Position numbers and translations under genes: made by a program. A stretch of 64,000 nt of DNA, taken from positions 62,001-126,000 of the forward strand of contig NZ_FXWZ01000003.1 of NCBI RefSeq assembly GCF_900184225.1. Reading direction: 5' to 3'. The first letter of the stretch is position 1. Every line of letters begins with the position of its first letter. Positions 1 through 64,000 of this stretch are shown here, piece by piece. Below the pieces are notes generated by a model, which saw only the letters and a program-made list of their open reading frames with translations, did not search any database and was not told where the DNA came from. Source of the DNA: Brevibacterium ihuae. GTDB lineage: Bacteria; Actinomycetota; Actinomycetes; Actinomycetales; Brevibacteriaceae.

Positions 1-495
1 CTCGGTGATCCGCTCCCAGCTGCGGACCCGCTGGATCTCCTCGCCGAGCGCGGAGGACTGGCCGCCCCCGCGTCCCGCGGCGTCATCGGCGCCGAGGTCG
101 AACAGCATGCCGAGCGCGTCGTCGGGATAGCCGCCGTCGAGCTTGTGCTTGCACACGTAGTTCCGCCGGCCCTTGAGCACGGCTGCCCGCGGCCTGCGCT
201 CGAGCTCCGGGCCGATGGCCTTGAGCAGCCGGGGCACGTCGCGGTTGACGATCTGGTTCTGGAGCGCGAGCGTCGCCGTCGACACGATGACCCGCTCCCC
301 GGTGCGCACGGCGTAGTCGACCGCGGGCACGAGGTAGGCGAGCGACTTGCCGGTGCCGGTGCCGGCCTGCACGAGGAGGTGGGTGCCGGAGTCGAGGGCG
401 CCGACGACCGCCTCGGCCATGGTCTGCTGGCCCTCGCGGGGGCTCCCGCCGAGTGCGGCGACCGCCCGCGCGAGCAGGTCCGCGGTCGTGCTCAC
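1..495 (-). CDS. DinG-family ATP-dependent DNA helicase (N-terminal part)
   Basis: Only the first 165 codons are inside the window; the rest runs off the left edge. The visible protein has a Walker A motif AGTGTGKS at residues 44-51 and, after a basic GRRNYVC segment, a cysteine in the position of the first iron-sulphur ligand of XPD/DinG helicases. Such enzymes unwind DNA with 5'-3' polarity and act on damaged or structured substrates. The GTG start (495-493) overlaps the TGA of hflX in a GTGA arrangement, so the gene is probably translationally coupled to hflX. The family is clear; which DinG-like paralogue this is cannot be settled from a fragment. Confidence 0.88.
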   Translation of the reverse strand, partial: MSTTADLLARAVAALGGSPREGQQTMAEAVVGALDSGTHLLVQAGTGTGKSLAYLVPAVDYAVRTGERVIVSTATLALQNQIVNRDVPRLLKAIGPELERRPRAAVLKGRRNYVCKHKLDGGYPDDALGMLFDLGADDAAGRGGGQSSALGEEIQRVRSWERITE

Positions 496-2066
496 GCAGC
501 CCCGCCGGAGAACATGTCCGGCTTGCGGAATGCCTCGAGCTCGGCGAGGAGGTCGGCGTCGACCCGCGCCTGCACCGCGGTGCCCTCCGGCAGGTGCTTC
601 TCCTCGAGCACGGTCCCCTCGTCGTGCATCCGCGAGACGAGGTCGCCGCGGTCGTAGGGCAGGAGGACGGTGACCTCGTGGGCGGGCACCGGGAGCATGT
701 CGGCGATCCGCTCCTCGAGCTCGGGGATCCCCGCCCCGGTGGCCGCCGACACCGCGAGCGATCCCGGGTGGGCGCGCAGCAGCGCGGCGAGCGCGACGGG
801 GTCGGCGATGTCGGCCTTGTTGAAGACGATGAGCTCGGGGATGTCGGCGGTGTCGACGTCGGCGAGCACGTCGCGCACCGCCTGCACCTGGCTCGTCGGG
901 TCCGGATGGGAGGCGTCGACGACGTGGACGAGGAGATCGGAGAAGGCCGCCTCCTCGAGCGTCGAGCGGAACGCCTCGACGAGCTGGTGGGGCAGGTTGC
1001 GGACGAAGCCGACGGTGTCGGTGTAGGTGAAGTCCCGGCCGTCGGCGGTCCGGGCCTGGCGCACCGTCGGATCGAGGGTGGCGAACAGGACGTTCTGCAC
1101 CATGACCCCGGCCGAGGTCAGCCGGTTGAGGAGCGAGGACTTCCCGGCGTTGGTGTAGCCGACGATCGCCGCGCTCGGCACGTGGTGCCGGGTGCGGTTG
1201 GCCCGCTTGGTCTCCCGCGACGGCTCCATCTCGCGGATCTGCTTGCGGAGCTTGGCCATCCGGGTGCGGATCCGGCGGCGGTCGAGCTCGATCTTCGTCT
1301 CGCCCGGTCCGCGCGAGCCGATGCCCTCACCGCCGGCCACGCGACCGCCGGCCTGTCGGGACATCGACTCGCCCCAGCCGCGCAGGCGCGGGAGCAGGTA
1401 CTCGAGCTGGGCGAGCTCGACCTGCGCCTTGCCCTCGCGGCTCTTCGCGTGCTGGGCGAAGATGTCGAGGATGAGGGCGACGCGGTCGATGACCTTGACC
1501 TTGACGACGTCCTCGAGGCCACGGCGCTGTCCGGGGGCGAGCTCGGTGTCGACGACGACGGTGTCCGCGCCGACGGCGGCGACGACCTCGGCGAGCTCCT
1601 GGGCCTTGCCGCGCCCGAAGTACGTTCCGGGGTCGGGGGTGTCGCGGCGCTGGAGGAGTCCGTCGAGCACGGTCGAGCCGGCCGTCTCGGCGAGCGCGGC
1701 GAGCTCGCGCAGCGAGGTCTCCGCCTCGAGCGCGGTGCCGGAGGTGTAGAGGCCGGCGAGGACGACCTTCTCGAGGCGCAGCTGCCGGTACTCGACCTCG
1801 GTGACGTCCTCGAGCTCGGTCGACAGCCCGTCGACCCGGCGCAGCGCGCGGCGTTCGAGGACGTCGAGCTGGGCATCGTCCTCGTGGGTGAGCTCCTCGT
1901 CGGTGAGGGCGGTCCCGGCCCGGGAGAGCACCCGGTCGATCATCGCGCGGCGGCGCTCGTCGGCGCTCGCGGCCTGCTGCGCGGCGGGGACTCCGTCTCC
2001 ACCGGTCTCTGCAGCCGGCTGGTCGGAGGGGCGGGTGGAATCCGGGGTGGATCCGGTCACGGGCAT
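492..2066 (-). CDS. hflX: GTPase HflX
   Basis: A 524-residue ribosome-associated GTPase that splits stalled or stressed 70S ribosomes. The N-terminal HflX domain contains GTYFGRGKAQEL and the glycine-rich GGEGIGSRGPGETK segment, followed by a coiled RMAKLRKQIREME linker. The G domain starts near residue 300 with GYTNAGKSS (G1), DTVGF (G3) and NKAD (G4). The ATG at 2066 (MPVTGS) was chosen because GAGAGAAG lies just upstream and homology to the family begins shortly after. The N-terminus carries about 50 poorly conserved residues, usual for actinobacteria. It is the penultimate gene of the minus-strand recA-to-dinG block. Confidence 0.96.
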   Translation of the reverse strand: MPVTGSTPDSTRPSDQPAAETGGDGVPAAQQAASADERRRAMIDRVLSRAGTALTDEELTHEDDAQLDVLERRALRRVDGLSTELEDVTEVEYRQLRLEKVVLAGLYTSGTALEAETSLRELAALAETAGSTVLDGLLQRRDTPDPGTYFGRGKAQELAEVVAAVGADTVVVDTELAPGQRRGLEDVVKVKVIDRVALILDIFAQHAKSREGKAQVELAQLEYLLPRLRGWGESMSRQAGGRVAGGEGIGSRGPGETKIELDRRRIRTRMAKLRKQIREMEPSRETKRANRTRHHVPSAAIVGYTNAGKSSLLNRLTSAGVMVQNVLFATLDPTVRQARTADGRDFTYTDTVGFVRNLPHQLVEAFRSTLEEAAFSDLLVHVVDASHPDPTSQVQAVRDVLADVDTADIPELIVFNKADIADPVALAALLRAHPGSLAVSAATGAGIPELEERIADMLPVPAHEVTVLLPYDRGDLVSRMHDEGTVLEEKHLPEGTAVQARVDADLLAELEAFRKPDMFSGGAA

Positions 2067-2137
2067 CGACTTCTCTCGATCGGGGGCGGTCCTCCATTCT
2101 CCCACACGCGCACGGGCCCGCGCGCGGTGCGGCGCAC

Positions 2138-2143
2138 TACGAT
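2138..2143 (+). promoter_or_regulatory. -10 element TACGAT, probably leaderless promoter
   Basis: TACGAT is followed by seven bases and then the ATG at 2151, so transcription would begin at or next to the start codon. No Shine-Dalgarno sequence precedes the ATG. I see no good -35 hexamer. This supports the 2151 start over the in-frame ATG at 2142, which lies inside the -10. Confidence 0.5.
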
Positions 2144-2150
2144 GGGCGGG

Positions 2151-2771
2151 ATGAACGACCACTACTTCTCCGCGTCTCCGTCCGCCCCCGGCACCGTGCG
2201 GACGATCACCGCGCACCTCGCGGGCGGGCCGGTCGAGGTGACGACCGCCGGCGGGGTGTTCTCCCCCGGCCGTCTCGATCTCGGCACCCAGGTGCTCCTC
2301 CGTGCCCTGCCCGCTCCGCCGCCGGGCGACCTCCTCGACCTCGGCTGCGGCTGGGGACCGATCTCCCTGCAGGCCGGCCTCGAGGCCCGCGAGGAGGGCA
2401 CCGGAACCCGGATCTGGGCCCTCGACGTCAACGAGCGTGCGCTCGACCTCACCCGGCGCAATGCGGCCGCGCTGGGACTCGAGTCGATCCGCGCGGTCAC
2501 CGCGGAGCAGATCCCGGCCGACGTCGAGTTCGCGGCGATCTGGTCCAACCCCCCGATCCGGGTGGGCAAGGAGATCCTCCACGGGCTCCTGCGGACCTGG
2601 CTGCCCCGGCTCGCCCCGGGCGGCCAGGCCTGGCTCGTCGTGTCGAAGAACCTCGGCGCCGATTCGCTGCGGGGATGGCTGGGCGAGATGCTCGGGGCGG
2701 GGTTCACCGTGGAGAAGCACTCCTCGGCGAAGGGGTTCCGGGTCCTCGTGGTGACCCGCGCGGCGGACTGA
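2151..2771 (+). CDS. RsmC-like class I SAM-dependent methyltransferase
   Basis: A 206-residue protein with the SAM-binding motif LLDLGCGWGP, the acidic motif II in WALDVN, and the catalytic NPPI motif (SNPPIRVG) of N2-guanine RNA methyltransferases. It matches the C-terminal catalytic half of RsmC, which methylates G1207 of 16S rRNA. It is about the size of the single-domain RsmC-like proteins of Gram-positive bacteria, which lack the N-terminal pseudodomain. The gene is the only plus-strand gene in the first 13 kb and diverges from hflX across 84 bp. The exact rRNA target is inferred, not shown. Confidence 0.85.
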   Translation: MNDHYFSASPSAPGTVRTITAHLAGGPVEVTTAGGVFSPGRLDLGTQVLLRALPAPPPGDLLDLGCGWGPISLQAGLEAREEGTGTRIWALDVNERALDLTRRNAAALGLESIRAVTAEQIPADVEFAAIWSNPPIRVGKEILHGLLRTWLPRLAPGGQAWLVVSKNLGADSLRGWLGEMLGAGFTVEKHSSAKGFRVLVVTRAAD

Positions 2772-2792
2772 GCACCGGCACCGCGCAGGACG

Positions 2793-2824
2793 GCGCCGGC
2801 AGGGACCGCGGTCCCTGCCGGCGC
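2793..2824. terminator. Bidirectional terminator hairpin
   Basis: A perfect 32-bp palindrome whose arm begins GCGCCGGCAGGGACC sits between the convergent methyltransferase and dapF genes. No U-tract follows in either direction, which is common for high-GC actinobacterial terminators. Confidence 0.75.
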
Positions 2825-2832
2825 GGTGCGGC

Positions 2833-3753
2833 TCAGGGGGCGGTCGACAGCATCCCGGGTGCGAGTGCGATGTCGCCGACGAGGACGGCCGGCCCGGACA
2901 GTGCGACGCCGGTCTCGCCGATCTCGACCTCGACGGTGCCGCCGGGCAGCACGACGGTCCACAGCGTGGGACCGCCATGCCCCGCCCAGAAGCGGGCGGC
3001 GAGCGCCGCCGCGCAGGCTCCCGTGCCGCACGACTGGGTCTCCCCGACCCCGCGCTCGTGGACGCGCATCGCGAGTCGACCGGTGGCCGGATCCCCGTCG
3101 TGATCGGCCTCGATGACGATGTACTCGACGTTCGTCCCGCTGCCCGGAACCGGGTCGACCTCGGGGGTCCGGGTGAGGTCCGCGGCGGCGAGCTCGGCGG
3201 CTCCGGCGAGCGCGACCACGGTGTGCGGATTGCCCATGTCGACGCTGATCGCCGGACGGGCGACGTCGATGCCGGCGGTGGAGACGAGGGAGTCCGCGCC
3301 GTCGGCGATCGAGCGGGGGAACTCCCAGCGGCCCATGTCCACCCGGTACCACGCCTCGTTCCCGCCGGTGGCGTCCGGGACCCGGGTGACGTGCTTGACC
3401 CCGCCGCGGGTGCCGACGGGCAGCGATGCGCCCGGAACGATGTCGGCGAGTCCGCGCTCGAAGAGGTAGTGAGCGAACACCCGCACCCCGTTGCCGCACA
3501 TCTCGGCGATCGAGCCGTCGCCGTTGCGGTAGTCCATGAACCATTCCGCCCCGGCCGCCAGGGCCTCGAGGGCTTCCGGGATGCCGGCGTCCGCGCTGCG
3601 GACGACGCGGATGAGGCCGTCCCCGCCGATGCCGCGGCGCCGGTCGCACAGCAGCGCGACGTCCTCCGGCGTGATCTCGTGCTCGCCGGTCGCGTCGAGG
3701 AGGAGGACGAAGTCGTTGGCCGTGCCGTGGCCCTTGGTGAGTGCATGCGTCAT
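2833..3753 (-). CDS. dapF: Diaminopimelate epimerase
   Basis: Converts LL- to meso-diaminopimelate, the last epimerisation before lysine and peptidoglycan. The 306-residue protein has both catalytic cysteines in their usual contexts, EMCGNGVR near residue 88 and SCGTGA near residue 229, together with the N-terminal KGHGTANDF motif. A GTG directly precedes the chosen ATG (3753); the ATG is preferred because the protein then begins MTHALTKGHG as in homologues. Twelve bases separate it from miaA upstream on the same strand. Confidence 0.97.
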   Translation of the reverse strand: MTHALTKGHGTANDFVLLLDATGEHEITPEDVALLCDRRRGIGGDGLIRVVRSADAGIPEALEALAAGAEWFMDYRNGDGSIAEMCGNGVRVFAHYLFERGLADIVPGASLPVGTRGGVKHVTRVPDATGGNEAWYRVDMGRWEFPRSIADGADSLVSTAGIDVARPAISVDMGNPHTVVALAGAAELAAADLTRTPEVDPVPGSGTNVEYIVIEADHDGDPATGRLAMRVHERGVGETQSCGTGACAAALAARFWAGHGGPTLWTVVLPGGTVEVEIGETGVALSGPAVLVGDIALAPGMLSTAP

Positions 3754-3765
3754 CACGCGCTCAGT

Positions 3766-4725
3766 CTACTGTCCGGGGGCGGAGGCCTGCGGTCCGGACG
3801 CGGGGTCGGACCCGGTTCTGCGCGCGCCGCGGAGGACTGCGAGCGCGTCGTCGACGGACCGCTCACCCGCCGGGATCCAGCGGATCCGGGTGTCCCGCCG
3901 GAACCACGTCTCCTGCCGCTTCGCGAACTGCCGCGTGCGCACGATCGTCGATTCGATCGCGGCCGCGGGTTCGAGGCGCCCGGAGAGGACCTCGATGATC
4001 TGCGCGTACCCGATCGCCTGGCGAGCGGTCGTCCCCGTGAGGAGGCCGCGCGGCAGGAGAGCTCGCACCTCGTCGACCCACCCGGCGTCCCACATCGCGC
4101 GCACGCGTCGGCCGATCCGGTCGTGGAGGGTCCCGCGGTCGAGTGCGAGCCCGATCTGCACGGTCGGCATCACCGACTCGTAGCGGGGCAGGTAGGCGGT
4201 GAACGGCTCCCCGGTGATCTCGATGACCTCGAGGGCACGGATGATCCGCCGCGGGTCGGCGGGGCTGATCTTCGCCGCGGCCGGCGGATCGAGCTCGGCG
4301 AGCCGCGCGTGGAGCGCTGCGGGACCGATCTCGCCGGACTCGGCTTCGGGCCGTGCGCGCACTCGCGGGTTCGTGCCGGGGAAGGACAGCGCGTCGGTCG
4401 CGGCCGGGACGTAGAGCCCGGACCCGCCGACGAGGATCGGCACCCGTCCGCGGGCGCGGATGTCGGAGATGTGGGCCCGCGCGGCGGACTGGAAGGCCGC
4501 GACGGAGGCGTCCTCGTCGACGTCGAGCACGTCGATGAGGTGGTGCGGCACGTCGCCGCGCTCGGCGGGCGGGAGCTTCGCGGTGCCGATGTCCATCCCG
4601 CGGTAGAACTGCATGGCATCGGCGTTGATGATCTCGCCGTCGAGCGCCTGGGCGAGGGCGATCGCGAGATCGGACTTGCCGGTGGCGGTGGCCCCGACGA
4701 CGGACACGACGGGGTGATCGCGCAC
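3766..4725 (-). CDS. miaA: tRNA dimethylallyltransferase
   Basis: Transfers a dimethylallyl group to N6 of A37 in tRNAs that read UNN codons. The 319-residue protein has the P-loop GATATGKSD, the MQFYRGMDIGTAK segment, PHHLIDV and GGSGLY, all diagnostic. It starts with GTG at 4725, three bases after the miaB stop, so the two enzymes that make 2-methylthio-isopentenyl-adenosine are encoded back to back. The C-terminal 30 residues are low-complexity and not conserved. Confidence 0.97.
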   Translation of the reverse strand: MRDHPVVSVVGATATGKSDLAIALAQALDGEIINADAMQFYRGMDIGTAKLPPAERGDVPHHLIDVLDVDEDASVAAFQSAARAHISDIRARGRVPILVGGSGLYVPAATDALSFPGTNPRVRARPEAESGEIGPAALHARLAELDPPAAAKISPADPRRIIRALEVIEITGEPFTAYLPRYESVMPTVQIGLALDRGTLHDRIGRRVRAMWDAGWVDEVRALLPRGLLTGTTARQAIGYAQIIEVLSGRLEPAAAIESTIVRTRQFAKRQETWFRRDTRIRWIPAGERSVDDALAVLRGARRTGSDPASGPQASAPGQ

Positions 4726-4728
4726 TGC

Positions 4729-6228
4729 TCAGACCCGCGGGCGGATGGTCGGCATGCCGAGGACGGTCGGGCCGCCGGGCGCGGCACCGCCCGGGGCGCA
4801 GCCGTCCGCCTGCGCCCGGTCCCAGGCGTCTCCGGACGGGGTACGCCGCAGCGCGGCGGGACCGTCGGCGATGAGGAAGTACGGACGAGCCTCGGACACC
4901 GTGCAGGTGAGGATGTCGCCCGGGCGCGCTGCCGCCGGGAGATCACGGGCGCCGACGTGGACGAGCCGGTTGTCCTCGGCCCGTCCGGTGTACCGGTGGT
5001 GCTCGTCGTCGGGCAGTGCGGTGACGAGCACCGCGACCTCGCGACCGACCTGCGCCCGGTTCTCCTCCCAGGCGATCGCGTCCTGGAGGGCGACGAGGCG
5101 CTCGAACCGCTCCTGCACGACCTCCTTGGGCAGCTGGTCCGGCATCTCCGCCGCCGGGGTGCCCGGTCGCTTCGAGTACTGGAAGGTGTAGGCTTGGGCG
5201 AATCGCGCGCGCCGGACGATGTCGAGGGTGCCCTCGAAATCCTCCTCGGTCTCCCCGGGGAAGCCGACGATGATGTCGGTGGTGATGGCCGCGTGCGGGA
5301 TGCGCTCCCGCACCCGGTCGAGGATGCCCATGAAGCGGGTGGTCCGGTAGGAGCGGCGCATCGCCTTGAGGATGGTGTCCGAACCGGACTGCAGCGGCAT
5401 GTGGAGCTGCGGCATGACGGTCGGGGTCTCCGCCATGGCATCGATGACGTCGTCGGAGAACGCCGCCGGGTGGGGGCTCGTGAAGCGCACCCGCTCGATG
5501 CCCTCGACGGCGCCCACCGCACGGAGCAGGGAGGCGAACGCGCCGCGGTCGCGGAACTCGGTGCCGTAGGAGTTGACGTTCTGTCCGAGCAGGGTGACCT
5601 CGATGACCCCGTCGGCAGCGAGCGCCTCGACCTCGGCGAGGATGTCACCGGGCCGGCGGTCCTTCTCCTTGCCGCGCAGCGCGGGCACGATGCAGAAGGT
5701 GCAGGTGTTGTTGCAGCCGACGGAGATCGAGACCCACCCCGAATGGCTCGATTCGCGACGGGTGGGCAGCGTCGACGGGAAGACGTCGAGGCTCTCGAGG
5801 ATCTCGACCTGGGCCTCGTCGTTGTGGCGGGCGCGCTCGAGGAGGACCGGCAGCGACCCCATGTTGTGGGTGCCGAACACCACGTCGACCCACGGCGCCC
5901 GGCGGACGATGGTGTCGCGGTCCTTCTGCGCCATGCAGCCGCCGACCGCGATCTGCATGCCCGGCCGCTGCTCCTTGACGTGGGCGAGCCGGCCGAGGTT
6001 TCCGTAGAGGCGGTTGTCGGCGTTCTCGCGCACGGCGCACGTGTTGAAGACGACGACGTCGGCGTCCTGTCCGGGGTCGGCGGGCCGGTAGCCGGCGGTG
6101 TCGAGGAGACCGGAGAGCCGTTCGGAGTCGTGCACGTTCATCTGGCACCCGTAGGTCTTGACCTCGTAGGTGCGCACGGTCGCGGAGACGTCCTCGTTCT
6201 GCAGAGGACGGGCAGTGGTATCAGTCAT
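4729..6228 (-). CDS. miaB: tRNA-2-methylthio-N6-dimethylallyladenosine synthase
   Basis: A radical-SAM methylthiotransferase that adds the 2-methylthio group to i6A37 made by MiaA. The 499-residue protein has the N-terminal UPF0004 domain with cysteines in [16 protein letters not shown] and GGCMAQ, the radical-SAM motif CNNTCTFC, and a C-terminal TRAM domain. The ATG at 6228 (MTDTTARPL) is preferred to upstream in-frame starts because the family begins about 20 residues before the first cysteine motif. Confidence 0.96.
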
Positions 6229-6271
6229 GGCGCCTCCAGTGTACCGAGCGGCCCCGGAGCACCGCGCCGCC

Positions 6272-7006
6272 TCAGGCCTCCTCGAGCGCCTGCCGGGCCG
6301 CGGCCATGGACACCGAATGCGGGAACCCGCGGCGGGCGAGCATCGCGAGCGTGCGGCGCAGGCGCGTCTCCGCGGGCAGACCGGCGGTGCTCCGCGCCTT
6401 CTTGAGGGCGACCCCGTAGGCGAGGTCGAACTCGTCGTCGATCCCGTCGACCGCGGCGGCGACGGCGGACTCCGGAACGCCCTTCCGCGCGAGCTCGAGG
6501 CGGAGGGCGCGGACCGAGAGCGCCCGCGATTCCCTGCGGGCACGGACGAAACCGGCGGCGAACGCCGCGTCGTCGAGCAGTCCCGAGGCGCTCAGCCGAT
6601 CGAGGAGCACGTCGACGACGTCGCTCGGATGCTCCTTGGCGAGGAGCTTCGACCGGAGTTCGGCCACCGCGTGATCGCGGGCGGCGAGCATATTTAGCGC
6701 CCGCTTCTTGGCCCGCGTGTACTCCGGATCATCCGAGTTCACCGCGCCCGGCAGGGCGTCCGGTTCAGCCGCTGCGCCGGACCCGGCGGCAACAGAAGGC
6801 TCTCCGTCGACAGTCTGCCCTGCGGTGCCGTCGCCGCGACCCCGACCGCCCTTCCACACGTCCGCGAAGCCGACGGACACCGCGGAGTCCGGACCACGGT
6901 CGCCCGGAGCGGAGTCGCCCGCCATGACGGCGTCGATCGCTCGGCGGGCGTCGGCGAGGACCGCCGCAGTGGAGCGGTCCTCGCCCGTGCGATCAGAAGT
7001 CGACAT
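6272..7006 (-). CDS. recX: Recombination regulator RecX
   Basis: RecX binds RecA filaments and limits their extension. The 244-residue protein has the three-helix RecX repeats in the C-terminal 160 residues ([38 protein letters not shown]). The first 80 residues are acidic, glycine-rich and probably disordered, longer than in most homologues. The ATG at 7006 lies 14 bases inside the end of recA and is preceded by GGAGAAG within recA, so recX is translationally coupled to its target. Confidence 0.92.
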
Positions 7007-8108
7007 TGCTCTTCTCCGGCGCGACCGCCGGCTCGCCGGCCGCCGGGGCGCCCGCTGCCGCGTCCGCGGCCTCGTCGTCTCCGCCGATGAGACCCATCTT
7101 GTGCTTGATCTTGAGCTCGATCTCCTCGGCGAGTCCGGGATTGTCGCGGAGGAAGTTCCGCACGTTCTCCTTGCCCTGACCGAGCTGGTCCCCGTCATAG
7201 GTGAACCACGAGCCGGACTTCCGGATGATCCCGTTGTCCACGCCCATGTCGATGAGGCTGCCCTCGCGGGAGATCCCGTGGCCGTAGATGATGTCGAACT
7301 CCGCCTGCTTGAACGGCGGGGCGACCTTGTTCTTGACGACCTTGACGCGGGTCCGGTTGCCGACGGCCTCGCCGGCCTCCTTGAGCGTCTCGATCCGGCG
7401 GACGTCGAGGCGGACGGAGGCGTAGAACTTCAGCGCCTTGCCGCCCGAGGTGGTCTCCGGCGAACCGAAGAACACGCCGACCTTCTCACGCAGCTGGTTG
7501 ATGAAGATCGCGGTGGTCTTCGAGTGCGCGAGCGCACCGGTGATCTTGCGCAGCGCCTGCGACATGAGGCGGGCCTGGAGTCCGACGTGGGAGTCGCCCA
7601 TCTCGCCCTCGATCTCCGCCTTGGGGACGAGCGCGGCCACGGAGTCGATGACGATGACGTCGAGCGCGCCGGACCGGATGAGCATGTCCGCGATCTCGAG
7701 CGCCTGCTCGCCGGTGTCCGGCTGCGACACGAGCAGCTGGTCGGTGTCGACGCCGAGCGCCTTGGCGTACTCCGGGTCGAGCGCGTGCTCGGCGTCGATG
7801 AATCCGGCGATGCCGCCGGCGCGCTGGGCGCTCGCGACGGCGTGGAGGGCGACCGTCGTCTTGCCGGAGGACTCCGGGCCGTAGATCTCGACGACGCGGC
7901 CGCGCGGCAGACCGCCGATGCCGAGCGCGATGTCGAGGGCGATCGACCCCGTGGGGATGTACTCGATGGGTGCGCGGGTCTCCTCACCCAGGCGCATGAC
8001 CGCGCCCTTGCCGTACTGGCGATCGATCTGGCCGAGAGCGGCTTCGAGCGCCTTGGCCTTGTTGTCCGCAGAGCCGGTCTGCGGGGAGCGCGGGGTGCGT
8101 GCTGCCAT
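6993..8108 (-). CDS. recA: Recombinase RecA
   Basis: The strand-exchange recombinase and LexA co-protease. The 371-residue protein has Walker A GPESSGKT at 77-84, [10 protein letters not shown] (Walker B), the L2 loop region [17 protein letters not shown], and an acidic, alanine-rich C-terminal tail ending KSNVDF. No intein interrupts it. The ATG at 8108 is preceded by AAGGAGGAACCC, one of the best ribosome binding sites in the window. A LexA box lies about 155 bases upstream of the start. Confidence 0.99.
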
Positions 8109-8243
8109 GGGTTCCTCCTTGGGTAGGTCCGTCTGCCAGCACTCTAGGACGCGGCACGGACACGGGTCCGATTCGGGGACGAGCTGTGCACGACGGGCGG
8201 ATGGATCCGACCTCGGGTCACCGTTCATCCGGTCTCGACGCCC

Positions 8244-8272
8244 ATCCTAACCCGGAATGGGAACACCTGTTC
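8244..8272 (-). promoter_or_regulatory. recA SOS promoter with LexA box
   Basis: On the minus strand the sequence TCGAACAGGTGTTC at 8261-8274 matches the actinobacterial/Bacillus SOS consensus GAAC-N4-GTTC (core 8261-8272). A -10 hexamer TAGGAT lies at 8249-8244, so the LexA box covers the -35 region and bound LexA would block polymerase. The resulting 5' leader is about 130 nt. Confidence 0.85.
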
Positions 8273-8402
8273 GAAATGTGCGGGCGTGTCGCGGGAACGG
8301 TGACCTCGGGACGGCCGCGCAGACGCTCCGTCCCCAGTGCAGGGGCGCAGAGGATGGCCTGCGGCACCGGAGGGCAGTCGCACGCGGTCCCGCCGGGCCC
8401 TC

Positions 8403-8630
8403 TCAGAACGGTGTGGAGCGGGGCTTGTCGCGGCCGAGTCGACGCTCCGGCGGGACCCCGGCGGCATCGCACACCGCCAGCCAGATCTCCCGGGGATCGA
8501 TCCCGGCGTCGAACGCCTGGGCGGCGGTGCGGGAGCCGAGCGAGGACAGTGCGAGGTCGGTGTGGAGGGATTCCGCCCGGACGCGTCCGAACTCCTCGCG
8601 CATGAGGGTCCAGTAGTGGGTGTGGCGCAT
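8403..8630 (-). CDS. DUF3046 family protein
   Basis: A 75-residue protein (MRHTHYWTLMREEFG start) of the actinobacterial DUF3046 family, whose members typically sit next to recA. The conserved pattern runs from WTLM.EEFG through ALSSLGSRTAAQAFDAG to the IWLAVCDAAGVP end. No catalytic residues are evident. The ATG immediately abuts the stop of the clgR-like gene, so the two are probably co-transcribed. Function unknown. Confidence 0.85.
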   Translation of the reverse strand: MRHTHYWTLMREEFGRVRAESLHTDLALSSLGSRTAAQAFDAGIDPREIWLAVCDAAGVPPERRLGRDKPRSTPF

Positions 8631-8954
8631 TCAGGCGTTCCCGGCGAGCGCGTCCGCGGGCTCTCCCGCGAGGACGCGGCGGGACATCTCCACCGGGACG
8701 GTGTCGGGGATCTCGACGCCCTCGCTCATCGCGAAGCGGTCGCTCACCTCGCGCAGCAGCGAGGAGACGGGCAGGTCGAGCGCTTCGCAGATCGCCGACA
8801 GCAGCTCGGAGGAGGCCTCCTTCTGACCGCGCTCGATCTCGCTGAGGTAGCCGAGGGACACGCTCGCGCCGTTCGAGACGTCGCGCAGGGTGCGGTTCTG
8901 GCGTCGGCGGGCCGCGCGCAGGGAATCACCGATCTCGGTGCGCAGAAGCGTCAT
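8631..8954 (-). CDS. clgR: XRE-family regulator, ClgR-like
   Basis: A 107-residue regulator with a helix-turn-helix at residues 5-60 ([35 protein letters not shown]). The match, the length and the position between cinA and recA point to ClgR, which in Corynebacterium, Streptomyces and Mycobacterium activates clp protease and some repair genes. The tail ends in LAGNA, a small non-polar C-terminus; in other species ClgR is degraded by ClpP through such an end. ATG 8954 has GGGAGG upstream. Confidence 0.85.
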
Positions 8955-9086
8955 GCCGAACCTCCCGTGAGCAGCAGCTGAGTCGTCGTGCGTGTATCCA
9001 TGTACCGGTCCCAACGACCGGCTGGCCGGATTTGTTCCCTGAAGCCTACCCAAGCGGCGGGCGTCGGCTCCATCCGCGGTCCCGGA

Positions 9087-9611
9087 TCACGGCCGATTGA
9101 CAGCGAACTCTGACTCCCCTCGGGAGCGGAGGTGGTCGGCGAGGAGTGCGATGGCCGCCTGCACCGTGGCGCGGCGGATCTTCTCCCGGCCGCCGGTGAA
9201 CCGGTGCTCGACGACAGCGGTGCCGCCGACATGGGCGAGCGCGAGGAACACGAGCCCGACCGGCTTTCCGTCCTGCGGCTCCGGGCCGGCGACCCCGGTG
9301 CAGGCCAGGCCGAGGTCCGCCCGGCACACCCGGGCGGCACCGCGCGCCATCTGCTCCGCGACCTCCGGGTCGACGGCGCCCGCGCGGGCGAGGAGATCCG
9401 GGTCGACCCCGGCGAGCGCGGCCTTGAGGTCGGTCGCATACGTGATGAGCCCGCCGCGCACGGTCGCCGAGGCGCCCGGCACGGTGACGAGGGTCGCGGC
9501 GATGAGCCCCGCGGTGAGCGACTCCGCCGTGGCGACGGTCAGGCCGCGCTCGACGAGCCCGGTGACGACCGCGTCCGCGCGGTGCCGTTCGGCGGGGGCG
9601 TCCGCGCTCAT
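9087..9611 (-). CDS. cinA: CinA C-terminal domain nicotinamide-nucleotide amidohydrolase
   Basis: A 174-residue stand-alone CinA C-terminal domain (PncC type), which deamidates NMN to nicotinate mononucleotide in pyridine-nucleotide recycling. Diagnostic segments are ATAESLTAGLIAATL, GGLITYA, and ACTGVAGP. The N-terminal molybdopterin-binding-like domain found in long CinA proteins is absent, as in many actinobacteria. The ATG overlaps the pgsA stop by 4 bp (ATGA), so the pair is translationally coupled. Confidence 0.9.
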   Translation of the reverse strand: MSADAPAERHRADAVVTGLVERGLTVATAESLTAGLIAATLVTVPGASATVRGGLITYATDLKAALAGVDPDLLARAGAVDPEVAEQMARGAARVCRADLGLACTGVAGPEPQDGKPVGLVFLALAHVGGTAVVEHRFTGGREKIRRATVQAAIALLADHLRSRGESEFAVNRP

Positions 9612-10210
9612 CGGCGCGGCCCGGCCTCGCGGAGCAGGCGCGCGGTCTTGACGCAGTAGTCGACGCCGGTGACGAGGGTGACGACGACCGCGGCGGTCAT
9701 GACGATCCAGGCGACGACGATGACCGCGATCATCACCCCGCCCGGCAGCACCGTCGACAGCGGGAGCATGACGATGAAGAGGCCGAGCGCCACGGTCTGC
9801 AGGACGGTCTTGAGCTTGCCCCCGCGGGAGGCGGGGAGCACGACGCGCCGCACGATGACGAGGCGCATGAGGGTGATCCCGAACTCGCGGACGAGGATGA
9901 CGACCGGGATCCACCACGGGAGCACGCCGATGACGGCGAGCCCGATGAGCGCGGCGGCCATGAGCGACTTGTCGGCGATGGGATCGGCGATCTTGCCGAA
10001 GTCGGTGACGAGCCCGTAGCGCCGGGCGAGGTCGCCGTCGATCTTATCGGTGAGCATCGCGAGCCCGAACACGATGAATGCGCCGAGGCGCCACAGCGGG
10101 TCGAGCCCCTCGTGACCGAGCAGGAGGACGAGGAACACCGGGACGAGCAGGATGCGCAGGACGGTGAGCGCATTCGGCAGGTTCCACGGGCTCGGCTGCT
10201 GTTCAGTCAT
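9608..10210 (-). CDS. pgsA: CDP-diacylglycerol-glycerol-3-phosphate 3-phosphatidyltransferase
   Basis: Catalyses the committed step to phosphatidylglycerol. The 200-residue membrane protein has four to five hydrophobic segments and an intact CDP-alcohol phosphotransferase motif, DKIDGDLARR followed by G-x3-D-x3-D in FGKIADPIAD. The ATG at 10210 is used; a GTG immediately upstream is also possible. Twelve bases separate it from ftsK. In mycobacteria the same order ftsK-pgsA3-clgR-recA is found. Confidence 0.92.
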   Translation of the reverse strand: MTEQQPSPWNLPNALTVLRILLVPVFLVLLLGHEGLDPLWRLGAFIVFGLAMLTDKIDGDLARRYGLVTDFGKIADPIADKSLMAAALIGLAVIGVLPWWIPVVILVREFGITLMRLVIVRRVVLPASRGGKLKTVLQTVALGLFIVMLPLSTVLPGGVMIAVIVVAWIVMTAAVVVTLVTGVDYCVKTARLLREAGPRR

Positions 10211-10222
10211 CACCGGGTCAGC

Positions 10223-13039
10223 CTACCTGCCGGTGAGGTCCCACGCGTCCTCGCCGCCGGCCTCGACGACCTCGAGCCCGGTGTCGGGATCGAGGTCGCC
10301 GATCGTCGGCACCACCGCGGTGTCCTCGGCGTCCGCGTCGCCGTCCGCGCCTCCTGCGAGGGCGGCGCCTGCGGCTGCGGGCGCGCCGGACGGGGCGCCG
10401 GCCGGCGGCTCCTCGCCGCGGATGACGGCGAGCGTGCCGGGCAGGTCCTCGGGGGTGACGAGCACGTCGCGCGCCTTCGAGCCCTCCGAGGGACCGACGA
10501 TCCCGCGCGACTCCATGAGGTCCATGAGGCGGCCGGCCTTGGCGAATCCGACGCGGAGCTTGCGCTGGAGCATCGAGGTCGAGCCGAACTGCGTGGTGAC
10601 GACGAGCTCGGTGGCCTGGAGCAGGAGATCGAGGTCGTCGCCGATCTCCTCGTCGATCTGTTTGGCCGGCTTGTCCACCGCGACGTCCTCGCGGTAGACC
10701 GGGGTGAGCTGGCCCTTGACGTGGGAGACGACCTGCTCGATCTCGCTCTCGTTGATCCACGCCCCCTGGACGCGCATCGGCTTGGCCGCCCCCATCGGGA
10801 GGAACAGGGCGTCGCCCTGACCGATGAGCTTCTCCGCACCGGGCTGGTCGAGGACGACGCGCGAGTCGGCGAGCGAGGACGTCGCGAAGGCCAGCCGGGA
10901 GGGCACGTTGGCCTTGATGAGTCCGGTGACGACGTCGACGCTCGGACGCTGGGTGGCGAGCACCAGGTGGATGCCGGCGGCGCGGGCGAGCTGGGTGATC
11001 CGCTGGATCGAGGCCTCGACGTCGCGCGGGGCGACCATCATGAGATCGGCGAGCTCGTCGACGACCACGAGGAGGTACGGGTACGGCTGGAGCACCCGCT
11101 GCGAGCCCGGCGGCGCCTGGACGCGCCCCTCGCGCACGGCCTTGTTGAACTCCTTGACGTGCTTGAAGCCGAACTGCGCGAGGTCGTCGTAGCGGGCGTC
11201 CATCTCGCGGACGACCCATTCGAGCGCCTCGGCCGCCTTCTTCGGGTTGGTGATGATCGGGGTGATGAGATGCGGGATGCCCTCGTAGATCGTGAGCTCG
11301 ACGCGCTTGGGGTCGACGAGGATGAGGCGCACCTCGTCCGGGGTCGCGCGCATCATGATCGAGGTGATCATCGAGTTGATGAAGCTCGACTTGCCGGAGC
11401 CGGTGGCGCCGGCGACGAGGAGGTGGGGCATCTTCGACAGGTCGGCGACGACGAACCCGCCCTCGACGTCCTTGCCCACGCCGACGACCATCGGATGATC
11501 GGTGCGGCGGGCAGCCTGCGAGCGGAGCACGTCGCCGAGCGCGACGGTCTCGCGGTCGGCGTTCGGGATCTCGATGCCGATCGCCTTCTTGCCGGGGATC
11601 GGCGAGAGGATCCGGACGTCGGCGCTCGCCACCGCGTACGCGATGTTCTTGCTCAGCGCGGTGACCTTCTCGACCTTGGTGCCGGCGCCGAGCTCGACCT
11701 CGTAGCGGGTGACGGTCGGGCCGCGGGAGAACCCGGTGACCTCGGCGTCGATGTTGAACTGCTCGAGCACGTCGCGCAGCGCCTCGACCACGCGGTCGTT
11801 GGCCTCCGAGCGCTCCTTCGCCGGCGGTCCGGCGAGCAGGTAGTCCGAGGTCGGGAGCGTGTAGGTGACGTCACCGGCGAGAGTGAGCTGCTCGACGCGC
11901 TGCGGGAGCTCTCCGGTCGCCTGCGGGGCCGGGGTGGACACCGCCGGGACGGTCGCCGCGGGATCGGGCTTGCGGTCGAGGACCCGCGTGGCCTCGTCCT
12001 CCATCCCGATGTCGGCCTTGAGCTTCGCGGCCTGCTTCTCCGCCTTCGTGGGGCGGCGCTGGCCGGGCCGGGGACCCGGCTCCGCGGCGTCGACGTCGTA
12101 GAGCTCGGGCTCGGGAGTCGGCTCCGCGTCGGTCCGGTCCTCGGCACCGACCTCGGCGTCGTGGATGTAGGCCTTGTCATAGGCCCGGTCGTGCTCCTTC
12201 TCGTACTCCGGGGCGTCCTCGCTCTTCTTCTTCCGCGAGCGGCGCTTGGCGCCCATGACGGGCGTGAGGGTGCTCGTCGTCCGGTTGTCGCGCACGAGAT
12301 CGGTGTCATCGGCGCCCTCCGCGGGACCGGCGACGGAGCCGCCGACGAGCCGCGTGTAGAGGCCGTGGAGCCGCTGCGGGACGGCATTGACCGGGGTGGC
12401 GGTCATGACGAGCAGGGAGAACAGTCCGAGGAGCACGAGGAGCGGCACCGCGACGTAGACGGTGGTGGCGACGACGAGCGGCGAGGAGACGATGAAGCCG
12501 AGCGCCCCTCCCCCGTTGATCATCGCCTCGCGCGAGTGCGCGAAGCCGGGCGTGCCGGCGGCGATGTGGGCGAGTCCGGCGGCGGCGAGCACGAAGGCGA
12601 GGAGGCCGATGAGGATCCGATTGTTCCCCCGCGTGTCCTCGCCGCGGAGGAAGAGCCGCAGCGCATAGCCGAGGAGGAGCACGGGCAGCGCGAGCGCGAC
12701 GCGGCCCAGAGAGCCCTCGATGACGGCGCGCACGCCGTCGCCGAAGGCGCCCGGGATGTTCCACCACTCGAAGGCGGCGACGACGATCGCGAGGCCGACG
12801 AGGAAGAACGCGGTGCCGTCGCGCCGCGTGGGGGTGTCGTCGTCAGGGGTCTCGGTGAGCACTCTGCGGGTGCGGTTGCCTGCCATCTGCGCTGCTCCCA
12901 TCCATGCACCTGTCACCACGTTCGGGTTGGTCTCGTGTGCCCCCGCACGCCCGGTGGAGTCGGTGGACGCGCTGCGCCGCCGACGTCGGGTGCCGGTACC
13001 AGCAGCGGGGGAAGTCGTACTGGTCGCCATGATCCCCAT
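10223..13039 (-). CDS. ftsK: DNA translocase FtsK/SpoIIIE
   Basis: Septum-anchored motor that pumps chromosome ends during division and positions dif for XerCD. The 938-residue protein has an N-terminal region with about four transmembrane helices (DGTAFFLVGLAIVVAAFEWW to LVLLGLFSLLVMT), a charged linker, a motor domain with Walker A GATGSGKSS and Walker B LLVVVDELADL, and a C-terminal gamma winged helix (TSMLQRKLRVGFAKAGRLMD). An acidic tail follows. The start is ambiguous: ATG at 13039 (chosen; GGGAGGG upstream) or ATG at 13030. Confidence 0.95.
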   Translation of the reverse strand: MGIMATSTTSPAAGTGTRRRRRSASTDSTGRAGAHETNPNVVTGAWMGAAQMAGNRTRRVLTETPDDDTPTRRDGTAFFLVGLAIVVAAFEWWNIPGAFGDGVRAVIEGSLGRVALALPVLLLGYALRLFLRGEDTRGNNRILIGLLAFVLAAAGLAHIAAGTPGFAHSREAMINGGGALGFIVSSPLVVATTVYVAVPLLVLLGLFSLLVMTATPVNAVPQRLHGLYTRLVGGSVAGPAEGADDTDLVRDNRTTSTLTPVMGAKRRSRKKKSEDAPEYEKEHDRAYDKAYIHDAEVGAEDRTDAEPTPEPELYDVDAAEPGPRPGQRRPTKAEKQAAKLKADIGMEDEATRVLDRKPDPAATVPAVSTPAPQATGELPQRVEQLTLAGDVTYTLPTSDYLLAGPPAKERSEANDRVVEALRDVLEQFNIDAEVTGFSRGPTVTRYEVELGAGTKVEKVTALSKNIAYAVASADVRILSPIPGKKAIGIEIPNADRETVALGDVLRSQAARRTDHPMVVGVGKDVEGGFVVADLSKMPHLLVAGATGSGKSSFINSMITSIMMRATPDEVRLILVDPKRVELTIYEGIPHLITPIITNPKKAAEALEWVVREMDARYDDLAQFGFKHVKEFNKAVREGRVQAPPGSQRVLQPYPYLLVVVDELADLMMVAPRDVEASIQRITQLARAAGIHLVLATQRPSVDVVTGLIKANVPSRLAFATSSLADSRVVLDQPGAEKLIGQGDALFLPMGAAKPMRVQGAWINESEIEQVVSHVKGQLTPVYREDVAVDKPAKQIDEEIGDDLDLLLQATELVVTTQFGSTSMLQRKLRVGFAKAGRLMDLMESRGIVGPSEGSKARDVLVTPEDLPGTLAVIRGEEPPAGAPSGAPAAAGAALAGGADGDADAEDTAVVPTIGDLDPDTGLEVVEAGGEDAWDLTGR

Positions 13040-13119
13040 GGTACGGGGCGGGCCCTCCCGGACCCGGGATTCCCGCCCCCTGTGTGTCCCGCAGCGCCGC
13101 GATCGGCCGACGACGCGAC

Positions 13120-13159
13120 GACGCGGGGGCACCCACTGGTCGGTGAGTGCCCCCGCGTC
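13120..13159 (-). terminator. Terminator hairpin downstream of malate synthase
   Basis: A perfect 13-bp stem (GACGCGGGGGCAC pairing with GTGCCCCCGCGTC) with a 14-nt loop lies between the aceB stop and the ftsK start, both on the minus strand. Confidence 0.7.
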
Positions 13160-13191
13160 ACCTGCCTGCGCGGCAGGAGCGGCCGATCCGC

Positions 13192-14793
13192 TCAGCCGAG
13201 CAGCTCGTAGGCCGGGATGGTGAGGAAGTCGTGGTACTCCTCGGCCGTGGCCATCCGGGCGAACAGGTCCTTCGAGGTCTGCCACTGCGCGGCGTCGCCG
13301 GGCAGCTTCGCCACCTCCTCCTCGATGAGGCGGTCGACGAGCTCCTTCGTCACCGTCTCACCGGAGTCGGAGAGCGTGACGCCGAAGTGCAGCCACTGCC
13401 ACACCTGCGAGCGGGAGATCTCCGCGGTCGCCGCATCCTCCATGAGGCCGTTGATCGCAGCTGCGCCGTTGCCGCCGAGCCACGCCGCGACGTACTGGAT
13501 GCCCACCGAGATGTTGGCGCGCAGACCGGCCTCGGTGATCTCACCCGGGGTGTCCTTGACCGCGAGGAGGTCGGCGGCGGAGACGGAGACGTCCTCGCGC
13601 TTCTTCTCGATCTGGTTGGGCTTCTCGCCGAGCACCGCGGTGAACTCGGTGCGGCAGGCCTCGACCATGCCCGGGTGGGCGACCCAGGAGCCGTCGAAGC
13701 CGTCGTTCGCCTCGCGCGACTTGTCCTTCTCCACCTGGTCGAAGGCCTTAGCGTTGGCCGCCTCGTCCTTCGACGGGATGAAGGCGCTCATGCCGCCGAT
13801 CGCGTGCGCTCCGCGCTTGTGGCAGGTCCGCACGAGCAGTTCGGTGTAGGCGCGCATGAACGGCACGGTCATGGTGACCTGGGCGCGGTCCGGGAGGATC
13901 CAGTCCTCGCCCTTGGCGCGGTGGGTCTTGATGACGGAGAAGATGTAGTCCCAGCGGCCGGCGTTGAGGCCCGCGGAGTGGTCGCGGAGCTCGTAGAGGA
14001 TCTCCTCCATCTGGAACGCGGCCGGGTAGGTCTCGATGAGGCAGGTGGCCCGGATCGTGCCCTGCGGGACCCCGAGCGCGTCCTGCGCGTGGACGAACAC
14101 GTCGTTCCACAGCCGCGCCTCGAGGTAGGACTCCATCTTGGGGATGTAGAAGTAGGGGCCGCGGCCCTTCTCGATCTGCTTGATGCCGGCGGTGGCGAAG
14201 TACAGCGCGAAGTCGACGAGGGAGCCCGAGGCGATCTCGCCGTCGATGCGCATGTGCTTCTCCTCGAGGTGCCAGCCGCGCGGACGGACGACGATCGTCG
14301 GCAGCTCCTCATCGGGGCGCAGGGTGTACTCCTTGCCCTGCTCGGAGACGAAGTCGATCTCGCGGTTGACCGAGTCGAGGAGGTTGACCTGGCCGCCGAG
14401 CACGGAGTCCCAGGCGGGGGTGTTCGCGTCCTCCTGGTCGGCGAGCCAGACCTTGGCGCCGGAGTTGAGCGCGTTGATCGTCATCTTCCGGTACGTCGGG
14501 CCGGTGACCTCGACGCGGCGGTCCTCGAGCCCGGGTGCGGGCGGGGCGACCTGCCACGAGTCGTCCTCGCGGATGTGCTTGGTCTCCTCGAGGAAGTCGA
14601 GCTCCTCGCCGGCGTCGAGGCGGGCCTGGCGGTCCTTGCGGGCGGCGAGCCGCTCCTTCCGGGTGGCGGCGAACGCGCGGTGGAGCGAGACGATGAGCTC
14701 GAGCGCGGGGCGGGTGAGGACGGCTGCGTGCTCCGGCTGGATCTCGCCGGTGATCTCCAGGCCGTCGGGCAGATCGATGTTCGTGGTGGTCAT
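13192..14793 (-). CDS. aceB: Malate synthase A
   Basis: Condenses glyoxylate with acetyl-CoA to malate. The 533-residue size and motifs (VWLADQEDANTP, GPYFYIPKMESYLEARLWNDVF, ATCLIETYPAAFQMEEILYEL, LNAGRWDYIFS, GMSAFIPSKDE) identify the A isoform rather than the 720-residue G isoform typical of mycobacteria. The catalytic Asp of the family falls in the C-terminal region. No isocitrate lyase gene is visible; the neighbours are the GlcG- and GlcD-like genes, which would supply glyoxylate if the dehydrogenase accepts glycolate. A GAGGAG precedes ATG 14793. Confidence 0.96.
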   Translation of the reverse strand: MTTTNIDLPDGLEITGEIQPEHAAVLTRPALELIVSLHRAFAATRKERLAARKDRQARLDAGEELDFLEETKHIREDDSWQVAPPAPGLEDRRVEVTGPTYRKMTINALNSGAKVWLADQEDANTPAWDSVLGGQVNLLDSVNREIDFVSEQGKEYTLRPDEELPTIVVRPRGWHLEEKHMRIDGEIASGSLVDFALYFATAGIKQIEKGRGPYFYIPKMESYLEARLWNDVFVHAQDALGVPQGTIRATCLIETYPAAFQMEEILYELRDHSAGLNAGRWDYIFSVIKTHRAKGEDWILPDRAQVTMTVPFMRAYTELLVRTCHKRGAHAIGGMSAFIPSKDEAANAKAFDQVEKDKSREANDGFDGSWVAHPGMVEACRTEFTAVLGEKPNQIEKKREDVSVSAADLLAVKDTPGEITEAGLRANISVGIQYVAAWLGGNGAAAINGLMEDAATAEISRSQVWQWLHFGVTLSDSGETVTKELVDRLIEEEVAKLPGDAAQWQTSKDLFARMATAEEYHDFLTIPAYELLG

Positions 14794-14890
14794 GAGGAAC
14801 TCCTCGATATCGGATTGCTGGTGCTGTCGGATGCGGGTGGTGCGGTGGACGGCGTCGGGCCGTCCGGTGCGACGGGTGCGGGCGGCCGGG

Positions 14891-15337
14891 TCAGGCGGTC
14901 GCCGGGGGCTCGGCTCCGAGGCGTTCGAGGACGGCCGCAGCGATGACCGCGTCCTCGTCCGGCTTGCCGCCGGCGACGCCGAGGCCGCCGACGAGGGTGC
15001 CGTCGAAGACGAGCGGCACGCCGCCGGCGATGCTCGTGAGCAGTCCGCCGGTGCCGTGCTCGAGCTTCTGCGCGAGCTCGGGGTTCATGAGCGCGCTGGG
15101 CCGGCGGGTGGAGGCGGCGGTGTGCGCCTTGCGCCGGCTCGTCTCGACGCTGTGCGGCGTCATGCCGTCGGCGCGGCCGTAGGCGACGAGTCCGAGGGCG
15201 GGGTCGACGATCGTCGCGCAGGCGCGCACGCCGACCCTCTCCCCCTCCTCGATCGTCAGCGCGACGGCGCGCGCGGCGGTGTCATGGGTGATGACGGGGA
15301 CGGAGGTGTAGACGGGAGCGGTCGGGTCGACGGTCAT
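14891..15337 (-). CDS. GlcG/HbpS-family protein (DUF336)
   Basis: A 148-residue protein of the GlcG/HbpS family with the conserved core AYGRADGMTPHSVETSRRKAHTAA-type segment and the glycine-rich GGVPLVFDGTLVGGLGVAGG. Members occur in glycolate or lactate oxidase operons and in haem-binding HbpS of Streptomyces; the biochemical role is uncertain. No signal peptide is visible, so it is probably cytoplasmic. Its ATG begins directly after the glcD stop, so it is in an operon with the dehydrogenase. Confidence 0.85.
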   Translation of the reverse strand: MTVDPTAPVYTSVPVITHDTAARAVALTIEEGERVGVRACATIVDPALGLVAYGRADGMTPHSVETSRRKAHTAASTRRPSALMNPELAQKLEHGTGGLLTSIAGGVPLVFDGTLVGGLGVAGGKPDEDAVIAAAVLERLGAEPPATA

Positions 15338-16744
15338 TCAGCGTCCTTCCTGCACTTCGAAGACGGTGCCGGGGTTGAGGATACCCTGCGGGTCGAGGGC
15401 GTTCTTGATGCGATGGTTGAGCTCGAGCACGTCCGGGCCCAGGTAGTCGCCGAGCCACGGCCGCTTGAGCCGGCCCACTCCGTGCTCACCGGTGATCGTG
15501 CCGCCGAGCGACACCGCGAGGTCGATGATCTCGCCGTACGCGATGTGCGCGCGCTCGCGGGCCGCGTCGTCGGTGGGATCGAAGACGACGAGCGGGTGGG
15601 TGTTGCCGTCGCCGGCGTGGGCCATGACGGCGACGAGGACCTCGCGGTTCCGGCTGATCTCCTCGATCCCCTCGACGAGGCGGCCGAGCTCCGGGAGCGG
15701 CACGCCGCAGTCCTCGAGGAGGATCGTGCCCTTCTTCTCCACCGCCGGGATCGCGATCCGGCGGGCGGCGATGAATGCCTGGCCCTCGTCAGGATCGTCG
15801 GTGTGGTAGCACTCGGTGGCGTTGTTCGAGGTGCACGCCTCCGCGATGATCTCGATCTCGTGCTGGGCGTAGCCCGCGGGCTCGTCGGACTGCACGATGA
15901 GCATCGCCGCAGCCTCGCGGTCGAGGCCCATCCGGGTCTCGTCCTCGACCGCGTTGATCGTCGGCCGGTCCATGAACTCGAGCATCGAGGGGCGCAGCCG
16001 GCCGGTGATCCCGAGCACGGCGCTCGTCGCGTCCTCGAGGGTGCGGAAGGTGGCGACGAGGGTGCTGGGATTGCGCTTGACGTGGATGAGGCGCAGCGTC
16101 ACCTCGGTGATGATCCCGAGAGTGCCCTCGCTGCCGACGAACAGCTTGGTGAGCGACAGGCCGGCGACGTCCTTGAGGCGCGGCCCGCCGAGCGTCACGA
16201 GCCGGCCGTCGGACAGCACGACCTTCATGCCGAGGACGTAGTCGGTGGTGACCCCGTACTTCACGCAGCACAGGCCGCCGGCGTTCGTCGCGATGTTCCC
16301 GCCGATCGAGCAGAACTCGAACGAGGCCGGGTCCGGTGGGTACCACAGGCCGTGCTCGGCGGCCGCCGCCTTGACCTCGGCGTTGATCGCCCCGGGCTGC
16401 GCGACGGCGGTGAGGGTGATGGGATCGATGCGGATCTCCTTCATCCGCTCGACGGAGAGCACGATCGCGCCGTTCTGCGCGGTCGAACCGCCGGACAGTC
16501 CGGAACCGGCCCCACGCGGCACCACGGGGGTGTTCGTCGCAGCGGCGAAGCGCACGGCGGCCTGGACGTCCTCGGTGCAGGTGGCGCGGACCACGGCGAG
16601 CGGCATGCCCGCATCGGGATCGTTGGCGCGGTCCCAGCGATAGGCCTCCATCTTCACCGGATCGGTGATGACGGCCCCCTCGGGCAGCTGCGCGGCGAGC
16701 TCTTCGAGCGTCTGCGCGGTGATCGTGGCGTCCACGGTGGTCAT
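15338..16744 (-). CDS. FAD-linked D-lactate/glycolate dehydrogenase (GlcD family)
   Basis: A 468-residue flavoprotein. The N-terminal FAD_binding_4 domain has PVVPRGAGSGLSGGS and SIGGNIATNAGGLCCVKYG; the C-terminal FAD-oxidase domain has VMAHAGDGNTHP and the GTITGEHGVGRLK motif. These residues fit oxidation of a 2-hydroxy acid such as glycolate or D-lactate; the sequence does not separate the two. Iron-sulphur motifs are absent, so a GlcF-like partner, if needed, is encoded elsewhere. It is divergent from the L-lactate permease gene across 356 bp, which suggests joint control. Confidence 0.9.
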   Translation of the reverse strand: MTTVDATITAQTLEELAAQLPEGAVITDPVKMEAYRWDRANDPDAGMPLAVVRATCTEDVQAAVRFAAATNTPVVPRGAGSGLSGGSTAQNGAIVLSVERMKEIRIDPITLTAVAQPGAINAEVKAAAAEHGLWYPPDPASFEFCSIGGNIATNAGGLCCVKYGVTTDYVLGMKVVLSDGRLVTLGGPRLKDVAGLSLTKLFVGSEGTLGIITEVTLRLIHVKRNPSTLVATFRTLEDATSAVLGITGRLRPSMLEFMDRPTINAVEDETRMGLDREAAAMLIVQSDEPAGYAQHEIEIIAEACTSNNATECYHTDDPDEGQAFIAARRIAIPAVEKKGTILLEDCGVPLPELGRLVEGIEEISRNREVLVAVMAHAGDGNTHPLVVFDPTDDAARERAHIAYGEIIDLAVSLGGTITGEHGVGRLKRPWLGDYLGPDVLELNHRIKNALDPQGILNPGTVFEVQEGR

Positions 16745-17100
16745 GGCTTCCGTCCTTCCCGGGCCGTGCGGCTGCGCGGCTGAGTATGAGGTGCGACACC
16801 TTCGTCCTCCGCAATCTACAGGCTGAGGAATGAAATCGCTATTTCGCATCATGGAATCTTGGAAGGGCGCATGGTTGCTCTCCGAGATCAGTTTTTCCGC
16901 CTCGTGGAATGCCGCGCGCCCCGGAATCACGCGCGTCGTTCACATACTGCTCCCAGGAACCGCTCATCGAACGCTTGCACCGTGCGCTCGCGTCCTCTAC
17001 TGTCTCCGTGACTGGAGTCACAGACCCCGCCGGGCACAGCCGCCCGGTCGGCCTGTGACGGCCCCTCACTTCATGCGGCACCGCCGTGGACAGGAACGAC
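16745..17100. other. Divergent control region between glcD and lctP
   Basis: No gene is visible in these 356 bp. The left third is unusually AT-rich for this genome and contains, for the minus strand, a possible extended -10 TGTAGATT (16820-16813) and an inverted repeat GAAAT-cgct-ATTTC at 16832-16845. The right part holds the lctP promoter and palindrome listed separately. Confidence 0.6.
16975..17021 (+). promoter_or_regulatory. lctP promoter with operator palindrome at the transcription start
   Basis: TTGCAC (16975-16980), a 17-bp spacer and TACTGT (16998-17003) make a good sigma-70-type promoter. The palindrome GTGACT-GG-AGTCAC (17008-17021) begins four bases after the -10, where a bound repressor would block initiation. 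The IclR protein encoded downstream is one candidate ligand-binding regulator; GntR proteins also use such sites. Confidence 0.7.
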
Positions 17101-19023
17101 ATGGACAATCTCTTCGTCGCGGCGCTGCTGGCGCTCCTCCCGATCATCGTGGCCGGTGTGCTGCTGCTCGGCTTCCGGATGCCGGCCGCGATCGCCATGC
17201 CCATCAGCCTCGTCGTCGCGGCCGCGGTCGCGTTCTTCGCCTGGCAGATCGATCTCGTCACCATCGGCGCCTCGATCGTGCAGGGCATCCTCGTCGCGGT
17301 GGGCCTGCTGTGGATCGTGTTCGGCGCACTCCTCATGCTCGCCACCGTGACGAAGTCCGGCGCGATCGACACGATCCGCGCCGGCTTCATCTCCGTGTCC
17401 GCGGACCGTCGCGTGCAGGTCATCATCGTCGCCTGGCTGTTCGGCAGCTTCATCGAGGGCGCAGCCGGCTTCGGCACGCCCGCCGCCGTCGTCGCCCCGC
17501 TCATGCTCGCTCTCGGGTTCCCGGCGATCGCCGCGGTGCTCTTCGGCCTCATCATCCAGTCGACCCCGGTGAGCTTCGGCGCCGTCGGCACCCCGATGCT
17601 CACCGGCATCGGCAACGGCCTGGCCGACGAGACCGGTGCGATGTCGTCCGACGTCGCCGAGCGCGCCGGCGCGCTCGGCCTCGATCAGCTCGGATTCGTC
17701 GCCCACACCGCGAGCCAGGTCGCCATCATCCACGGCATCTGCGGCATCCTCATCCCGCTCACCCTGTGCTGCTTCATGACCGGGTTCTTCGGCAGCCGCC
17801 GCCGGTTCGCCGACGGCCTCGCCGTCGCGCCCTTCGCGATCTTCGCGGCGGTCGCGATGATCGTCCCCTACCTCCTCGTCGCGATCTTCCTCGGACCCGA
17901 GTTCCCCTCGATGATCGGCGGCCTCGTCGGCCTCCTCATCGTCGTGCCGGCCGCCCGCGCCGGCTTCCTCACCCCCAAGGACACCTGGGAGTTCGCGCCG
18001 CGCTACCGCTGGCCCGAGCGCTGGATGGGCTCGGTGAGCCCGGCCGAGGAGGCCTCCCACCTCAAGAAGCGCATGCCGCTCGTGCAGGCCTGGGCGCCGT
18101 ACCTCATCGTCGTCGTCCTGCTGCTCCTCACCCGCAACATCCCGGAGATCAAGGCGTTCCTCACCGGCCCCGCGGTCATCAAGGTCGAGGGCATCTTCGG
18201 CACGCCGATCAACCAGAACATGGACCTGCTCTACTCCCCGGGCGCGATCTTCGTCCTCGCCTCGCTCATCACGATCGTCCTCCACCGGATGAACGGCCGG
18301 CAGGTCGCCGCCTCGTGGGGACTCGCCGGCGGGCAGATCGCCGGAGCCGCCGTCGCGCTCCTGTGCTCGGTGCCGATGGTGCGCGTGTTCATCAACTCCG
18401 GCCCCGACTACAACGCCGCCGGCATGGATTCGATGCCGGTGACGCTCGCCTCGGCGGCGGCGGAGACGCTCGGTCAGAACTGGCCGCTCGCCGCACCGTT
18501 CGTCGGAGCGCTCGGCGCCTTCGTCGCCGGGTCGAACACCGTATCCAACCTCATGTTCGCGCAGTTCCAGTTCACCACCGGCGTCAACATCGGCGCGGCG
18601 TCGCCCGAGACCGTCGTCGCCGCACAGGCGGTGGGCGGAGCGGCCGGCAACATGGTCTCCGTCCACAACGTCGTCGCCGCTGCCGCGACCGTCGGACTGC
18701 TCGGCCGCGAGGGCGACCTCATCCGCAAGACGATCATCCCGATGGCGGTCTACTGCCTCACCGCGGGATCGATCGCCTACATCATGGTGTTCGGCCCCGG
18801 CCTCAACATCGGCACGATCCTGCTGGCGCTCGTCCTCATCGGTCTCGCGGTGACGTTCGTCGTCCTATCCCGCTCCGGCGGGAAGGACAACGACGAGCTC
18901 CTCCCCGTCGACGAGGCCCAGGAGCGGGCCGCGGCCGAGGTGCCGGCCGGCGCACCCGTGGCGGACCCGGCCGAGCACTCGGCCGACCACCGCCGCGACA
19001 CCGGACCCGCCGACCGCCGCTGA
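17101..19023 (+). CDS. lctP: L-lactate permease, LctP family
   Basis: A 640-residue membrane transporter with about 12-14 hydrophobic segments that imports L-lactate, and in some members D-lactate or glycolate, with protons. Family signatures are [38 protein letters not shown] and [19 protein letters not shown]. The ATG at 17101 has AGGA at the right distance; a GTG 15 bp upstream is less likely. The last 40 residues are acidic and cytoplasmic. iclR follows after 3 bp, so the two form an operon. The 640-residue length is longer than the E. coli protein (about 550) owing to an internal loop. Confidence 0.95.
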
Positions 19024-19026
19024 ACC

Positions 19027-19779
19027 ATGCCTCCCGCGCAGCGCGTCCAATCGGTCGATCGCACCCTCGACGTCCTCGAAGCCCTCGCGGACGCCGGGGG
19101 TGCGGCGCGCAGCAAGGATCTCGCCACCGCGATCCGGCTCCCGGTGCCCACGGTGCACCGGGTCCTCTCCACGCTCGCGGCGCGCGGGATCGTGCTCCAG
19201 CTCGCCGACCGGAGCTACTCGCTCGGGCCGCGCCTGGTGCGCCTCGGCGCGGTCGCCGCGCACCAGACGGGCGCGGAGGCCCAGCCGCTCCTCGCCGCGC
19301 TCGCAGAGGCGCTCGGGGAGACCGTCAACCTCGCGTTCTTCACCCGCGACTCGATGACCTACGTCGCGCAGGCCGCCTCGCCCCGCTCGATGCGGATGTT
19401 CACCGAGGTCGGACGGCGGGTGCCGCTCCACAACACCGGGGTCGGCAAGGCGGTGCTCGCGCGGCTGCCCGAGGACGAGGCGCGCGCGCTCCTCTCCCCC
19501 CCCGGCTCTTATACACATCTGACGCCGCCGACGAACTTAGCCGTCCTCGACGAGCTCGCCCGAGCCCGGCACTCCGGATTCGCGGTCGACGACGAGGAGC
19601 AGGAGGTCGGCGTCCGCTGCCTCGCCGTCGCGATCGACGGCGGTCCGGCTCCGGCAGGGCTGTCCGTGTCGGGTCCCTCCTCGCGACTCACCCCCGACGC
19701 CTTCACCGAGGTCGCCCGGTCGCTCACGGACACCGCCGACCGGCTCGCCGCCCGCTGGCGCTCCTACCAGACGGACTGA
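19027..19779 (+). CDS. IclR-family transcriptional regulator (sequence partly artefactual)
   Basis: A 250-residue regulator with an N-terminal winged helix-turn-helix (residues 8-65: SVDRTLDVLEALAD, LPVPTVHRVLSTLAARGIV) and a C-terminal IclR effector domain (NTGVGKAVLARLPE, GFAVDDEEQEVGVRCLAVAI). It starts 3 bp after lctP and probably controls lactate uptake and oxidation. Residues 159-169, reading SYTHLTPPT, are not IclR-like: they translate DNA that matches an Illumina Nextera adapter (see separate entry). The reading frame stays open through it, but the true residues at this point, usually HTPxTxTD in the family, have been lost. Confidence 0.88.
   Translation: MPPAQRVQSVDRTLDVLEALADAGGAARSKDLATAIRLPVPTVHRVLSTLAARGIVLQLADRSYSLGPRLVRLGAVAAHQTGAEAQPLLAALAEALGETVNLAFFTRDSMTYVAQAASPRSMRMFTEVGRRVPLHNTGVGKAVLARLPEDEARALLSPPGSYTHLTPPTNLAVLDELARARHSGFAVDDEEQEVGVRCLAVAIDGGPAPAGLSVSGPSSRLTPDAFTEVARSLTDTADRLAARWRSYQTD
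19502..19534 (+). other. Nextera transposase adapter sequence inside iclR
   Basis: Thirty of 33 bases agree with the reverse complement of the Nextera Read 1 transposase adapter. CTCTTATACACATCTGACGC (19506-19525) is exact and is followed, after one mismatch, by GCCGACGA. The first 19 bases are the Tn5 mosaic end and the rest is specific to the commercial oligonucleotide, so this is a library or assembly artefact and not native DNA. The peptides SYTHLTPPT in this frame and LLYTSDAADE in another frame are translations of that adapter. Confidence 0.93.
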
Positions 19780-19842
19780 GCCGGCCCGCCGCGAGGGCGG
19801 ACCGGCTCGGTACCGGAGTGCGGACCCGTCCGGGGACGGGCC
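19778..19842. terminator. Paired terminator hairpins between convergent iclR and rnj
   Basis: Two adjacent hairpins: 19778-19808, a 13-bp stem with one mismatch (GAGCCGG.CCGCC arms), and about 19825-19842 (CCCGTCC/GGACGGG-type). They lie between convergent stops and probably serve one transcript each. Confidence 0.65.
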
Positions 19843-19846
19843 TGAG

Positions 19847-21532
19847 TCAGACGATGACGACCATCGGGACGATCATCGGCCGGCGACGGAGCTTGGAGGA
19901 GATCCAGCGGCCCAGGGTGCGCCGGATGACCTGCTGGAGCCGGTGCTCGTCCTTGGTCCCGTTCTCGAGCGCCTCCTTGACGGCGGACTCGATCTTCGGC
20001 CGGATCGAGTTGAACACCGAGTCGTTCTCCGCCACGCCGCGGGCGTGGACGATCGGACCGGCGAGGATCTCCCGGCGCTTGGCGTCGACGGTCATGAACA
20101 CCGAGACGAAGCCCTCGTCGGCGAGAGTCCTGCGATCCTTGAGGTCGGCCTCGGTGACCTCTCCCACGGAGGACCCGTCGACGAAGACGTAGTCGCAGTC
20201 GACCGCTCCGACGACCTCCGCGTGGCCGTCCTTGAGATCGACGACCCAGCCGTCGTCGGCGATGACGACCTGGTCCTCGGGGACACCGGTGTCGATCGCG
20301 AGCTGCGCGTTGGCGAGCATGTGGCGCCATTCGCCGTGGACCGGCATGACTCCGCGCGGCTTGACGATGTTGTAGCAGTAGAGGAGCTCGCCGGCCGAGG
20401 CGTGGCCGGACACGTGGACCTTCGCGTTGCCCTTGTGGATGACGTTCGCGCCGAGCTTCATCAGCCCGTTGATCACGCGGAACACCGCGTTCTCGTTGCC
20501 CGGGATGAGCGAGGAGGCGAGGATGACGGTGTCGCCCTCCCCCACCTCGATCCGGTGGCTGCCGTTCGCCATCCGGGACAGCGCGGCCATCGGCTCGCCC
20601 TGCGAACCGGTGCACATGAGGACGACCTGGTCGTCGGGGAGCTTGTCGACGTCCTTGAGGTCGATGAGGACGCCGTGCGGGACGTGGAGGTAGCCGAGGT
20701 CCTGGGCGATCTTCATGTTGCGCACCATCGAGCGCCCGACGAGCGCGACCTTGCGGCCGTGCGCGCTCGCGGCCTCGAGGACCTGCTGCACGCGGTGGAC
20801 GTGCGAGGCGAAGGAGGCGACGATGATGCGCCGCTCGGCCGTGCCGAACAGCGTCTCGAGGACCGGGCCGATGTTCTTCTCCGGCGAGGTGAAGCCGGGG
20901 ACGTCGGCGTTCGTCGAGTCGGTGAGGAACAGGTCGATGCCCTCTTCGCCGAGCCGGGCGAACGCCCGGAGGTCGGTGATGCGGCGGTCGAGCGGGAGCT
21001 GGTCCATCTTGAAGTCGCCGGTATGGAGCACGGTCCCGGCGCCGGTGCGGATGCAGACGGCGAGCGCATCGGGGATCGAGTGGTTGACCGCGACGAACTC
21101 GAGGTCGAACGGGCCGAGCTGATCGGTGTCGTCCTCCTTGACCACGCGCGTGGTGGCCCGGATGCGGTGCTCCTTGAGCTTGGCCTCGATGAGCGCGAGG
21201 GTGAGCACGGATCCGAGGATCGGGATGTCGGCGCGACGCTTGAGGAGGTAGGGCACGGCCCCGATGTGGTCCTCGTGCCCGTGGGTGAGGACGAGGCCGA
21301 CGATGTCGTCCATCCGTCCGTCGAGGTAGCTGAAGTCGGGCAGGATGAGGTCGATGCCGGGCTGCTCCTCCTCGGGGAAGAGCACGCCGCAGTCGACGAT
21401 GAGGATCTTGCCGCGGTACTCGAACACCGTCATGTTCCGGCCGACCTCGCCGAGACCGCCGAGGGCGACGATGCGCAGGGCCTCCGGATCGACGACGGGC
21501 GGTTCACCGGGTTCTGCGAGAAATGTGGTCAC
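19847..21532 (-). CDS. rnj: Ribonuclease J
   Basis: A 561-residue metallo-beta-lactamase/beta-CASP nuclease with 5'-3' exo- and endonuclease activity in mRNA and rRNA processing. The metal site HGHEDHIG, the PVSV-like NHSIPDA segment, VLHTGDFK, the beta-CASP motifs TDSTNAD and GSQGEP, and HVSGHAS are all present. The C-terminal domain ends in a basic GRWISSKLRRRP tail. The GTG start at 21532 overlaps the dapA stop (GTGA), the usual actinobacterial dapA-rnj arrangement. Confidence 0.97.
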   Translation of the reverse strand: MTTFLAEPGEPPVVDPEALRIVALGGLGEVGRNMTVFEYRGKILIVDCGVLFPEEEQPGIDLILPDFSYLDGRMDDIVGLVLTHGHEDHIGAVPYLLKRRADIPILGSVLTLALIEAKLKEHRIRATTRVVKEDDTDQLGPFDLEFVAVNHSIPDALAVCIRTGAGTVLHTGDFKMDQLPLDRRITDLRAFARLGEEGIDLFLTDSTNADVPGFTSPEKNIGPVLETLFGTAERRIIVASFASHVHRVQQVLEAASAHGRKVALVGRSMVRNMKIAQDLGYLHVPHGVLIDLKDVDKLPDDQVVLMCTGSQGEPMAALSRMANGSHRIEVGEGDTVILASSLIPGNENAVFRVINGLMKLGANVIHKGNAKVHVSGHASAGELLYCYNIVKPRGVMPVHGEWRHMLANAQLAIDTGVPEDQVVIADDGWVVDLKDGHAEVVGAVDCDYVFVDGSSVGEVTEADLKDRRTLADEGFVSVFMTVDAKRREILAGPIVHARGVAENDSVFNSIRPKIESAVKEALENGTKDEHRLQQVIRRTLGRWISSKLRRRPMIVPMVVIV

Positions 21533-22449
21533 TGGAGGTAACCGCTCCTTTTCAGTTGTGCGCGCACGTGCTCGACCTGCTCGTCGGAGGCCGGCAGCAG
21601 GGGCATGCGCGTGGCGCGGGTGGGAATCACTCCCTGGAGCTCGAGGGCGGCCTTGACCGCGACGACCCCGGGCATGTGATTCATGACTGCATCGACGAGG
21701 GGCGCGAGCTCCGCGGCGATGCGGCGGGCGGAGTCGAGGTCGTTGCCCTCGACGGCGGCCACCATGGAAGCGAATCGATCGGCGCTGACGTGGCCGACGA
21801 CGGAGACGATGCCCACGGCCCCGCAGGCCATGAGCGGGAGGTTGAGGGCGTCCTCGCCCGAGTAGTACGCGAGCGGGCTCTCCGACATCACGCGCGCCGA
21901 CGCCGCGAGGTCGCCCTTGGCGTCCTTGACCGCGAGGATCCGGGGGTGCTCGCCGAGCTCGAGCAGCGTCTCGGTGCTGATCGGCACGCCCGACCGGCCC
22001 GGGATGTCGTAGAGCATGACGGGCAGCTCGGTCGCGTCGGCGACGGTGCGCATGTGCGCGGCGATCGCAGCCTGCGGCGGCTTCGAGTAGTAGGGGGTGA
22101 CGACGAGGAGTCCGTGGGCGCCCGCGGCGGCTGCCGCCCGGGCGAGCTCGACGGAGTGCGCGGTGTCGTTCGTGCCGACGCCCGCGATGATCCGCGCGCG
22201 GTCGCCGACGGCCCCGACGACGACTTCGAGGAGGCGCGTCTTCTCCTCATCCGAGGTGGTCGGCGATTCGCCGGTGGTGCCGGAGACGACGAGCTGGTCG
22301 TTGCCGAGGTCGACGAGATGGGCGGCGGTCGATTCGACGACCGCGTAGTCGATGGTCCCGTCCTCGGAGAAGGGCGTGATCATCGCCGTGCCCACGGCGC
22401 CGAACGCCTCGCGGACCTCGGCGGCCGCGGAATCAGAGATGAGTGCCAT
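21529..22449 (-). CDS. dapA: 4-hydroxy-tetrahydrodipicolinate synthase
   Basis: First enzyme of the diaminopimelate branch: condenses aspartate semialdehyde with pyruvate. The 306-residue TIM-barrel protein has TAMITPFSEDGTID, the active-site SGTTGESPT, PYYSKPPQ with the conserved tyrosine, and the Schiff-base lysine in ILAVKDAKGD. ATG 22449 is preferred over ATG 22458: a TAGGAT -10 sits seven bases upstream (leaderless), and its AGGA could alternatively act as a Shine-Dalgarno. Confidence 0.96.
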   Translation of the reverse strand: MALISDSAAAEVREAFGAVGTAMITPFSEDGTIDYAVVESTAAHLVDLGNDQLVVSGTTGESPTTSDEEKTRLLEVVVGAVGDRARIIAGVGTNDTAHSVELARAAAAAGAHGLLVVTPYYSKPPQAAIAAHMRTVADATELPVMLYDIPGRSGVPISTETLLELGEHPRILAVKDAKGDLAASARVMSESPLAYYSGEDALNLPLMACGAVGIVSVVGHVSADRFASMVAAVEGNDLDSARRIAAELAPLVDAVMNHMPGVVAVKAALELQGVIPTRATRMPLLPASDEQVEHVRAQLKRSGYLQ

Positions 22450-22456
22450 ACGGCTC

Positions 22457-22462
22457 ATCCTA
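22457..22462 (-). promoter_or_regulatory. -10 element TAGGAT, possible leaderless promoter of dapA
   Basis: TAGGAT on the minus strand is followed by seven bases and the ATG of dapA. The same bases could be read as an AGGA ribosome binding site, so the assignment is tentative. Confidence 0.4.
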
Positions 22463-22557
22463 CCGGCTGGCACCGCCTCCCCGGACGCCGACGCGACCGC
22501 AGCGCGCCGCGGCGACCGTCGTCGGCGGACAGCAGGATCGCCTCGCACGGGGCCGTG

Positions 22558-22607
22558 GTGACATCCCACACCCGATTGGCTAGATTCGACCTCACCGAAC
22601 GTTCACT
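22558..22607 (+). promoter_or_regulatory. Promoter/operator of the first acyl-CoA ligase gene
   Basis: GTGACA (22558-22563), 17 bp, TAGATT (22581-22586), then ACCGAACGTTCACT (22594-22607). The core CGAACGTTC is shared, with identical spacing, with the promoter of the second ligase gene. Such palindromes placed just after the -10 are typical of TetR-family repressors of fatty-acid or aromatic catabolism; no regulator gene is in the window. Confidence 0.75.
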
Positions 22608-22637
22608 CGTGTTCAATGTCGCATCCGAGGAGACCCC

Positions 22638-24206
22638 GTGACTTCTGCATCCGTCGAGGCCGCCGCTCTCGATCTCAGCCGTTCGCCGTCGATGGTCGGG
22701 AAGCTCCTGCGCCATGCGCACGAGATCCCCGACGCTCCGGCGCTGCGCTACCGGGGCACGGAGACGAGCTGGCGCGAGTACGCGGACTCCGCCCTCCGCC
22801 TCGCCGCCGACCTCCGCTCCCGCGGCGTGGGCCGCGACGACCGGGTCGCCGTGCTCACCACCAACCGGCCGGAGTTCATCCTCGTCACCGCGGCCACCGC
22901 CGCGCTCGGCGCGATCATCGTGCCGATCAACTTCCGGCTCACCGCGGCCGAGGTCGCCTACATCGTCGACAACACCACCCCTGCGCTGCTCGTCACCGAG
23001 CCGGACACGCTCGACCTCGTGCACGGCGCGCTCGGCGAATCCACCGCGCAGCCGGTCGTCATCGACTGCGCCTCCGAAGAGTTCCTCCGCGCGACGGGCG
23101 AGGGGGACCCGCTCGCGGTCGACGAGATCGTCGTGCCCGCCGGCTCCGACGACTACGTCATCCTCCACACCTCGGGCACCACCGGGCACCCCAAGGGCGC
23201 GGTCCTCACCTGCCACACCGTGTAGTCCGCCTCGGTGCAGAACGCGGCGCGCTGGGGCGCCGAGGCCGGTTCCGGCGTCGTCATGCTCGCCCCGCCCCTC
23301 TTCCACATCGGCTCCTTCATGTCGGCGCACGGGGCGCTCGCCGGGGGTGCGGCCGCCCTCGTCATCCCGAGCGCAGGGTTCGACGCCGGCGAGACGCTGG
23401 CACGGATGAAGGAGAACCAGGTGACGGCGTCCTTCATGGTCCCCCAGCAGTGGCACCTGCTGTGCGACGAGATCGAGCGCTCCGGCGGCGACGGGCTCGC
23501 GATCACCCACGTCAACTGGGGCGGTGCGCCGGCGAGCGAGAAACTCCTCCTCCGGATGGCCGAATGCATGCCCGAGGCGGCGATCACCGCGGTGTTCGGC
23601 CAGACCGAGACCACCGGCACCGCGATGAGCCTGCGGTTCGAGGACTCCCTGCGCAAGATCGGCTCGGTCGGCCACCCGACCGCGGAGACCTCGATCCGGG
23701 TGGTCGACCCGGAGATGAACGACGTCGGCGTCGACGAGGTCGGCGAGATCGTCTACCGGGGCCCGTGCGTCATGGACCGGTACTGGAACAACGAGAAGGC
23801 CACCGCCGAGGCGTTCCACGGCGGCTGGTTCCACTCCGGCGACCTCGTGCGCCGGGACGCCGAAGGGTTCATCTACGTCGTCGACCGGCTCAAGGACATG
23901 ATCATCTCCGGCGGCGAGAACATCTACTGCGCCGAGATCGAGAACGCGCTCACCTGGCACCCGCAGGTGTCCGAGGTGAGCATCGTCGGCAGGCCCGACG
24001 AGAAGTGGGGCGAGGTGCCGGTCGCCTGCATCGTCCCCAAGGACCCCGACAACCCGCCGGACCTCGCGTCCGTGCGCGAGTACCTCCGCGATCGCCTCGC
24101 CTCGTACAAGCACCCCAAGGAGGTGCGGATCCTCGAGGCGTTCCCGCGCTCGGGCATGGGCAAGATCCAGTAGACCGTCCTGCGCGACACCGTCCGCCCC
24201 GCCTGA
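22638..24206 (+). pseudogene. Acyl-CoA synthetase (AMP-forming) with two in-frame TAG codons
   Basis: One continuous frame of 522 codons homologous over its whole length to the ligase at 25580-27157, but interrupted by TAG at 23223-23225 and 24171-24173. The first stop falls where the paralogue has phenylalanine, 28 residues after the ATP-binding signature TSGTTGHPKGAV. The second replaces the lysine after GKIQ, which in this superfamily is the adenylation-step lysine region. All other motifs (GQTETTG, YWNNEKAT, SGDLV, KDMIISGGENIY) are intact and there is no frameshift. The GTG start has GAGGAGA upstream. Either a recent pseudogene, sequencing error, or, much less likely, recoding. Confidence 0.8.
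23688..24019 (+). repeat. 332-bp tract identical to 26627-26958
   Basis: Base-for-base identity with the second ligase gene over 332 bp, flanked by clearly diverged sequence on the left and scattered differences on the right. It encodes the hinge and the start of the C-terminal domain. Looks like a gene-conversion tract or an assembly collapse. Confidence 0.85.
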
Positions 24207-24295
24207 TCGGCCCCGCGGCCGGGGCATCCGGGATCCGGCCGCCGCGTGTGTGGCACAATCGTCCCCGTCCGCTCCCCTACCCTGCAGGAGTTCGC

Positions 24296-25531
24296 GTGGT
24301 CGATGCCCCGACCGTGGCCCGTCGGCTCGCACCCGACGGTCGGAATCTCGGCATCGACACCGCCCGGGGCCTGGCGCTGTTCGGGATGATGATCACGCAC
24401 ATCATCGCCTTCACCGCCGAGGACGGCTCCTTCACCCGGGCGGTGTGGTTCGCCGGTCGCTCCTCTGCCCTGTTCGCGGTGCTCGCCGGTTTCTCCGTGG
24501 TCCTGAGCACCCGGCGCGTCCTCGCCCGCCCGGGCGGCCGGGCGTGGGCGGCGGCCGCCTCGGGGCTCGTGCTCCGCGGCATCATCATCGGCGTCATCGG
24601 CCTGCTGCTCGGCCTCGTCAGCTCGAGCATCGCGATCATCCTGACGTTCTACGGCGTGATGTTCGTGCTCGCGCCGCTCTTCCTCCGCCTCCCGCCCCTC
24701 GCCCTCGGCCTCCTCGCGCCCCTGTGGCTGACCCTCGTCCCGGTGCTGAGCATGGTCGTGCGCCGGGAGTTCGGACTCGAGACCTCGTACATCGTCCCGA
24801 CCCCCGGCGATCTCGTCACCCCGGGGCCGCTGCTCACCGACCTGCTGCTCACCGGGTACTACCCGGTGGTGCCCTGGATGGGCTACCTCATCCTCGGGAT
24901 GTTCCTCGCGCGGCTCGACTGGCGCGCGCCGCGCACGGCGATCACCGCGCAGCTCATCGGCCTCGGCACCGCCGTGCTCGCCAAGGCGGTCTCCTCGCTG
25001 CTCCTCACCGCCGGCGGCCGGAGCGCCCTCGAGGCGACCCTCGGACCGGTGCCCGCCGGCGAACCGGGATCGCTCGAGCACACGCTGACCACCGGCTCGT
25101 ACGGGATCACCCCGCCCGACTCGTGGTGGTGGCTCGCCACCGCCGGGCCGCACTCGGCCACCCCGTTCGACCTCCTCCACACCGCCGGTCTCGCGGCCGC
25201 GGTGCTCGGCGTGTGCTCGCTCGCCGCGATCGTCCTCGGAGAGCGGGCGTGGCTGCTCGCTCCGCTCAGCGCGCCCGGATCCATGCCGCTGAGCGTCTAC
25301 ACCGGTCACGTCGTGTTCCTCGAGATCAGCCGGCTCGCACCCATCCGATCGCTCGTCGAGCTCATGATCCACGTCGGCCTCGCCGTGCTCTTCGCCCTGC
25401 TGTGGCGGGGATTCGCCTCCCCGCGCGGGCCTCTCGAATGGCCCGTGTCCTCGGCGGTGCGCGCGGTGCAGCGGCGCGTGCTCGGAGATTCCCGCCCGAC
25501 ACCCGGTGACACGCGCGACCCGGTCCGTTAG
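24296..25531 (+). CDS. Membrane protein of DUF418/heparan-alpha-glucosaminide acetyltransferase-like type
   Basis: A 411-residue protein with about ten hydrophobic segments. The start RNLGIDTARGLALFGMMITH resembles the RGLALLGM-x-H motif of YeiB/DUF418 and HGSNAT-like acyltransferases, and the end LSVYTGHVVFLEI matches the DUF418 C-terminal pattern. These proteins probably transfer acyl groups across the membrane, but no substrate is known. The GTG start at 24296 has AGGAG five bases upstream. Its TAG stop lies inside the -10 of the next gene's promoter. It sits between two acyl-CoA ligase genes on the same strand; a functional link is plausible but unproven. Confidence 0.75.
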   Translation: MVDAPTVARRLAPDGRNLGIDTARGLALFGMMITHIIAFTAEDGSFTRAVWFAGRSSALFAVLAGFSVVLSTRRVLARPGGRAWAAAASGLVLRGIIIGVIGLLLGLVSSSIAIILTFYGVMFVLAPLFLRLPPLALGLLAPLWLTLVPVLSMVVRREFGLETSYIVPTPGDLVTPGPLLTDLLLTGYYPVVPWMGYLILGMFLARLDWRAPRTAITAQLIGLGTAVLAKAVSSLLLTAGGRSALEATLGPVPAGEPGSLEHTLTTGSYGITPPDSWWWLATAGPHSATPFDLLHTAGLAAAVLGVCSLAAIVLGERAWLLAPLSAPGSMPLSVYTGHVVFLEISRLAPIRSLVELMIHVGLAVLFALLWRGFASPRGPLEWPVSSAVRAVQRRVLGDSRPTPGDTRDPVR

Positions 25532-25555
25532 ATTCGTGGTGACCGAACGTTCGGT
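25506..25555 (+). promoter_or_regulatory. Promoter/operator of the second acyl-CoA ligase gene
   Basis: GTGACA (25506-25511), 17 bp, TAGATT (25529-25534), then the perfect palindrome ACCGAACGTTCGGT (25542-25555). Architecture and spacing equal those at 22558-22607; here the palindrome is complete, so this is probably the stronger operator. A GGTGACC-type flank extends the site imperfectly on both sides. Confidence 0.8.
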
Positions 25556-25579
25556 GACCATTAAGGAGAGACGTCGACG

Positions 25580-27157
25580 ATGACATCCGCAGACCAGGCA
25601 GCCCTCGCATTCAGCCGCTCCGTATCGGTGGTCGCCAAGATCTTCCGACATGCCCATGAGGTGCCCGACGCCATCGCCATGAGCTTCCGCGGAGAGGACA
25701 TCACGTGGGAGCAGTTCGCGGCGCAGATCCGCCGCGCGGCGGCCGATCTGCGGGCGCGCGGGGTGGGCCGCGGGGACCGCGTGGCGGTCCTGCTGACCAA
25801 TCGTCCCGAGTTCCTCGTCCTCACCCAGGCCGCCTCCGCGATCGGGGCGATCATCGTCCCCATCAACTTCTGGCTCACCGCCGGCGAGGTCGCCTTCATC
25901 GTCGACAACGTCACCCCGACGATGCTGTTCGTCGAGTCCCAGGTCGCCGAGCTCAGCGCCCGCGCCGTCGACCAGGCGGCGGCCGAGCCGCAGATCGTCG
26001 ACTGCGACGCGGTCGATCTCCTCGATCTCACGGACCCGGACCGCGCGGAGCTCGCGGCGACCGATCTCGTGGTCCCCGCGGCGGACGACGACTTCGCGAT
26101 CATGCACACCTCGGGCACCACCGGCAATCCCAAGGGCGCGGTGATCTCGCACTCGAACATCTTCGCGTGCTCGACCCAGGTGGCGAACCGGTGGGGCATC
26201 CGGAGCGGACGGGGCGTCGTCATGCTCGCCCCTCCCCTGTTCCACATCGGGACCTTCCTCGGTTGCCACGGTGCGCTCGCCGGGGGCGGCACCGCGCTCG
26301 TCGTGCCGAGCGCGGGGTTCGACGCGGGCGAGACGCTCGCGACGATGAAGCGGTTCGCGGTGACGGCGGCATTCATGGTGCCCCAGCAGTGGCAGCTCCT
26401 GTGCGCGGAGATCGAGCGCTCCGGCGGCGACGGGCTGGCGATCACCCACGTCAACTGGGGCGGCGCGCCGGCGAGGGAGAAGCTCCTCGAGCGGATGAAG
26501 GACTCGATGCCCGGGGCCGAGGTCAAGGCCTCGTTCGGACAGACCGAGACGACCGGCTACGGCGTCGGCCTCGAGTTCGAGGACTCCCTACGGAAGATCG
26601 GCTCCGTGGGCAAGCCCATGGACGACACCTCGATCCGGGTGGTCGACCCGGAGATGAACGACGTCGGCGTCGACGAGGTCGGCGAGATCGTCTACCGGGG
26701 CCCGTGCGTCATGGACCGGTACTGGAACAACGAGAAGGCCACCGCCGAGGCGTTCCACGGCGGCTGGTTCCACTCCGGCGACCTCGTGCGCCGGGACGCC
26801 GAAGGGTTCATCTACGTCGTCGACCGGCTCAAGGACATGATCATCTCCGGCGGCGAGAACATCTACTGCGCCGAGATCGAGAACGCGCTCACCTGGCACC
26901 CGCAGGTGTCCGAGGTGAGCATCGTCGGCAGGCCCGACGAGAAGTGGGGCGAGGTGCCCGTCGCCTGCATCGTCCCCAAGGACCCGGACAACCCGCCTGA
27001 CCTCGCGTCCGTGAGGGAGTACCTCGCCGACCGGCTGGCGAACTACAAGCATCCCAAGGGCGTGGAGATCCTCGACACCTTCCCGCGCTCGGGGATCGGC
27101 AAGATCCAGAAGACCGTGCTCCGCGACCAGGTCCAGCGGCCCGACGCCGCGGGCTGA
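25580..27157 (+). CDS. Acyl-CoA synthetase (AMP-forming)
   Basis: A 525-residue ANL-superfamily ligase that activates a carboxylic acid to its CoA thioester through an acyl-adenylate. Motifs: A3 P-loop TSGTTGNPKGAV, A5 FGQTETTGYG, A7 HSGDLV, A8 DRLKDMIISGGENIY, and the A10 lysine in GKIQKTVLRD. Substrate is not predictable from sequence; it resembles FadD13/long- and medium-chain ligases. ATG 25580 follows AAGGAGAG. It is the intact paralogue of the gene at 22638 and shares with it a promoter/operator and a 332-bp identical tract. Confidence 0.92.
   Translation: MTSADQAALAFSRSVSVVAKIFRHAHEVPDAIAMSFRGEDITWEQFAAQIRRAAADLRARGVGRGDRVAVLLTNRPEFLVLTQAASAIGAIIVPINFWLTAGEVAFIVDNVTPTMLFVESQVAELSARAVDQAAAEPQIVDCDAVDLLDLTDPDRAELAATDLVVPAADDDFAIMHTSGTTGNPKGAVISHSNIFACSTQVANRWGIRSGRGVVMLAPPLFHIGTFLGCHGALAGGGTALVVPSAGFDAGETLATMKRFAVTAAFMVPQQWQLLCAEIERSGGDGLAITHVNWGGAPAREKLLERMKDSMPGAEVKASFGQTETTGYGVGLEFEDSLRKIGSVGKPMDDTSIRVVDPEMNDVGVDEVGEIVYRGPCVMDRYWNNEKATAEAFHGGWFHSGDLVRRDAEGFIYVVDRLKDMIISGGENIYCAEIENALTWHPQVSEVSIVGRPDEKWGEVPVACIVPKDPDNPPDLASVREYLADRLANYKHPKGVEILDTFPRSGIGKIQKTVLRDQVQRPDAAG
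26627..26958 (+). repeat. 332-bp tract identical to 23688-24019
   Basis: Second copy of the identical segment; constant offset of 2939 bp. The first mismatch on the right is at 26959. Confidence 0.85.
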
Positions 27158-27169
27158 GGGAGCGTCCGG

Positions 27170-27613
27170 TCAGCGGCCGCGCTCGAGGGCGATCGCCTTC
27201 CGCATGGACCGGCGCGCCCGCTTGCGGTCGCCGGCGGCGTCGTAGGCGCACGACAGGCGGAACCAGCTGCGCCAGTCCGCGGGCGCGGATTCGACCTCCG
27301 CGCGGTACTTCGCGAACTCCGCATCCGCCGCCTCGCGGACGATCCGGCCGCCCGGCGCGCGGGGCAGGGTGTCCTCCGGCAGGCCGCCCTCGGCCTCGAG
27401 GATCTTCCCGAGGCGCTGCATCCTGGAGCCGAACAGCAGCTCGGCGATGAGCGCCCAAGCGCCGACGATCGGCAGGGCGAGCAGGGCGACGCCGAGCGCC
27501 TTCGCGACGGTGCTGTCGTCGGTGATCATGATCCAGCCGCGCTGCACGGTGAAGGCGAGGTACAGGGCGAGCAGCGCCGCGACGACGAACGCCCCGATCT
27601 TCGCGGCGGGCAT
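27170..27613 (-). CDS. Small membrane protein with C-terminal TPR-like helices
   Basis: A 147-residue protein: two N-terminal transmembrane helices (KIGAFVVAALLALYLAFTV and about residues 38-62), then a cytoplasmic region with DWRSWFRLSCAYDAAGDRKRARRSMRKA, a tetratricopeptide-like helix pair. Such proteins follow dapB in several actinobacteria; no function is known to me. Its ATG overlaps the dapB stop by one base (TGATG), so it is translationally coupled to dapB. It converges on the second ligase gene with only 12 bp between stops. Confidence 0.75.
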   Translation of the reverse strand: MPAAKIGAFVVAALLALYLAFTVQRGWIMITDDSTVAKALGVALLALPIVGAWALIAELLFGSRMQRLGKILEAEGGLPEDTLPRAPGGRIVREAADAEFAKYRAEVESAPADWRSWFRLSCAYDAAGDRKRARRSMRKAIALERGR

Positions 27614-28362
27614 CAGAGGGTGAGGTAGTTCTCGAGGCCGACGCTGAGTCCGGAGCGGGAGCCGATCGCACGCACCGCGGTGAGGATGCCGGGCATGAAG
27701 GCGGTCGTCGAGAAGGTGTCCGTGCGGACGGTGAGGGCCTCACCGGTGGTGCCGAAATGGATCTCCTCGCTCGCGTTCATCCCGAGCTGCCGCACGGCAT
27801 GGACATGGATCCCGTCGATGACGGCGCCGCGCGCCCCGTGGGGGTCGGATTCGGTGGCGTCGGGCACCGGGGGCAGGCCCGCTGCCCGCCGCGCCTCGGC
27901 GATCCGCTGGGCGGTGTGGACGGCGGTGCCCGAGGGCGCATCGAGCTTGCGCGGATGGTGGATCTCCACGACCTCCGCGGAGTCGAAGTACTTCGCCGCG
28001 ATCTCGGCGAAGTGCATCGCGAGCACGGCGCCGATCGAGAAGTTCGGGGCGATGAGCACCGCGGTGTCCGGATGTCCGGCGAGCAGCTCCTCGAGCCTGC
28101 CGAGGCGCTCGGCGTCCCACCCGGTGGTCCCGACCACGGTGTCGATGTCGTGCTCGACGAGGAAGCGCACGTTGTCCTCGGTGGACTTCGGCACGGTGAG
28201 CTCGACGACGACGTCCGGCCGCGCGTCGAGCACCTGCTCCAGCGGGTCGGAGCTGCCGAGCGCGGCGACGAGCTCGAGACCCGCGGCCTCCTCGATCGCC
28301 TGCACGGCGTTCGAGCCCATGCGTCCCTGTGCGCCGATGACGGCGACCCTGATGTCATTCAT
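27613..28362 (-). CDS. dapB: 4-hydroxy-tetrahydrodipicolinate reductase
   Basis: NAD(P)H-dependent reductase after DapA in lysine/diaminopimelate synthesis. The 249-residue protein has the Rossmann GAQGRMGSNA motif, VVGTTGWD, APNFSIGAVL, the catalytic EIHHPRKLDAPSGTA and the GLENYLTL end. ATG 28362 follows GGGAGGA. A TAGGAT -10 lies at 28392-28387, giving a leader of about 20 nt. dapA is 5.9 kb away, so the pathway genes are near but not in one operon. Confidence 0.97.
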   Translation of the reverse strand: MNDIRVAVIGAQGRMGSNAVQAIEEAAGLELVAALGSSDPLEQVLDARPDVVVELTVPKSTEDNVRFLVEHDIDTVVGTTGWDAERLGRLEELLAGHPDTAVLIAPNFSIGAVLAMHFAEIAAKYFDSAEVVEIHHPRKLDAPSGTAVHTAQRIAEARRAAGLPPVPDATESDPHGARGAVIDGIHVHAVRQLGMNASEEIHFGTTGEALTVRTDTFSTTAFMPGILTAVRAIGSRSGLSVGLENYLTL

Positions 28363-28414
28363 GAATTCTTGTCCTCCCGGCGGTCCATCCTACCGTCGGC
28401 GCGGGCGCAGACGA

Positions 28415-28447
28415 CTGCGGACCCGGTCGTGACGACCGGGTCCGCAG
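28415..28447 (-). terminator. Terminator hairpin downstream of sodA
   Basis: A 16-bp inverted repeat with arm CTGCGGACCCGGTCGT and almost no loop, located 30 bp beyond the sodA stop on the minus strand and upstream of the dapB promoter. Confidence 0.75.
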
Positions 28448-28476
28448 ATCATGCGTCAGCGCTCAGGCGCGTCGGC

Positions 28477-29106
28477 TCACTTGCCGAACAGCAGACCCGG
28501 GGTCTGGGTGCGTGCACGCTCGAAGCGACCCTGCACGTCCTCCCAGTTGACGATGTTCCACCACGCCTTGACGTAGTCGGGCTTGACGTTCTGGTAGTCG
28601 AGGTAGAACGCGTGCTCCCACATGTCGAGCTGGAGCAGCGGGATGTAGCCGACCTGGACGTTGCCCTGCTGATCGTAGAGCTGCTCGATGGTGAGGCGCT
28701 GACCGAGCGTGTCCCAGCCGAGGATGGCCCAGCCGGAGCCCTGGATCGAGGTGGCGACGCCGGTGAACTGGCCCTGGAAGCCGTCGAACCCGCCGAACTG
28801 GTCGTCGATCGCCGCGGCGAGCTCGCCGGTGGGCTTGTCGCCGCCGTCCGGGGACATGTTGTTCCAGAAGATCGAGTGGTTGACGTGGCCGCCGAGGTTG
28901 AAGGAGAGGTCCTTCGAGAGCTTGCCGATGGTGCCGAAGTCGCCCTTCTCACGGGCCTCGGCCATCTGCTCGAGGGCGGTGTTCGCACCCTTGACGTAGG
29001 TGGCATGGTGCTTGTCGTGGTGCAGCTCCATGATCTTCGCCGAGATGTGCGGCTCGAGCGCAGCGTAGTCGTAGGGCAGTTCCGGGAGCGAGTACTGCTC
29101 AACCAT
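28477..29106 (-). CDS. sodA: Superoxide dismutase (Fe/Mn)
   Basis: Dismutates superoxide in the cytoplasm. The 209-residue protein has the ligand-bearing motifs [23 protein letters not shown] (His77), and [11 protein letters not shown] with the Asp and His ligands. Gly-Gly and Gln at the diagnostic positions suggest a manganese or cambialistic enzyme, but metal choice cannot be fixed here. ATG 29106 has GAGGAGGAAACAC in front. Monocistronic, with its own promoter and terminator. Confidence 0.97.
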
Positions 29107-29186
29107 GTGTTTCCTCCTCTATGGACGGATGCCGCGACGGGCTCCGGTCCGACTGGGGTGCGGCGATCTGCCGCCATGCATTCTCG

Positions 29187-29215
29187 ACCCTATCGAAGGG
29201 TTCTGCCACCGACAA
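29187..29215 (-). promoter_or_regulatory. sodA promoter
   Basis: On the minus strand TTGTCG (29215-29210), a 17-bp spacer and TAGGGT (29192-29187) precede sodA, with a leader of roughly 75 nt. Confidence 0.65.
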
Positions 29216-29251
29216 CGAGATCGGGCCTCCCAGTATTCCGAGAGCGCGGCC

Positions 29252-30541
29252 TCACGTCCGCAGGGTGAGATCCGGGTTCGGCCCGCAGGTCACGAGCGCG
29301 CGCGGTCCCGCGGCCAGCCGATGCGCCAGCGCGGTGACCTGTTCGGGGGTGACCGCCCGGACGCGGTCGATGAGGTCGGACGGCGACTGGAGCTCGCGGC
29401 CGTAGAGCTCGGCGCGCGCCAGGCGGTTCATCCGCGCCGCCGAGCTCTCGAGACCGAGCACGGTGGATCCCGCCACCTGCGACACGATCGCCTCGACCTC
29501 GGCCTCGCTCGGCACCTCGGAGGCGAGCCGTTCGAGCTCCGCGACGCTGAGGTCGACGACCTCCTGGGCCGCGGCCGGCGAGGTCCCGGCATAGATCCCG
29601 AACTGCCCGGAATCCGCATGGGTGCTCGCGATGCAGTGGACGCTGTAGGCGAGGCCCCGGTCCTCGCGGATCTCCTGGAACAGGCGGGAGGACATGCCGC
29701 CGCCGAGCAGCGAGTAGAGCACGGTCATGACGAACCGGTCGTCGTGGGCCTCGGGCAGGCCGGGCATCCCGAGGATGATCCCCTGCTGCTCGGTCTCCCG
29801 GACGACCGAGCGCACGCCGGCGGTGAAATCCGGAGCGGTGCGCACCGGGCGCAGACCGGTCGGCGCGCCGCCGCCGAGGTCGGGCAGCGTCGCGGTCGCC
29901 CGGGCGACGAGCTCGACGAGCCGCTCGTGCGCGGCCCCGCCGGCGGCGGCGAACACGAGCCGGGGCCCGACGTAGTCGTGCGCATAGTGGTCGAGGAGCG
30001 TCCGGTGCGGCAGCGCCCGGATCTGCTCCTTGCGCGCCCCCACCGGCCGCCCGAGCGGGTGGTCGGGGTAGACGTGCTCGTCGAAGGCGTCGTAGAGCAC
30101 TTCGGCGGGGTCGTCGGCGCTCATCGCGAGCTCCTCGAGGATGACCCCGCGCTCGCGCTCGAACTCCGCCGCATCGATCGTCGAGGTCAGCACCATGTCC
30201 CACAGGAGCGCGGTGATCTCCGGGACGTCGTCGACGAGGCAGCGGGAGAAGTAGCACGTGTACTCCTTCGCGGTCACCGCGTTGCTCCCCCCGCCGGTGC
30301 GGTCGAACGCCTCGGCGATCTGCCGGGCCGACCGCCCCGGAGTGCCCTTGAAGAGCATGTGCTCGAGGAAGTGCGTCGACCCGGCCGCCTCCGGCGCCTC
30401 GTCGCGCGATCCGGAGTCGACCCAGATGCCGACGGTCTCGGATTCGAGGCCCGGCATGGTCTCGGAGATCACGCGGATACCGCTGGGGAGGACAGAGCGG
30501 TAGACGCTGCTGCCCTCCCCCAGGAGCTGTTCGGTGGTCAA
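29252..30541 (-). CDS. M16-family zinc peptidase (pitrilysin-like)
   Basis: A 429-residue peptidase with the inverted zinc motif HFLEH at residues 57-61 and the downstream glutamate of the family in ERGVILEELAMS, followed by two M16 domains (RLVFAAAGG, LLGGGMSSRLFQEIREDRGLAY). It lies directly after pnp, as in many actinobacteria (the YmxG/PepR type). The start codon is TTG at 30541; GAGGAG at the very end of pnp serves as its ribosome binding site about 13 bases upstream. Substrate unknown. Confidence 0.9.
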   Translation of the reverse strand: MTTEQLLGEGSSVYRSVLPSGIRVISETMPGLESETVGIWVDSGSRDEAPEAAGSTHFLEHMLFKGTPGRSARQIAEAFDRTGGGSNAVTAKEYTCYFSRCLVDDVPEITALLWDMVLTSTIDAAEFERERGVILEELAMSADDPAEVLYDAFDEHVYPDHPLGRPVGARKEQIRALPHRTLLDHYAHDYVGPRLVFAAAGGAAHERLVELVARATATLPDLGGGAPTGLRPVRTAPDFTAGVRSVVRETEQQGIILGMPGLPEAHDDRFVMTVLYSLLGGGMSSRLFQEIREDRGLAYSVHCIASTHADSGQFGIYAGTSPAAAQEVVDLSVAELERLASEVPSEAEVEAIVSQVAGSTVLGLESSAARMNRLARAELYGRELQSPSDLIDRVRAVTPEQVTALAHRLAAGPRALVTCGPNPDLTLRT

Positions 30542-30550
30542 ACCGGGTGC

Positions 30551-32770
30551 TTACTCCTCGTCCTGGCCGGCCTCGGAGTCGTCCTCGTCGGTGACGGGGA
30601 CGAGCGAGAGCTTGCCGCGGTCGTCGACCTTGGTGATCTCCACCTGGATCTTCTGACCGACGGAGACGACGTCCTCGACGTCCTCGACGCGCTTGCCGTC
30701 GTTGAGCTTGCGCAGCTCCGAGATGTGGAGCAGTCCGTCGCGCCCGGGGCTCAGCGACACGAAGGCGCCGAACGACATGCACTTGACCACGGTGCCGAGG
30801 TAGCGCTCGCCGACCTCGGGGACCTGCGGGTTGGCGATCGCATTGATCGCCGACCGCGCGGCGTCGGCAGCCGGGCCGTCGGTCGCGCCGATGAGCACGG
30901 TACCGTCGTCCTCGATGCTGATCTCGGCGCCGGTGTCCTCCTGGATCTGGTTGATCATCTTGCCCTTGGGGCCGATGACCTCGCCGATCTTGTCGACCGG
31001 GATCCGCACGGAGATGATGCGCGGTGCGGTCGGCGCCATCTCGGCCGGGCCGTCGATCGCGGAGGTCAGCACGTCGAGGATGACCGTCCGCGCCTCCTTC
31101 GCCTGCTTGAGCGCGGCGGCGAGCACGGCGGCGGGAAGGCCGTCGAGCTTGGTGTCGAGCTGGATCGCGGTGATGAAGTCCGAGGTGCCGGCGACCTTGA
31201 AGTCCATGTCGCCGAAGGCGTCCTCGGCACCGAGGATGTCGGTGAGGGCGGCGTAGGCCGTCTGCGGACCGCTGTCGGTGTCGATGACGTCGGACACGAG
31301 GCCCATCGCGATGCCGGCGACGGGTGCGCGCAGCGGCACGCCCGCGTCGAGCATCGCCAGCGTCGACGCGCAGACCGAGCCCATCGAGGTCGAGCCGTTG
31401 GAGCCGAGCGCCTCGGAGACCTGGCGGATCGCGTAGGGGAACTCCTCGCGCGAGGGCAGCACCGGCACGAGGGCCCGCTCGGCGAGCGCGCCGTGGCCGA
31501 TCTCGCGGCGCTTGGGGCTGCCGACGCGACCGGTCTCACCGGTGGAGTACGGCGGGAAGTTGTAGTGGTGGATGTAGCGCTTGCGGGTCACCGGCGACAG
31601 CGAGTCGATCTGCTGCTCGAGCTTGAGCATGTTGAGCGTGGTGACGCCGAGGATCTGGGTCTCGCCGCGCTCGAACAGGGCCGAGCCGTGGACGCGCGGG
31701 AGCACGCCGACCTCGGCGGTGAGCGGACGGATGTCCTTGAGCCCGCGGCCGTCGATACGCACCTGCTCGGTGAGGATGCGGCGGCGCACGACCTTCTTCG
31801 TCAGGGCGTTGAGCGCTCCGGCGATCTCCTTCTCGCGCCCGGCGTACTTCTCGCCGAGCTCTGCGAAGAGCGAATCGAGGAGGGCGTCGCCGGCGGCCTC
31901 GCGCTCCTGCTTGTCCGCGATCTGGAAGTTCTTCGTCTGCTGGTCGAAGGCGAGTTTCTCGACATCGGCGTAGACGTCGTCCTCGTACTCGCGGAACACC
32001 GGGAACTCGACGGTGGGCTTCGCGGCCTTGTCGGCGAGCTCCTGCTGCGCGCGGACGAGCTCACGGATGTGCGGCTTGGCGGCCTCGAGGCCGTCGGCCA
32101 CGATCTCCTCGGTAGGAGCGGTGGCGCCGCCCTGGATGAGGTCCCAGGCGTTCACCGAGGCCTCGGCCTCGACCATCATGATCGCGACGTCGTCGCCGAC
32201 CACGCGGCCCGCGACGGCCATGTCGAACGTCGCGTCCTGGAGCTGCGAGTGGTTGGGGAAGGCCACCCACTGGTCCTCGATGAGCGCCACGCGCACGCCG
32301 CCGATCGGGCCGGAGAACGGCAGACCGGAGAGCTGGGTCGACATCGACGCGGCGTTGATGGCGAGGGTGTCGTAGATGTGGTCGGGGTGGATCGACATCA
32401 CGGTGACGACGATCTGCACCTCGTTGCGCAGCCCCTTGACGAAGGAGGGGCGCAGCGGGCGGTCGATGAGGCGGCAGGTGAGGATCGCGTCGGTCGACGG
32501 GCGGCCCTCCCGGCGGAAGAACGAGCCGGGGATGCGGCCCGCAGCGTACATCCGCTCCTCGACGTCGACGGTGAGCGGGAAGAAGTCGAAGTGCTCCTTC
32601 GGGGACTTGCCGGCCGCGGTGGCCGACATGAGCATGGTCTCGTCGTCGAGGTAGGCGACGGCGGTGCCGGCGGCCTGCTGCGCGAGGCGTCCGGTCTCGA
32701 ACCGGACGGTGTGGGAGCCGAAGCGCCCGTTGTCGATGTGTGCGACTGCTGATTCGGGATTGAGGCCCAA
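30551..32770 (-). CDS. pnp: Polyribonucleotide nucleotidyltransferase
   Basis: PNPase degrades RNA phosphorolytically 3'-5'. The 739-residue protein contains two RNase PH domains ([32 protein letters not shown] with the catalytic FGDMDFK aspartates), a KH domain ([21 protein letters not shown]) and an S1 domain ([13 protein letters not shown]). It starts with TTG at 32770, preceded by GGAG. rpsO lies upstream on the same strand with a terminator hairpin between them, so pnp has both read-through and its own promoter. Confidence 0.97.
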
Positions 32771-33032
32771 GTGAGCTCCGTTCGTAGTGCGCGCGTCGAA
32801 GCGACGCTGCGCTCGGGGTGACCGCCGCTGTGCGCGCACCCGTGTGCGCGCCTGATCCGGCCCGGTCATCGATCGAGACCCACGCATTCGTCATGCTGCG
32901 GAGGTCACTACCGATCACCGGCGAAGCCGTTCCGGCGGGTCTGACGCCTTCCAGTCTAGCAAGGGGGCGCCGCGGAACCGAGCGGGCCGCACCGCCGGGC
33001 GCCCCGGGAGTCCGGGAGAGCCCTGAATGCAC
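32771..33032 (-). other. pnp leader with candidate promoter
   Basis: Together with the rpsO hairpin this is a 323-bp stretch without a gene. On the minus strand a -10 TAGACT (32958-32953) is visible, giving a leader of about 180 nt. The leader contains GC-rich inverted repeats, for example around 32920-32945 (CGCCGG/CCGGCG), that could be the cleavage hairpin through which PNPase autoregulates in other bacteria; that role is inference. Confidence 0.45.
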
Positions 33033-33060
33033 CGAACCCGCTGATTCCTCAGCGGGTTCG
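33033..33060 (-). terminator. rpsO terminator hairpin
   Basis: Perfect 12-bp stem CGAACCCGCTGA / TCAGCGGGTTCG with a TTCC loop, 34 bp beyond the rpsO stop. Confidence 0.8.
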
Positions 33061-33093
33061 GGTGGTTCGGCGCGGCCGCAGCGGCCGCGGTGC

Positions 33094-33363
33094 TCAGCGG
33101 CGCAGGCCGAGGCGGGCGATGAGCGCGCGGTAGCGCTCGATGTCGACCTTCTGCAGGTAGCCGAGCAGACGGCGGCGCTGGCCGACGAGCAGGAGCAGAC
33201 CGCGACGCGAGTGGTGGTCGTGCTTGTGCTCCTTGAAGTGCTCGGTCAGATCCTTGATCCGCCGGGTGAGCACTGCGACCTGGACCTCGGGGGAACCCGT
33301 GTCGCCCTCGTGGGTCGCGTATTCCTTGATGATGTCCTGCTTGATCTTGGGATCGAGAGCCAT
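33094..33363 (-). CDS. rpsO: 30S ribosomal protein S15
   Basis: An 89-residue protein with the S15 signature [25 protein letters not shown] and the end [22 protein letters not shown]. It binds the central domain of 16S rRNA. GAAGGAGAC precedes ATG 33363. The order ribF-rpsO-pnp is conserved across bacteria. Confidence 0.98.
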
Positions 33364-33448
33364 GGATGTCTCCTTCTGGTCGTTGCGCGGCGCCCGGACC
33401 TGGTGTCGACGAGCACTGTGGAACCGCGGCCGGCTGAGAAAACGGCGT

Positions 33449-34387
33449 TCACAAGCCTAGCACGGCGCGGACGTCGTCGATGTCGCGGTGCATCTGCGCG
33501 ATGAGGGCGTCCATCCCGTCGAAGGTCACCTGCCCGCGGATCCGGTCGACGAACTCGAGCGTCATCCCCGAGCCGTACACGTCGAGATCGGGGAACGCGA
33601 CGTCGACGATGTGCGCCTCGACCCGGCGCTCGGCGCCGTCGAAGGTGGGATTGGTGCCGATCGAGATCGCAGCGGGATAGCGCTCGGGGTCGGCGTCGAA
33701 GAACGCCCATCCGGCGTACACGCCGTCGGCGGGCACGAGGCCGGTGGCATCCGGCGACAGGTTCGCGGTGGGGAACCCCATCTCGCGGCCCCGGGCGTCG
33801 CCGTGGACGACGGTGCCGCTGACGATGTGCGGACTGCCGAGCATGTCGCCGGCCGCGCGGACGTCCCCGGCGCGGAGCAGCCGGCGCACCTCGGTCGAGG
33901 AGAACCGGCCGTCGGTGCCGACGTCGTCGATGACGACGACCTCGAAGCCGTAGGTGAGGGAGAGCTCGCGGAGCGTGTCGATGCTCCCGGCGTTGTCCCG
34001 GCCGAACCGGACGTCCCGGCCGACGGCGACGAGGCGCGCGCCGAGGCCGCCGACGAGGTAGTCGCGGACGAACTCCTCGGGGGTCCGGGAGGCGAAGTCG
34101 AGGCTGTAGCGCTGGACGAGCACGGCGTCGACGCCGGTCTCGGACATCCGCGCGAGACGATCGGTGAGCGCCCCGATGAGGGCGGCGGGGGTGTCGGGCC
34201 GGTGCACGGTCTGCGGGTGCGGGTCGAAGGTCACCGCCAGCGACGTGAGCGCGCGGGCACGGGCGAGGGTTGCGAGCTCTCCGAGCACCGCTCGGTGCCC
34301 GCGGTGCACCCCGTCGAAGTTGCCCAGGGTCACCGCCGTGGGTCCGAACTCCTCGGGGATCCGGTCGAGCTCCCAGAAAACTTCCAC
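33449..34387 (-). CDS. ribF: Bifunctional riboflavin kinase/FAD synthetase
   Basis: Makes FMN and FAD from riboflavin. The 312-residue protein has an N-terminal nucleotidyltransferase domain ([38 protein letters not shown]) and a C-terminal kinase domain ([48 protein letters not shown]). It starts with GTG at 34387 after AAGGACG. No FMN riboswitch is visible in the 40-bp upstream gap. Confidence 0.97.
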
Positions 34388-34428
34388 ATCCGTCCTTCCT
34401 GCGCGAATACCCGGTTCAGGGTATCGCA

Positions 34429-34844
34429 TCACAGCCGCAGCATCCGGGCGAGGACTCCGATGCCGGAGGCGACGAGCAGCGAGGCGAAAGAGCCGATGAT
34501 GAACCGCTCGCCGGCAGTCCGGCTCGACGTGAGCTCGGGGAAGCGTCCGAGGCCCTTGACGGCGATGACGGCGGCGAGGATCGCCGGATGCCCTGCCGCG
34601 ATCCCGCGCGCTCGAGGATCCCGATCCACAGTCCCCCGCTCAGCAGGCCGGAATCGTCGATCGACGCAGCGGTTCCGTTGTCGTGATCCGCTTCCCCACG
34701 TGCGGCTTCCGCTTCCCCGCGTGCGGGCTCCCCGCCTGTGGGCGCGTCGGCCCGTGCAGCCAGATTCAGGATCCCCGAGGTGACCGGCCAGCCGAGCACG
34801 GCCGCGGCGAGGGCTGCCGCGCAGATGACGAGGATCTCACCCAT
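34429..34844 (-). pseudogene. Frameshifted small membrane protein, partner of the SatD-like gene
   Basis: The N-terminal part (34844 to about 34590) encodes a transmembrane helix, a charged linker and the motif SGGLWIGILER. The continuation, with GHPAILAAVIAVKGLGRFPELTS-type sequence and a second hydrophobic segment ending at 34429, lies in another frame. The switch falls near 34600-34620, in a GCGCGCGGGA stretch; one missing base would repair it. Actinobacterial homologues join these parts as WIG-x-LER ... KGL-x-RFPEL. The ATG overlaps the satD stop by 8 bp (ATGGGTGA). Real mutation and sequencing error are both possible. Confidence 0.7.
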
Positions 34845-35460
34845 GATCGGACTCCCCGGGTTCGTGAACGGCGGCGAGCAGTCGGGTGCAGAGCGCCACG
34901 GCGTCGGCGATGAGGTCGGCGGCGCCGACCCGCAGGGTCTTCGAGACGAACTGCTGGCTCACATCGAGGCGATCAGCGAGGGCGCGCTGGGTGAGCGCGG
35001 GGTCGGCGAGCGCGGCTGAGATCACCGTCCATTGGACCTCGGTGCACGCGCCGATGAGTCGGACGAGCAGCCGGAGTGCCGTCTGCGCGTCCGCAGCGGT
35101 GATCGGCGCGTCCGACGGTGCGGGCTCTCCCCGGAGAGCGAGCGGGGTCAGCGCTTCCTTCGCCTCCTCGACGGCCTGTCGAGCGCGGACGAAGGCATCG
35201 CCCCGTGCATCACGGCTGTGCGCGGGCAGTGGGCTCTCCACCCCTCCCAGCCCGATGCCGATCGACCACCGGTCCGGGTGCGCGGCGCGGAGCACCGCGT
35301 CGACGACGACTTCCGGCGAGGTGAGGACCCCCTGGATCTCGTCACCGACGGTGCGGGCGAACGGGATCGCCGCCTCGAGGTCGTCGAGCGCGGCGAGCAG
35401 GCCGGGGACGGCGTCAGGCGTGCTGCGCGATCGGCGCTGGTCGATCGTGAGGACGAACAT
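34837..35460 (-). CDS. SatD-like protein with C-terminal helix-turn-helix
   Basis: A 207-residue cytoplasmic protein of the SatD type. Start FVLTIDQRRSR; then ARTVGDEIQGV (Gly39-Asp40-Glu41), SIGIGLGGV near residue 70 and ARGDAFVRARQAVEEAK near 85-101. The C-terminal part has a helix-turn-helix, TQRALADRLDVSQQFVSKTL (residues 157-176). The N-terminal motifs are spaced like those of class III nucleotide cyclases (see findings). It forms an overlapping pair with a small membrane protein and is inserted between truB and ribF. ATG 35460 was chosen because family similarity starts at residue 2. Function unknown. Confidence 0.75.
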   Translation of the reverse strand: MFVLTIDQRRSRSTPDAVPGLLAALDDLEAAIPFARTVGDEIQGVLTSPEVVVDAVLRAAHPDRWSIGIGLGGVESPLPAHSRDARGDAFVRARQAVEEAKEALTPLALRGEPAPSDAPITAADAQTALRLLVRLIGACTEVQWTVISAALADPALTQRALADRLDVSQQFVSKTLRVGAADLIADAVALCTRLLAAVHEPGESDHG

Positions 35461-35491
35461 GCACCCAGTCAAGCAGACGGCGCGGACACCC

Positions 35492-35539
35492 ACAACCACA
35501 ATCAGTTGTAACCGAGATAAACGCCCGAAATAGGTTGTA
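35492..35539 (-). promoter_or_regulatory. Repeated GTTGTA/ACAAC motifs upstream of satD
   Basis: Plus-strand GTTGTA occurs at 35505-35510 and 35534-35539, and the inverted ACAAC at 35492-35496, within an AT-rich patch 30-80 bp before the satD start. The helix-turn-helix of the encoded protein makes autoregulation at these sites a reasonable guess. Confidence 0.35.
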
Positions 35540-35560
35540 GAGATCGGTGGTCCTGGGGAA

Positions 35561-36478
35561 TCACCTGGCGCCCGGACCGGGGATCGCGATCCCGGTCGCG
35601 GACTTGTACCGGCCGCCGCGCCGCTCGAGGATCGCGATGAGCTCGCCGTCGGCGATCCCGGCCCAGCGCCCGCCCGGCGCCGGGGGCGCCTCGGGCAGGT
35701 CGACGAACTTCCCCTGCATGAGCGCGGTCGCCTCGTTCGGGGTGAGCGCGGCGACCGGCAGGACGCGCGCGGCCACCGCAGCGAGCGGGAGGAGCTCGGG
35801 CGCGGAAGCGGTCGCGGGGTCCTCGGGCAGCGCGATGGCATCGGCGAGGCCGAACGCCCCGACCCGGGTGCGCCGCAGCGCGGTGAGGTGGCCGTGGACG
35901 TCGAGCGCGCGGCCGAGGTCACGGGCGAGGGCACGGATGTACGTCCCCGAGGAGCAGGTCACCTCGACGTCGACGTCCCAGTGCTCCTCCCCCGGTCGGA
36001 CGGCATGGACGTCGAAGGCAGACACCGTCACCGGACGCGCGCGCAGCTCGACGTCCTCACCGGCCCGCACCCGGGCGTAGGACCGGCGGCCGTCGACCTT
36101 GATCGCCGAGACCTCGCTCGGGACCTGCTCGATGTCGCCGGTGAGCTCCGCGGCGCCGGCGCCGATCCGCTCCGCGGTGAGGGCGGCGAGCGCGGCCGGC
36201 GCGGCGAAGGCGTCCGGCGCGGAGTCGGCGTCGTCGGTGGGCGTCGAGCTGCCGAGCCGGATCGTCGCAGTGTAGGTCTTGTGGGCTCCGACGAGGTACG
36301 TCAGCAGCTTGGTCCCGCGGCCGAGGCCGAGGACGAGGACCCCGGTGGCCATGGGGTCGAGCGTGCCGGCGTGCCCGACCTTGCGCGTGCCGAACCACTT
36401 GCGCACCCGCGAGACCACCCCGTGGCTGGTGATGCCCTGGGGCTTGTCGATGATGAGCATGCCGGTGTTCGGGTCCAT
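35561..36478 (-). CDS. truB: tRNA pseudouridine(55) synthase
   Basis: Makes pseudouridine 55 in the T-loop of tRNAs. The 305-residue protein has the catalytic GHAGTLDPMATGVL (Asp nucleophile), the LLIIDKP-type start MLIIDKPQGITSH, the YTATIRLGSST segment, RRSYARVRAGE and a C-terminal TruB/PUA-like region. ATG 36478 is at the end of a short upstream gap containing the terminator of the preceding gene. Confidence 0.96.
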   Translation of the reverse strand: MDPNTGMLIIDKPQGITSHGVVSRVRKWFGTRKVGHAGTLDPMATGVLVLGLGRGTKLLTYLVGAHKTYTATIRLGSSTPTDDADSAPDAFAAPAALAALTAERIGAGAAELTGDIEQVPSEVSAIKVDGRRSYARVRAGEDVELRARPVTVSAFDVHAVRPGEEHWDVDVEVTCSSGTYIRALARDLGRALDVHGHLTALRRTRVGAFGLADAIALPEDPATASAPELLPLAAVAARVLPVAALTPNEATALMQGKFVDLPEAPPAPGGRWAGIADGELIAILERRGGRYKSATGIAIPGPGAR

Positions 36479-36521
36479 GACCGTCCTGTCGCTGGGGAGA
36501 TCGCGCCCGCCGTGAATAGGA

Positions 36522-36556
36522 GAACCGCTGCGCCGAGGGTATCAGCGCAGCGGTTC
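36522..36556 (-). terminator. Terminator hairpin downstream of the hydrolase-like gene
   Basis: A 12-bp stem (GAACCGCTGCGC / GCGCAGCGGTTC) with an 11-nt loop, about 40 bp beyond the stop of the upstream gene and before truB. A short pyrimidine-rich run follows on the minus strand. Confidence 0.7.
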
Positions 36557-36597
36557 CGCCGCCGTGCGGGTCCGGCCCGGGTGGGGGCCGGAGGACA

Positions 36598-37566
36598 TCA
36601 CTGGAAGGAGATGTGCACGTGGTCGTAGTGATTGGCCGTGGCGGAGCCGCGATCCGACATCGGGCGCCCCTTCCAGCCGGTGTAGGAGGCAAAGATCTTC
36701 TGCTCGAAGATCACGTACTTGATGTTGAGCTCGGACTTGTTCGCGATGAGGTATTCGGTGATGCGGTCGCCGGTCGAGCCGGTGATCATCACGTCGACGG
36801 CCTTGCCGGAGTGGTGGTCCGAGCCCGGGTCGTTGCGGCGGCCGCCGTAGGACTTGACCTCCGGGAAGGCCGCGCAGACCGCACGGTAGCCCTTCTTCGC
36901 ATTGGCGGTGAGGCCGGACTCGATCGAGGACAACACCGAGCAAGGCGAGTTCGACACGCCCTCGGACGAGGAGCCGGACGACGACTCGTCGGAGGACTCC
37001 TTCGAGGAGCCGGACGACGACTCGTCGGAGGACTCCTTCGAGGAGCCCGAGGCGGTCTCACCGGAGCGGTCGCTCGAGCGCGAGCTCGACTCCGTGCGCT
37101 CCTTCGACTTCGATTTCGACTCCGAGGGGGTCGGCTCGGGCTCCGGGGTGGGGAGCTTCGCCTCGGTCTTCGCTTCCGACGTGTAGTTCGGGTCGTCCTT
37201 GAGGGACTCGAAGTACTCCTCGGCGGCCTTGTCCCAGTGCTCCTGCTCGGCGGCCTCGTCGACCGCGGGGGTCTCCTCGGGCGCCTCGGCGGGCGGGGCG
37301 GTGGCCTGGTTCTCGGCCTTGACGACGCCGGCGTTCTCGTCCGGCGCGAAGGCGAAGGAGGAGGCGACGATCGCGGTGGTCGCGGCGGCCGGCAGCGCGA
37401 TCGCGGCGACCATCGGCCGACGCTTGACGGTCTTGAGAACGCCGGTCGCGGTGTTCGGTTCGGCGCTGTGACGCCCGGAAGACTTCCGTCCCATGGCGGA
37501 GATGTCACGGACGAGCGTCCGCGCGTTTGCGCCCCAGGAAGGCTTCGGATCAGAGTGCTTACCCAA
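36598..37566 (-). CDS. Membrane-anchored or secreted protein with ARB_07466/M15-like C-terminal domain
   Basis: A 322-residue protein: basic cytoplasmic N-terminus of about 50 residues, one hydrophobic segment (about residues 52-73, PMVAAIALPAAATTAIVASS), an acidic and Ser/Glu-rich linker with a tandem GSSKESSDESSS repeat, and a C-terminal domain with HHSGKAVDVM and HYDHVHISF. The His-x6-Asp and His-x-His arrangement resembles M15/VanY-type peptidoglycan peptidases and the ARB_07466-like C-terminal domain. Role in cell-wall remodelling is inferred. The start codon is TTG at 37566 with AAGGGACAG in front; its own promoter is visible. Confidence 0.75.
   Translation of the reverse strand: MGKHSDPKPSWGANARTLVRDISAMGRKSSGRHSAEPNTATGVLKTVKRRPMVAAIALPAAATTAIVASSFAFAPDENAGVVKAENQATAPPAEAPEETPAVDEAAEQEHWDKAAEEYFESLKDDPNYTSEAKTEAKLPTPEPEPTPSESKSKSKERTESSSRSSDRSGETASGSSKESSDESSSGSSKESSDESSSGSSSEGVSNSPCSVLSSIESGLTANAKKGYRAVCAAFPEVKSYGGRRNDPGSDHHSGKAVDVMITGSTGDRITEYLIANKSELNIKYVIFEQKIFASYTGWKGRPMSDRGSATANHYDHVHISFQ
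36971..37042 (-). repeat. Two tandem 36-bp units in the hydrolase linker
   Basis: Two exact copies (36971-37006, 37007-37042) encode the SSKESSDESSSG linker repeat. Copy number is likely variable between strains. Confidence 0.85.
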
Positions 37567-37613
37567 TTCGACTGTCCCTTAACAAAGTTGTAATCGTTCC
37601 GTGATCTCCACCG

Positions 37614-37641
37614 AGTGTAGCGGGGATTCCGATGATGACAA
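37614..37641 (-). promoter_or_regulatory. Promoter of the hydrolase-like gene
   Basis: On the minus strand TTGTCA (37641-37636), a 16-bp spacer and TACACT (37619-37614), about 50 nt before the TTG start codon. The leader is AT-rich and holds an imperfect TTACAACTTTGTTAA inverted repeat. Confidence 0.7.
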
Positions 37642-37706
37642 AACGATAACGACACCTCGTTTCCGTGACATCGATCGCACCCCGGCTGACGAGGCGGAAC
37701 GCACGC

Positions 37707-37736
37707 GTCCCCCGATCCGGTGCGGGATCGGGGGAC
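37707..37736 (-). terminator. Terminator of the rimP-rbfA operon
   Basis: A 12-bp stem GTCCCCCGATCC / GGATCGGGGGAC with a 6-nt loop, 40 bp beyond the rbfA stop. Confidence 0.75.
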
Positions 37737-37775
37737 GGGACCGGAGCGGCGTGCGGAGCCGGCCGCGGCCTGTGA

Positions 37776-38231
37776 TCAGGACCCTGCGGTCTGCTCGCCC
37801 TCGTCGTCCTCGGCCTTGGGCCTGCGGTACGGGTCGGCGTCACCGGCAGGCTTCGCCTGTGCGGCGAGCCGGGCGACCTCGGCGTCGTGGGCCGCGGCCT
37901 TGGCGAGCAGATCGTCGAGCTCGGCCGCAGCGGCGGGCACCTGGTCGGCGACGAACTCGAGCGTCGGGGTGAGACGGATCTGCAGGCCCTTGCCGACCTC
38001 CGAGCGGATCATCCCCTTCGCGGAGTCGAGCGCCGCCTGCGTCGAGGCGAGCTGGTCGTCGTCGCCGTACACCGTGTAGAACACGGTCGCGTGCTGCAGA
38101 TCGCCGGTCACCCGCACATCGGTGACGGTGACGAAGCCGAGGCGCGGATCCTTGACCCGCTTCTCGAGGGTCCGGGCGACGATCACCTGGATCCGGTCGG
38201 CGATCTTCCGGGCGCGTGTGGGATCGGCCAT
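37776..38231 (-). CDS. rbfA: Ribosome-binding factor A
   Basis: Binds free 30S subunits and aids 16S 5'-end maturation. The 151-residue protein has the KH-like RbfA core: [33 protein letters not shown] and [14 protein letters not shown]. The last 30 residues ([14 protein letters not shown]) are charged and unconserved. ATG 38231 has AAAGGAG in front. Last gene of the rimP-nusA-ylxR-infB-rbfA operon. Confidence 0.95.
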
Positions 38232-38251
38232 GGGTGCTCCTTTCGGTGAAG

Positions 38252-38290
38252 GATCCGCGCACGGACCGGCGTGCGGTCCGTGCGCGGATC
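38252..38290 (-). other. Strong hairpin between infB and rbfA
   Basis: A perfect 16-bp stem (GATCCGCGCACGGACC arm) with a 7-nt loop lies in the 77-bp gap. It looks like a terminator, but rbfA follows immediately on the same strand without an evident promoter, so it may attenuate rbfA or protect the infB mRNA 3' end. Confidence 0.55.
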
Positions 38291-38308
38291 GGGTGGAGCC
38301 GGTGCGAC

Positions 38309-41025
38309 TCAGTCGCGCGGCTTCTCCTGCATCTCGAAGGTCTCGATGAGATCGCCTTCGCGGATGTCGTTGAACTTGCCGAGTCCGATACCGCACTCGT
38401 AGCCCTCGCGGACCTCGGTGGCATCGTCCTTGAACCGACGCAGCGACTCGATGGCGAGGTTGTCCCCGACCACCACGCCGTCGCGCGTGACCCGAGCGGT
38501 GGAGTTCCGCTTGATGACGCCGTCGCGGACGATGGAACCGGCGATGTTGCCGAACTTCGACGAGCGGAAGATCTCGCGGATCTCCGCCGAACCGGTGTGC
38601 ACCTCCTCGAAGGTCGGCTTGAGCATGCCCTTGAGCGAGTTCTCGATGTCGTCGATCGCGTCGTAGATCACCGAGTAGTAGCGCACGTCCACGCCCTCGC
38701 GGTCGGCGGCGTCGCGGGCCTTGGCCTCGGGACGCACGTTGAAGCCGATGACGATCGCGTTGTCGACGGTCGCGAGGTTGATGTCGTTCTCGGTGATCGC
38801 ACCGACGCCGCGGTGGATGATCCGGAGATCGACCTCGTCGCCCACATCGATCTTGAGCAACGAGTCCTCGAGCGCCTCGACGGCACCGGACACGTCGCCC
38901 TTGAGGATGAGGTTGAGCATGTCGACCTTGCCCTCCTCGAGCGCCTTGGTGAAGTCCTCGAGGCTGATCCGCTTGCGACCGCGGGCCTGAGCGGCATTGC
39001 GCTCGATGGCATCGCGCTTCTCCGCGATCTGCCGGGCGGTGCGGTCGTCGTCGGTCGACAGGAAGGTGTCGCCGGCGCGGGGCACGCTCGACAGGCCGAG
39101 CACCTGGACGGGACGGGACGGTCCGGCCTCGTCGACCGGTGCGCCGTTCTCGTCGAACATCGCACGCACGCGACCGTAGGCGGTGCCGCACACGATCGCG
39201 TCGCCCTGGCGCAGGGTGCCGGACTCGACGAGCACCGTCGCGACCGCGCCGCGGCCCTTGTCGAGCTTCGCCTCGATCGCGATGCCGCGCGCGGACTTGT
39301 CCGGGTTGGCCCGGAGGTCGAGCGCGGCGTCGGTGGTGAGAAGGACGGCCTCGAGGAGATCCTCGATGCCGTTGCCCTTGAGCGCGGACACCGGCACGAA
39401 CATCGTGTCGCCGCCGTACTCCTCGGAGACGAGGTTGTACTCGGTGAGCTGCTGCATGACCTTGGCCGGGTTCGCCCCGTCCTTGTCGACCTTGTTCACC
39501 GCGACCACGATCGGCACGTCGGCCGCCTGGGCGTGGTTGAGGGCCTCGATGGTCTGCGGCATCACTCCGTCGTCGGCAGCGACCACGAGGATCGCGACGT
39601 CGGTCGCCTTGGCGCCGCGGGCACGCATGGCGGTGAACGCCTCGTGGCCCGGGGTGTCGAGGAACGTGATGCGGCGCTCCGACCCGTCGTGCTCCACACC
39701 GACCTGGTAGGCGCCGATGTGCTGGGTGATGCCGCCGGCCTCCTTCGAGGCGACGTTCGCCGAGCGGATCGCATCGAGCAGCCGCGTCTTGCCGTGGTCG
39801 ACGTGGCCCATGACGGTGACGACCGGCGGGCGCGCCTGCTTCTCGTCGTCGTCCTCGGCCTCCTCCTCGGCCTCGAGGTCGATGTCGAAGCTCTCGAGGA
39901 GCTCGCGGTCCTCGTCCTCGGGGGACACGATCTGGATCTTGTAGCCGAGCTCCTCGCCGAGCACCTGGAAGGTGTCCTCGTCGAGCGACTGGGTGATCGT
40001 CGCCATCTCACCGAGGTGGAACAGCACCGTCACGAGGTTGGTCGGATCGGTGTTGATCTTCTCGGCGAAGTCGGCGAGCGAGGAGCCGCGGCGCAGGCGC
40101 AGCGGGGTGCTGCCGTCGCCGCGCGGGACGGTGACGCCGCCGACCGACGGCGCCTGCATCTGCTCGAGCTCCTGACGCTTCGCGCGCTTCGACTTCCGGC
40201 CCTTGGTCCGGCCGCCGCCGCGCCCGAAGGCGCCCTGCGTGCCGCCGCGACCCCGACCGGAGCCGCGCGGACCGCCCGGACGTCCGCCGCCGCGCGGAGG
40301 ACCGCCGGGTCCGCCGCCGGGGCCGCCCGGACCGCCGCGACCGCCGCCGCGCGAGGGCGCGGGCGTGGCGAGCGCGGAGTTCTTGAGCAGACCCGGGTTC
40401 GGGCGCGGAGCACCGGGGCGGGGGCCCGGCTTGGCACCGGGACGCGCACCGGGCTTGGGTCCGCCCGGACGCGGGGCACCCGCGACGGAGGGCTTGGGGC
40501 CGGGCTTCGCACCCGGCTTGGGCATCCCCTGCGAGGGTGCGAACGGGTTGTTGCCGGGGCGTGCGCCGCCGCGCTTGCCGCCGGGCTTGGGCATCCCCTG
40601 CGAGGGTGCGAACGGGTTGTTGCCGGGGCGTGCGCCGCCGCGCGGCTTCGGGGCCGCGGCACCGGGCTTGGGGGCCGGCTTGGCGCCGGTCGGCCGAGGA
40701 GCCTCGCGGTCGGCCGAGGCGCGGGTACGGGTGCGGCGGGCTTCGCCTTCTTCGCGGCTGCCGGGTCGGGCGTGGGAGCCGGGGCACCGGGCTTGGGAGC
40801 GCCGCGACCGGCGGGCTTCTGTGCGGTGGTCTTCTTCGCCGCGGGCTTCGCGGAATCGCCGCCGGCCTGATCGCCGTACGCTTCCTTGAGCTTGCGGACG
40901 ACGGGGGCTTCGACGGTGGAGGACGCAGAACGGACGAACTCGCCCATGTTCTGCAGCTTCTCCAGGACGTCCTTACTGGTTGTGCCGAGCTCCTTCGCGA
41001 GCTCATGGACACGGGGCTTTGCCAC
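38309..41025 (-). CDS. infB: Translation initiation factor IF-2 (frameshifted in the sequence)
   Basis: GTPase that brings initiator tRNA to the 30S subunit. The N-terminal IF2_N motif ([21 protein letters not shown]) starts at the GTG 41025, preceded by AGGAGAGAA. The GTPase domain with [16 protein letters not shown] and NKVDKD, and IF2 domains III and IV, end at 38309. The two parts are in different frames: the shift lies at about 40705-40740 in the Pro/Ala-rich linker, beside a 13-bp direct repeat, and one missing base would restore about 905 residues. infB is essential, so a sequencing or assembly error is most likely. An internal start could still give a short IF2. Confidence 0.9.
40687..40719 (-). 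repeat. 13-bp direct repeat at the infB frameshift
   Basis: CGGTCGGCCGAGG occurs at 40687-40699 and 40707-40719. Slippage or misassembly across this GC-rich repeat is a ready explanation for the frame change in infB. Confidence 0.8.
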
Positions 41026-41119
41026 TTCTCTCCTGTCCGGGTTCCTTCCCGGACAGGGAGGAACCTCATTACCGGGTCGCAGTGCTCATTTCACTGCTCA
41101 CGACCGTCAGTGTGGGGTG

Positions 41120-41437
41120 TCATTTCTGAGCACTCACTGCTTGGTTTCCATTTCGGTGTACCCGCTCTTCTGTCGAATGGTGGATCCGGCTCGGGATCTC
41201 CGGGGCCTCGAGTCGAGACCGGCGGAACGCCCGGGCGAATGCATTCTTCCGCAGTGCCGCCTGCCAGCAGTCCACCGTGGGATGGATCCAGGCGCCCCGT
41301 CCGGGGAGCCTGCGGCCGGTGTCGACGACGGCCCGCGGCGGATCCCCCTCGACGACACCGAGGTGGAGGAGGGAGGACTGCGGTCCGCGTCGTCTGCACG
41401 CAATGCACATCCGGGTGGGATCGACTGCGTGAGGCAC
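41120..41437 (-). CDS. ylxR: YlxR family RNA-binding protein (DUF448)
   Basis: A 105-residue protein with the YlxR signature RMCIACRRRGPQSSL and the GRRLPGRGAWIHPTVDCWQAALRKNAFARAFR segment. YlxR is a small basic nucleic-acid-binding protein, shown in Bacillus and Clostridioides to affect transcription or RNase P. The last 25 residues are extended compared with the usual 90. GTG 41437 follows GGAGGGC. Position between nusA and infB is universal. Confidence 0.92.
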   Translation of the reverse strand: MPHAVDPTRMCIACRRRGPQSSLLHLGVVEGDPPRAVVDTGRRLPGRGAWIHPTVDCWQAALRKNAFARAFRRSRLEAPEIPSRIHHSTEERVHRNGNQAVSAQK

Positions 41438-41482
41438 GCCCTCCAGTCTACATCACCGGCCGGACGCCGATCGTCCGGCCGG

Positions 41483-42445
41483 TCACTCGGCCGCGACGAT
41501 ATCGATCTTCCAGCCGGTGAGCTTGGCGGCGAGGCGCGCGTTCTGCCCCTCCTTGCCGATCGCCAGCGAGAGCTGGTCGGCGGGCACGGTGGCGCGGGCG
41601 ACCTTGAGCTTCGGGTCGAGCACCTCGACCGCGGTCGCCCGGGCCGGGGACAGCGCGTTCGCCACGAACTTCGCCGGGTCGTCGCTGTGATCGACGATGT
41701 CGATCTTCTCCTGGCCGAGCTCGGCCATGACGGAGCGCACGCGCGATCCGAGCTCCCCGATGCACGAGCCCTTGGCGTTGACGCCGGGCACGGTGGCGCG
41801 CACCGCCATCTTCGTCCGGTGGCCCGCCTCACGGGCGAGCGCGACGATCTCGACGGTGCCGTCGGCGATCTCCGGGGACTCGTGCGCGAAGAGCTTGCGG
41901 ACGAGGTTCGGGTGCGACCGCGACACGGTGATCGACGGTCCCTTGAGGCTCTTGTGGACGTCGGTGACGAAGACCCGCAGCCGGTTGCCGTGCGTGTACT
42001 CCTCCCCCGGGACCTGCTCGTGCGGGGGCAGCACGGCCTCGACCTCGCCGAGGTCGATCTGGATCATCCGCTCGTCGCGGCCCTGCTGGATGATGCCGGA
42101 CACGATCTCGCCCTCGCGGTCGCGGAACGACCCGAGCACGGACTCGTCCTCGACGTCGCGCAGCTGCTGGTGGATGATGTTCCGCGCGGCCATCGCCGCG
42201 ATCCGGCCGAATCCGTCGGGGGTGTCGTCGAATTCGCCGATGGGATTGTCGTCGTTGTCGAACTCGACCGCCCAGATCACCACGGCGCCGGTCTTCGTGT
42301 CGAGCTCGGCGCGGGCGTCGGGGTACGACCCCTCGGTCTTGAGGTAGGCGTTGAGCAGGGCCCGCTCGATGAGCTCCACGAGCGTGTCGAAGGGGATCTC
42401 CTTCTCGCGCTCGACGAGGCGCAGGGCGCTGAGGTCAATGTCCAT
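41483..42445 (-). CDS. nusA: Transcription termination/antitermination factor NusA
   Basis: A 320-residue RNA polymerase-binding factor: N-terminal domain (FDTLVELIERALLNAYLKT), S1 domain (GEIVSGIIQQGRDERMIQIDLGEVEAVLP) and two KH domains (VGVNAKGSCIGELGSRVRSVM-type and IGKEGQNARLAAKLTGWKIDI). The acidic C-terminal repeats of enterobacterial NusA are absent, as normal in Actinobacteria. Confidence 0.96.
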   Translation of the reverse strand: MDIDLSALRLVEREKEIPFDTLVELIERALLNAYLKTEGSYPDARAELDTKTGAVVIWAVEFDNDDNPIGEFDDTPDGFGRIAAMAARNIIHQQLRDVEDESVLGSFRDREGEIVSGIIQQGRDERMIQIDLGEVEAVLPPHEQVPGEEYTHGNRLRVFVTDVHKSLKGPSITVSRSHPNLVRKLFAHESPEIADGTVEIVALAREAGHRTKMAVRATVPGVNAKGSCIGELGSRVRSVMAELGQEKIDIVDHSDDPAKFVANALSPARATAVEVLDPKLKVARATVPADQLSLAIGKEGQNARLAAKLTGWKIDIVAAE

Positions 42446-42597
42446 GATCAGTCCTTCGATCAGACAGCTGCGGTGGTGCCCGGCTGTTCACATGTCGGCG
42501 GTGTGCGTTCGAGTACCCCACCTTAGTCGACCGGCAAGGGAGGACGGGCAGAGTGCCGGGTGCCCCCGGGGAGCTCCCAGCAGACCCGGAGGGCTTC

Positions 42598-43062
42598 TCA
42601 GCGGAAGCGGAGCACGACCTCGGCGTGCTCGATCCCGGAGACCGGGATCTCCGCCTGCTCGCCGGTCTTCTCCTCGGTCAGGGTGATCTGCGCCTCGTCG
42701 ACGGCGACGAGCTCGCCGCGCACCGTCCCCTCCGCCGTGCGCACCGCGATCGTGCGGCCGCGCACCCGGCGGAAGTGGCGGGGCTCGGAGAGCGCGCGGG
42801 TGGCGCCCGGCGAGGTCACCTGGAGGTCGTAGGGATGGTCGTTGAACAGCGGCAGCGGGTCGATCGCCTCGGAGACGACGCGGGTGGCCTGCGCGATGTG
42901 CTCGAGGGACACCGGGTCGGCGGTGTCGTCGGGCAGATCGATCATCACGGTGAGCGTCCGGTGGCGGCCGGCCGCCACCGCTCGGACCTCCTCGACGACG
43001 AACCCGGCGGCCGCGAGCGGCTCGGTGATCCGGTCGAGAACGGTCTGCTCGTCGTGCGCCAT
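42598..43062 (-). CDS. rimP: Ribosome maturation factor RimP
   Basis: A 154-residue protein needed for early 30S assembly. It has the RimP signature DDTADPVSLEHIAQATRVVSEAID and PYDLQVTSPGATRAL, with a C-terminal SH3-like domain. ATG 43062 follows AGGAGG. First gene of the nusA-infB operon; a 152-bp gap separates it from nusA. Confidence 0.94.
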   Translation of the reverse strand: MAHDEQTVLDRITEPLAAAGFVVEEVRAVAAGRHRTLTVMIDLPDDTADPVSLEHIAQATRVVSEAIDPLPLFNDHPYDLQVTSPGATRALSEPRHFRRVRGRTIAVRTAEGTVRGELVAVDEAQITLTEEKTGEQAEIPVSGIEHAEVVLRFR

Positions 43063-43114
43063 CTCCGGCCTCCTCGTCTGCACTGCTGCTCGTCTCCCCC
43101 AGGGTAGTCCACGG

Positions 43115-43120
43115 TACGAT
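43115..43120 (+). promoter_or_regulatory. -10 element TACGAT, probably leaderless promoter
   Basis: TACGAT is seven bases before the ATG of the lipoprotein gene, with no Shine-Dalgarno between. The -35 is not recognisable. Confidence 0.5.
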
Positions 43121-43127
43121 TGGGCCC

Positions 43128-43700
43128 ATGCACCCCTCTCCCGCCCGTCTGCCCAGCCGACGCGCCGTGCTCGGGCTGGGAGTGGTCGGGACGAGCCTCG
43201 TGCTCAGCGGCTGCGGACTGCGGCTCGACGTCCCGCCCGCGGTGCCCGAACCGGACGCACTCGACTCCCTCCGCAACGACGTCGCCCGCATCCTCTCAGC
43301 GACCGAACCCCCTGCCGCCGGCTCCGCCGAGCTCGACGAGCTCCGCGCCGCCGTCGGCCCCGTCTGGGCGCCGCCGACCGAGCTCGTCACCCCGACCGCG
43401 ACCCCGACGCCGGTCTCCTTCGACTTCGCCGACGGCACGGCCGCCGCCGTCGAGCGCTTCGCCGAGGGACTGCCCGCCGTGGTCGGCGAGCGCGGCGAGC
43501 TCGCGCCCATCGGCGGCAGCGGCGGGATCCGCCGGGGGGCCGTGCTCGGCCTGTTCGACACCCCGGGCGCGGCGTTCCTCGCCGCCGCCCAGCTGTGGTT
43601 CACCGGCGAGGCCCGTGCCCGGACCGGCGAGCGGCAGCTGCTCCGCTACGCGATCCGCGATGCCGCAACGGCCTCCCCGAACGCGGAAGGCGACGCGTGA
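43128..43700 (+). CDS. Putative lipoprotein, divergent from rimP
   Basis: A 190-residue protein with an N-terminal signal that has twin arginines (PSRRAVLGLG) and a lipobox LVLSGC, so it is probably a Tat- or Sec-exported lipoprotein anchored at Cys29. The mature part starts with a Pro-rich segment and contains Ala/Leu-rich helices. Actinobacteria often place a ferritin-like DUF4439 gene here, but I cannot assign that domain from the sequence. Its TGA overlaps the ATG of the following kinase gene by one base (TGATG), so the two are coupled. Confidence 0.7.
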   Translation: MHPSPARLPSRRAVLGLGVVGTSLVLSGCGLRLDVPPAVPEPDALDSLRNDVARILSATEPPAAGSAELDELRAAVGPVWAPPTELVTPTATPTPVSFDFADGTAAAVERFAEGLPAVVGERGELAPIGGSGGIRRGAVLGLFDTPGAAFLAAAQLWFTGEARARTGERQLLRYAIRDAATASPNAEGDA

Positions 43701-44719
43701 TGCAGATCCCCGAGGTGCTGTTCAACTCCGCCGCGGAGATCATCGGGGCGCCGCGCGCACAGGCGTGGGCGGATGCGCTCGACCACATGGTCTTCGAGCT
43801 CCTCGACCGGTGGAAGCTCACCGCCGACCCGATCCCCTCGGCCCCGTGGGCGGGTGCGGAGAGCCTCGTCATCCCCGTCCTCACGCAGGAGCGGTACCGC
43901 GCGGTGCTGCGGTTCGCGTGGCCGAACACCGACAATCCGCTCGTCCACACCCAGGTGCTCCACGCGCTCCAGGCCTGGGGCGGGCACGGGGCGGTCCGCG
44001 TCATCAGCGAGGACTCCTCGTTCCGGGCGACGCTGCAGGAGCGGCTGCGCACCTCGGTGAACCTGTCGGCGGAGCCGCTCGAGTCCGTCGCCCCGATCTG
44101 GGGCCAGCTCGCCCGCTCCCTCAAGGTCCCCGCCGGGCCGGGCTTCGTGCGGGTCCAGGACATCGCGGCCGGCTGGCTCGAGAAGTTCCCCGCCGATGTC
44201 GCGCTCGCCGGCGACTTCCCCGCATTCACCCCGGCGGACAGGTACATCCTCGACTCCGCCCGCGCGTGGATCGAGACGCTCGCCCGCTCGGACGAGTCGT
44301 GGCTCATCCACGCCGACCTCCACTACTACAACATCCTCGCCGGGAACCCCGATCACCGCGGGGTCGCGACGTGGAAGGCGATCGATCCGCAGCCGTTGAG
44401 CGGACCGACGGCCTACATGGTCGCGCCGGTCCTGTGGAACCGCCTGTTCGAGCTGCCGGGTCCGACGCCCGAGGCGCAGGCCCGGTGGCTCCACGACTTC
44501 GCGACGCGACTGTGCACCCATGCGGAGATCGACCCCGCCTACGGCATCGGGGCCGCGGTGGCGCGCGAGGTCGAGAACATGTTCTGGTACCTGCGCTCGG
44601 CCTACGGGGGCAACGAGAAGGCCTTCGGCGACGCCGCGCGATCGCTGTGGGTGTGCCGGGCGCTGTGCGGGATCGGCGTGCAGGGCGTCGACGCCCACTC
44701 GCTCAAGCGCCTCGGCTGA
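43700..44719 (+). CDS. Aminoglycoside/hydroxyurea antibiotic kinase-like phosphotransferase
   Basis: A 339-residue protein of the APH(6)/hydroxyurea phosphotransferase type. It has the Brenner-like catalytic loop LIHADLHYYNILAG with Asp and Asn in place, and the metal-binding IDPQPLSGP that replaces DFG. In Streptomyces such enzymes phosphorylate streptomycin or hydroxyurea, but many actinobacterial members are chromosomal and of unknown substrate. Coupled to the lipoprotein gene (TGATG). It should not be read as proof of aminoglycoside resistance. Confidence 0.8.
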   Translation: MQIPEVLFNSAAEIIGAPRAQAWADALDHMVFELLDRWKLTADPIPSAPWAGAESLVIPVLTQERYRAVLRFAWPNTDNPLVHTQVLHALQAWGGHGAVRVISEDSSFRATLQERLRTSVNLSAEPLESVAPIWGQLARSLKVPAGPGFVRVQDIAAGWLEKFPADVALAGDFPAFTPADRYILDSARAWIETLARSDESWLIHADLHYYNILAGNPDHRGVATWKAIDPQPLSGPTAYMVAPVLWNRLFELPGPTPEAQARWLHDFATRLCTHAEIDPAYGIGAAVAREVENMFWYLRSAYGGNEKAFGDAARSLWVCRALCGIGVQGVDAHSLKRLG

Positions 44720-44728
44720 GGCCACCGA

Positions 44729-44774
44729 GGTCCGCCGTCAGCGGAGGCCTTGGGTGTCCGCTGTCAGCGGAGGC
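44729..44774. repeat. 20-bp direct repeat between convergent genes
   Basis: GTCCGC-C/T-GTCAGCGGAGGCC occurs at 44729-44748 and 44755-44774 with one mismatch. The second copy includes the stop and last codons of the TSUP gene. Each copy has a small internal CCGC/GCGG hairpin, so the pair may act as a weak bidirectional terminator. Confidence 0.7.
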
Positions 44775-45558
44775 CGCTGACGAAGTCCCAGCCGAGCCGG
44801 ACGATGAGCGCGCCGACGACGACGAGGAACACGATCCGCACGAATCCGCTGCCCCGCCGGAGCGCGGTGCGCGACCCGATCCATCCGCCGAGCACGTTGC
44901 CCGCGGCGAGCGCGAGTCCGTACTCCCAGACGACGTGGCCCTGCGGGATGAAGTACGCGAGCGCGCCGACGTTCGTCGCGAAGTTGATGATCTTCGCCTG
45001 CGCCGAGGCGCGGAGGAAGCTCAGCCCGATGAGCGAGACGAAGGCGATGACGAGGAACGATCCGGTTCCCGGACCGAGCACCCCGTCGTAGATGCCGACG
45101 ATCCCGCCGATGAGCCAGGAGTACGCATGGTACCGGCGGCTCCGCTCGGGGTACCGCAGGGCGGCCTCGGCGCCGAGGCTCGGCTTGAGGAGCGTGAAGA
45201 TCGCGACGAGGACGAGGGCGGCGAGGATGATCGGGGTGAAGAGCGCCTCCGGCACCGAGGCGGCGAGCATCGCGCCGCCCACCGCCCCGAGGAAGGCGCA
45301 GACCGCGGCGGGGATCACCGCCGAGAGGTCGGGCGGGATGCGCCGCATGTAGGTCGTCGCCGACACCGCCGTGCCGGCGATCGACCCGACCTTGTTCGTC
45401 GCGACCGCGGCGAGCGGGGTGATCCCGGGGACGAGGAGGAGCGCCGGGAGCTGGATGAGCCCGCCGCCGCCGACCACCGCGTCGACCCAGCCGGCGACCA
45501 GCCCGGCGGCGAAGAGCGCCAGGAGGACGACCGGCAGGGAGACGGCGGCCTCGGTCAC
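44764..45558 (-). CDS. TauE/SafE (TSUP) family sulfite/anion exporter
   Basis: A 264-residue membrane protein with seven to eight hydrophobic segments and the two half-repeats of the TSUP family: [22 protein letters not shown] and [20 protein letters not shown]. Members export or import sulfur-containing or small organic anions. The GTG start at 45558 overlaps the proS stop (GTGA), an odd partner for a transporter and probably only positional coupling. Confidence 0.88.
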
Positions 45559-47381
45559 CGGCCGGTGCGCTGCGCTCCGAGCGCGGCGTACTGCTCGTCG
45601 ACGAAGCGCGTGGTCTCCGCCACGGCTTCGGCGACCGGGAGATCGCGGCTCTCCCCGGTGCGGCGGTCGCGGAGCTCGACGGTGCCGTCGGCCAGTCCGC
45701 GTCCCACGACGAGGACGGTGGGCACGCCGAGCAGCTCGGCATCGCCGAACTTCACGCCCGGGGAGGTCTTGGGGCGATCGTCGATGAGCACCCGCACGCC
45801 GGCGGCCTCGAGGTCGGCGGTGATCTCCTCGGCCTTCGCGAGGATCTCGTCTCCCTTGCCGGTGGCGACGACGTGGACGTCGGCGGGGGCGAGGTGCTGG
45901 GGCCAGATGAGGCCGCGCTCGTCGTGGTTGCCCTCGGCGATGCAGGCCATGACCCGGGTGACGCCGATTCCGTAGGAGCCCATGGTGACGACGGCCCGCT
46001 TGCCGTTCTCGTCGAGGACGGTGAGGCCGAGCGCCTCGGCGTACCGCCGGCCGAGCTGGAAGATCTGACCGATCTCCACCCCGCGCGCGAGCTCGAGCGG
46101 ACCCGAGCCGTCGGGTGCGGGGTCGCCGGTGCGGACCTCGGCGGCCTCGACCGTGCCGTCGGCGGTGAAGTCGCGGCCGTGGACGAGGTCGAAGACGTGG
46201 CGGCCGTGCTCGTTGGAGCCGGTGATCCAGCGGGATCCCTGGGCCACCCGCGGATCGAGGAGGTACTTGATGCCGGTCGAGCCCTCGAGCCCGAGGACGG
46301 GGGCGTCGATGCTGTTGCCGGGGCCGATGTAACCGCGGACGAGACCCGGGTGGGCGGCGAGGTCGGCCTCGGTGGCGGGCTCGACCTCGATCTCGCCGGC
46401 GCCGAGCGCGCCCGAGCCGGCCGCGCGGTCGAGGTCGACCTCGCGGTCGCCGGGCAGCCCGATGACGACGATCTCCCGCTCGCCGTCCGGGTGGGTGATC
46501 GCGACGACGACGTTCTTCAGGGTGTCGGCGGCGGTCCACTCGCGGTCCGCGCGCGGGTGCTGCTCGTTCGCGGCGGCGACGAGCGTGGCGATCGTCGGGG
46601 TGTCGGGGGTGTCCTCGACGTGGGCCGCCGGCACGTCGGCGAAGTCGAGCGGCTCGGGGGTCAGGGTGGTGACGGCCTCGACGTTCGCGGTGTATCCGCC
46701 CGGCGAGCGGACGAAGGTGTCCTCGCCGACCTCGGAGGGGTGGAGGAACTCCTCGGTCTCGGATCCGCCCATCGCTCCCGCGGTGGCCTTGACGGTGATG
46801 TACTCGAGGCCGAGCCGGTCGAAGATCCGGATGTAGGCCCGGCGCATGGTCTCGTACGAGGCGGACAGCCCCTCGTCGTCGATGTCGAAGGAGTAGGCGT
46901 CCTTCATGATGAACTCGCGGCCGCGGAGCACTCCGGCCCGCGGGCGGGCCTCGTCGCGGTACTTCGTCTGGATCTGGTAGATCGAGAGCGGGAGGTCCTT
47001 GTACGAGGAGTACAGGTCCTTGACGAGAAGGGTGAAGACCTCTTCGTGGGTGGGCGCGAGGATGTAGTCGTTCTTCCGGCGGTCCTGGAGACGGAACATG
47101 TCGTCGCCGTAGTCGACCCAGCGGCCCGTCGCCTGGTAGGGCTCGGCGGGCAGCAGGGCCGGGAAGTGGACCTCCTGGGAGCCTGCGGCGTTCATCTCCT
47201 CGCGGACGATCTCCTCGACCCGGCGCAGCACGGTGAGACCGAGCGGGAGCCAGGTGTAGATGCCCGGGGCCGCCCGGCGGATGTATCCGGCGCGGTGGAG
47301 GAGCTTGTGGCTGGCGACCTCGGCGTCGACCGGATCTTCCTTGAGGGTGCGCACGAACAGGGACGACATCCGCAGGGGCAT
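45555..47381 (-). CDS. proS: Prolyl-tRNA synthetase (bacterial type)
   Basis: A 608-residue class II synthetase that charges tRNA-Pro. Motif 2 in [26 protein letters not shown], motif 3 in [17 protein letters not shown], an INS editing domain between them (about residues 225-400) and a C-terminal anticodon-binding domain. ATG 47381 follows GGAGAG. A possible -10 TACAGT lies at 47438-47433 on the minus strand. No T-box leader is visible. Confidence 0.97.
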
Positions 47382-47619
47382 GAAGGACTCTCCTCTAGAG
47401 ACGGGGGCGATCGGCACAGGCGATCACTTGGGACTGTATCACCGCGGGCCCGCCGGGCCGGGCGTGCGCGGGCTCCCGGGCCGGGCGTGCGCCGGCGCCT
47501 CGCGGGATGAGACGGCCCGGTGCCGTCGCGGCCGCTGTGCCACACTGCCGGTACCGTTCTTCGTCGCCGTCGACGCTCCCCTGCCGGATGCGTCGCCATC
47601 GCTGGTCCCGGGAGGTTCC

Positions 47620-49026
47620 ATGACCGATCGCTCACATCTGCCGCTCGCCGGAGTGCGGGTGCTCGAGCTCGGCAACTACATCGCCGCGCCCACCGCCGGG
47701 CGCATGCTCGCCGACTTCGGCGCCGAGGTCGTCAAGATCGAGCGGCCCGGCACCGGCGACGAGCTCCGCAACTGGCGGCTCCAGCAGGGCACGACCTCGC
47801 TGCTCTACCGGACGATCAACCGGAACAAGAAGTCGGTCGCGCTCGACCTCCGCTCCCCCGCCGGCCTCGCGGCGGTCAAGGCGCTCGTCGCACAGTCCGA
47901 CGTCGTGCTCGAGAACTTCCGTCCGGGCACCCTCGAGAAGTGGGGCCTGGGCCCGGAGGTGCTCGACGCGCTCAACCCTGAGCTCGTCCTCGTGCGGGTC
48001 TCCGCGTTCGGCCAGACCGGTCCGCTCTCGGCCCGGCCGGGGTTCGCCGCCGTCGCCGAGGCCTACGGCGGGTTCCGCGAGCTCGTCGGCGACCCGGACC
48101 GGCCGCCGACGCGCGTCGGGGTGTCGATCGGGGACTCGATCGCCGGCATGCAGGCGGCGTTCGGCGCGTGCATGATGCTGTTCGAGCGCGAGCGCCGACG
48201 CGCGGAGGCGGCCGGGAGCGAGGCGGCCGAGGCGGCCGGGGCCGAGGATTCGGGGACGGCGGAGAGCGAAGCGGGTCGCGGCACCGGCGTGCGTCCGGGC
48301 ACCGGCGAGCTCTCCGGCACCGGGGAGTCCGGAGCGGCGGCTCCCCCGCGCACGGTCGACGTCGCGCTCAACGAAGCGATGTTCTCCGTCATGGAATCGC
48401 TCGTGCCCGACTACTCCGCCTTCGGTCGGCTGCGGACACGGACCGGCGGCCGGACCGAGGGGATCGCGCCGTCGAACGCGTACGTGTGCGCGGAGGGGAA
48501 GTCGATCGTCATCGCCGGCAACGGCGACGGGATCTTCCGCCGGTACATGGAGGTCATCGGCCGGCCGGACCTCGCCGCCGACCCGGACCTGCAGTCGAAC
48601 GCGCAGCGCTGGGCGCGCCGGGACGAGCTCGACGCCGCGATCGGCGCATGGGCCGCGGAGCACACCGTCGACGAGGCGCTCGCCGCACTCGACAGGGCCG
48701 GAGTCCCGGCAGGTCCGATCTACACCGCCGTGGACATCCTCGACGACGAGCAGTACCGGGCGCGCAACATGCTCCAGCACTTCGACGTCGACACCGGCGA
48801 CGGGGTGCTCACCGACGTGGCTTTCCCGGGTATCACGCCGGTGATCGGCGGGGCCTCGGTCGACATCGACCACCTCGGCCCCGACCTCGGGGAGCATACG
48901 CGCGAGGTCCTCGAGGCCGCCGGAGTCGAAGCGGGGACCATCGAGACGATCCTGGGCGGTGGTGAGGCCGACGACGAGGTCGGCGGGGCACGGAGCGCAT
49001 CCGGGACCGAGGGAGGACGACGATGA
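47620..49026 (+). CDS. CaiB/BaiF family CoA transferase
   Basis: A 468-residue class III CoA transferase with the N-terminal LAGVRVLELGNYIAAPTAGRMLADFGAEV signature region (catalytic Asp of the family lies further on), NRNKKSVALDLR, and ENFRPGTLEKWGLG. Residues of about 190-245 form a Glu/Ala/Gly-rich low-complexity insert that most members lack, placed between the two halves of the first domain. The 238-bp upstream region contains two copies of a GGGCCGGGCGTGCGC repeat and GGAGG before the ATG. The gene overlaps the following lyase gene by ATGA. Confidence 0.9.
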   Translation: MTDRSHLPLAGVRVLELGNYIAAPTAGRMLADFGAEVVKIERPGTGDELRNWRLQQGTTSLLYRTINRNKKSVALDLRSPAGLAAVKALVAQSDVVLENFRPGTLEKWGLGPEVLDALNPELVLVRVSAFGQTGPLSARPGFAAVAEAYGGFRELVGDPDRPPTRVGVSIGDSIAGMQAAFGACMMLFERERRRAEAAGSEAAEAAGAEDSGTAESEAGRGTGVRPGTGELSGTGESGAAAPPRTVDVALNEAMFSVMESLVPDYSAFGRLRTRTGGRTEGIAPSNAYVCAEGKSIVIAGNGDGIFRRYMEVIGRPDLAADPDLQSNAQRWARRDELDAAIGAWAAEHTVDEALAALDRAGVPAGPIYTAVDILDDEQYRARNMLQHFDVDTGDGVLTDVAFPGITPVIGGASVDIDHLGPDLGEHTREVLEAAGVEAGTIETILGGGEADDEVGGARSASGTEGGRR

Positions 49027-49976
49027 TCGACGACACCCCCACCGGATCCGGTCCGCGGGCGACCGCTCGACTGCGGGACGTCACGCTGCGCGACGGACTG
49101 CAGCTCACCGGCGGAGTGCTCGACACCGCGAGCAAGGTCGAGCTCATCCGTGAGCTCCTCGCTCTCGGGGTGCCCGAACTCGAGATCGGTTCGCTCGCGC
49201 GGCCGGATCTCGTGCCGCCGATGGCGAACACGCTCGAGGTCGTCGCCGAGCTCACGCCGGAGGAGCTGGAGAGCTGCTGGCTGTGGGTGGCGACACCGCG
49301 CCATGTCGAGCGCGCGGTCGCCGCCGGGGTGACCCGTCTGCAGTACTGCCTCTCGGTGTCCGATGCGCACAACGAGGCGAACATCGGGCGCTCGACCGAG
49401 GCGTCCATGGAAGCGCTCCCCCGTGCGCTCGACATCGCCGCCGAGGCCGGGGCCGAGCTCCAGCTGTGTCTCGCGACGTCGTTCACGTGCCCGTTCGACG
49501 GGCCGGTCGACCCGCAGCGGACGCTCGCGCTCGTCGCCGACCCGCGCGCGGCCCGGTGCAGCGAGACGGTCATCGCCGACACCCTCGGGCAGGCCGATCC
49601 GGCCCAGGTGGCACACCTCGTGGCGGAGTCCGCGCGTCTGCGGCCGGATGCGGGCGTCGTGTTCCACGGTCACGACACGTGGGGTCTGGGCGTGGCGAAC
49701 ACCCTCGCGGCGATCGGGGCGGGGGCAACCTCGGTCGACGGTGCGCTCGGCGGCCTCGGCGGATGCCCGTTCGCGCCCGGGGCCTCGGGGAACACCTCGA
49801 GCGAGGACATCCTCTTCGCGACGAAACCGGAGTGGCTCACCCCTGAGCGGTTCGGACGCATCGTCGAGCTGGGTGAGGATCTCACCTCGCGCCTCGGCGA
49901 GCGGAACGCCTCGAAGTCGGCACAGGGCGCACGATCGACCGCGCACGCCTTCCCGTGGGTGATCAGCGGAGCCTGA
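49023..49976 (+). CDS. HMG-CoA lyase-like enzyme
   Basis: A 317-residue TIM-barrel enzyme of the HMGL family. It has LRDVTLRDGLQ near the N-terminus, HGHDTWGLGVANTLAA with metal-binding histidines, and GGLGGCPFAPGASGNTSSED with the catalytic cysteine of HMG-CoA lyase. Its substrate is probably a 3-hydroxy-3-methyl-dicarboxyl-CoA supplied by the CoA transferase with which it overlaps (ATGA). Leucine degradation, or a related branched organic-acid pathway such as citramalyl-CoA cleavage, is possible; the sequence does not decide. Confidence 0.85.
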   Translation: MIDDTPTGSGPRATARLRDVTLRDGLQLTGGVLDTASKVELIRELLALGVPELEIGSLARPDLVPPMANTLEVVAELTPEELESCWLWVATPRHVERAVAAGVTRLQYCLSVSDAHNEANIGRSTEASMEALPRALDIAAEAGAELQLCLATSFTCPFDGPVDPQRTLALVADPRAARCSETVIADTLGQADPAQVAHLVAESARLRPDAGVVFHGHDTWGLGVANTLAAIGAGATSVDGALGGLGGCPFAPGASGNTSSEDILFATKPEWLTPERFGRIVELGEDLTSRLGERNASKSAQGARSTAHAFPWVISGA

Positions 49977-50409
49977 GCTGTCGCTCGGCGCGGGCGTGAC
50001 AGGGCCGCGTGCAGGAGCGGATCGACAACACCGCCTGCAACTGCTTGCGACCGGAGCGACGACACCGCGCTCGTTCACGCGAGACCACGCGGAACCGACG
50101 CTCGGAACCGCGTGGGTCGAGCATTCCGGGCAGCGCGGGAACGGTTGGCACATGTCAGATCGGTTGCAGGTCCGGCCGTGATCGGTGGATCAGATGCCGG
50201 AACGGATTACGTGTCCGAGCGGCGGATGGGCCGGCCCGGTCCGGCGGTGCACGTGTCCGAGACCGCGGGAAGACCTGACGCAGGCGCACCGGCGCCGGTA
50301 CCTGTCTGTACTCAGAAGGGCGGCGAGTCCGACTCTGTCCGGCGGTGCACCTGGCCCGAACGTCAGGAGGCAACGACGCAGGCGCACTGGCGACGGTGCC
50401 CGACTGTAC
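49977..50409. other. Gene-free region with duplicated 3' end of the HNH gene
   Basis: No convincing gene. The right half consists of a diverged 98-bp tandem duplication (next entry). The left half, 49977-50238, shows no homology I recognise and no strong hairpin. Confidence 0.6.
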
Positions 50410-50434
50410 TCAGAACGGCGGCGGGTCATCGTCC
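50239..50434. repeat. 98-bp tandem duplication covering the 3' end of the DUF222-HNH gene
   Basis: Copies at 50239-50336 and 50337-50434 align with a constant offset of 98. Both begin GTCCGGCGGTGCAC and both contain, on the minus strand, a proline-rich end followed by TTC TGA and GTACAG; the right copy carries the real stop (50412-50410), the left copy a relic stop (50314-50312). The copies have diverged by base changes, so the duplication is old. Confidence 0.75.
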
Positions 50435-52668
50435 GCGTGGGTCCAGAGCTCCCCGGCATCATCATTCCGGCTGGTCCACGGATCGGGCGGCGCAGCGGGC
50501 CGTGGATGACGGCCATCCTCCGCACGGCGGTGCGAACGACCGGGTCCGGACCGAGGCTCATGATCGCCCGGTTCGTCCCGGCGGTCAGATTCAGTCGGTC
50601 TCCCGCGCTCACCCGGACCTGCTCGGCCAGCGCATTCGTCCAGGTTCTCCTGTCCAGTGCGGTCGTCCAGGTTCTCCTGTCCAGTGCGGTCGTCCGTGGT
50701 CTCCGGCCCGGCGCGGTCGTCCGAACCCGTCGAACCGAGGATCCGGAGCATCTCACGGGCAGCGGCGCGGTCTATGACGCGCTCGGCGGCACGGATCTCG
50801 GCAACGATGCCGTGCGGGAACTCCCACCTCTTCATGTTCCCGGGACCGGCACGGAGCCGGAGGGTCCCCTCGGTCTTCATCAGGTGATGCGACCGACACA
50901 GGGGGTGCAGGTTCTCCAGGTCGGTCCTGCCGCCGGCTGCCGGATCCGCATGATCGAACGGGATCGCGTGGTCGGCGTCGCAGGTCTCGGCACGCCGCGT
51001 GCACCCGGGTGCGGTGCACCAGGTCCACTTCTCGTTCATCGTCATCCGGATGCCCTTGGGGATCGCGTAGGACCGGGCGGTCTCGTCGCAGACGACACCG
51101 GTGACAGGATCGGTGAGGATCCGGTGGAACGTCGAGCTGCGGGAAGCGAGTCGCCGGGCCATCTCCACCGGCACGGGTCCGCGGTCGGACCAGTGCCCTG
51201 GCAGGTCGGAGTGTCCGGTGAGGGTGAGGAACGGGACCGTGACGACGACGGTCGCCTGGCGGCGCAGCCATTCCTGATTCGTCGGGCAGGTGATGACGAC
51301 ACGGCTCAGGTCGTCTGGCGGCCGCTCCGGTTCCGGGACCGGTCGTGCATCAGTCGGCAATGCGATTCCGACATTCTCGGGCGAGGTACCTGCGGTGCGG
51401 AGAAGCGCTTCAGCGAGGTCGCCGCAATCCCGCAGCCCGGGATCGGTTCCCGCACCGGTGCCAGTCGCCGCGGTTCGAGGTCGAGTCCGATCGGACGCAT
51501 CCGCCGTCGAACCTGCTTCCGCGTCCGACGTCGTGCGGGTGGCGGCATCGGTTCGAGAGTCGGCAGCGGTTCGAGAGTCGGCGGCGGTTCGAGAGTCGGT
51601 ATCAGCACATGAGTCGGTTTCGGTGGTGGTTCGAGAGACGGAGACGGTGCAGGTGCCAGCAGCGTCGCGGAGGCTGGTTTCGGCACGGCTGCCGGTGGCG
51701 GTGCGTGAGTCCGGAGTGGCGCGACCGAAGTCGACGGGATTGAGGACCTCGACCTCGGTGCCGGGCGCAAGCGTGCTCATGAGGTCGAACATCAGCTGCG
51801 GGACGGTGCGATCGTCGATGATCACCGACCCCGGCTGGAGCTGTTCACCGAAGGTGCCGGTCTGTGCACGCGCGATCGCCCGAGCGGTGGCCTCGAGCCG
51901 ACGGTGCAGTGCGTACAGCGGCTCGAGCGGACCGGTGAGCTGGAGCTTCCCCTCATGAGGGTCACTGCGCCAGAACTCGACGCGCCTGCGGGTGTGGACG
52001 TCCTCAGCCTGCTCGTCATCATCGGCGAGCAGACGGATGAGATCGTTGACCGCTCGGCAGTACGATTCCCACGACAGATCCGCGCGCAGCTCCGCGATCC
52101 CCGCATCGAGCTCGGCGAGCTTGGGGTCACCCAGGCGATGAGCGCGCCGTGCCGCGTACTGCAGTCGATCGAAGCGCATCCGCCCGGTTTCGACGAGCGC
52201 GCGCGAGCGATGGAGGCTGAAGCAGGCGATGAGCGCGTCGCGGGCAGTCGAGTAGGCCCGGGTGATCGTCGAGTCGAGCACGGCCGCGAGGCAGGTGAGG
52301 TGCTCTCCCGTCATCCTTTCGAGGACCCACTTCGACAGGGATTCCTCAGCGGGAAGACCCGGGCGTACGGGCCCGGCGCCGGTTTCGGATCGGGCCTCGC
52401 CGGTGGATCCGGCCCCGAGCGTGGATCCGGCTGCGGCTGGGGATCCTGACTCCAACGCGGCCGCGGTTCCGACTGCGGTCCTCGCTTCGGGTGCGGATGC
52501 CGGTTGAGGCTCGAGTTCGAGGCACTCCTCGACGACGGTGTCCGCGATGAGCCGCATCCGCGCGAGCATGAGCCGATCGTAGGAGGGCAGGGAGTCCTGC
52601 AGCCGCAGCAGTGCCGGGACATCGGCGGGTGTCCGGGCGCCGGCGGGTTCGAACGTCGTCTCGGTCAT
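50410..52668 (-). CDS. DUF222 and HNH endonuclease domain protein (13E12 repeat family)
   Basis: A 752-residue protein with an N-terminal DUF222 domain (about residues 110-310), a long Ser/Thr/Asp/Arg-rich linker of short repeats (about 315-420), and an HNH domain (CTAPGCTRR, CDADHAIPFDHADP, NLHPLCRSHH). The C-terminal 120 residues are charged with a DDRTGQENL repeat. Such genes occur in many copies in actinobacteria (mycobacterial REP13E12 family); they may be selfish homing-type nucleases, but no intron or target site is evident here. ATG 52668. Confidence 0.85.
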   Translation of the reverse strand: MTETTFEPAGARTPADVPALLRLQDSLPSYDRLMLARMRLIADTVVEECLELEPQPASAPEARTAVGTAAALESGSPAAAGSTLGAGSTGEARSETGAGPVRPGLPAEESLSKWVLERMTGEHLTCLAAVLDSTITRAYSTARDALIACFSLHRSRALVETGRMRFDRLQYAARRAHRLGDPKLAELDAGIAELRADLSWESYCRAVNDLIRLLADDDEQAEDVHTRRRVEFWRSDPHEGKLQLTGPLEPLYALHRRLEATARAIARAQTGTFGEQLQPGSVIIDDRTVPQLMFDLMSTLAPGTEVEVLNPVDFGRATPDSRTATGSRAETSLRDAAGTCTVSVSRTTTETDSCADTDSRTAADSRTAADSRTDAATRTTSDAEAGSTADASDRTRPRTAATGTGAGTDPGLRDCGDLAEALLRTAGTSPENVGIALPTDARPVPEPERPPDDLSRVVITCPTNQEWLRRQATVVVTVPFLTLTGHSDLPGHWSDRGPVPVEMARRLASRSSTFHRILTDPVTGVVCDETARSYAIPKGIRMTMNEKWTWCTAPGCTRRAETCDADHAIPFDHADPAAGGRTDLENLHPLCRSHHLMKTEGTLRLRAGPGNMKRWEFPHGIVAEIRAAERVIDRAAAREMLRILGSTGSDDRAGPETTDDRTGQENLDDRTGQENLDECAGRAGPGERGRPTESDRRDEPGDHEPRSGPGRSHRRAEDGRHPRPAAPPDPWTSRNDDAGELWTHADDDPPPF
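50641..50694 (-). repeat. Two tandem 27-bp units in the C-terminus of the HNH protein
   Basis: Exact copies at 50641-50667 and 50668-50694 encode the repeated DDRTGQENL. Confidence 0.85.
51551..51604 (-). repeat. Three tandem 18-bp units in the HNH protein linker
   Basis: Units at 51551-51568, 51569-51586 and 51587-51604 begin GTTCGAGAGTCGG and encode SRTAAD-type hexapeptides; degenerate relatives continue on both sides. Confidence 0.8.
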
Positions 52669-53132
52669 CAGCTGCTCACCTCTTCTCCTCCCTCGTCCGG
52701 GCTGATCTCAGCCGCAGTCATGCGACTCCGGCCCGGCGCCTTCGACCCCACCCGCCCCGTATTGTTGCCGTCGAACGCGGCATCCCGTGATCGAGACCCC
52801 ATGAGCGGTGGTGCTGCCGTGATTCCACGCTATCGCGAGGCACGGACACGGGAGTGATCAAGTCAGTGCAAACACTCCTTTATCCACAGTTCGTTCGAAA
52901 ACTTACGGCCATTTTTCCCATGGTCCGACAACTGTGGACGGAGCCGAGGCGCCCCGATCGCAGATGATTCCGATTCGCCCTCGGCGCCTCACCGCCGCTG
53001 CCGGTATCAGGGGCCTCACCGGTGATGGCACGATGGCAGATGGGATCCGGCTCCTGCCGGGCTCCACCCGCTGGACCGCTCACGCATACCGGCGACCGAC
53101 CCACCGACACCGACCCACCCGAGGAGAACACC
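52669..53132. other. Intergenic region with DnaA-box-like site and inverted repeat
   Basis: These 464 bp hold no gene I can support. The central part (52860-52945) is the most AT-rich stretch of the window. It contains TTATCCACA (52881-52889), a perfect DnaA-box consensus, and a 9-bp inverted repeat TCCACAGTT (52884-52892) / AACTGTGGA (52930-52938) around a 37-bp spacer with a T5 run. A single DnaA box does not make an origin. GAGGAG before the nitrilase ATG lies at the right edge. Confidence 0.6.
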
Positions 53133-54056
53133 ATGACCCGCGTCGCCGTCGTCCAGACCGGCTCCGTCCCCTTCGACACCGCAGCCACGACCCGGAGGAT
53201 CTGCGACCTGCTCGAGGATGCCGCTCTCGCCGGAGCCGAGCTCGCGGTCTTCCCCGAGGCCACCCTCGGCACGTACCCCAAGGGGCTGACGTTCGGCGCG
53301 CCGGTGGGTCGGCGCACCGACGCCGGCCGGGACGAGTACCAGCGGTACTTCGACGGCGCCGTCGCCCTCGACGGGCCCGAGCTCGAACAGGTCGCAGAGG
53401 CCGCGCGCCGCACGGGTGTATTCACGGTGCTCGGCATCATCGAGCGCCTCGGGCAGACGCTCTACTGCACGGCGGTCCACATCGACGCCGAGCGCGGCAT
53501 CGTCGGGCACCACCGCAAGCTCATGCCGACCGGTTCGGAGCGCCTGATCTGGGGATTCGGGGACGGATCCACCCTGCCGGTCCACGACTCCCCCGCCGGC
53601 CGCGTGGGCTCGGTGATCTGCTGGGAGAACTACATGCCGCTGCTGCGGCAGGCGATGTACGCCCAGGGTGTCGAGGTCTACTGCGCGCCCACCGTCGACG
53701 ACCGGGACACCTGGCAGCACACCATGGCGCACATCGCGATGGAGGGCCGGTGCTTCGTGCTCGCCGCCTGCCAGGCGATCCGCGCCGAGGACTACGGCGA
53801 CGACTACGCGAGCACGCTCGAGCCGAACGACGCGGGGTGGCTGATCCGCGGCGGCTCAGCGATCTACGGCCCCTCGGGTGAACTGCTCGCCGGACCGGTC
53901 TACGACGAGGAGGCGATCCTCACCGCGGACATCGACGTCTCCGCCCGGTCCCGCACGACCTTCGACTTCGACGCGGTGGGGCACTACTCGCGCCCCGACG
54001 TCTTCCGGCTCAGCGTCGACACGCGACCCAAGCCGAGCGTCGAGTTCACCGACTGA
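53133..54056 (+). CDS. Nitrilase-superfamily carbon-nitrogen hydrolase
   Basis: A 307-residue enzyme with the complete Glu-Lys-Cys triad: Glu42 in FPEATLG, Lys129 in HRKLMPT and Cys163 in ICWENYMPL. The WENYMPL context and length match aliphatic nitrilases and cyanide hydratases (branch 1), rather than amidases. The substrate is not predictable. GAGGAG precedes ATG 53133. Monocistronic. Confidence 0.92.
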   Translation: MTRVAVVQTGSVPFDTAATTRRICDLLEDAALAGAELAVFPEATLGTYPKGLTFGAPVGRRTDAGRDEYQRYFDGAVALDGPELEQVAEAARRTGVFTVLGIIERLGQTLYCTAVHIDAERGIVGHHRKLMPTGSERLIWGFGDGSTLPVHDSPAGRVGSVICWENYMPLLRQAMYAQGVEVYCAPTVDDRDTWQHTMAHIAMEGRCFVLAACQAIRAEDYGDDYASTLEPNDAGWLIRGGSAIYGPSGELLAGPVYDEEAILTADIDVSARSRTTFDFDAVGHYSRPDVFRLSVDTRPKPSVEFTD

Positions 54057-54272
54057 CCCGGCAACACCACATGCGCGCGGGCGCGGTACCGGGTTGCTTC
54101 GACCGCCTCGGTGCTCCCCCGCGCACCCGGTGAGCGGTCTCGACCGCCTCCGCGTTCCGGCGAGCGCGGGGCGAATGGTGTCGGCTACCTCGGCGTCCCG
54201 GCGGACCCGGTCCGGGAGGCTGTGACTACCCGTGTCCCGGCCCGCACCTCGGCCGCCGGACCGGTACCCGAC

Positions 54273-54278
54273 TACACT
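54273..54278 (+). promoter_or_regulatory. -10 element TACACT, probably leaderless promoter
   Basis: TACACT is six bases before the ATG at 54285; no Shine-Dalgarno intervenes. Confidence 0.5.
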
Positions 54279-54284
54279 CGTCCC

Positions 54285-54722
54285 ATGCCCGAGCCCCGTT
54301 TCGACTCCAGCGAATCCCAGCGCATCGACGTCTGGCTGTGGGCGGTGCGCATGTTCAAGACGCGCTCGGCGGCGACGGCGGCATGCCGGGGCGGCCATGT
54401 CCAGCTCGAGGGCCAGCGGGTCAAGGCCTCGCAGAAGGTGCGGATCGGCCAGGAGGTGCGGATCCGGCGCACGGGTTTCGAGAAGATCCTCCGCATCACC
54501 GCGCTGCTCGACACCCGGGGCGGCGCCCCGATCGCACAGCGGTGCTACGAGGACCTCACGCCGCCGCCGGATCCGACGCTGCGCGGATGGGTGCCCCGGC
54601 GGGACAAGGGCACGGGACGACCGACGAAGAAGGACCGACGTGCGCTCGAGGCGCTCCGAGGACGAGGGCCGGGCACCGACATCCCGGCGGGCGAGCTCCG
54701 GTTCGATCCCCGCGATGGCTGA
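54285..54722 (+). CDS. S4-domain RNA-binding protein, Hsp15-like
   Basis: A 145-residue protein with an N-terminal S4 domain (RIDVWLWAVRMFKTRSAATA, RGGHVQLEGQRVKASQKVRIGQEV) and a basic C-terminal tail with RGWVPRRDKGTGRPTKKDRRAL. This fits HslR/Hsp15, which in E. coli binds 50S subunits carrying stalled peptidyl-tRNA, and RqcP-like factors. The upstream -10 suggests a leaderless mRNA. It converges on the GNAT gene with a 73-bp gap. Confidence 0.85.
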   Translation: MPEPRFDSSESQRIDVWLWAVRMFKTRSAATAACRGGHVQLEGQRVKASQKVRIGQEVRIRRTGFEKILRITALLDTRGGAPIAQRCYEDLTPPPDPTLRGWVPRRDKGTGRPTKKDRRALEALRGRGPGTDIPAGELRFDPRDG

Positions 54723-54795
54723 CCCGGCTCATCGGGACGGGTGACATTGCGAAGAACTGCGGAATCGTTCTCAGAAACCTTCGGAAATTGAGGTC

Positions 54796-55671
54796 TCAGT
54801 AGATGATGGTGGCGAAGCGGCCGGTCTGGGAGTATCCGGCGCTCCGATAGGTCCGCAGCGCCGGGGCGTTGAAGGCGTTGACGTAGAGGCTGGCGATCGG
54901 CGCCACGGTGCGCCGGATGTGGTCGGTCACCGCGACCATTCCCGGGGCGGCGAGGCCCGTGCCGCGGAACACCGGGTGCACCCAGACGCCCTGGATCTGC
55001 ACCGCGGACCGCGACCGGATCCCGATGTCGGCCTTGAAGACGACCTGCCGCGCGGAGTTCGGCGCCGGCCACCGGGGCAGCGGCGCGCCGTCGGGGCCGC
55101 ACTCGGCGGTGTAGAGCAGCGTGCTGCCGCTCGAGAGGTTCGCACGCACCTTTCCGACGTACGCCGCCGAACCGTGCTCGACCGGCGAGAACCCGACCTC
55201 CTCGGTGAACATCTCGACCGCTGCGGCGTAGGCCTCGCTCACGTCCCCGAGGTCCCCCACCCGCACGGCGGGGGCGGGCGCCACCCGCGGACTGCGGTCG
55301 GCGACCATGAAGGGCTGATCCGCCCGTACGCTGCGCGCCGGGCCCCAGCGCAGGCGCCGGTGGAGGTCGATGACGGCGCGGTGATCGCCGATGAGCGAGC
55401 AGGCGGGCCGTCCGCGCGAGTTGAGCATGTGCGCGACCTCGACGTTCGTGCGCGGGGTCGCGGCGATCGAGATGATGCTGCCGCCGATCCAATAGGCGGC
55501 CACCGGGGACTCGCCGTCGAACACACCCCACAGCGTCCCCGCCGGCGAGGACACCTGCGCGCTCCCGGTGAGCTCGAGCAGGCTCGCGAGGAAGACGTGC
55601 TGGGCCGGGTCGGCCTCGGTGAGCCGGCGCAGCCAGTCGGTGTGCTCGTGGCCGAGCCGGGCCAGGCGCAT
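54796..55671 (-). CDS. GNAT-family acetyltransferase with N-terminal DUF4081
   Basis: A 291-residue protein. The N-terminal half (HVFLASLLELTGSAQ, LWGVFDGESPVAAYWIGG) matches DUF4081; the C-terminal GNAT domain has QGVWVHPVFRGTGLAAPGM (acetyl-CoA binding R-G-x-G-x-A) and YVNAFNAPALRTYRSAGY. Such proteins follow ispG in many actinobacteria; the acceptor is unknown. The ATG overlaps the ispG stop by one base (TGATG). Confidence 0.88.
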   Translation of the reverse strand: MRLARLGHEHTDWLRRLTEADPAQHVFLASLLELTGSAQVSSPAGTLWGVFDGESPVAAYWIGGSIISIAATPRTNVEVAHMLNSRGRPACSLIGDHRAVIDLHRRLRWGPARSVRADQPFMVADRSPRVAPAPAVRVGDLGDVSEAYAAAVEMFTEEVGFSPVEHGSAAYVGKVRANLSSGSTLLYTAECGPDGAPLPRWPAPNSARQVVFKADIGIRSRSAVQIQGVWVHPVFRGTGLAAPGMVAVTDHIRRTVAPIASLYVNAFNAPALRTYRSAGYSQTGRFATIIY

Positions 55672-56819
55672 CAGCCGACGACCACCTCGGCAGGGCCGGA
55701 GGGAGCGTCCATCTCCTCGGCGATGCGCATGGCCTCCTCGATGAGGGTCTCGACGATCTCGCTCTCCGGAACGGTCTTGATGACCTCGCCCTTGACGAAG
55801 ATCTGTCCCTTGCCGTTGCCGCTGGCCACGCCGAGGTCGGCTTCGCGCGCCTCGCCGGGTCCGTTGACCACGCAGCCCATGACGGCCACGCGGAGCGGGA
55901 CCTCCATCCCCTCGAGCCCGGCGGTGACCTTGTCGGCGAGCGTGTACACGTCGACCTGGGCGCGACCGCACGACGGGCACGACACGATCTCGAGCTTGCG
56001 GGGGCGGAGATTGAGGGATTCGAGGATCTGGTTGCCGACCTTGATCTCCTCGACCGGCGGGGCCGACAGGGAGACGCGGATGGTGTCGCCGATCCCCTGG
56101 CTCAGCAGCGCGCCGAACGCGGTCGCGGACTTGATCGTCCCCTGGAACGCCGGCCCGGCCTCGGTGACGCCGAGGTGGAGCGGCCAGTCGCCGGCCTCGG
56201 CGAGGAGCTCGTAGGCGCGCACCATGATGACGGGGTCGTTGTGCTTGACGGAGATCTTGAAGTCGTGGAAGTCGTGCTCCTCGAACAGCGACGCCTCCCA
56301 CACCGCGGACTCGACGAGCGCCTCGGGCGTGGCCTTGCCGTACTTCTCCATGATCCGCTTGTCGAGCGAGCCGGCGTTGACGCCGATCCGGATCGACACG
56401 CCGGCATCCGAGGCTGCCCGCGAGATCTCCTTGACCTGGTCGTCGAACTTGCGGATGTTGCCCGGGTTGACGCGCACCGCCGCGCACCCGGCGTCGATCG
56501 CGGCGTAGACGTACTTGGGCTGGAAGTGGATGTCGGCGATGACCGGGATCTGGCTCTTCGCTGCGATCGCGGGCAGCGCCTCGGCGTCGTCGGCGCTCGG
56601 GCAGGCCACGCGGACGATGTCGCAGCCGGCGGCAGTGAGCTCCGCGATCTGCTGGAGGGTGGCGTTGACGTCGGTGGTCTTCGTCGTCGTCATCGACTGG
56701 ACGCTCACCGGCGAATCCGAGCCGACGCCCACGGAGCCGACCCGGATCTGGCGGGTCCGTCGACGCGGGGCGAGGACCGGAGGCGGGGCGGCGGGCATTC
56801 CGAGGTTGACCGAGGTCAC
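55671..56819 (-). CDS. ispG: 4-hydroxy-3-methylbut-2-enyl diphosphate synthase
   Basis: Iron-sulphur enzyme of the MEP pathway. The 382-residue protein has the TIM-barrel start [38 protein letters not shown], and the [4Fe-4S] ligands in SCPSCGR and [11 protein letters not shown] plus the downstream Glu. GTG 56819 is preceded by GAAGGGAAG. dxr is 3.5 kb upstream on the same strand, with a site-2 protease and an ABC exporter between, so the usual dxr-rseP-ispG order is interrupted by the exporter. Confidence 0.96.
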
Positions 56820-56968
56820 GTGCTTCCCTTCGACGACTGCAGTGCGCCCGGGCGCGGGCGCGAGACTCACCTTCCATCGTACTCGCCGTGTCTGCCCGGT
56901 CGCTGGGAGCGGGCGCACCGGTTCAGGTCCGCCGCCGGCCCCCGCCCCGGGCTGATCAGCTCGCTCGT

Positions 56969-57790
56969 TCAGGTGCGCCGGTTGTAGAGGACCATGGAGA
57001 TCGGGCCGAAGATCGCGACGAGGACCCCGGACCACACGAAGACGAGGACGATCCCGCCGAACGACGGGTCCCCGGCCATGACGTCGCGCATCGCGGTGAC
57101 GACGACGCTCACCGGATTGACCTCGACGAATCCCTGGAGCCACCGGGGCATCGTCGCCGGGTCGACGAAGATGTTGCTCGCGAAGACGAGCGGCATGAGG
57201 ATGAACATCGAGATCCCCATGAGCGCCTGCTCGGTCCGCACGAGGAGCGCGATCATCGTCCACAGCCACGACAGCGCGAAGGCGAACACGAGGAGGAGGA
57301 CGGTGGCGACGACGACCGAGAGGAACCCGCCGGCGGGCCGGAACCCGAGGAGGAACCCGAGGCCCAGGGTGATCGTCCCGGCGAGCAGATAGCGGACCTG
57401 GTCGCCGAGCAGGGCGCCGACGAGCGGAGCCGGACGCCACACCGGCAGCGAGCGGAAGCGGTCGAACACCCCCTTCTCGATGTCCTTGTTGAGCGTGAGA
57501 CCGGTGTACATCGTGATCATGATGATGGTCTGGGCGAAGATGCCGGGGACGAGGAACTGGACGTAGGCGTCGATCGACCCGGCGAGCGCACCGCCGAACA
57601 GGAAGGTGAACATCAGGGTCATCATCACCGGGAACACCGTGACGTCGAAGAGCTGCTCGGGGACGTGCCGGATCTTGAGGAGGGCGCGCTGGGCGTACAC
57701 GAGCGCCGCGGCGACGGGCCCGGCGGGCCGCGGGCGGTCGACCGCGCCGTGCAGGACGGCGGTGACCTCCGGGCGGGACGTGGTCGTCAT
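56969..57790 (-). CDS. ABC-2 type permease, DrrB-like
   Basis: A 273-residue membrane protein with six hydrophobic segments and the ABC-2 signature [38 protein letters not shown]-type region. Such permeases pair with DrrA-like ATPases to export drugs, lipids or antibiotics. Its ATG overlaps the ATPase stop (ATGA). The pair is inserted between ispG and rseP, where most relatives have no exporter. Confidence 0.9.
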
Positions 57791-58809
57791 CGGTCGTCCT
57801 TCCCCGTCGCGGGACGGTGGTCGGTCCGGTCGTCCGCGACAGGGGCGCCGGTGAGGGTGAGGAACACCTCATCGAGGCTCGGCTGGCCGAGGGAGAACGC
57901 GGAGATCGCGATCCCCGCGGCCTCGAGGGCCGGCAGCACTGCCGCGACCGAGGTGCCCGGTGCCACGGTGCACAGGATCTCGGCCGGGTCGGTCTGCGGA
58001 AGCGGCTCGACGCCGAGGACGTCGCGCAGCACCGCGGAGGACCGCTCGGCATCGGCAGGATCGGCGAGGCGGACCTTGACGGTCCCCTGGCCGACGAGCG
58101 CCTTGAGCTCATCGCTTGTGCCTTCGGCCACCACCCTGCCGTGGTCGATGACCGCGATCCGCGAGGCGAGCTGATCGGCCTCGTCGAGGTACTGGGTGGT
58201 GAGAACGACCGTCGTCCCGGCGGCGACGAGGGAGCGCACGATGTCCCACACGTGGTTGCGGCTGCGCGGATCGAGCCCCGTCGTCGGCTCGTCGAGGAAC
58301 AGGAGCTCCGGGCTGACGACGAGGGAAGCCGCGATGTCGAGACGGCGGCGCATCCCCCCGGAGTAGCGCTTGACCTGCCGGTCGGCGGCCTCGAGCAGGT
58401 CGAAGGCGCCGAGGAGCTCCCGTGCCCGGGCGCGGGCAGCCGCCCCGGAGAAGCCGAACAGGCGGGAGAGCAGGAAGAGGTTCTCCTGGCCCGTGAGGTC
58501 CTCGTCGAGCGACGCGAACTGCCCGGTGAGAGCGACGCTCCTGCGGACATCGTGCGGCCGGGTCGCGACATCGTGCCCGAGAACGCTCGCCCGTCCTCCG
58601 TCGATCGGCAGGAGGGTCGTGAGCATCCGGATCGTCGTCGTCTTGCCGGCGCCGTTGGGGCCGAGGATGCCGTACACGCCCCCGCGGGGGATGGCGAGAT
58701 CGATGTCGTCGACGGCCACTGCGGTGCCGAACACCTTGCGGAGGCCGACGGCCTCGACGGCGAGTCCGGGTCGGGGATCGGAGAGGGCGGGAGGGGGTGA
58801 GGGGATCAT
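57787..58809 (-). CDS. ABC transporter ATP-binding protein, DrrA-like
   Basis: A 340-residue ATPase: Walker [10 protein letters not shown], signature [15 protein letters not shown], Walker [13 protein letters not shown], then the DUF4162-like C-terminal domain ([20 protein letters not shown]) typical of the DrrA daunorubicin-exporter group. It probably drives the adjacent permease. ATG 58809. A 31-bp tandem repeat sits immediately upstream and may be its control site. Confidence 0.93.
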
Positions 58810-58834
58810 CGTGCTCCGGGTGGTCTCAGGGCGA

Positions 58835-58896
58835 CCGGTCGCGCCCATCGGGGACGATCGTACCCCCGGTCGCGCCCATCGGGGACGATCGTACCC
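58835..58896. repeat. Two tandem 31-bp units upstream of the ABC exporter
   Basis: Exact or near-exact units at 58835-58865 and 58866-58896, each containing the near-palindrome GGGGACGATCGTACCCC. On the minus strand each also has a TACGAT that could be a -10. They fill the gap between the rseP stop and the exporter start, so they may be a duplicated operator/promoter. Confidence 0.75.
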
Positions 58897-58912
58897 CGGG
58901 GCACCCGCCGCG

Positions 58913-60376
58913 TCAGCCGAACAGGCGGACCGGCTCGACGATGTCGACGTAGAGCAGGAGCGCGGTCATGCACAGGAGCACCCCGACCACGACGTAGGTC
59001 AGCGGCAGCAGGCGCGCGGTGTCGAACGGACCGATGATCCCGCGCCCGCGCGCGAGGTTGATCCGGCGCCGGGCCCCCTCGTACAGGGCGACGGCGATGT
59101 GCCCGCCGTCGAGCGGGAGCAGCGGCACCATGTTGAAGGCGAAGAGGAAGAGGTTGAGCGAACCGAGCAGCGAGAGCCCCACCTGGGCCTTCTCGACGAT
59201 CTCGAGCTGCTCGGTGCTGACGATCTCCCCCGCCACGCGGCCGACGCCGACCATCCCGATCGGGCCCTCCGGATCGCGTTCGGCACCGCTGAACGCGACC
59301 CCGCCGATCTCGATGAGCTTCTCCGGCAGGGTGAAGAGCGCGGTGAAGGTCTGGCCGATCATGCCGACCATCTCGCCCGGGAACTCGGCGAGGGCCATCG
59401 GCCGGCGCTCCTGCGTGGGGCTCACGCCGAGGAAGCCGGTGGTCTCCGTGGCCGGGGTGCCGTCCTCGGCGACGACGGGGGCACCGGAGTCGTCGAGCAC
59501 CGGTCGTTCGGTGGCGATGATCGGCACCTCGATGTCGGACTGGTGGCCGTCGCGCATGATGCGCACCGGCACGGTGTCGCCCGCCGAGTCGCGGACCGCC
59601 TGTGAGAGCTCGTCCCACGACTGCGTCGCCTGCCCGTCGATGGCGACGATGACGTCACCGGGCTCGATCCCGACCTCCCACGCGGGGGTGAGCGGGTCGC
59701 CCTCGCGGCAGCTGTTGCGCTCCTCCGCCGGTCGCTCGGCGGCCTCCGAGGCCGGTACCGCGCACTCGACGACGGTCGCGACCGTGGTCGTCGGCTGGAC
59801 GACGCCGAAGCCGAGCATGACGACGGCCATGATGATGATGCCGAGCACGAGGTTGACGAACGGCCCGCCGAACATCACGACGAGCCGGCGCGGCACCGAC
59901 AGGGCGTAGAAGGTGCGGTGCTCCTCGCCGGGGGCGATCTCCTGGTTGGAGAACGCGCGGGCGTCGGACATGCTCCGCTCGAACAACCGGCCGCGACGCG
60001 GGCGGGCCCGGGTGCCGCCTCGGCCCTCGACCTCTGCCGCGGCCCGCGCCGACTTCCGGCGGCGGGCGTCGGCGGTGACGATCTCCTCGGCGTCGTCGGC
60101 GCCGCGCAGCTCCTCGGCGCGCGCCCGCGTCGCCTCGACCGGCGGGTACATGCCGGGCATCGCGATGAACCCGCCGAGCGGGAGGGCCTTGATCCCGTAC
60201 TCGGTCTCGCCGCGGCGGCGGGAGAACAGGGTGGGGCCGAAGCCGACCATGTAGTGAGTGACCTTGACCCCGAACCTCTTGGCGGGGACGAGGTGGCCGA
60301 GCTCGTGGAGCGCGATCGAGAGGCTGATCCCGACGAGGAAGAGGACGACGCCGACGGCGTAGAGCAGCGGCGTCAC
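58913..60376 (-). CDS. Site-2 zinc metalloprotease (RseP/Rip1-like)
   Basis: An intramembrane protease that cleaves anti-sigma factors and other membrane proteins. The 487-residue protein has HELGH at residues 24-28, a PDZ domain ([19 protein letters not shown]) in the middle, and the second active-site motif [13 protein letters not shown] near the C-terminus, with four transmembrane segments. Residues of about 85-145 form a charged, Arg/Glu/Ala-rich insert. GTG 60376 overlaps the dxr stop (GTGA), the common actinobacterial dxr-rip arrangement. Confidence 0.95.
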
Positions 60377-61629
60377 CGGTCGACGAGCTCTCGGGCATGG
60401 GCGCGGGCGGCGGCGTCCGCGGCGAGCACGGTCTCGAGGGTGAGCTCGGATTCGGCCCGGTCGGCGCCGGGCACGGACTGCGCGCCGTCGCCGGTGAGAG
60501 AGTCGAGCGCGGCGGCGATCCCGTCGCCGATCTGCCCGAACGTGATCCGGCCGGCGTGGAAGGCGTCGACGAGGACTTCGTTCGCGGCGTTGTACACCGC
60601 CGGCGCGGTGCCGCCGTGGCGACCGGCCCGGTACGCGAGGTCGAGGGCGGGGAACGCCTCCCGGTCCACCGGCTCGAAGGTCCACGTCGTCGGCGAGGTC
60701 CAGTCGTTGGGCGCGGCGGCGCCGGGCACGCGCCGGGTCGCGCCGGAGCGATCGGTGCCGAGCGCGTAGGCGATCGGCAGCCGCATGTCCGGGGGCGACA
60801 CCTGGGCGAGCGTCGAGCCGTCGACGTACTCGACCATCGAATGGATCTGGGACTGGGGGTGGACGACGACGTCGATCCGGTCGTAGTCGATGTCGAACAG
60901 GAGGTGTGCCTCGATGACCTCGAGACCTTTGTTGACGAGCGTTGCGGAGTTCGTCGTGATGACGGTGCCCATGTTCCACGTCGGGTGGACGAGCGCCTGG
61001 GCCGGGGTGACGGAGTCGAGCTCGGCCCGGCTCATCCCCCGGAACGGCCCGCCCGAGGCGGTGATGACGAGGCGGCGGACCTCATCCGCCCGGCCGGCGC
61101 GCAGCGCCTGCGCGATGGCGGAGTGCTCGCTGTCGACCGGGATGAGGCGCGCGCCGGTGCGCGCGGCGGCGGCGAGCACGACGGGGCCGCCGACGATGAG
61201 CGACTCCTTGTTCGCGAGCGCGACGTCCGTGCCGGCCTCGAGCGCGGCGAGCGTGCTCCGCAAACCGATCGCACCGGTCACCGCGTTGAGCACGACGTCG
61301 GCGTCGCCGGCGGCGATCCGCTCGCTCGCGGCGGGACCGAGCTCGATGTCCTCGACCCGGTTCGGCAGTCCGGTGCGGGCGGCCTCGGCGTCGAGGAGGC
61401 GGCGGATCTCCGCGGCATCGGCGTCCCCGGGGGCGGCGGCGCCGATCCGGCGGGCGCCCAGCCGCACGGCCTGCTCGACGAGCAGTCCGATGTTCGATCC
61501 GGCGGCGAGTGAGGTCACGGCGAAGCGATCGGGTTCGGCGAGCGCGACATCGACGGCCTGGGTGCCCACGGAACCGGTCGACCCGATTAGACTGATATGA
61601 CGAACGTTCACGCTGACCGATGATGTCAC
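60373..61629 (-). CDS. dxr: 1-deoxy-D-xylulose-5-phosphate reductoisomerase
   Basis: First committed enzyme of the MEP pathway. The 418-residue protein has the NADPH motif [37 protein letters not shown] with metal-binding residues, [17 protein letters not shown] and the C-terminal [25 protein letters not shown]. The start is uncertain. GTG 61629 is preferred because AAGGA lies five bases upstream; ATG 61668 and GTG 61611 are alternatives. The 5' end of the gene contains a CGAACGTTC site (see separate entry). Confidence 0.94.
61588..61609 (+). promoter_or_regulatory. CGAACGTTC site upstream of the glutaryl-CoA dehydrogenase gene
   Basis: CGAACGTTC at 61601-61609 is preceded by a possible -10 TAGACT (61588-61593) reading toward the dehydrogenase gene at 61721. 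It is the only occurrence of the palindrome outside the two ligase promoters. The site lies inside the 5' codons of dxr, so it could be coincidence. Confidence 0.35.
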
Positions 61630-61720
61630 TGAATCCTTAGAGGACAGTGAGGTCCCCTGCATCATCATCCGGGGTCAGATACGCGTTCCGACCACGATCG
61701 ACCACCAGAAAGAGACCGTG

Positions 61721-62917
61721 ATGAGCACAGTTCAGACCCCCGACCAGATCCTCGGCATCGACTCCGTCTTCTCGAAGGAGGACCGCGATTGGGCGGGGAT
61801 CGTCCGCAAGTGGCTCGACGAGAACGTCCGCGAGAAGATCGGCGACTACTACCTCGAGGGGACGATCCCGGCGCGCGAGCTCGCGGAGGGCCTCGGCGAG
61901 CTCGGCGTCCTCGGCATGCACCTCGAGGGCTACGGCTGCGGCGGCGCCACCGCCACCCAGTACGGCCTCGCGTGCCGTGAGCTCGAGGCCATCGACTCCG
62001 GCCTCCGCTCGCTCGTCAGCGTGCAGGGCTCGCTCGCGATGTTCGCGATCCACCACTGGGGCTCCGAGGACCAGAAGAACGAGTGGCTGCCGCAGATGGC
62101 CGCCGGCAAGGCGATCGGCTGCTTCGGCCTCACCGAGCCCGACGTCGGCTCCGATCCCGCCGGGATGAAGACGACGGCGCGTAAGGACGGCAACGACTGG
62201 GTGCTCAACGGCGCCAAGATGTGGATCACCAACTCCCCGGTGTCCGACGTGATGGTCGTGTGGGCGAAGACCGAGGAGCTCGACGACAAGGGCGCGAACA
62301 TCGTGCGCGGCTTCGTCGTGCCGACGAAGACCGCCGGCGTCGAGGTGCCCAAGGTCCAGCGCAAGCTTTCGCTGCGCGCCTCGATCACCGGTGAGATCGT
62401 CCTCGACAACGTGCGCCTGCCGGAGTCGGCGATGCTGCCGAAGGCCAAGGGTCTGCGCGGACCGCTGTCGTGCCTCTCCGAGGCCCGCTTCGGCATCGTG
62501 TTCGGCGTCACCGGCGCCGCCCGCGACGCCCTCGAGTCGGCGATCGACTACACGAGCACCCGGATCCAGTTCCAGCGGCCGCTGTCCTCGTTCCAGATCA
62601 CGCAGCAGAAGCTCGCGAAGGCCCTCGGGCAGTACTCGCAGATCACCCTGCTCGCCGCCCACATCGGTCGGATCAAGGACGAGAAGGGCGCCCGGCCGGA
62701 GCAGATCAGCCTCGGCAAGATGGTCACCGTGGACACCGCGATGAACATCTGCCGCGACCTCCGCGCGCTGTTCGGCGGCTCCGGCATCACGAGCGAGTAC
62801 TCGCCGCTGCGCCACGCGATCAACCTCGAGACGGTCCTCACCTACGAGGGCACCCACGAGGTCCACCAGCTCACGCTGGGACGCGCGATGACCGGGATCA
62901 ACGCCTTCGCGAACTGA
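61721..62917 (+). CDS. Acyl-CoA dehydrogenase, glutaryl-CoA dehydrogenase-like
   Basis: A 398-residue flavoprotein. Motifs fit glutaryl-CoA dehydrogenase: YGLACRELEAIDSGLRSLVSVQ, CFGLTEPDVGSDPAGM, KMWITNSPVSDVMVVWAK, RKLSLRASITGEIVLD and the catalytic glutamate in YEGTHEVHQLTLGRA. Glutaryl-CoA is oxidised and decarboxylated to crotonyl-CoA in lysine, tryptophan or benzoate breakdown. A GTG three bases before the chosen ATG is possible. Monocistronic, with a strong hairpin downstream. Confidence 0.88.
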   Translation: MSTVQTPDQILGIDSVFSKEDRDWAGIVRKWLDENVREKIGDYYLEGTIPARELAEGLGELGVLGMHLEGYGCGGATATQYGLACRELEAIDSGLRSLVSVQGSLAMFAIHHWGSEDQKNEWLPQMAAGKAIGCFGLTEPDVGSDPAGMKTTARKDGNDWVLNGAKMWITNSPVSDVMVVWAKTEELDDKGANIVRGFVVPTKTAGVEVPKVQRKLSLRASITGEIVLDNVRLPESAMLPKAKGLRGPLSCLSEARFGIVFGVTGAARDALESAIDYTSTRIQFQRPLSSFQITQQKLAKALGQYSQITLLAAHIGRIKDEKGARPEQISLGKMVTVDTAMNICRDLRALFGGSGITSEYSPLRHAINLETVLTYEGTHEVHQLTLGRAMTGINAFAN

Positions 62918-62974
62918 TCCGCAGACCGCACCGCGCGGATCCGCCCAACGCTGATCCGCACCCGCACCGCACTC

Positions 62975-63010
62975 GACCGGGGCGTCGACCTCCGGGTCGG
63001 CGCCCCGGTC
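62975..63010 (+). terminator. Terminator hairpin after the acyl-CoA dehydrogenase gene
   Basis: A 16-bp stem with one mismatch (GACCGGGGCG-x-CGACC arms) and a 4-nt loop, 58 bp beyond the stop and before the DinB gene. Confidence 0.75.
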
Positions 63011-63046
63011 CGATTCCCGCCCGCCGCAACGAAGGAGACAGCCCCG

Positions 63047-63547
63047 ATGGATCTCAACGCCCTGCTCATAGACGCCTACGACCGCTCCGTGGATGGATGC
63101 CGAACGATCCTGAACGAGATCGATGACGACACCCTCCACGCGCGGCTCACCGGGAGCAGCAATTCGATCGCATGGCTCGTGTGGCACATCGCGCGGGAGC
63201 AGGACCTCCAGATCGCCCACGCGGCCGGCCGCGAGCAGGTGTGGACCGAGCAGGGCTGGGTGGAGAGGTTCGATCGGGGTCCGGCCGACTTCGGCCTCGG
63301 GGACTCCCCGGAGCAGGTGGCCGCCTTCCGCGTCGACGGGCCCGAGGTGCTCCTCGGGTACCTCACCGCAGTGCGCGAGGCCGCCGTCGAGTACCTCGGC
63401 ACGGTGACCGAGGCCGAGCTCGACGAGGTCATCGACGACAACTTCGACCCGCCGGTGACCCGCGGGGTCAGGCTCGTCTCGATCATCGACGACGCGGCCC
63501 AGCACACGGGGCAGGCGGCATTCATCCGGGGTGCGCTCGTCGACTGA
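63047..63547 (+). CDS. DinB/DUF664 family protein
   Basis: A 166-residue four-helix-bundle protein. The histidine pattern of DinB-like metalloenzymes is visible: one His in the SNSIAWLVWHIAREQD helix and others in DDAAQHTGQ near the C-terminus. In actinobacteria the DUF664 subgroup includes mycothiol- or bacillithiol-dependent S-transferases; no substrate can be assigned. GAAGGAG precedes ATG 63047. Confidence 0.82.
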   Translation: MDLNALLIDAYDRSVDGCRTILNEIDDDTLHARLTGSSNSIAWLVWHIAREQDLQIAHAAGREQVWTEQGWVERFDRGPADFGLGDSPEQVAAFRVDGPEVLLGYLTAVREAAVEYLGTVTEAELDEVIDDNFDPPVTRGVRLVSIIDDAAQHTGQAAFIRGALVD

Positions 63548-63574
63548 GGGCGTGCCGCGTGGTCACAATCATGG

Positions 63575-63599
63575 GGCGCTGCCGCGATGCGGCGGCGCC
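63575..63599. terminator. Bidirectional hairpin between convergent genes
   Basis: GGCGC-x-GCCGC / GCGGC-x-GCGCC with a GAT loop lies between the DinB gene and the last gene, ending at the latter's stop codon. Confidence 0.6.
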
Positions 63600-64000
63600 T
63601 CAGTCGTCCCCGAGCATCGTCGCCACGATCGCAGGTGACCCAGCCAGCTCCCGGGCGGTCGCCTCGGTGCCGTCGGCGCGCTGCAGGACGACGAGATCGG
63701 CGGGGAGGGCTGCGGCCGCGGCCGGCTCGATGCGCGCGTCGCGCATCACCGGGTCGAGGTCGACGGGAGTGTCCTCGCCGTCATGGTCGACGACCGCGAC
63801 CCCCACGAACCAGCTCGGCAGGCGCCGGACGGGCTTGTCGAACGCCTGATGGACATCGCGCGGCGCCTCGGCCGCGGCGGGGACGAACTCGATCCGCCCG
63901 ACCTCGTCCTCGACGAGCAGCCCGCCCAGGCGGAGCACCGCGAGGCGGGAGAGCACAGCACCGACCGGGGGCACCTCGGCGGCGACCCGCACCCGCACCC
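63600..64000 (-). CDS. Unrecognised protein, C-terminal part
   Basis: The last 133 or so residues of a gene that enters from the right edge. The visible part is Val/Ala-rich with many acidic residues (VGRIEFVPAAAEAPRDVHQAFDKPVRRLP, then VVDHDGEDTPVDLDPVMRD) and ends IVATMLGDD. I do not recognise a domain. The reading frame is open to the window edge, so the start is not visible; a GTG near 63998 is unlikely to be the start. Confidence 0.6.
   Translation of the reverse strand, partial: VRVRVAAEVPPVGAVLSRLAVLRLGGLLVEDEVGRIEFVPAAAEAPRDVHQAFDKPVRRLPSWFVGVAVVDHDGEDTPVDLDPVMRDARIEPAAAAALPADLVVLQRADGTEATARELAGSPAIVATMLGDD

Follow-up and report, generated by a model that had tools for sequence, protein, structure and literature searches.

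Predicted operators of a PfmR-like TetR regulon at two acyl-CoA ligase promoters of Brevibacterium ihuae

PfmR (TTHB023) is a TetR repressor of phenylacetate/fatty-acid metabolism in Thermus thermophilus HB8, with a solved structure (PDB entry 3VPR, confirmed here as PfmR) and a published operator consensus, (a/c)Y(g/t)A(A/C)YGryCR(g/t)T(c/a)R(g/t) (PMC7022988), and the phenylacetate repressor of the same organism is PaaR (TTHA0973; PMC6651687). Two further regulators partly resemble the system described below: KstR2 of mycobacteria shares the TetR fold, belongs to the same acyl-CoA-sensing group and represses CoA-dependent catabolism, but its operator, AnCAAGnnCTTGnT, has a different core (PMC3068626), and T. 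thermophilus FadR (TTHA0101) is a TetR repressor of fatty-acid degradation, but its operator, TTRNACYNRGTNYAA, does not match (PMC5597230). Literature searches revealed no such fatty-acid-breakdown regulon described for Brevibacterium. We propose, with a probability of about 0.7, that two sites found in B. ihuae belong as operators to a beta-oxidation regulon under the control of a PfmR-type TetR repressor, for which the protein L105 is the likeliest candidate. Fatty-acid breakdown in Brevibacterium would thus gain a named candidate regulator, a predicted operator and a target list, and the PfmR operator type would be extended from Thermus to an actinobacterium.

The stretch of DNA analysed (the window; 64,000 nucleotides) corresponds to positions 62001-126000 of contig 3 in a genome of 3.10 Mb with a G+C content of 71%. 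Orthologs were compared in G029, the closest species examined, and in G008. The two sites belong to the following features of the window:

22558..22586, + strand: promoter 1, read in the sequence (-35 GTGACA, 17-bp spacer, -10 TAGATT)
22590..22607, + strand: operator 1, CCTCACCGAACGTTCACT, 3 bp past the -10; weight-matrix score 17.8
22638..24203, + strand: fadD5-like acyl-CoA ligase gene 1, broken by in-frame TAG codons at two places
24250..25506, + strand: gene for a membrane-protein-like product, between the two ligases; G008 has a similar gene next to its ligase
25506..25534, + strand: promoter 2, read in the sequence (-35 GTGACA, 17-bp spacer, -10 TAGATT)
25537..25560, + strand: operator 2, a 24-bp imperfect inverted repeat, 92% complementary; weight-matrix score 18.8
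25580..27157, + strand: fadD5-like acyl-CoA ligase gene 2, intact, 525 aa; Pfam AMP-binding and AMP-binding_C

Read directly, both promoters consist of GTGACA, 17 bp, TAGATTCG, 5 bp and ACCGAACGTTC: GTGACA at 22558-22563, TAGATTCG at 22581-22588, ACCTC and ACCGAACGTTC at 22594-22604 in promoter 1, and GTGACA at 25506-25511, TAGATTCG at 25529-25536, TGGTG and ACCGAACGTTC at 25542-25552 in promoter 2. The identity of elements and spacings claimed in the first-pass annotation was confirmed base for base: all 25 element bases agree, and about 9 of the 22 spacer bases are alike (manual count). The ligases are 72% identical and lie one gene apart, as expected if the likeness of their promoters were simply inherited from a tandem duplication and the shared block were not a working operator; this is highly improbable, since the spacers and flanks have diverged around an unchanged element, and the same element also stands before genes that are not homologous to the ligases (hydratase, dehydrogenase, thiolase/SDR) and is kept in sister species. 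The ortholog of promoter 2 in G029 reads ATGACA-17-TAGATT, the layout TTGACc-17-TAGAcT recurs at further regulon promoters, and most of these promoters combine a TTGACA-like -35, 17 bp and TAGAYT with an operator that starts 3-16 bp past the -10. Thus, the spacing seen at the ligases is that of an ordinary housekeeping-type promoter followed by a downstream operator.

Ligase gene 1 is interrupted at 23223-23225 (codon 196) and 24171-24173 (codon 512), with no frameshift. Its ortholog in G029 has TTC and AAG at the two TAG positions and no internal stops, hence ligase 1 has probably become a pseudogene recently, or else its sequence contains an error, and amber read-through may be a further explanation of the TAG codons. 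The best NCBIfam model for ligase 2 is FadD5 (497 bits, under the model cut-off of 733 bits), and the gene at 24250-25506 has no match in Pfam or NCBIfam.

The 14-bp palindrome that had been pointed out at ligase 2, ACCGAACGTTCGGT (25542-25555, inside operator 2), is indeed perfect, but it is not the recurring unit: alignment of the genome sites with those upstream of the ligase orthologs of sister species yielded an 18-bp dyad, ACTGAACGNNCGTTCAGT. The 14-mer was rejected as the operator unit, being present in three other species only inside a permease coding sequence. Operator 2 holds two overlapping 18-bp registers (25538-25555 and 25542-25559). Operator 1, with an 8-bp core GAACGTTC and 2 mismatches to the 14-mer, is not a half-degraded copy, as had been suggested, but a single-register site that scores 17.8 vs 18.8 for operator 2, and the sister-species ortholog of ligase 1 has a related site upstream, as do the sister-species ligase orthologs in general.

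Comparison with the published consensus sequences suggests that the operator core belongs to a type already described and that the regulon would be a new, PfmR-like one; the first-pass annotation had known no described operator with this exact core, but PfmR and PaaR each have a consensus of the same type. The PfmR consensus admits CTGAACGNNCGTTCAG, the 16 bases at the centre of the dyad, at 16 of 16 positions, but operator 1 fits only 13 of the 16 consensus positions and operator 2 fits 14 (manual count). A genome search with the strict published pattern found neither window site, and the use of the consensus as an exact pattern was abandoned, as its 12 matches include several that are probably due to chance. 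The PaaR consensus, AACnAACGTTnGTT, matches the ligase-2 14-mer at 10 of 12 specified positions, and its alternative, CNAACGNNCGTTNG, shares the AACGNNCGTT core and has the same two-register ambiguity; PaaR, however, controls paa genes, and a closer homolog than PaaR was found here. In the stretches read, the sites have no paa cluster next to them, and the downstream genes are fadD5-like ligases, acyl-CoA dehydrogenases, enoyl-CoA hydratases and a thiolase/SDR pair. The exact operator strings were not found in the literature.

In the genome and in sister species, the dyad is carried by fadD5-like ligases, enoyl-CoA hydratases, acyl-CoA dehydrogenases and a thiolase/SDR pair, i.e. by fatty-acid degradation genes, as in a PfmR-type regulon. 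A genome search for the string CCGAACGTTC gave four places: both ligases, an enoyl-CoA hydratase promoter (C3:779138, with TAGACT 13 bp before) and one other. Further sites came from relaxed searches and from the neighbouring sequence:

C3:780244: acyl-CoA dehydrogenase site, ACTGAACGTTCGCTCAGT, score 28.5
C3:1672.8k: ligase site, score 26.0
C3:947.1k: ligase site, score 23.7
about C3:779137: enoyl-CoA hydratase site, score 22.4
C3:949k: site of a thiolase-like gene, score 21.6
C3:1336395: enoyl-CoA hydratase site, score 20.0
C3:1399.9k: acyl-CoA dehydrogenase site, score 18.9
thiolase/SDR divergent promoter: score 18.1

Both window operators are weaker than most of these predicted sites. Some of the sites listed had been used to train the weight matrix; those at C3:949k, C3:1399.9k, the thiolase/SDR promoter and ligase 2 were outside the training set, as was the site of the G029 hydratase ortholog, where CCTGAACGATTGTTCAGT is kept despite changed flanks (score 26.4).

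Motif counts would by themselves fit chance occurrence of GC-rich, CG-containing palindromes near promoters: the genome count of CCGAACGTTC (four) is about that expected from composition, and the total density of weight-matrix sites in an unbiased 464-kb sample of the genome, used as the background, equals the Markov expectation, so that single sites without context are not significant. The signal is carried only by position, neighbouring gene and conservation. Three of the four CCGAACGTTC places directly follow the TAGA(T/C)T -10 of a beta-oxidation gene, and in the sample a score of at least 17 is reached by three sites only, those of the two ligase promoters and one in an XRE-TetR gene promoter. 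In the stretches read elsewhere, which were not chosen at random, the strongest sites (20-28.5) lie upstream of beta-oxidation genes; the Markov rate for scores of at least 20 is about 0.5 per Mb. Together with the presence of the motif in all 30 readable upstream regions of L105 orthologs (see below), this makes chance barely credible as an explanation. Of the genome-wide search proposed in the first-pass annotation, in which random scatter was to count against the motif, it can be said that raw counts equal chance but that the sites found lie in beta-oxidation or TetR promoters far above it. Two other searches were set aside: a sequence-only covariance model held too little information for the whole genome (E-values about 0.2-1.3), and the -10 plus the perfect consensus, sought collection-wide, matched only once, in a Rokubacteria assembly ahead of a gene for a ferritin-like protein, which is uninformative.

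Among the 25 TetR genes of the genome, the best candidate for the regulator is L105 (C3:801452-802105), present in 56 of the 57 species of the genus set used for cross-species searches (57 genomes, 2.3-4.9 Mb). It heads a cluster of TetR, acyl-CoA dehydrogenase and SDR genes, in which the dehydrogenase is also preceded by a site. An operator-like site with a score of at least 11 is present in 30/30 readable upstream regions of L105 orthologs vs 3/43 for other TetR genes; at a score of at least 12 the orthologs retain 28/30, vs a mean of 0.4/30 in shuffles. L105 is therefore predicted to be autoregulated, through a site in its own promoter across orthologs; in B. ihuae this site, ACTTATTGATTGTTCGTT, is divergent and weak. 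The palindromic motif derived de novo from the L105-ortholog promoters, AtcGAACGATCGTTCgaT, learned without B. ihuae and its two nearest relatives, scores the beta-oxidation sites at 11.7-27 bits, and a motif of the same type reaches at least 14 bits once in 464 kb; motifs from shuffled or other-TetR promoters are unlike AtcGAACGATCGTTCgaT. The helix-turn-helix region is near-invariant in L105 orthologs down to about 50% identity. L105 is homologous to PfmR over its whole length: by sequence, its closest solved structure is 3VPR (phmmer E-value 6.9e-24, residues 6-188), and in a Foldseek search with its predicted fold (mean pLDDT 92.7) the top four matches are all chains of 3VPR (31-32% identity). 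The next structure matches after PfmR are KstR2, AibR with isovaleryl-CoA and FadR with stearoyl-CoA. The TetR repressor postulated earlier thus has a best candidate predicted from sequence, but a regulator dedicated to the two ligases gives way to one of a wider beta-oxidation regulon.

TetR genes with the same kind of site upstream, which had been named as a thing to look for, were found not only in the L105 orthologs but also at C2:39559 and at C3:365.5k. The latter gene (L106, minus strand) encodes a protein of 277 aa, in which an N-terminal Cro/C1-type HTH is fused to a complete PfmR-like TetR (TetR_N and TetR_C_24). The ligase promoters might then carry the same kind of operator and be read by one of these paralogs, with overlapping specificity. 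Under the regulator-derived motif, the scores of the window sites are no higher than 11.7 and 8.5, a level that the background reaches about 8-16 times per 464 kb, so a paralog could act there; moreover, the XRE-TetR by sequence also stands closest to PfmR and is kept in G029 (L136), with a degenerate site at the same place upstream, and the C2:39559 site is also present in G029. Against this, orthologs of C2:39559 beyond the closest species lack the site, and the gene was detected in only 27 of the 57 species. We consider control by a paralog unlikely, and L105 most likely to be the regulator at the two window promoters.

By analogy with PfmR, KstR2, FadR and AibR, which suggest the binding, the repression and the ligand, a dimer of L105 would bind the dyad some 3-16 bp past the -10 and there cover the transcription start, so that initiation or promoter escape would be blocked at an otherwise ordinary housekeeping-type promoter. 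Without fatty acids, it would shut the ligase, dehydrogenase, hydratase and thiolase promoters as well as its own; an acyl-CoA formed from fatty acids, a plausible inducer, would free the repressor, and the ligase, dehydrogenase, hydratase and thiolase genes would be induced together. In both this system and that of PfmR, an acyl-CoA dehydrogenase gene and an SDR come after the TetR gene, the sites overlap core promoter elements, and the targets include acyl-CoA ligase, thiolase and SDR genes. They differ in that the proteins share 32% identity across phyla and in that the B. ihuae regulon is scattered over the chromosome, whereas that of PfmR lies mostly in one operon.

Several sites (L226, L231, L026:8134-8155 and 25538-25559 of the window) contain two 18-bp registers that overlap with an offset of 4 bp, which may correspond to paired dimers or merely to the internal 4-bp CG periodicity of the motif. 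In a reading that seems quite unlikely, the dyad is functionally double: its two registers, as present at 25537-25560, in the hydratase site and in several autoregulatory sites, would let a pair of dimers, or a pair of different TetR paralogs with the XRE-TetR fusion among them, compete for one operator and so tune the fatty-acid genes. When the TT or AA centre is read in either register, 4 bp apart, the remainder is CGAACGTTC, the sequence of a doubtful third site of the window:

61595..61612, + strand: CGAACGTTC after TAGACT, upstream of an acyl-CoA dehydrogenase gene at 61718

Its weight-matrix score is just 4.9, and its core is altered in G029 and gone in G008, for which reason it was dropped as a firm member of the regulon. 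Beside it, between dxr and the dehydrogenase gene (about 61611-61655), there are some 40 bases (GCTGACCGATGATGTCACTGAATCCTTAGAG...), without an Rfam match at the gathering threshold, that are nearly constant in G029 and G008, with flanks that differ.

The comparison with G029 also revealed four TetR proteins that are 100% identical in the two species (L112/L140, L114/L141, L120/L147 and L127/L151), while several other orthologous TetRs are 81-89% identical. The upstream 150 bp are identical for three of the four and nearly so for the fourth, and the identity of the four proteins suggests a recent exchange of segments between B. ihuae and G029.

Follow-up and report, generated by a model that had tools for sequence, protein, structure and literature searches.

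A SatD-like protein of Brevibacterium ihuae with a predicted class III cyclase-like domain, a helix-turn-helix and a candidate operator array at its own start

What lies at this locus? The window, by which we mean the whole stretch of 64,000 nucleotides analysed here from contig NZ_FXWZ01000003.1 of Brevibacterium ihuae, carries on its minus strand a satD-like gene, a membrane-protein gene that follows it, and a set of inverted repeats immediately ahead of its start codon. The frame is open over 207 residues, and the gene and motifs that the preliminary description had read at 34837-35460 are all there: FVLTIDQR (residues 2-9), RTVGDEIQGV (36-45), SIGIGLGGV (66-74) and GDAFVRARQA (87-96). The features are as follows, in positions of the window, with upstream distances counted from the ATG.

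34837..35460, minus strand: satD-like gene, 207 aa, ATG at 35460, from the translation of the open frame
35119..35460, minus strand: predicted N-terminal class III cyclase-like (palm) domain, residues 1-114, from the AlphaFold2 model, VIA and hhalign
35440..35442, minus strand: codon of Asp7, the predicted first metal ligand
35341..35343, minus strand: codon of Asp40 in T-x-G-D-E-x-Q, the predicted second metal ligand
34864..35040, minus strand: predicted C-terminal helical DNA-binding part, residues 141-199, with modelled helices 141-152, 158-165, 169-178 and 181-199
34927..34956, minus strand: predicted recognition helix, residues 169-178 (Q169, K174), from covariation with operator bases
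35493..35508: central operator palindrome CAAC-N8-GTTG, -48 to -33, the only CAAS-N8-STTG match in the window
35534..35537: lone outer half-site, CAAC on the minus strand, -77 to -74 (modal family position -75)
35470..35473: lone inner half-site, CTTG on the minus strand, -13 to -10, read from the sequence
34429..34844, minus strand: membrane partner gene of DUF3307 C-terminal type, frameshifted (partner profile E 5.9e-23 on the 3' piece)

The best full-length family for the protein is SatD (PF16264), though the match falls under the curated cut-off (21.5 bits and E 2.1e-4, against a cut-off of 29). Because 58 of 66 family members nevertheless match PF16264 at E up to 1 (best 5.4e-10), we call the window protein SatD-like and assign it, by sequence, to a divergent branch of SatD. 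It shares with that family the order of its motifs, its length, the elements D-x-x-x-S-R, T-x-G-D-E-x-Q, G-I-G-x-G and G-x-x-[FWY]-x-x-A-R, the helix-turn-helix, and a DUF3307-type membrane gene downstream; it differs in its lower score, in having D-Q where SatD has D-[IVL], and in its shorter partner. Relatives were found by protein search in 41 of 59 genomes. Two samples of loci were drawn: an 81-locus set, made up of the window and the best 80 of 304 matches to a scan pattern that contained GDE, and an unbiased set of 30 loci from the protein search, in which no GDE pattern was used. Alignments held 66 of the 81 proteins after near-duplicates were removed (A2), 56 of the 81 (A3) and 16 of the 30 loci (A1). 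A set of distant SatD proteins comprised 15 of 17 PF16264 loci, omitting L125, which is close to the window type, and L127, which is below the cut-off. Among the satD loci compared, no neighbour besides the membrane partner is common to all genera; in Cellulomonas relatives the gene is found close to efp-nusB, and in Brevibacterium it is flanked by truB and ribF (gene names read from sequence).

To our knowledge, SatD is known only by its name, "secretion and acid tolerance," and DUF3307 is a family of unknown function. Among the papers listed by a literature search on SatD, PF16264 and DUF3307 there was no functional study, and none described a SatD fold, DNA site or partner. In the parts of the two sources available to us, acid resistance is assigned to SatD by name only (PMC10326533), and a DUF3307 protein is listed in a phage (PMC8504454).

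Does the N-terminal part of the protein have the fold of a nucleotide cyclase, as had been guessed from its motifs? AlphaFold2, run with 66 sequences, models the full-length protein with a pLDDT of 94.7 and a pTM of 0.90, and builds a b-a-b-b-a-b-a-b domain at residues 1-110, followed by a helix-turn-helix. The modelled elements are strand 2-8, helix 18-25, strands 32-36 and 41-46, helix 49-59, strand 65-71, helix 88-102 and strand 107-110, with five helices after them. When VIA was used to compare the full-length model with Foldseek's best chains, class III adenylyl cyclases filled the first 19 of 50 rows, the best at Z 11.4 over 123 residues (3.3 A), and the next matches were GTP cyclohydrolase III (Z 9.9), a type III CRISPR effector (9.3), mCpol (9.1) and GGDEF (9.0). 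Modelled alone, the N-terminal domain has a pLDDT of 95.0, and all 50 of its listed VIA rows are cyclase, GGDEF, mCpol or GTP cyclohydrolase III, with Z running from 11.0 (108 residues, 3.6 A) down to 9.3; as rows within one Z unit count as ties, the fold alone does not choose between class III, GTP cyclohydrolase III and GGDEF. Foldseek itself gave no match at E 0.001 or better for the full-length model or for the domain alone. Its first hit for the SatD-like model, above that threshold, was 3onq, which we take to be a CdaR/PucR-type protein, and nothing useful in a viral structure library matched this model. The b-a-b-b-a-b palm topology of class III nucleotidyl cyclases is thus present in the predicted model of the SatD N-terminal domain, and on this point AlphaFold2 and VIA agree with the preliminary description.

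Profile-profile comparison with hhalign gave a match to the class III family. The SatD profile (residues 1-112 of 66 family members plus the 15 distant SatD proteins) scored 41.7 against class III cyclases (Guanylate_cyc, PF00211; 25 cyclase domains from actinobacterial genomes), with a pairwise P of 1.6e-6. None of 150 column-shuffled SatD profiles did as well (best 19.3), the reversed profile scored 8.7, and 13 unrelated families scored at most 21.8 (a control panel of 14, less SatD itself). The SatD-class III link is as strong as that between class III and GGDEF, for which the profile score is 38.0. When the distant SatD members are left out, the match of the family profile to class III is weaker (P 9.5e-5, probability 31 percent), and in this alignment Arg36-Thr-x-Gly-Asp40 of SatD falls on the Lys-x-x-Gly-Asp of the cyclases. 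Two other parent families were considered, with cyclase, GGDEF and GGDEF_2 profiles built from 25, 23 and 25 of 30 loci each. GGDEF was rejected, at a profile score of 23.2 (P 0.0028) against 41.7 for class III; GGDEF_2 (CdaR/PucR) was without clear profile similarity, at 17.5 (P 0.019), and class III scores 19.1 against GGDEF_2. A genome-wide profile search found no GGDEF match in the organism's own genome, and the GG[DE]EF signature is absent from the SatD members read, which have T/S-x-G-D-E-x there instead.

Are the residues of the active site kept along with the fold? In the 81-locus set (the window and the best 80 of 304 matches), position 7 is Asp in 78 and Asn in 3, and Asp40 is present in 81 of 81, a figure that is partly circular because the scan pattern for that set contained GDE. 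The unbiased loci retain both Asp7 and Gly-Asp-Glu in 30 of 30, and both aspartates are found in all 15 distant Pfam-type SatD proteins, with an extra residue between G and D in L118. Other positions are as constant: Ser11, Glu41, Gln43, Gly87 and Arg94 are invariant (81/81) in the window and the best 80 of 304 matches, and Asp7, Ser11, Gly39, Asp40, Glu41, Gly70, Gly72 and Gly87 are shared by 15 of 15 distant SatD proteins. Conservation of Asp7, Ser11, Gly39-Asp40-Glu41 and Gln43 extends across Actinomycetota families, and a haloarchaeal SatD copy keeps the Asp, the Ser and the Gly-Asp-Glu. The earlier proposal of a class III cyclase-like core has survived both checks set for it, on the topology of the predicted fold and on the conservation of Asp7 and Asp40, and is supported by the predicted fold, the family profile match and the kept metal aspartates together.

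The residues responsible for cyclisation in the class III enzymes are a different matter. The purine-recognising Lys of K-x-x-G-D, present in 24 of the 25 cyclases used (none was found in L138), is replaced by Arg36 in 81 of 81 SatD proteins. At the position of the class III catalytic Asn, residue 91, Asn occurs in 0 of 81, and at that of the catalytic Arg, residue 95, Arg occurs in 14 of 81 (both in the window and the best 80 of 304 matches); the G-x-x-V-N-x-A-x-R signature is found in 22 of the 25 cyclases. The motif parallel that had been drawn with class III cyclases thus stands for the two metal aspartates and the hairpin but fails for GDAFVRARQA, which lacks the catalytic signature. Because neither the catalytic Asn/Arg pair nor the base-recognising Lys is conserved, SatD is best described as cyclase-like but no evident cyclase. 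These residues make metal or nucleotide binding by the N-terminal domain plausible; cyclisation by the class III mechanism they do not support.

The combination is set apart from known systems in several ways. SatD shares with class III adenylyl and guanylyl cyclases (PF00211) the topology, both metal aspartates and the x-T-x-G-D beta-hairpin, but has Arg for the Lys of K-x-x-G-D, lacks V-N-x-A-x-R, and has its domain fused directly to a helix-turn-helix. CdaR/PucR-type regulators are large multidomain proteins with a GGDEF-like domain (GGDEF_2, PF17853) before a helix-turn-helix (HTH_30). Mycobacterial cyclases of the Rv0386/Rv1358 type also combine a class III and a DNA-binding domain in a single polypeptide, but one with a central ATPase domain and several times the length of SatD. 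In the full text of a survey of actinobacterial cyclases (PMC2447327), "helix-turn-helix" is counted once and GGDEF twice, and neither occurs in its main text as available to us.

The helix-turn-helix of the SatD-like protein lies at about residues 158-178. The C-terminus matches several helix-turn-helix models, all under their cut-offs, among them MarR_2 (22.3 bits, E 1.5e-4, cut-off 27). At E up to 1, MarR_2 is matched by 54 of 66 family members and HTH_30 by 9 of 66.

Is there a DNA site that such a protein could read? In 66 of the 81 loci (the window and the best 80 of 304 matches), palindromes of the form CAAS-N7/8-STTG stand just upstream of the satD start, an observation that is new here; the other 15 have no exact match. 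The 81 upstream regions hold 103 sites in total; 200 single-base shuffles gave 1.0 on average and never more than 5. Enrichment over flanking DNA is 252-fold for the N8 form and 1548-fold for the everted spacing STTG-N12-CAAS. The family array consists of as many as three palindromes spaced by about 28 bp, the last ending a few bases before the satD start, with modal positions of -75, -48/-47 and -20 for CAAS and -64, -36 and -8 for STTG. In 36 of 81 loci a hexamer TANNNT stops 6 or 7 bases short of the start, which would agree with a leaderless promoter lying under the last palindrome; the window has no such hexamer there. The array of the window is incomplete, with the central palindrome and two lone half-sites, and the palindrome is the sole exact ACAAC-N8-GTTGT in the 3.1 Mb genome. 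No sign of a wider regulon was found: a one-mismatch pattern occurs 25 times in the organism's own genome against 31 for a reversed control, and in 59 relatives a three-half-site pattern generally occurs no more often than the reversed form used as its control.

Other palindromic sequences occur in these and in more distant genomes. A second paired site in several Brevibacterium genomes was rejected as an operator, since it is a hairpin at the 3' end of tyrS (two copies read); this hairpin (TACAAG...CTTGT; L204 3168-3214 and L205 3022-3068) mimics the operator pattern. The palindrome TACAACC-N3-GGTTGT, conserved in many Brevibacterium genomes (e.g., G029:C16:198460, in L207), is probably the site of another regulator. 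Palindromes with different letters precede distant SatD genes too (seen by eye, no statistics), and a haloarchaeal satD start (L240 2745-2844) is preceded by alternating inverted repeats with the half-site GTTCG/CGAAC, as if the array design had been kept while the letters changed.

Do the operator letters vary with the protein? Covariation was drawn from the 66 of 81 loci that have an operator, and C-terminal positions 120-206 were scanned; residue 169 ranked first for the outer operator base and residue 174 first for the inner base. At the outer base, Gln169 goes with A in 29 of 29 loci, Glu with T in 13 of 13 and Arg with G in 5 of 5, while Lys (5 T, 2 A), Pro (3 T, 2 A) and Ala are mixed. 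At the inner base, Lys174 goes with C (12/12) and Gln with G (31/31), and Arg with C in 14 of 18 (4 G). Relatedness inflates such residue-base counts. On a tree built with the recognition helix left out, of the 8 changes of the inner base 4 sit on branches on which residue 174 also changes (P 0.001), and of the 9 changes of the outer base 3 are accompanied by a change of residue 169 (P 0.037, weak support from the tree). Because residues 169 and 174 covary with operator bases, SatD very likely binds its own promoter. The preliminary description had imagined a cyclase-like sensor acting directly on DNA. Its fold and architecture hold, and direct DNA binding is now better supported than it was there, with independent evidence from an operator array that lies at satD's own start and covaries with the recognition helix; the role of sensor is one we infer.

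By partner profile, a DUF3307-like membrane gene lies directly after satD in 77 of 81 loci (the window and the best 80 of 304 matches) and is missing in four: L074, where the contig ends, and L086, L098 and L099. These last are Arthrobacter zg-type satD loci with Asn7 and no partner gene within 3 kb, and they are exactly the three loci in which Asp7 is Asn. That the loss of Asp7 and of the partner go together is suggestive only, because the three form one clade. In the window the partner is split over frames, with MGEILVICAA...GGLWIGILERA in one and the conserved half AVIAVKGLGRFPEL...ERFIIGS in another; the same stretch is conserved and uninterrupted in relatives. The frameshift could be decay or a sequence error, and with both an incomplete operator array and a frameshifted partner gene, the SatD-partner module may be decaying in this strain.

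What kind of protein is the partner? PF11750 (DUF3307) found no match in six partners of relatives, and the short actinobacterial partners differ from DUF3307 proteins in having no Pfam match above cut-off. Their conserved module is, however, homologous to the C-terminal half of the DUF3307 proteins that stand beside SatD (E 5e-17 to 4e-13), a region outside the part matched by the Pfam model. The DUF3307 proteins matched in this way come from two Actinomycetota genomes and a Haloplanus plasmid, on which the SatD and DUF3307 genes overlap by 4 bases. DUF3307 was found in 13 of 296 Actinomycetota genomes: 2 loci have SatD directly upstream, 6 have a class III cyclase gene in the cluster, 1 has a gene reading like a cyclic-nucleotide-binding protein, and 4 have neither. 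In the six genomes with a cyclase (1.4-1.8 Mb), PF00211 occurs once per genome and that copy lies beside DUF3307; as they belong to three genera, they count as three events. This repeated placement of the lone class III cyclase next to DUF3307 supports the idea that DUF3307 membrane proteins and cyclase-fold proteins work together. The clusters of DUF3307 with the genome's only class III cyclase are at L257 2054-4232 and in L253, L254, L255 (reverse complement), L246 and L250; L238, L246 and L250 also hold genes reading like cyclic-nucleotide-binding proteins.

How might these parts work together? We consider it probable, with appreciable room for doubt, that SatD is an autoregulator coupled to its membrane partner and equipped with a cyclase-like domain that binds nucleotide. 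The fold, homology, conservation, operator, recognition covariation and gene pairing were computed, and from them we infer the ligand (nucleotide binding), the direction of regulation (repression) and the role of the partner. SatD would be a one-component regulator. Homologous to the palm domain of class III nucleotidyl cyclases, its N-terminal domain keeps the metal aspartates, is without the cyclisation residues, and would most likely bind nucleotide and metal as a signal rather than make cAMP. The helix-turn-helix would bind, as a dimer, up to three CAAS-N7/8-STTG palindromes ending just before the satD start. Since these lie ahead of its own start codon, SatD would control its own transcription and that of the next gene, a small membrane protein of DUF3307 C-terminal type, probably as a repressor. 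The membrane protein would then probably be an input or an output working through the cyclase-like domain.

The metal aspartates, together with the invariant Glu41, Gln43 and Arg94, would also suit an active enzyme, a nucleotidyl transferase or cyclase producing a second messenger, with the helix-turn-helix only setting the protein's own level. GGDEF, mCpol and GTP cyclohydrolase III, nearly equal in fold score, act without the class III Asn/Arg pair. We regard such an enzyme as unlikely, however, because none of the 81 proteins has the class III catalytic Asn, all 81 have Arg in place of the Lys of K-x-x-G-D, the GGDEF signature is absent, and there is no obvious downstream receptor gene. Slightly less likely again is that the cyclase fold is a relic, serving only to dimerise the protein and to contact the membrane partner, with no nucleotide bound. 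The loss of catalytic residues agrees with a relic, as does the precedent of the CdaR/PucR-type regulators, to which the first Foldseek hit, 3onq, presumably belongs; yet the conservation of Asp7, Ser11, Gly39-Asp40-Glu41 and Gln43, with the haloarchaeal copy included, exceeds what a relic would need.

The contact between SatD and the operator is a prediction from sequence, and the array might instead belong to another regulator, of which SatD would simply be a target gene. This we think very improbable, since the half-site varies by genus in step with SatD residues 169 and 174, and the exact site is a singleton in the organism's own genome.

The autoregulatory reading, with SatD and its constant membrane companion acting together, suggests an uncharacterised membrane-to-gene signalling switch. 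A broader proposal, which we put forward tentatively and with somewhat more doubt than belief, is that SatD and its DUF3307-type partner form a membrane-to-DNA signalling module of bacteria and archaea. DUF3307 would then be a general membrane partner of cyclase-fold proteins, standing beside a true class III cyclase in some lineages, and in the SatD lineage the cyclase would have become a nucleotide-binding transcription factor with a two-residue DNA code. The operator and the two-residue code make DNA binding by SatD testable, and the DUF3307-cyclase link does the same for a membrane regulator of class III cyclases. If the autoregulatory reading is right, the widespread SatD-DUF3307 pair would gain a testable role, that of a cyclase relative reading nucleotides and writing directly to DNA.
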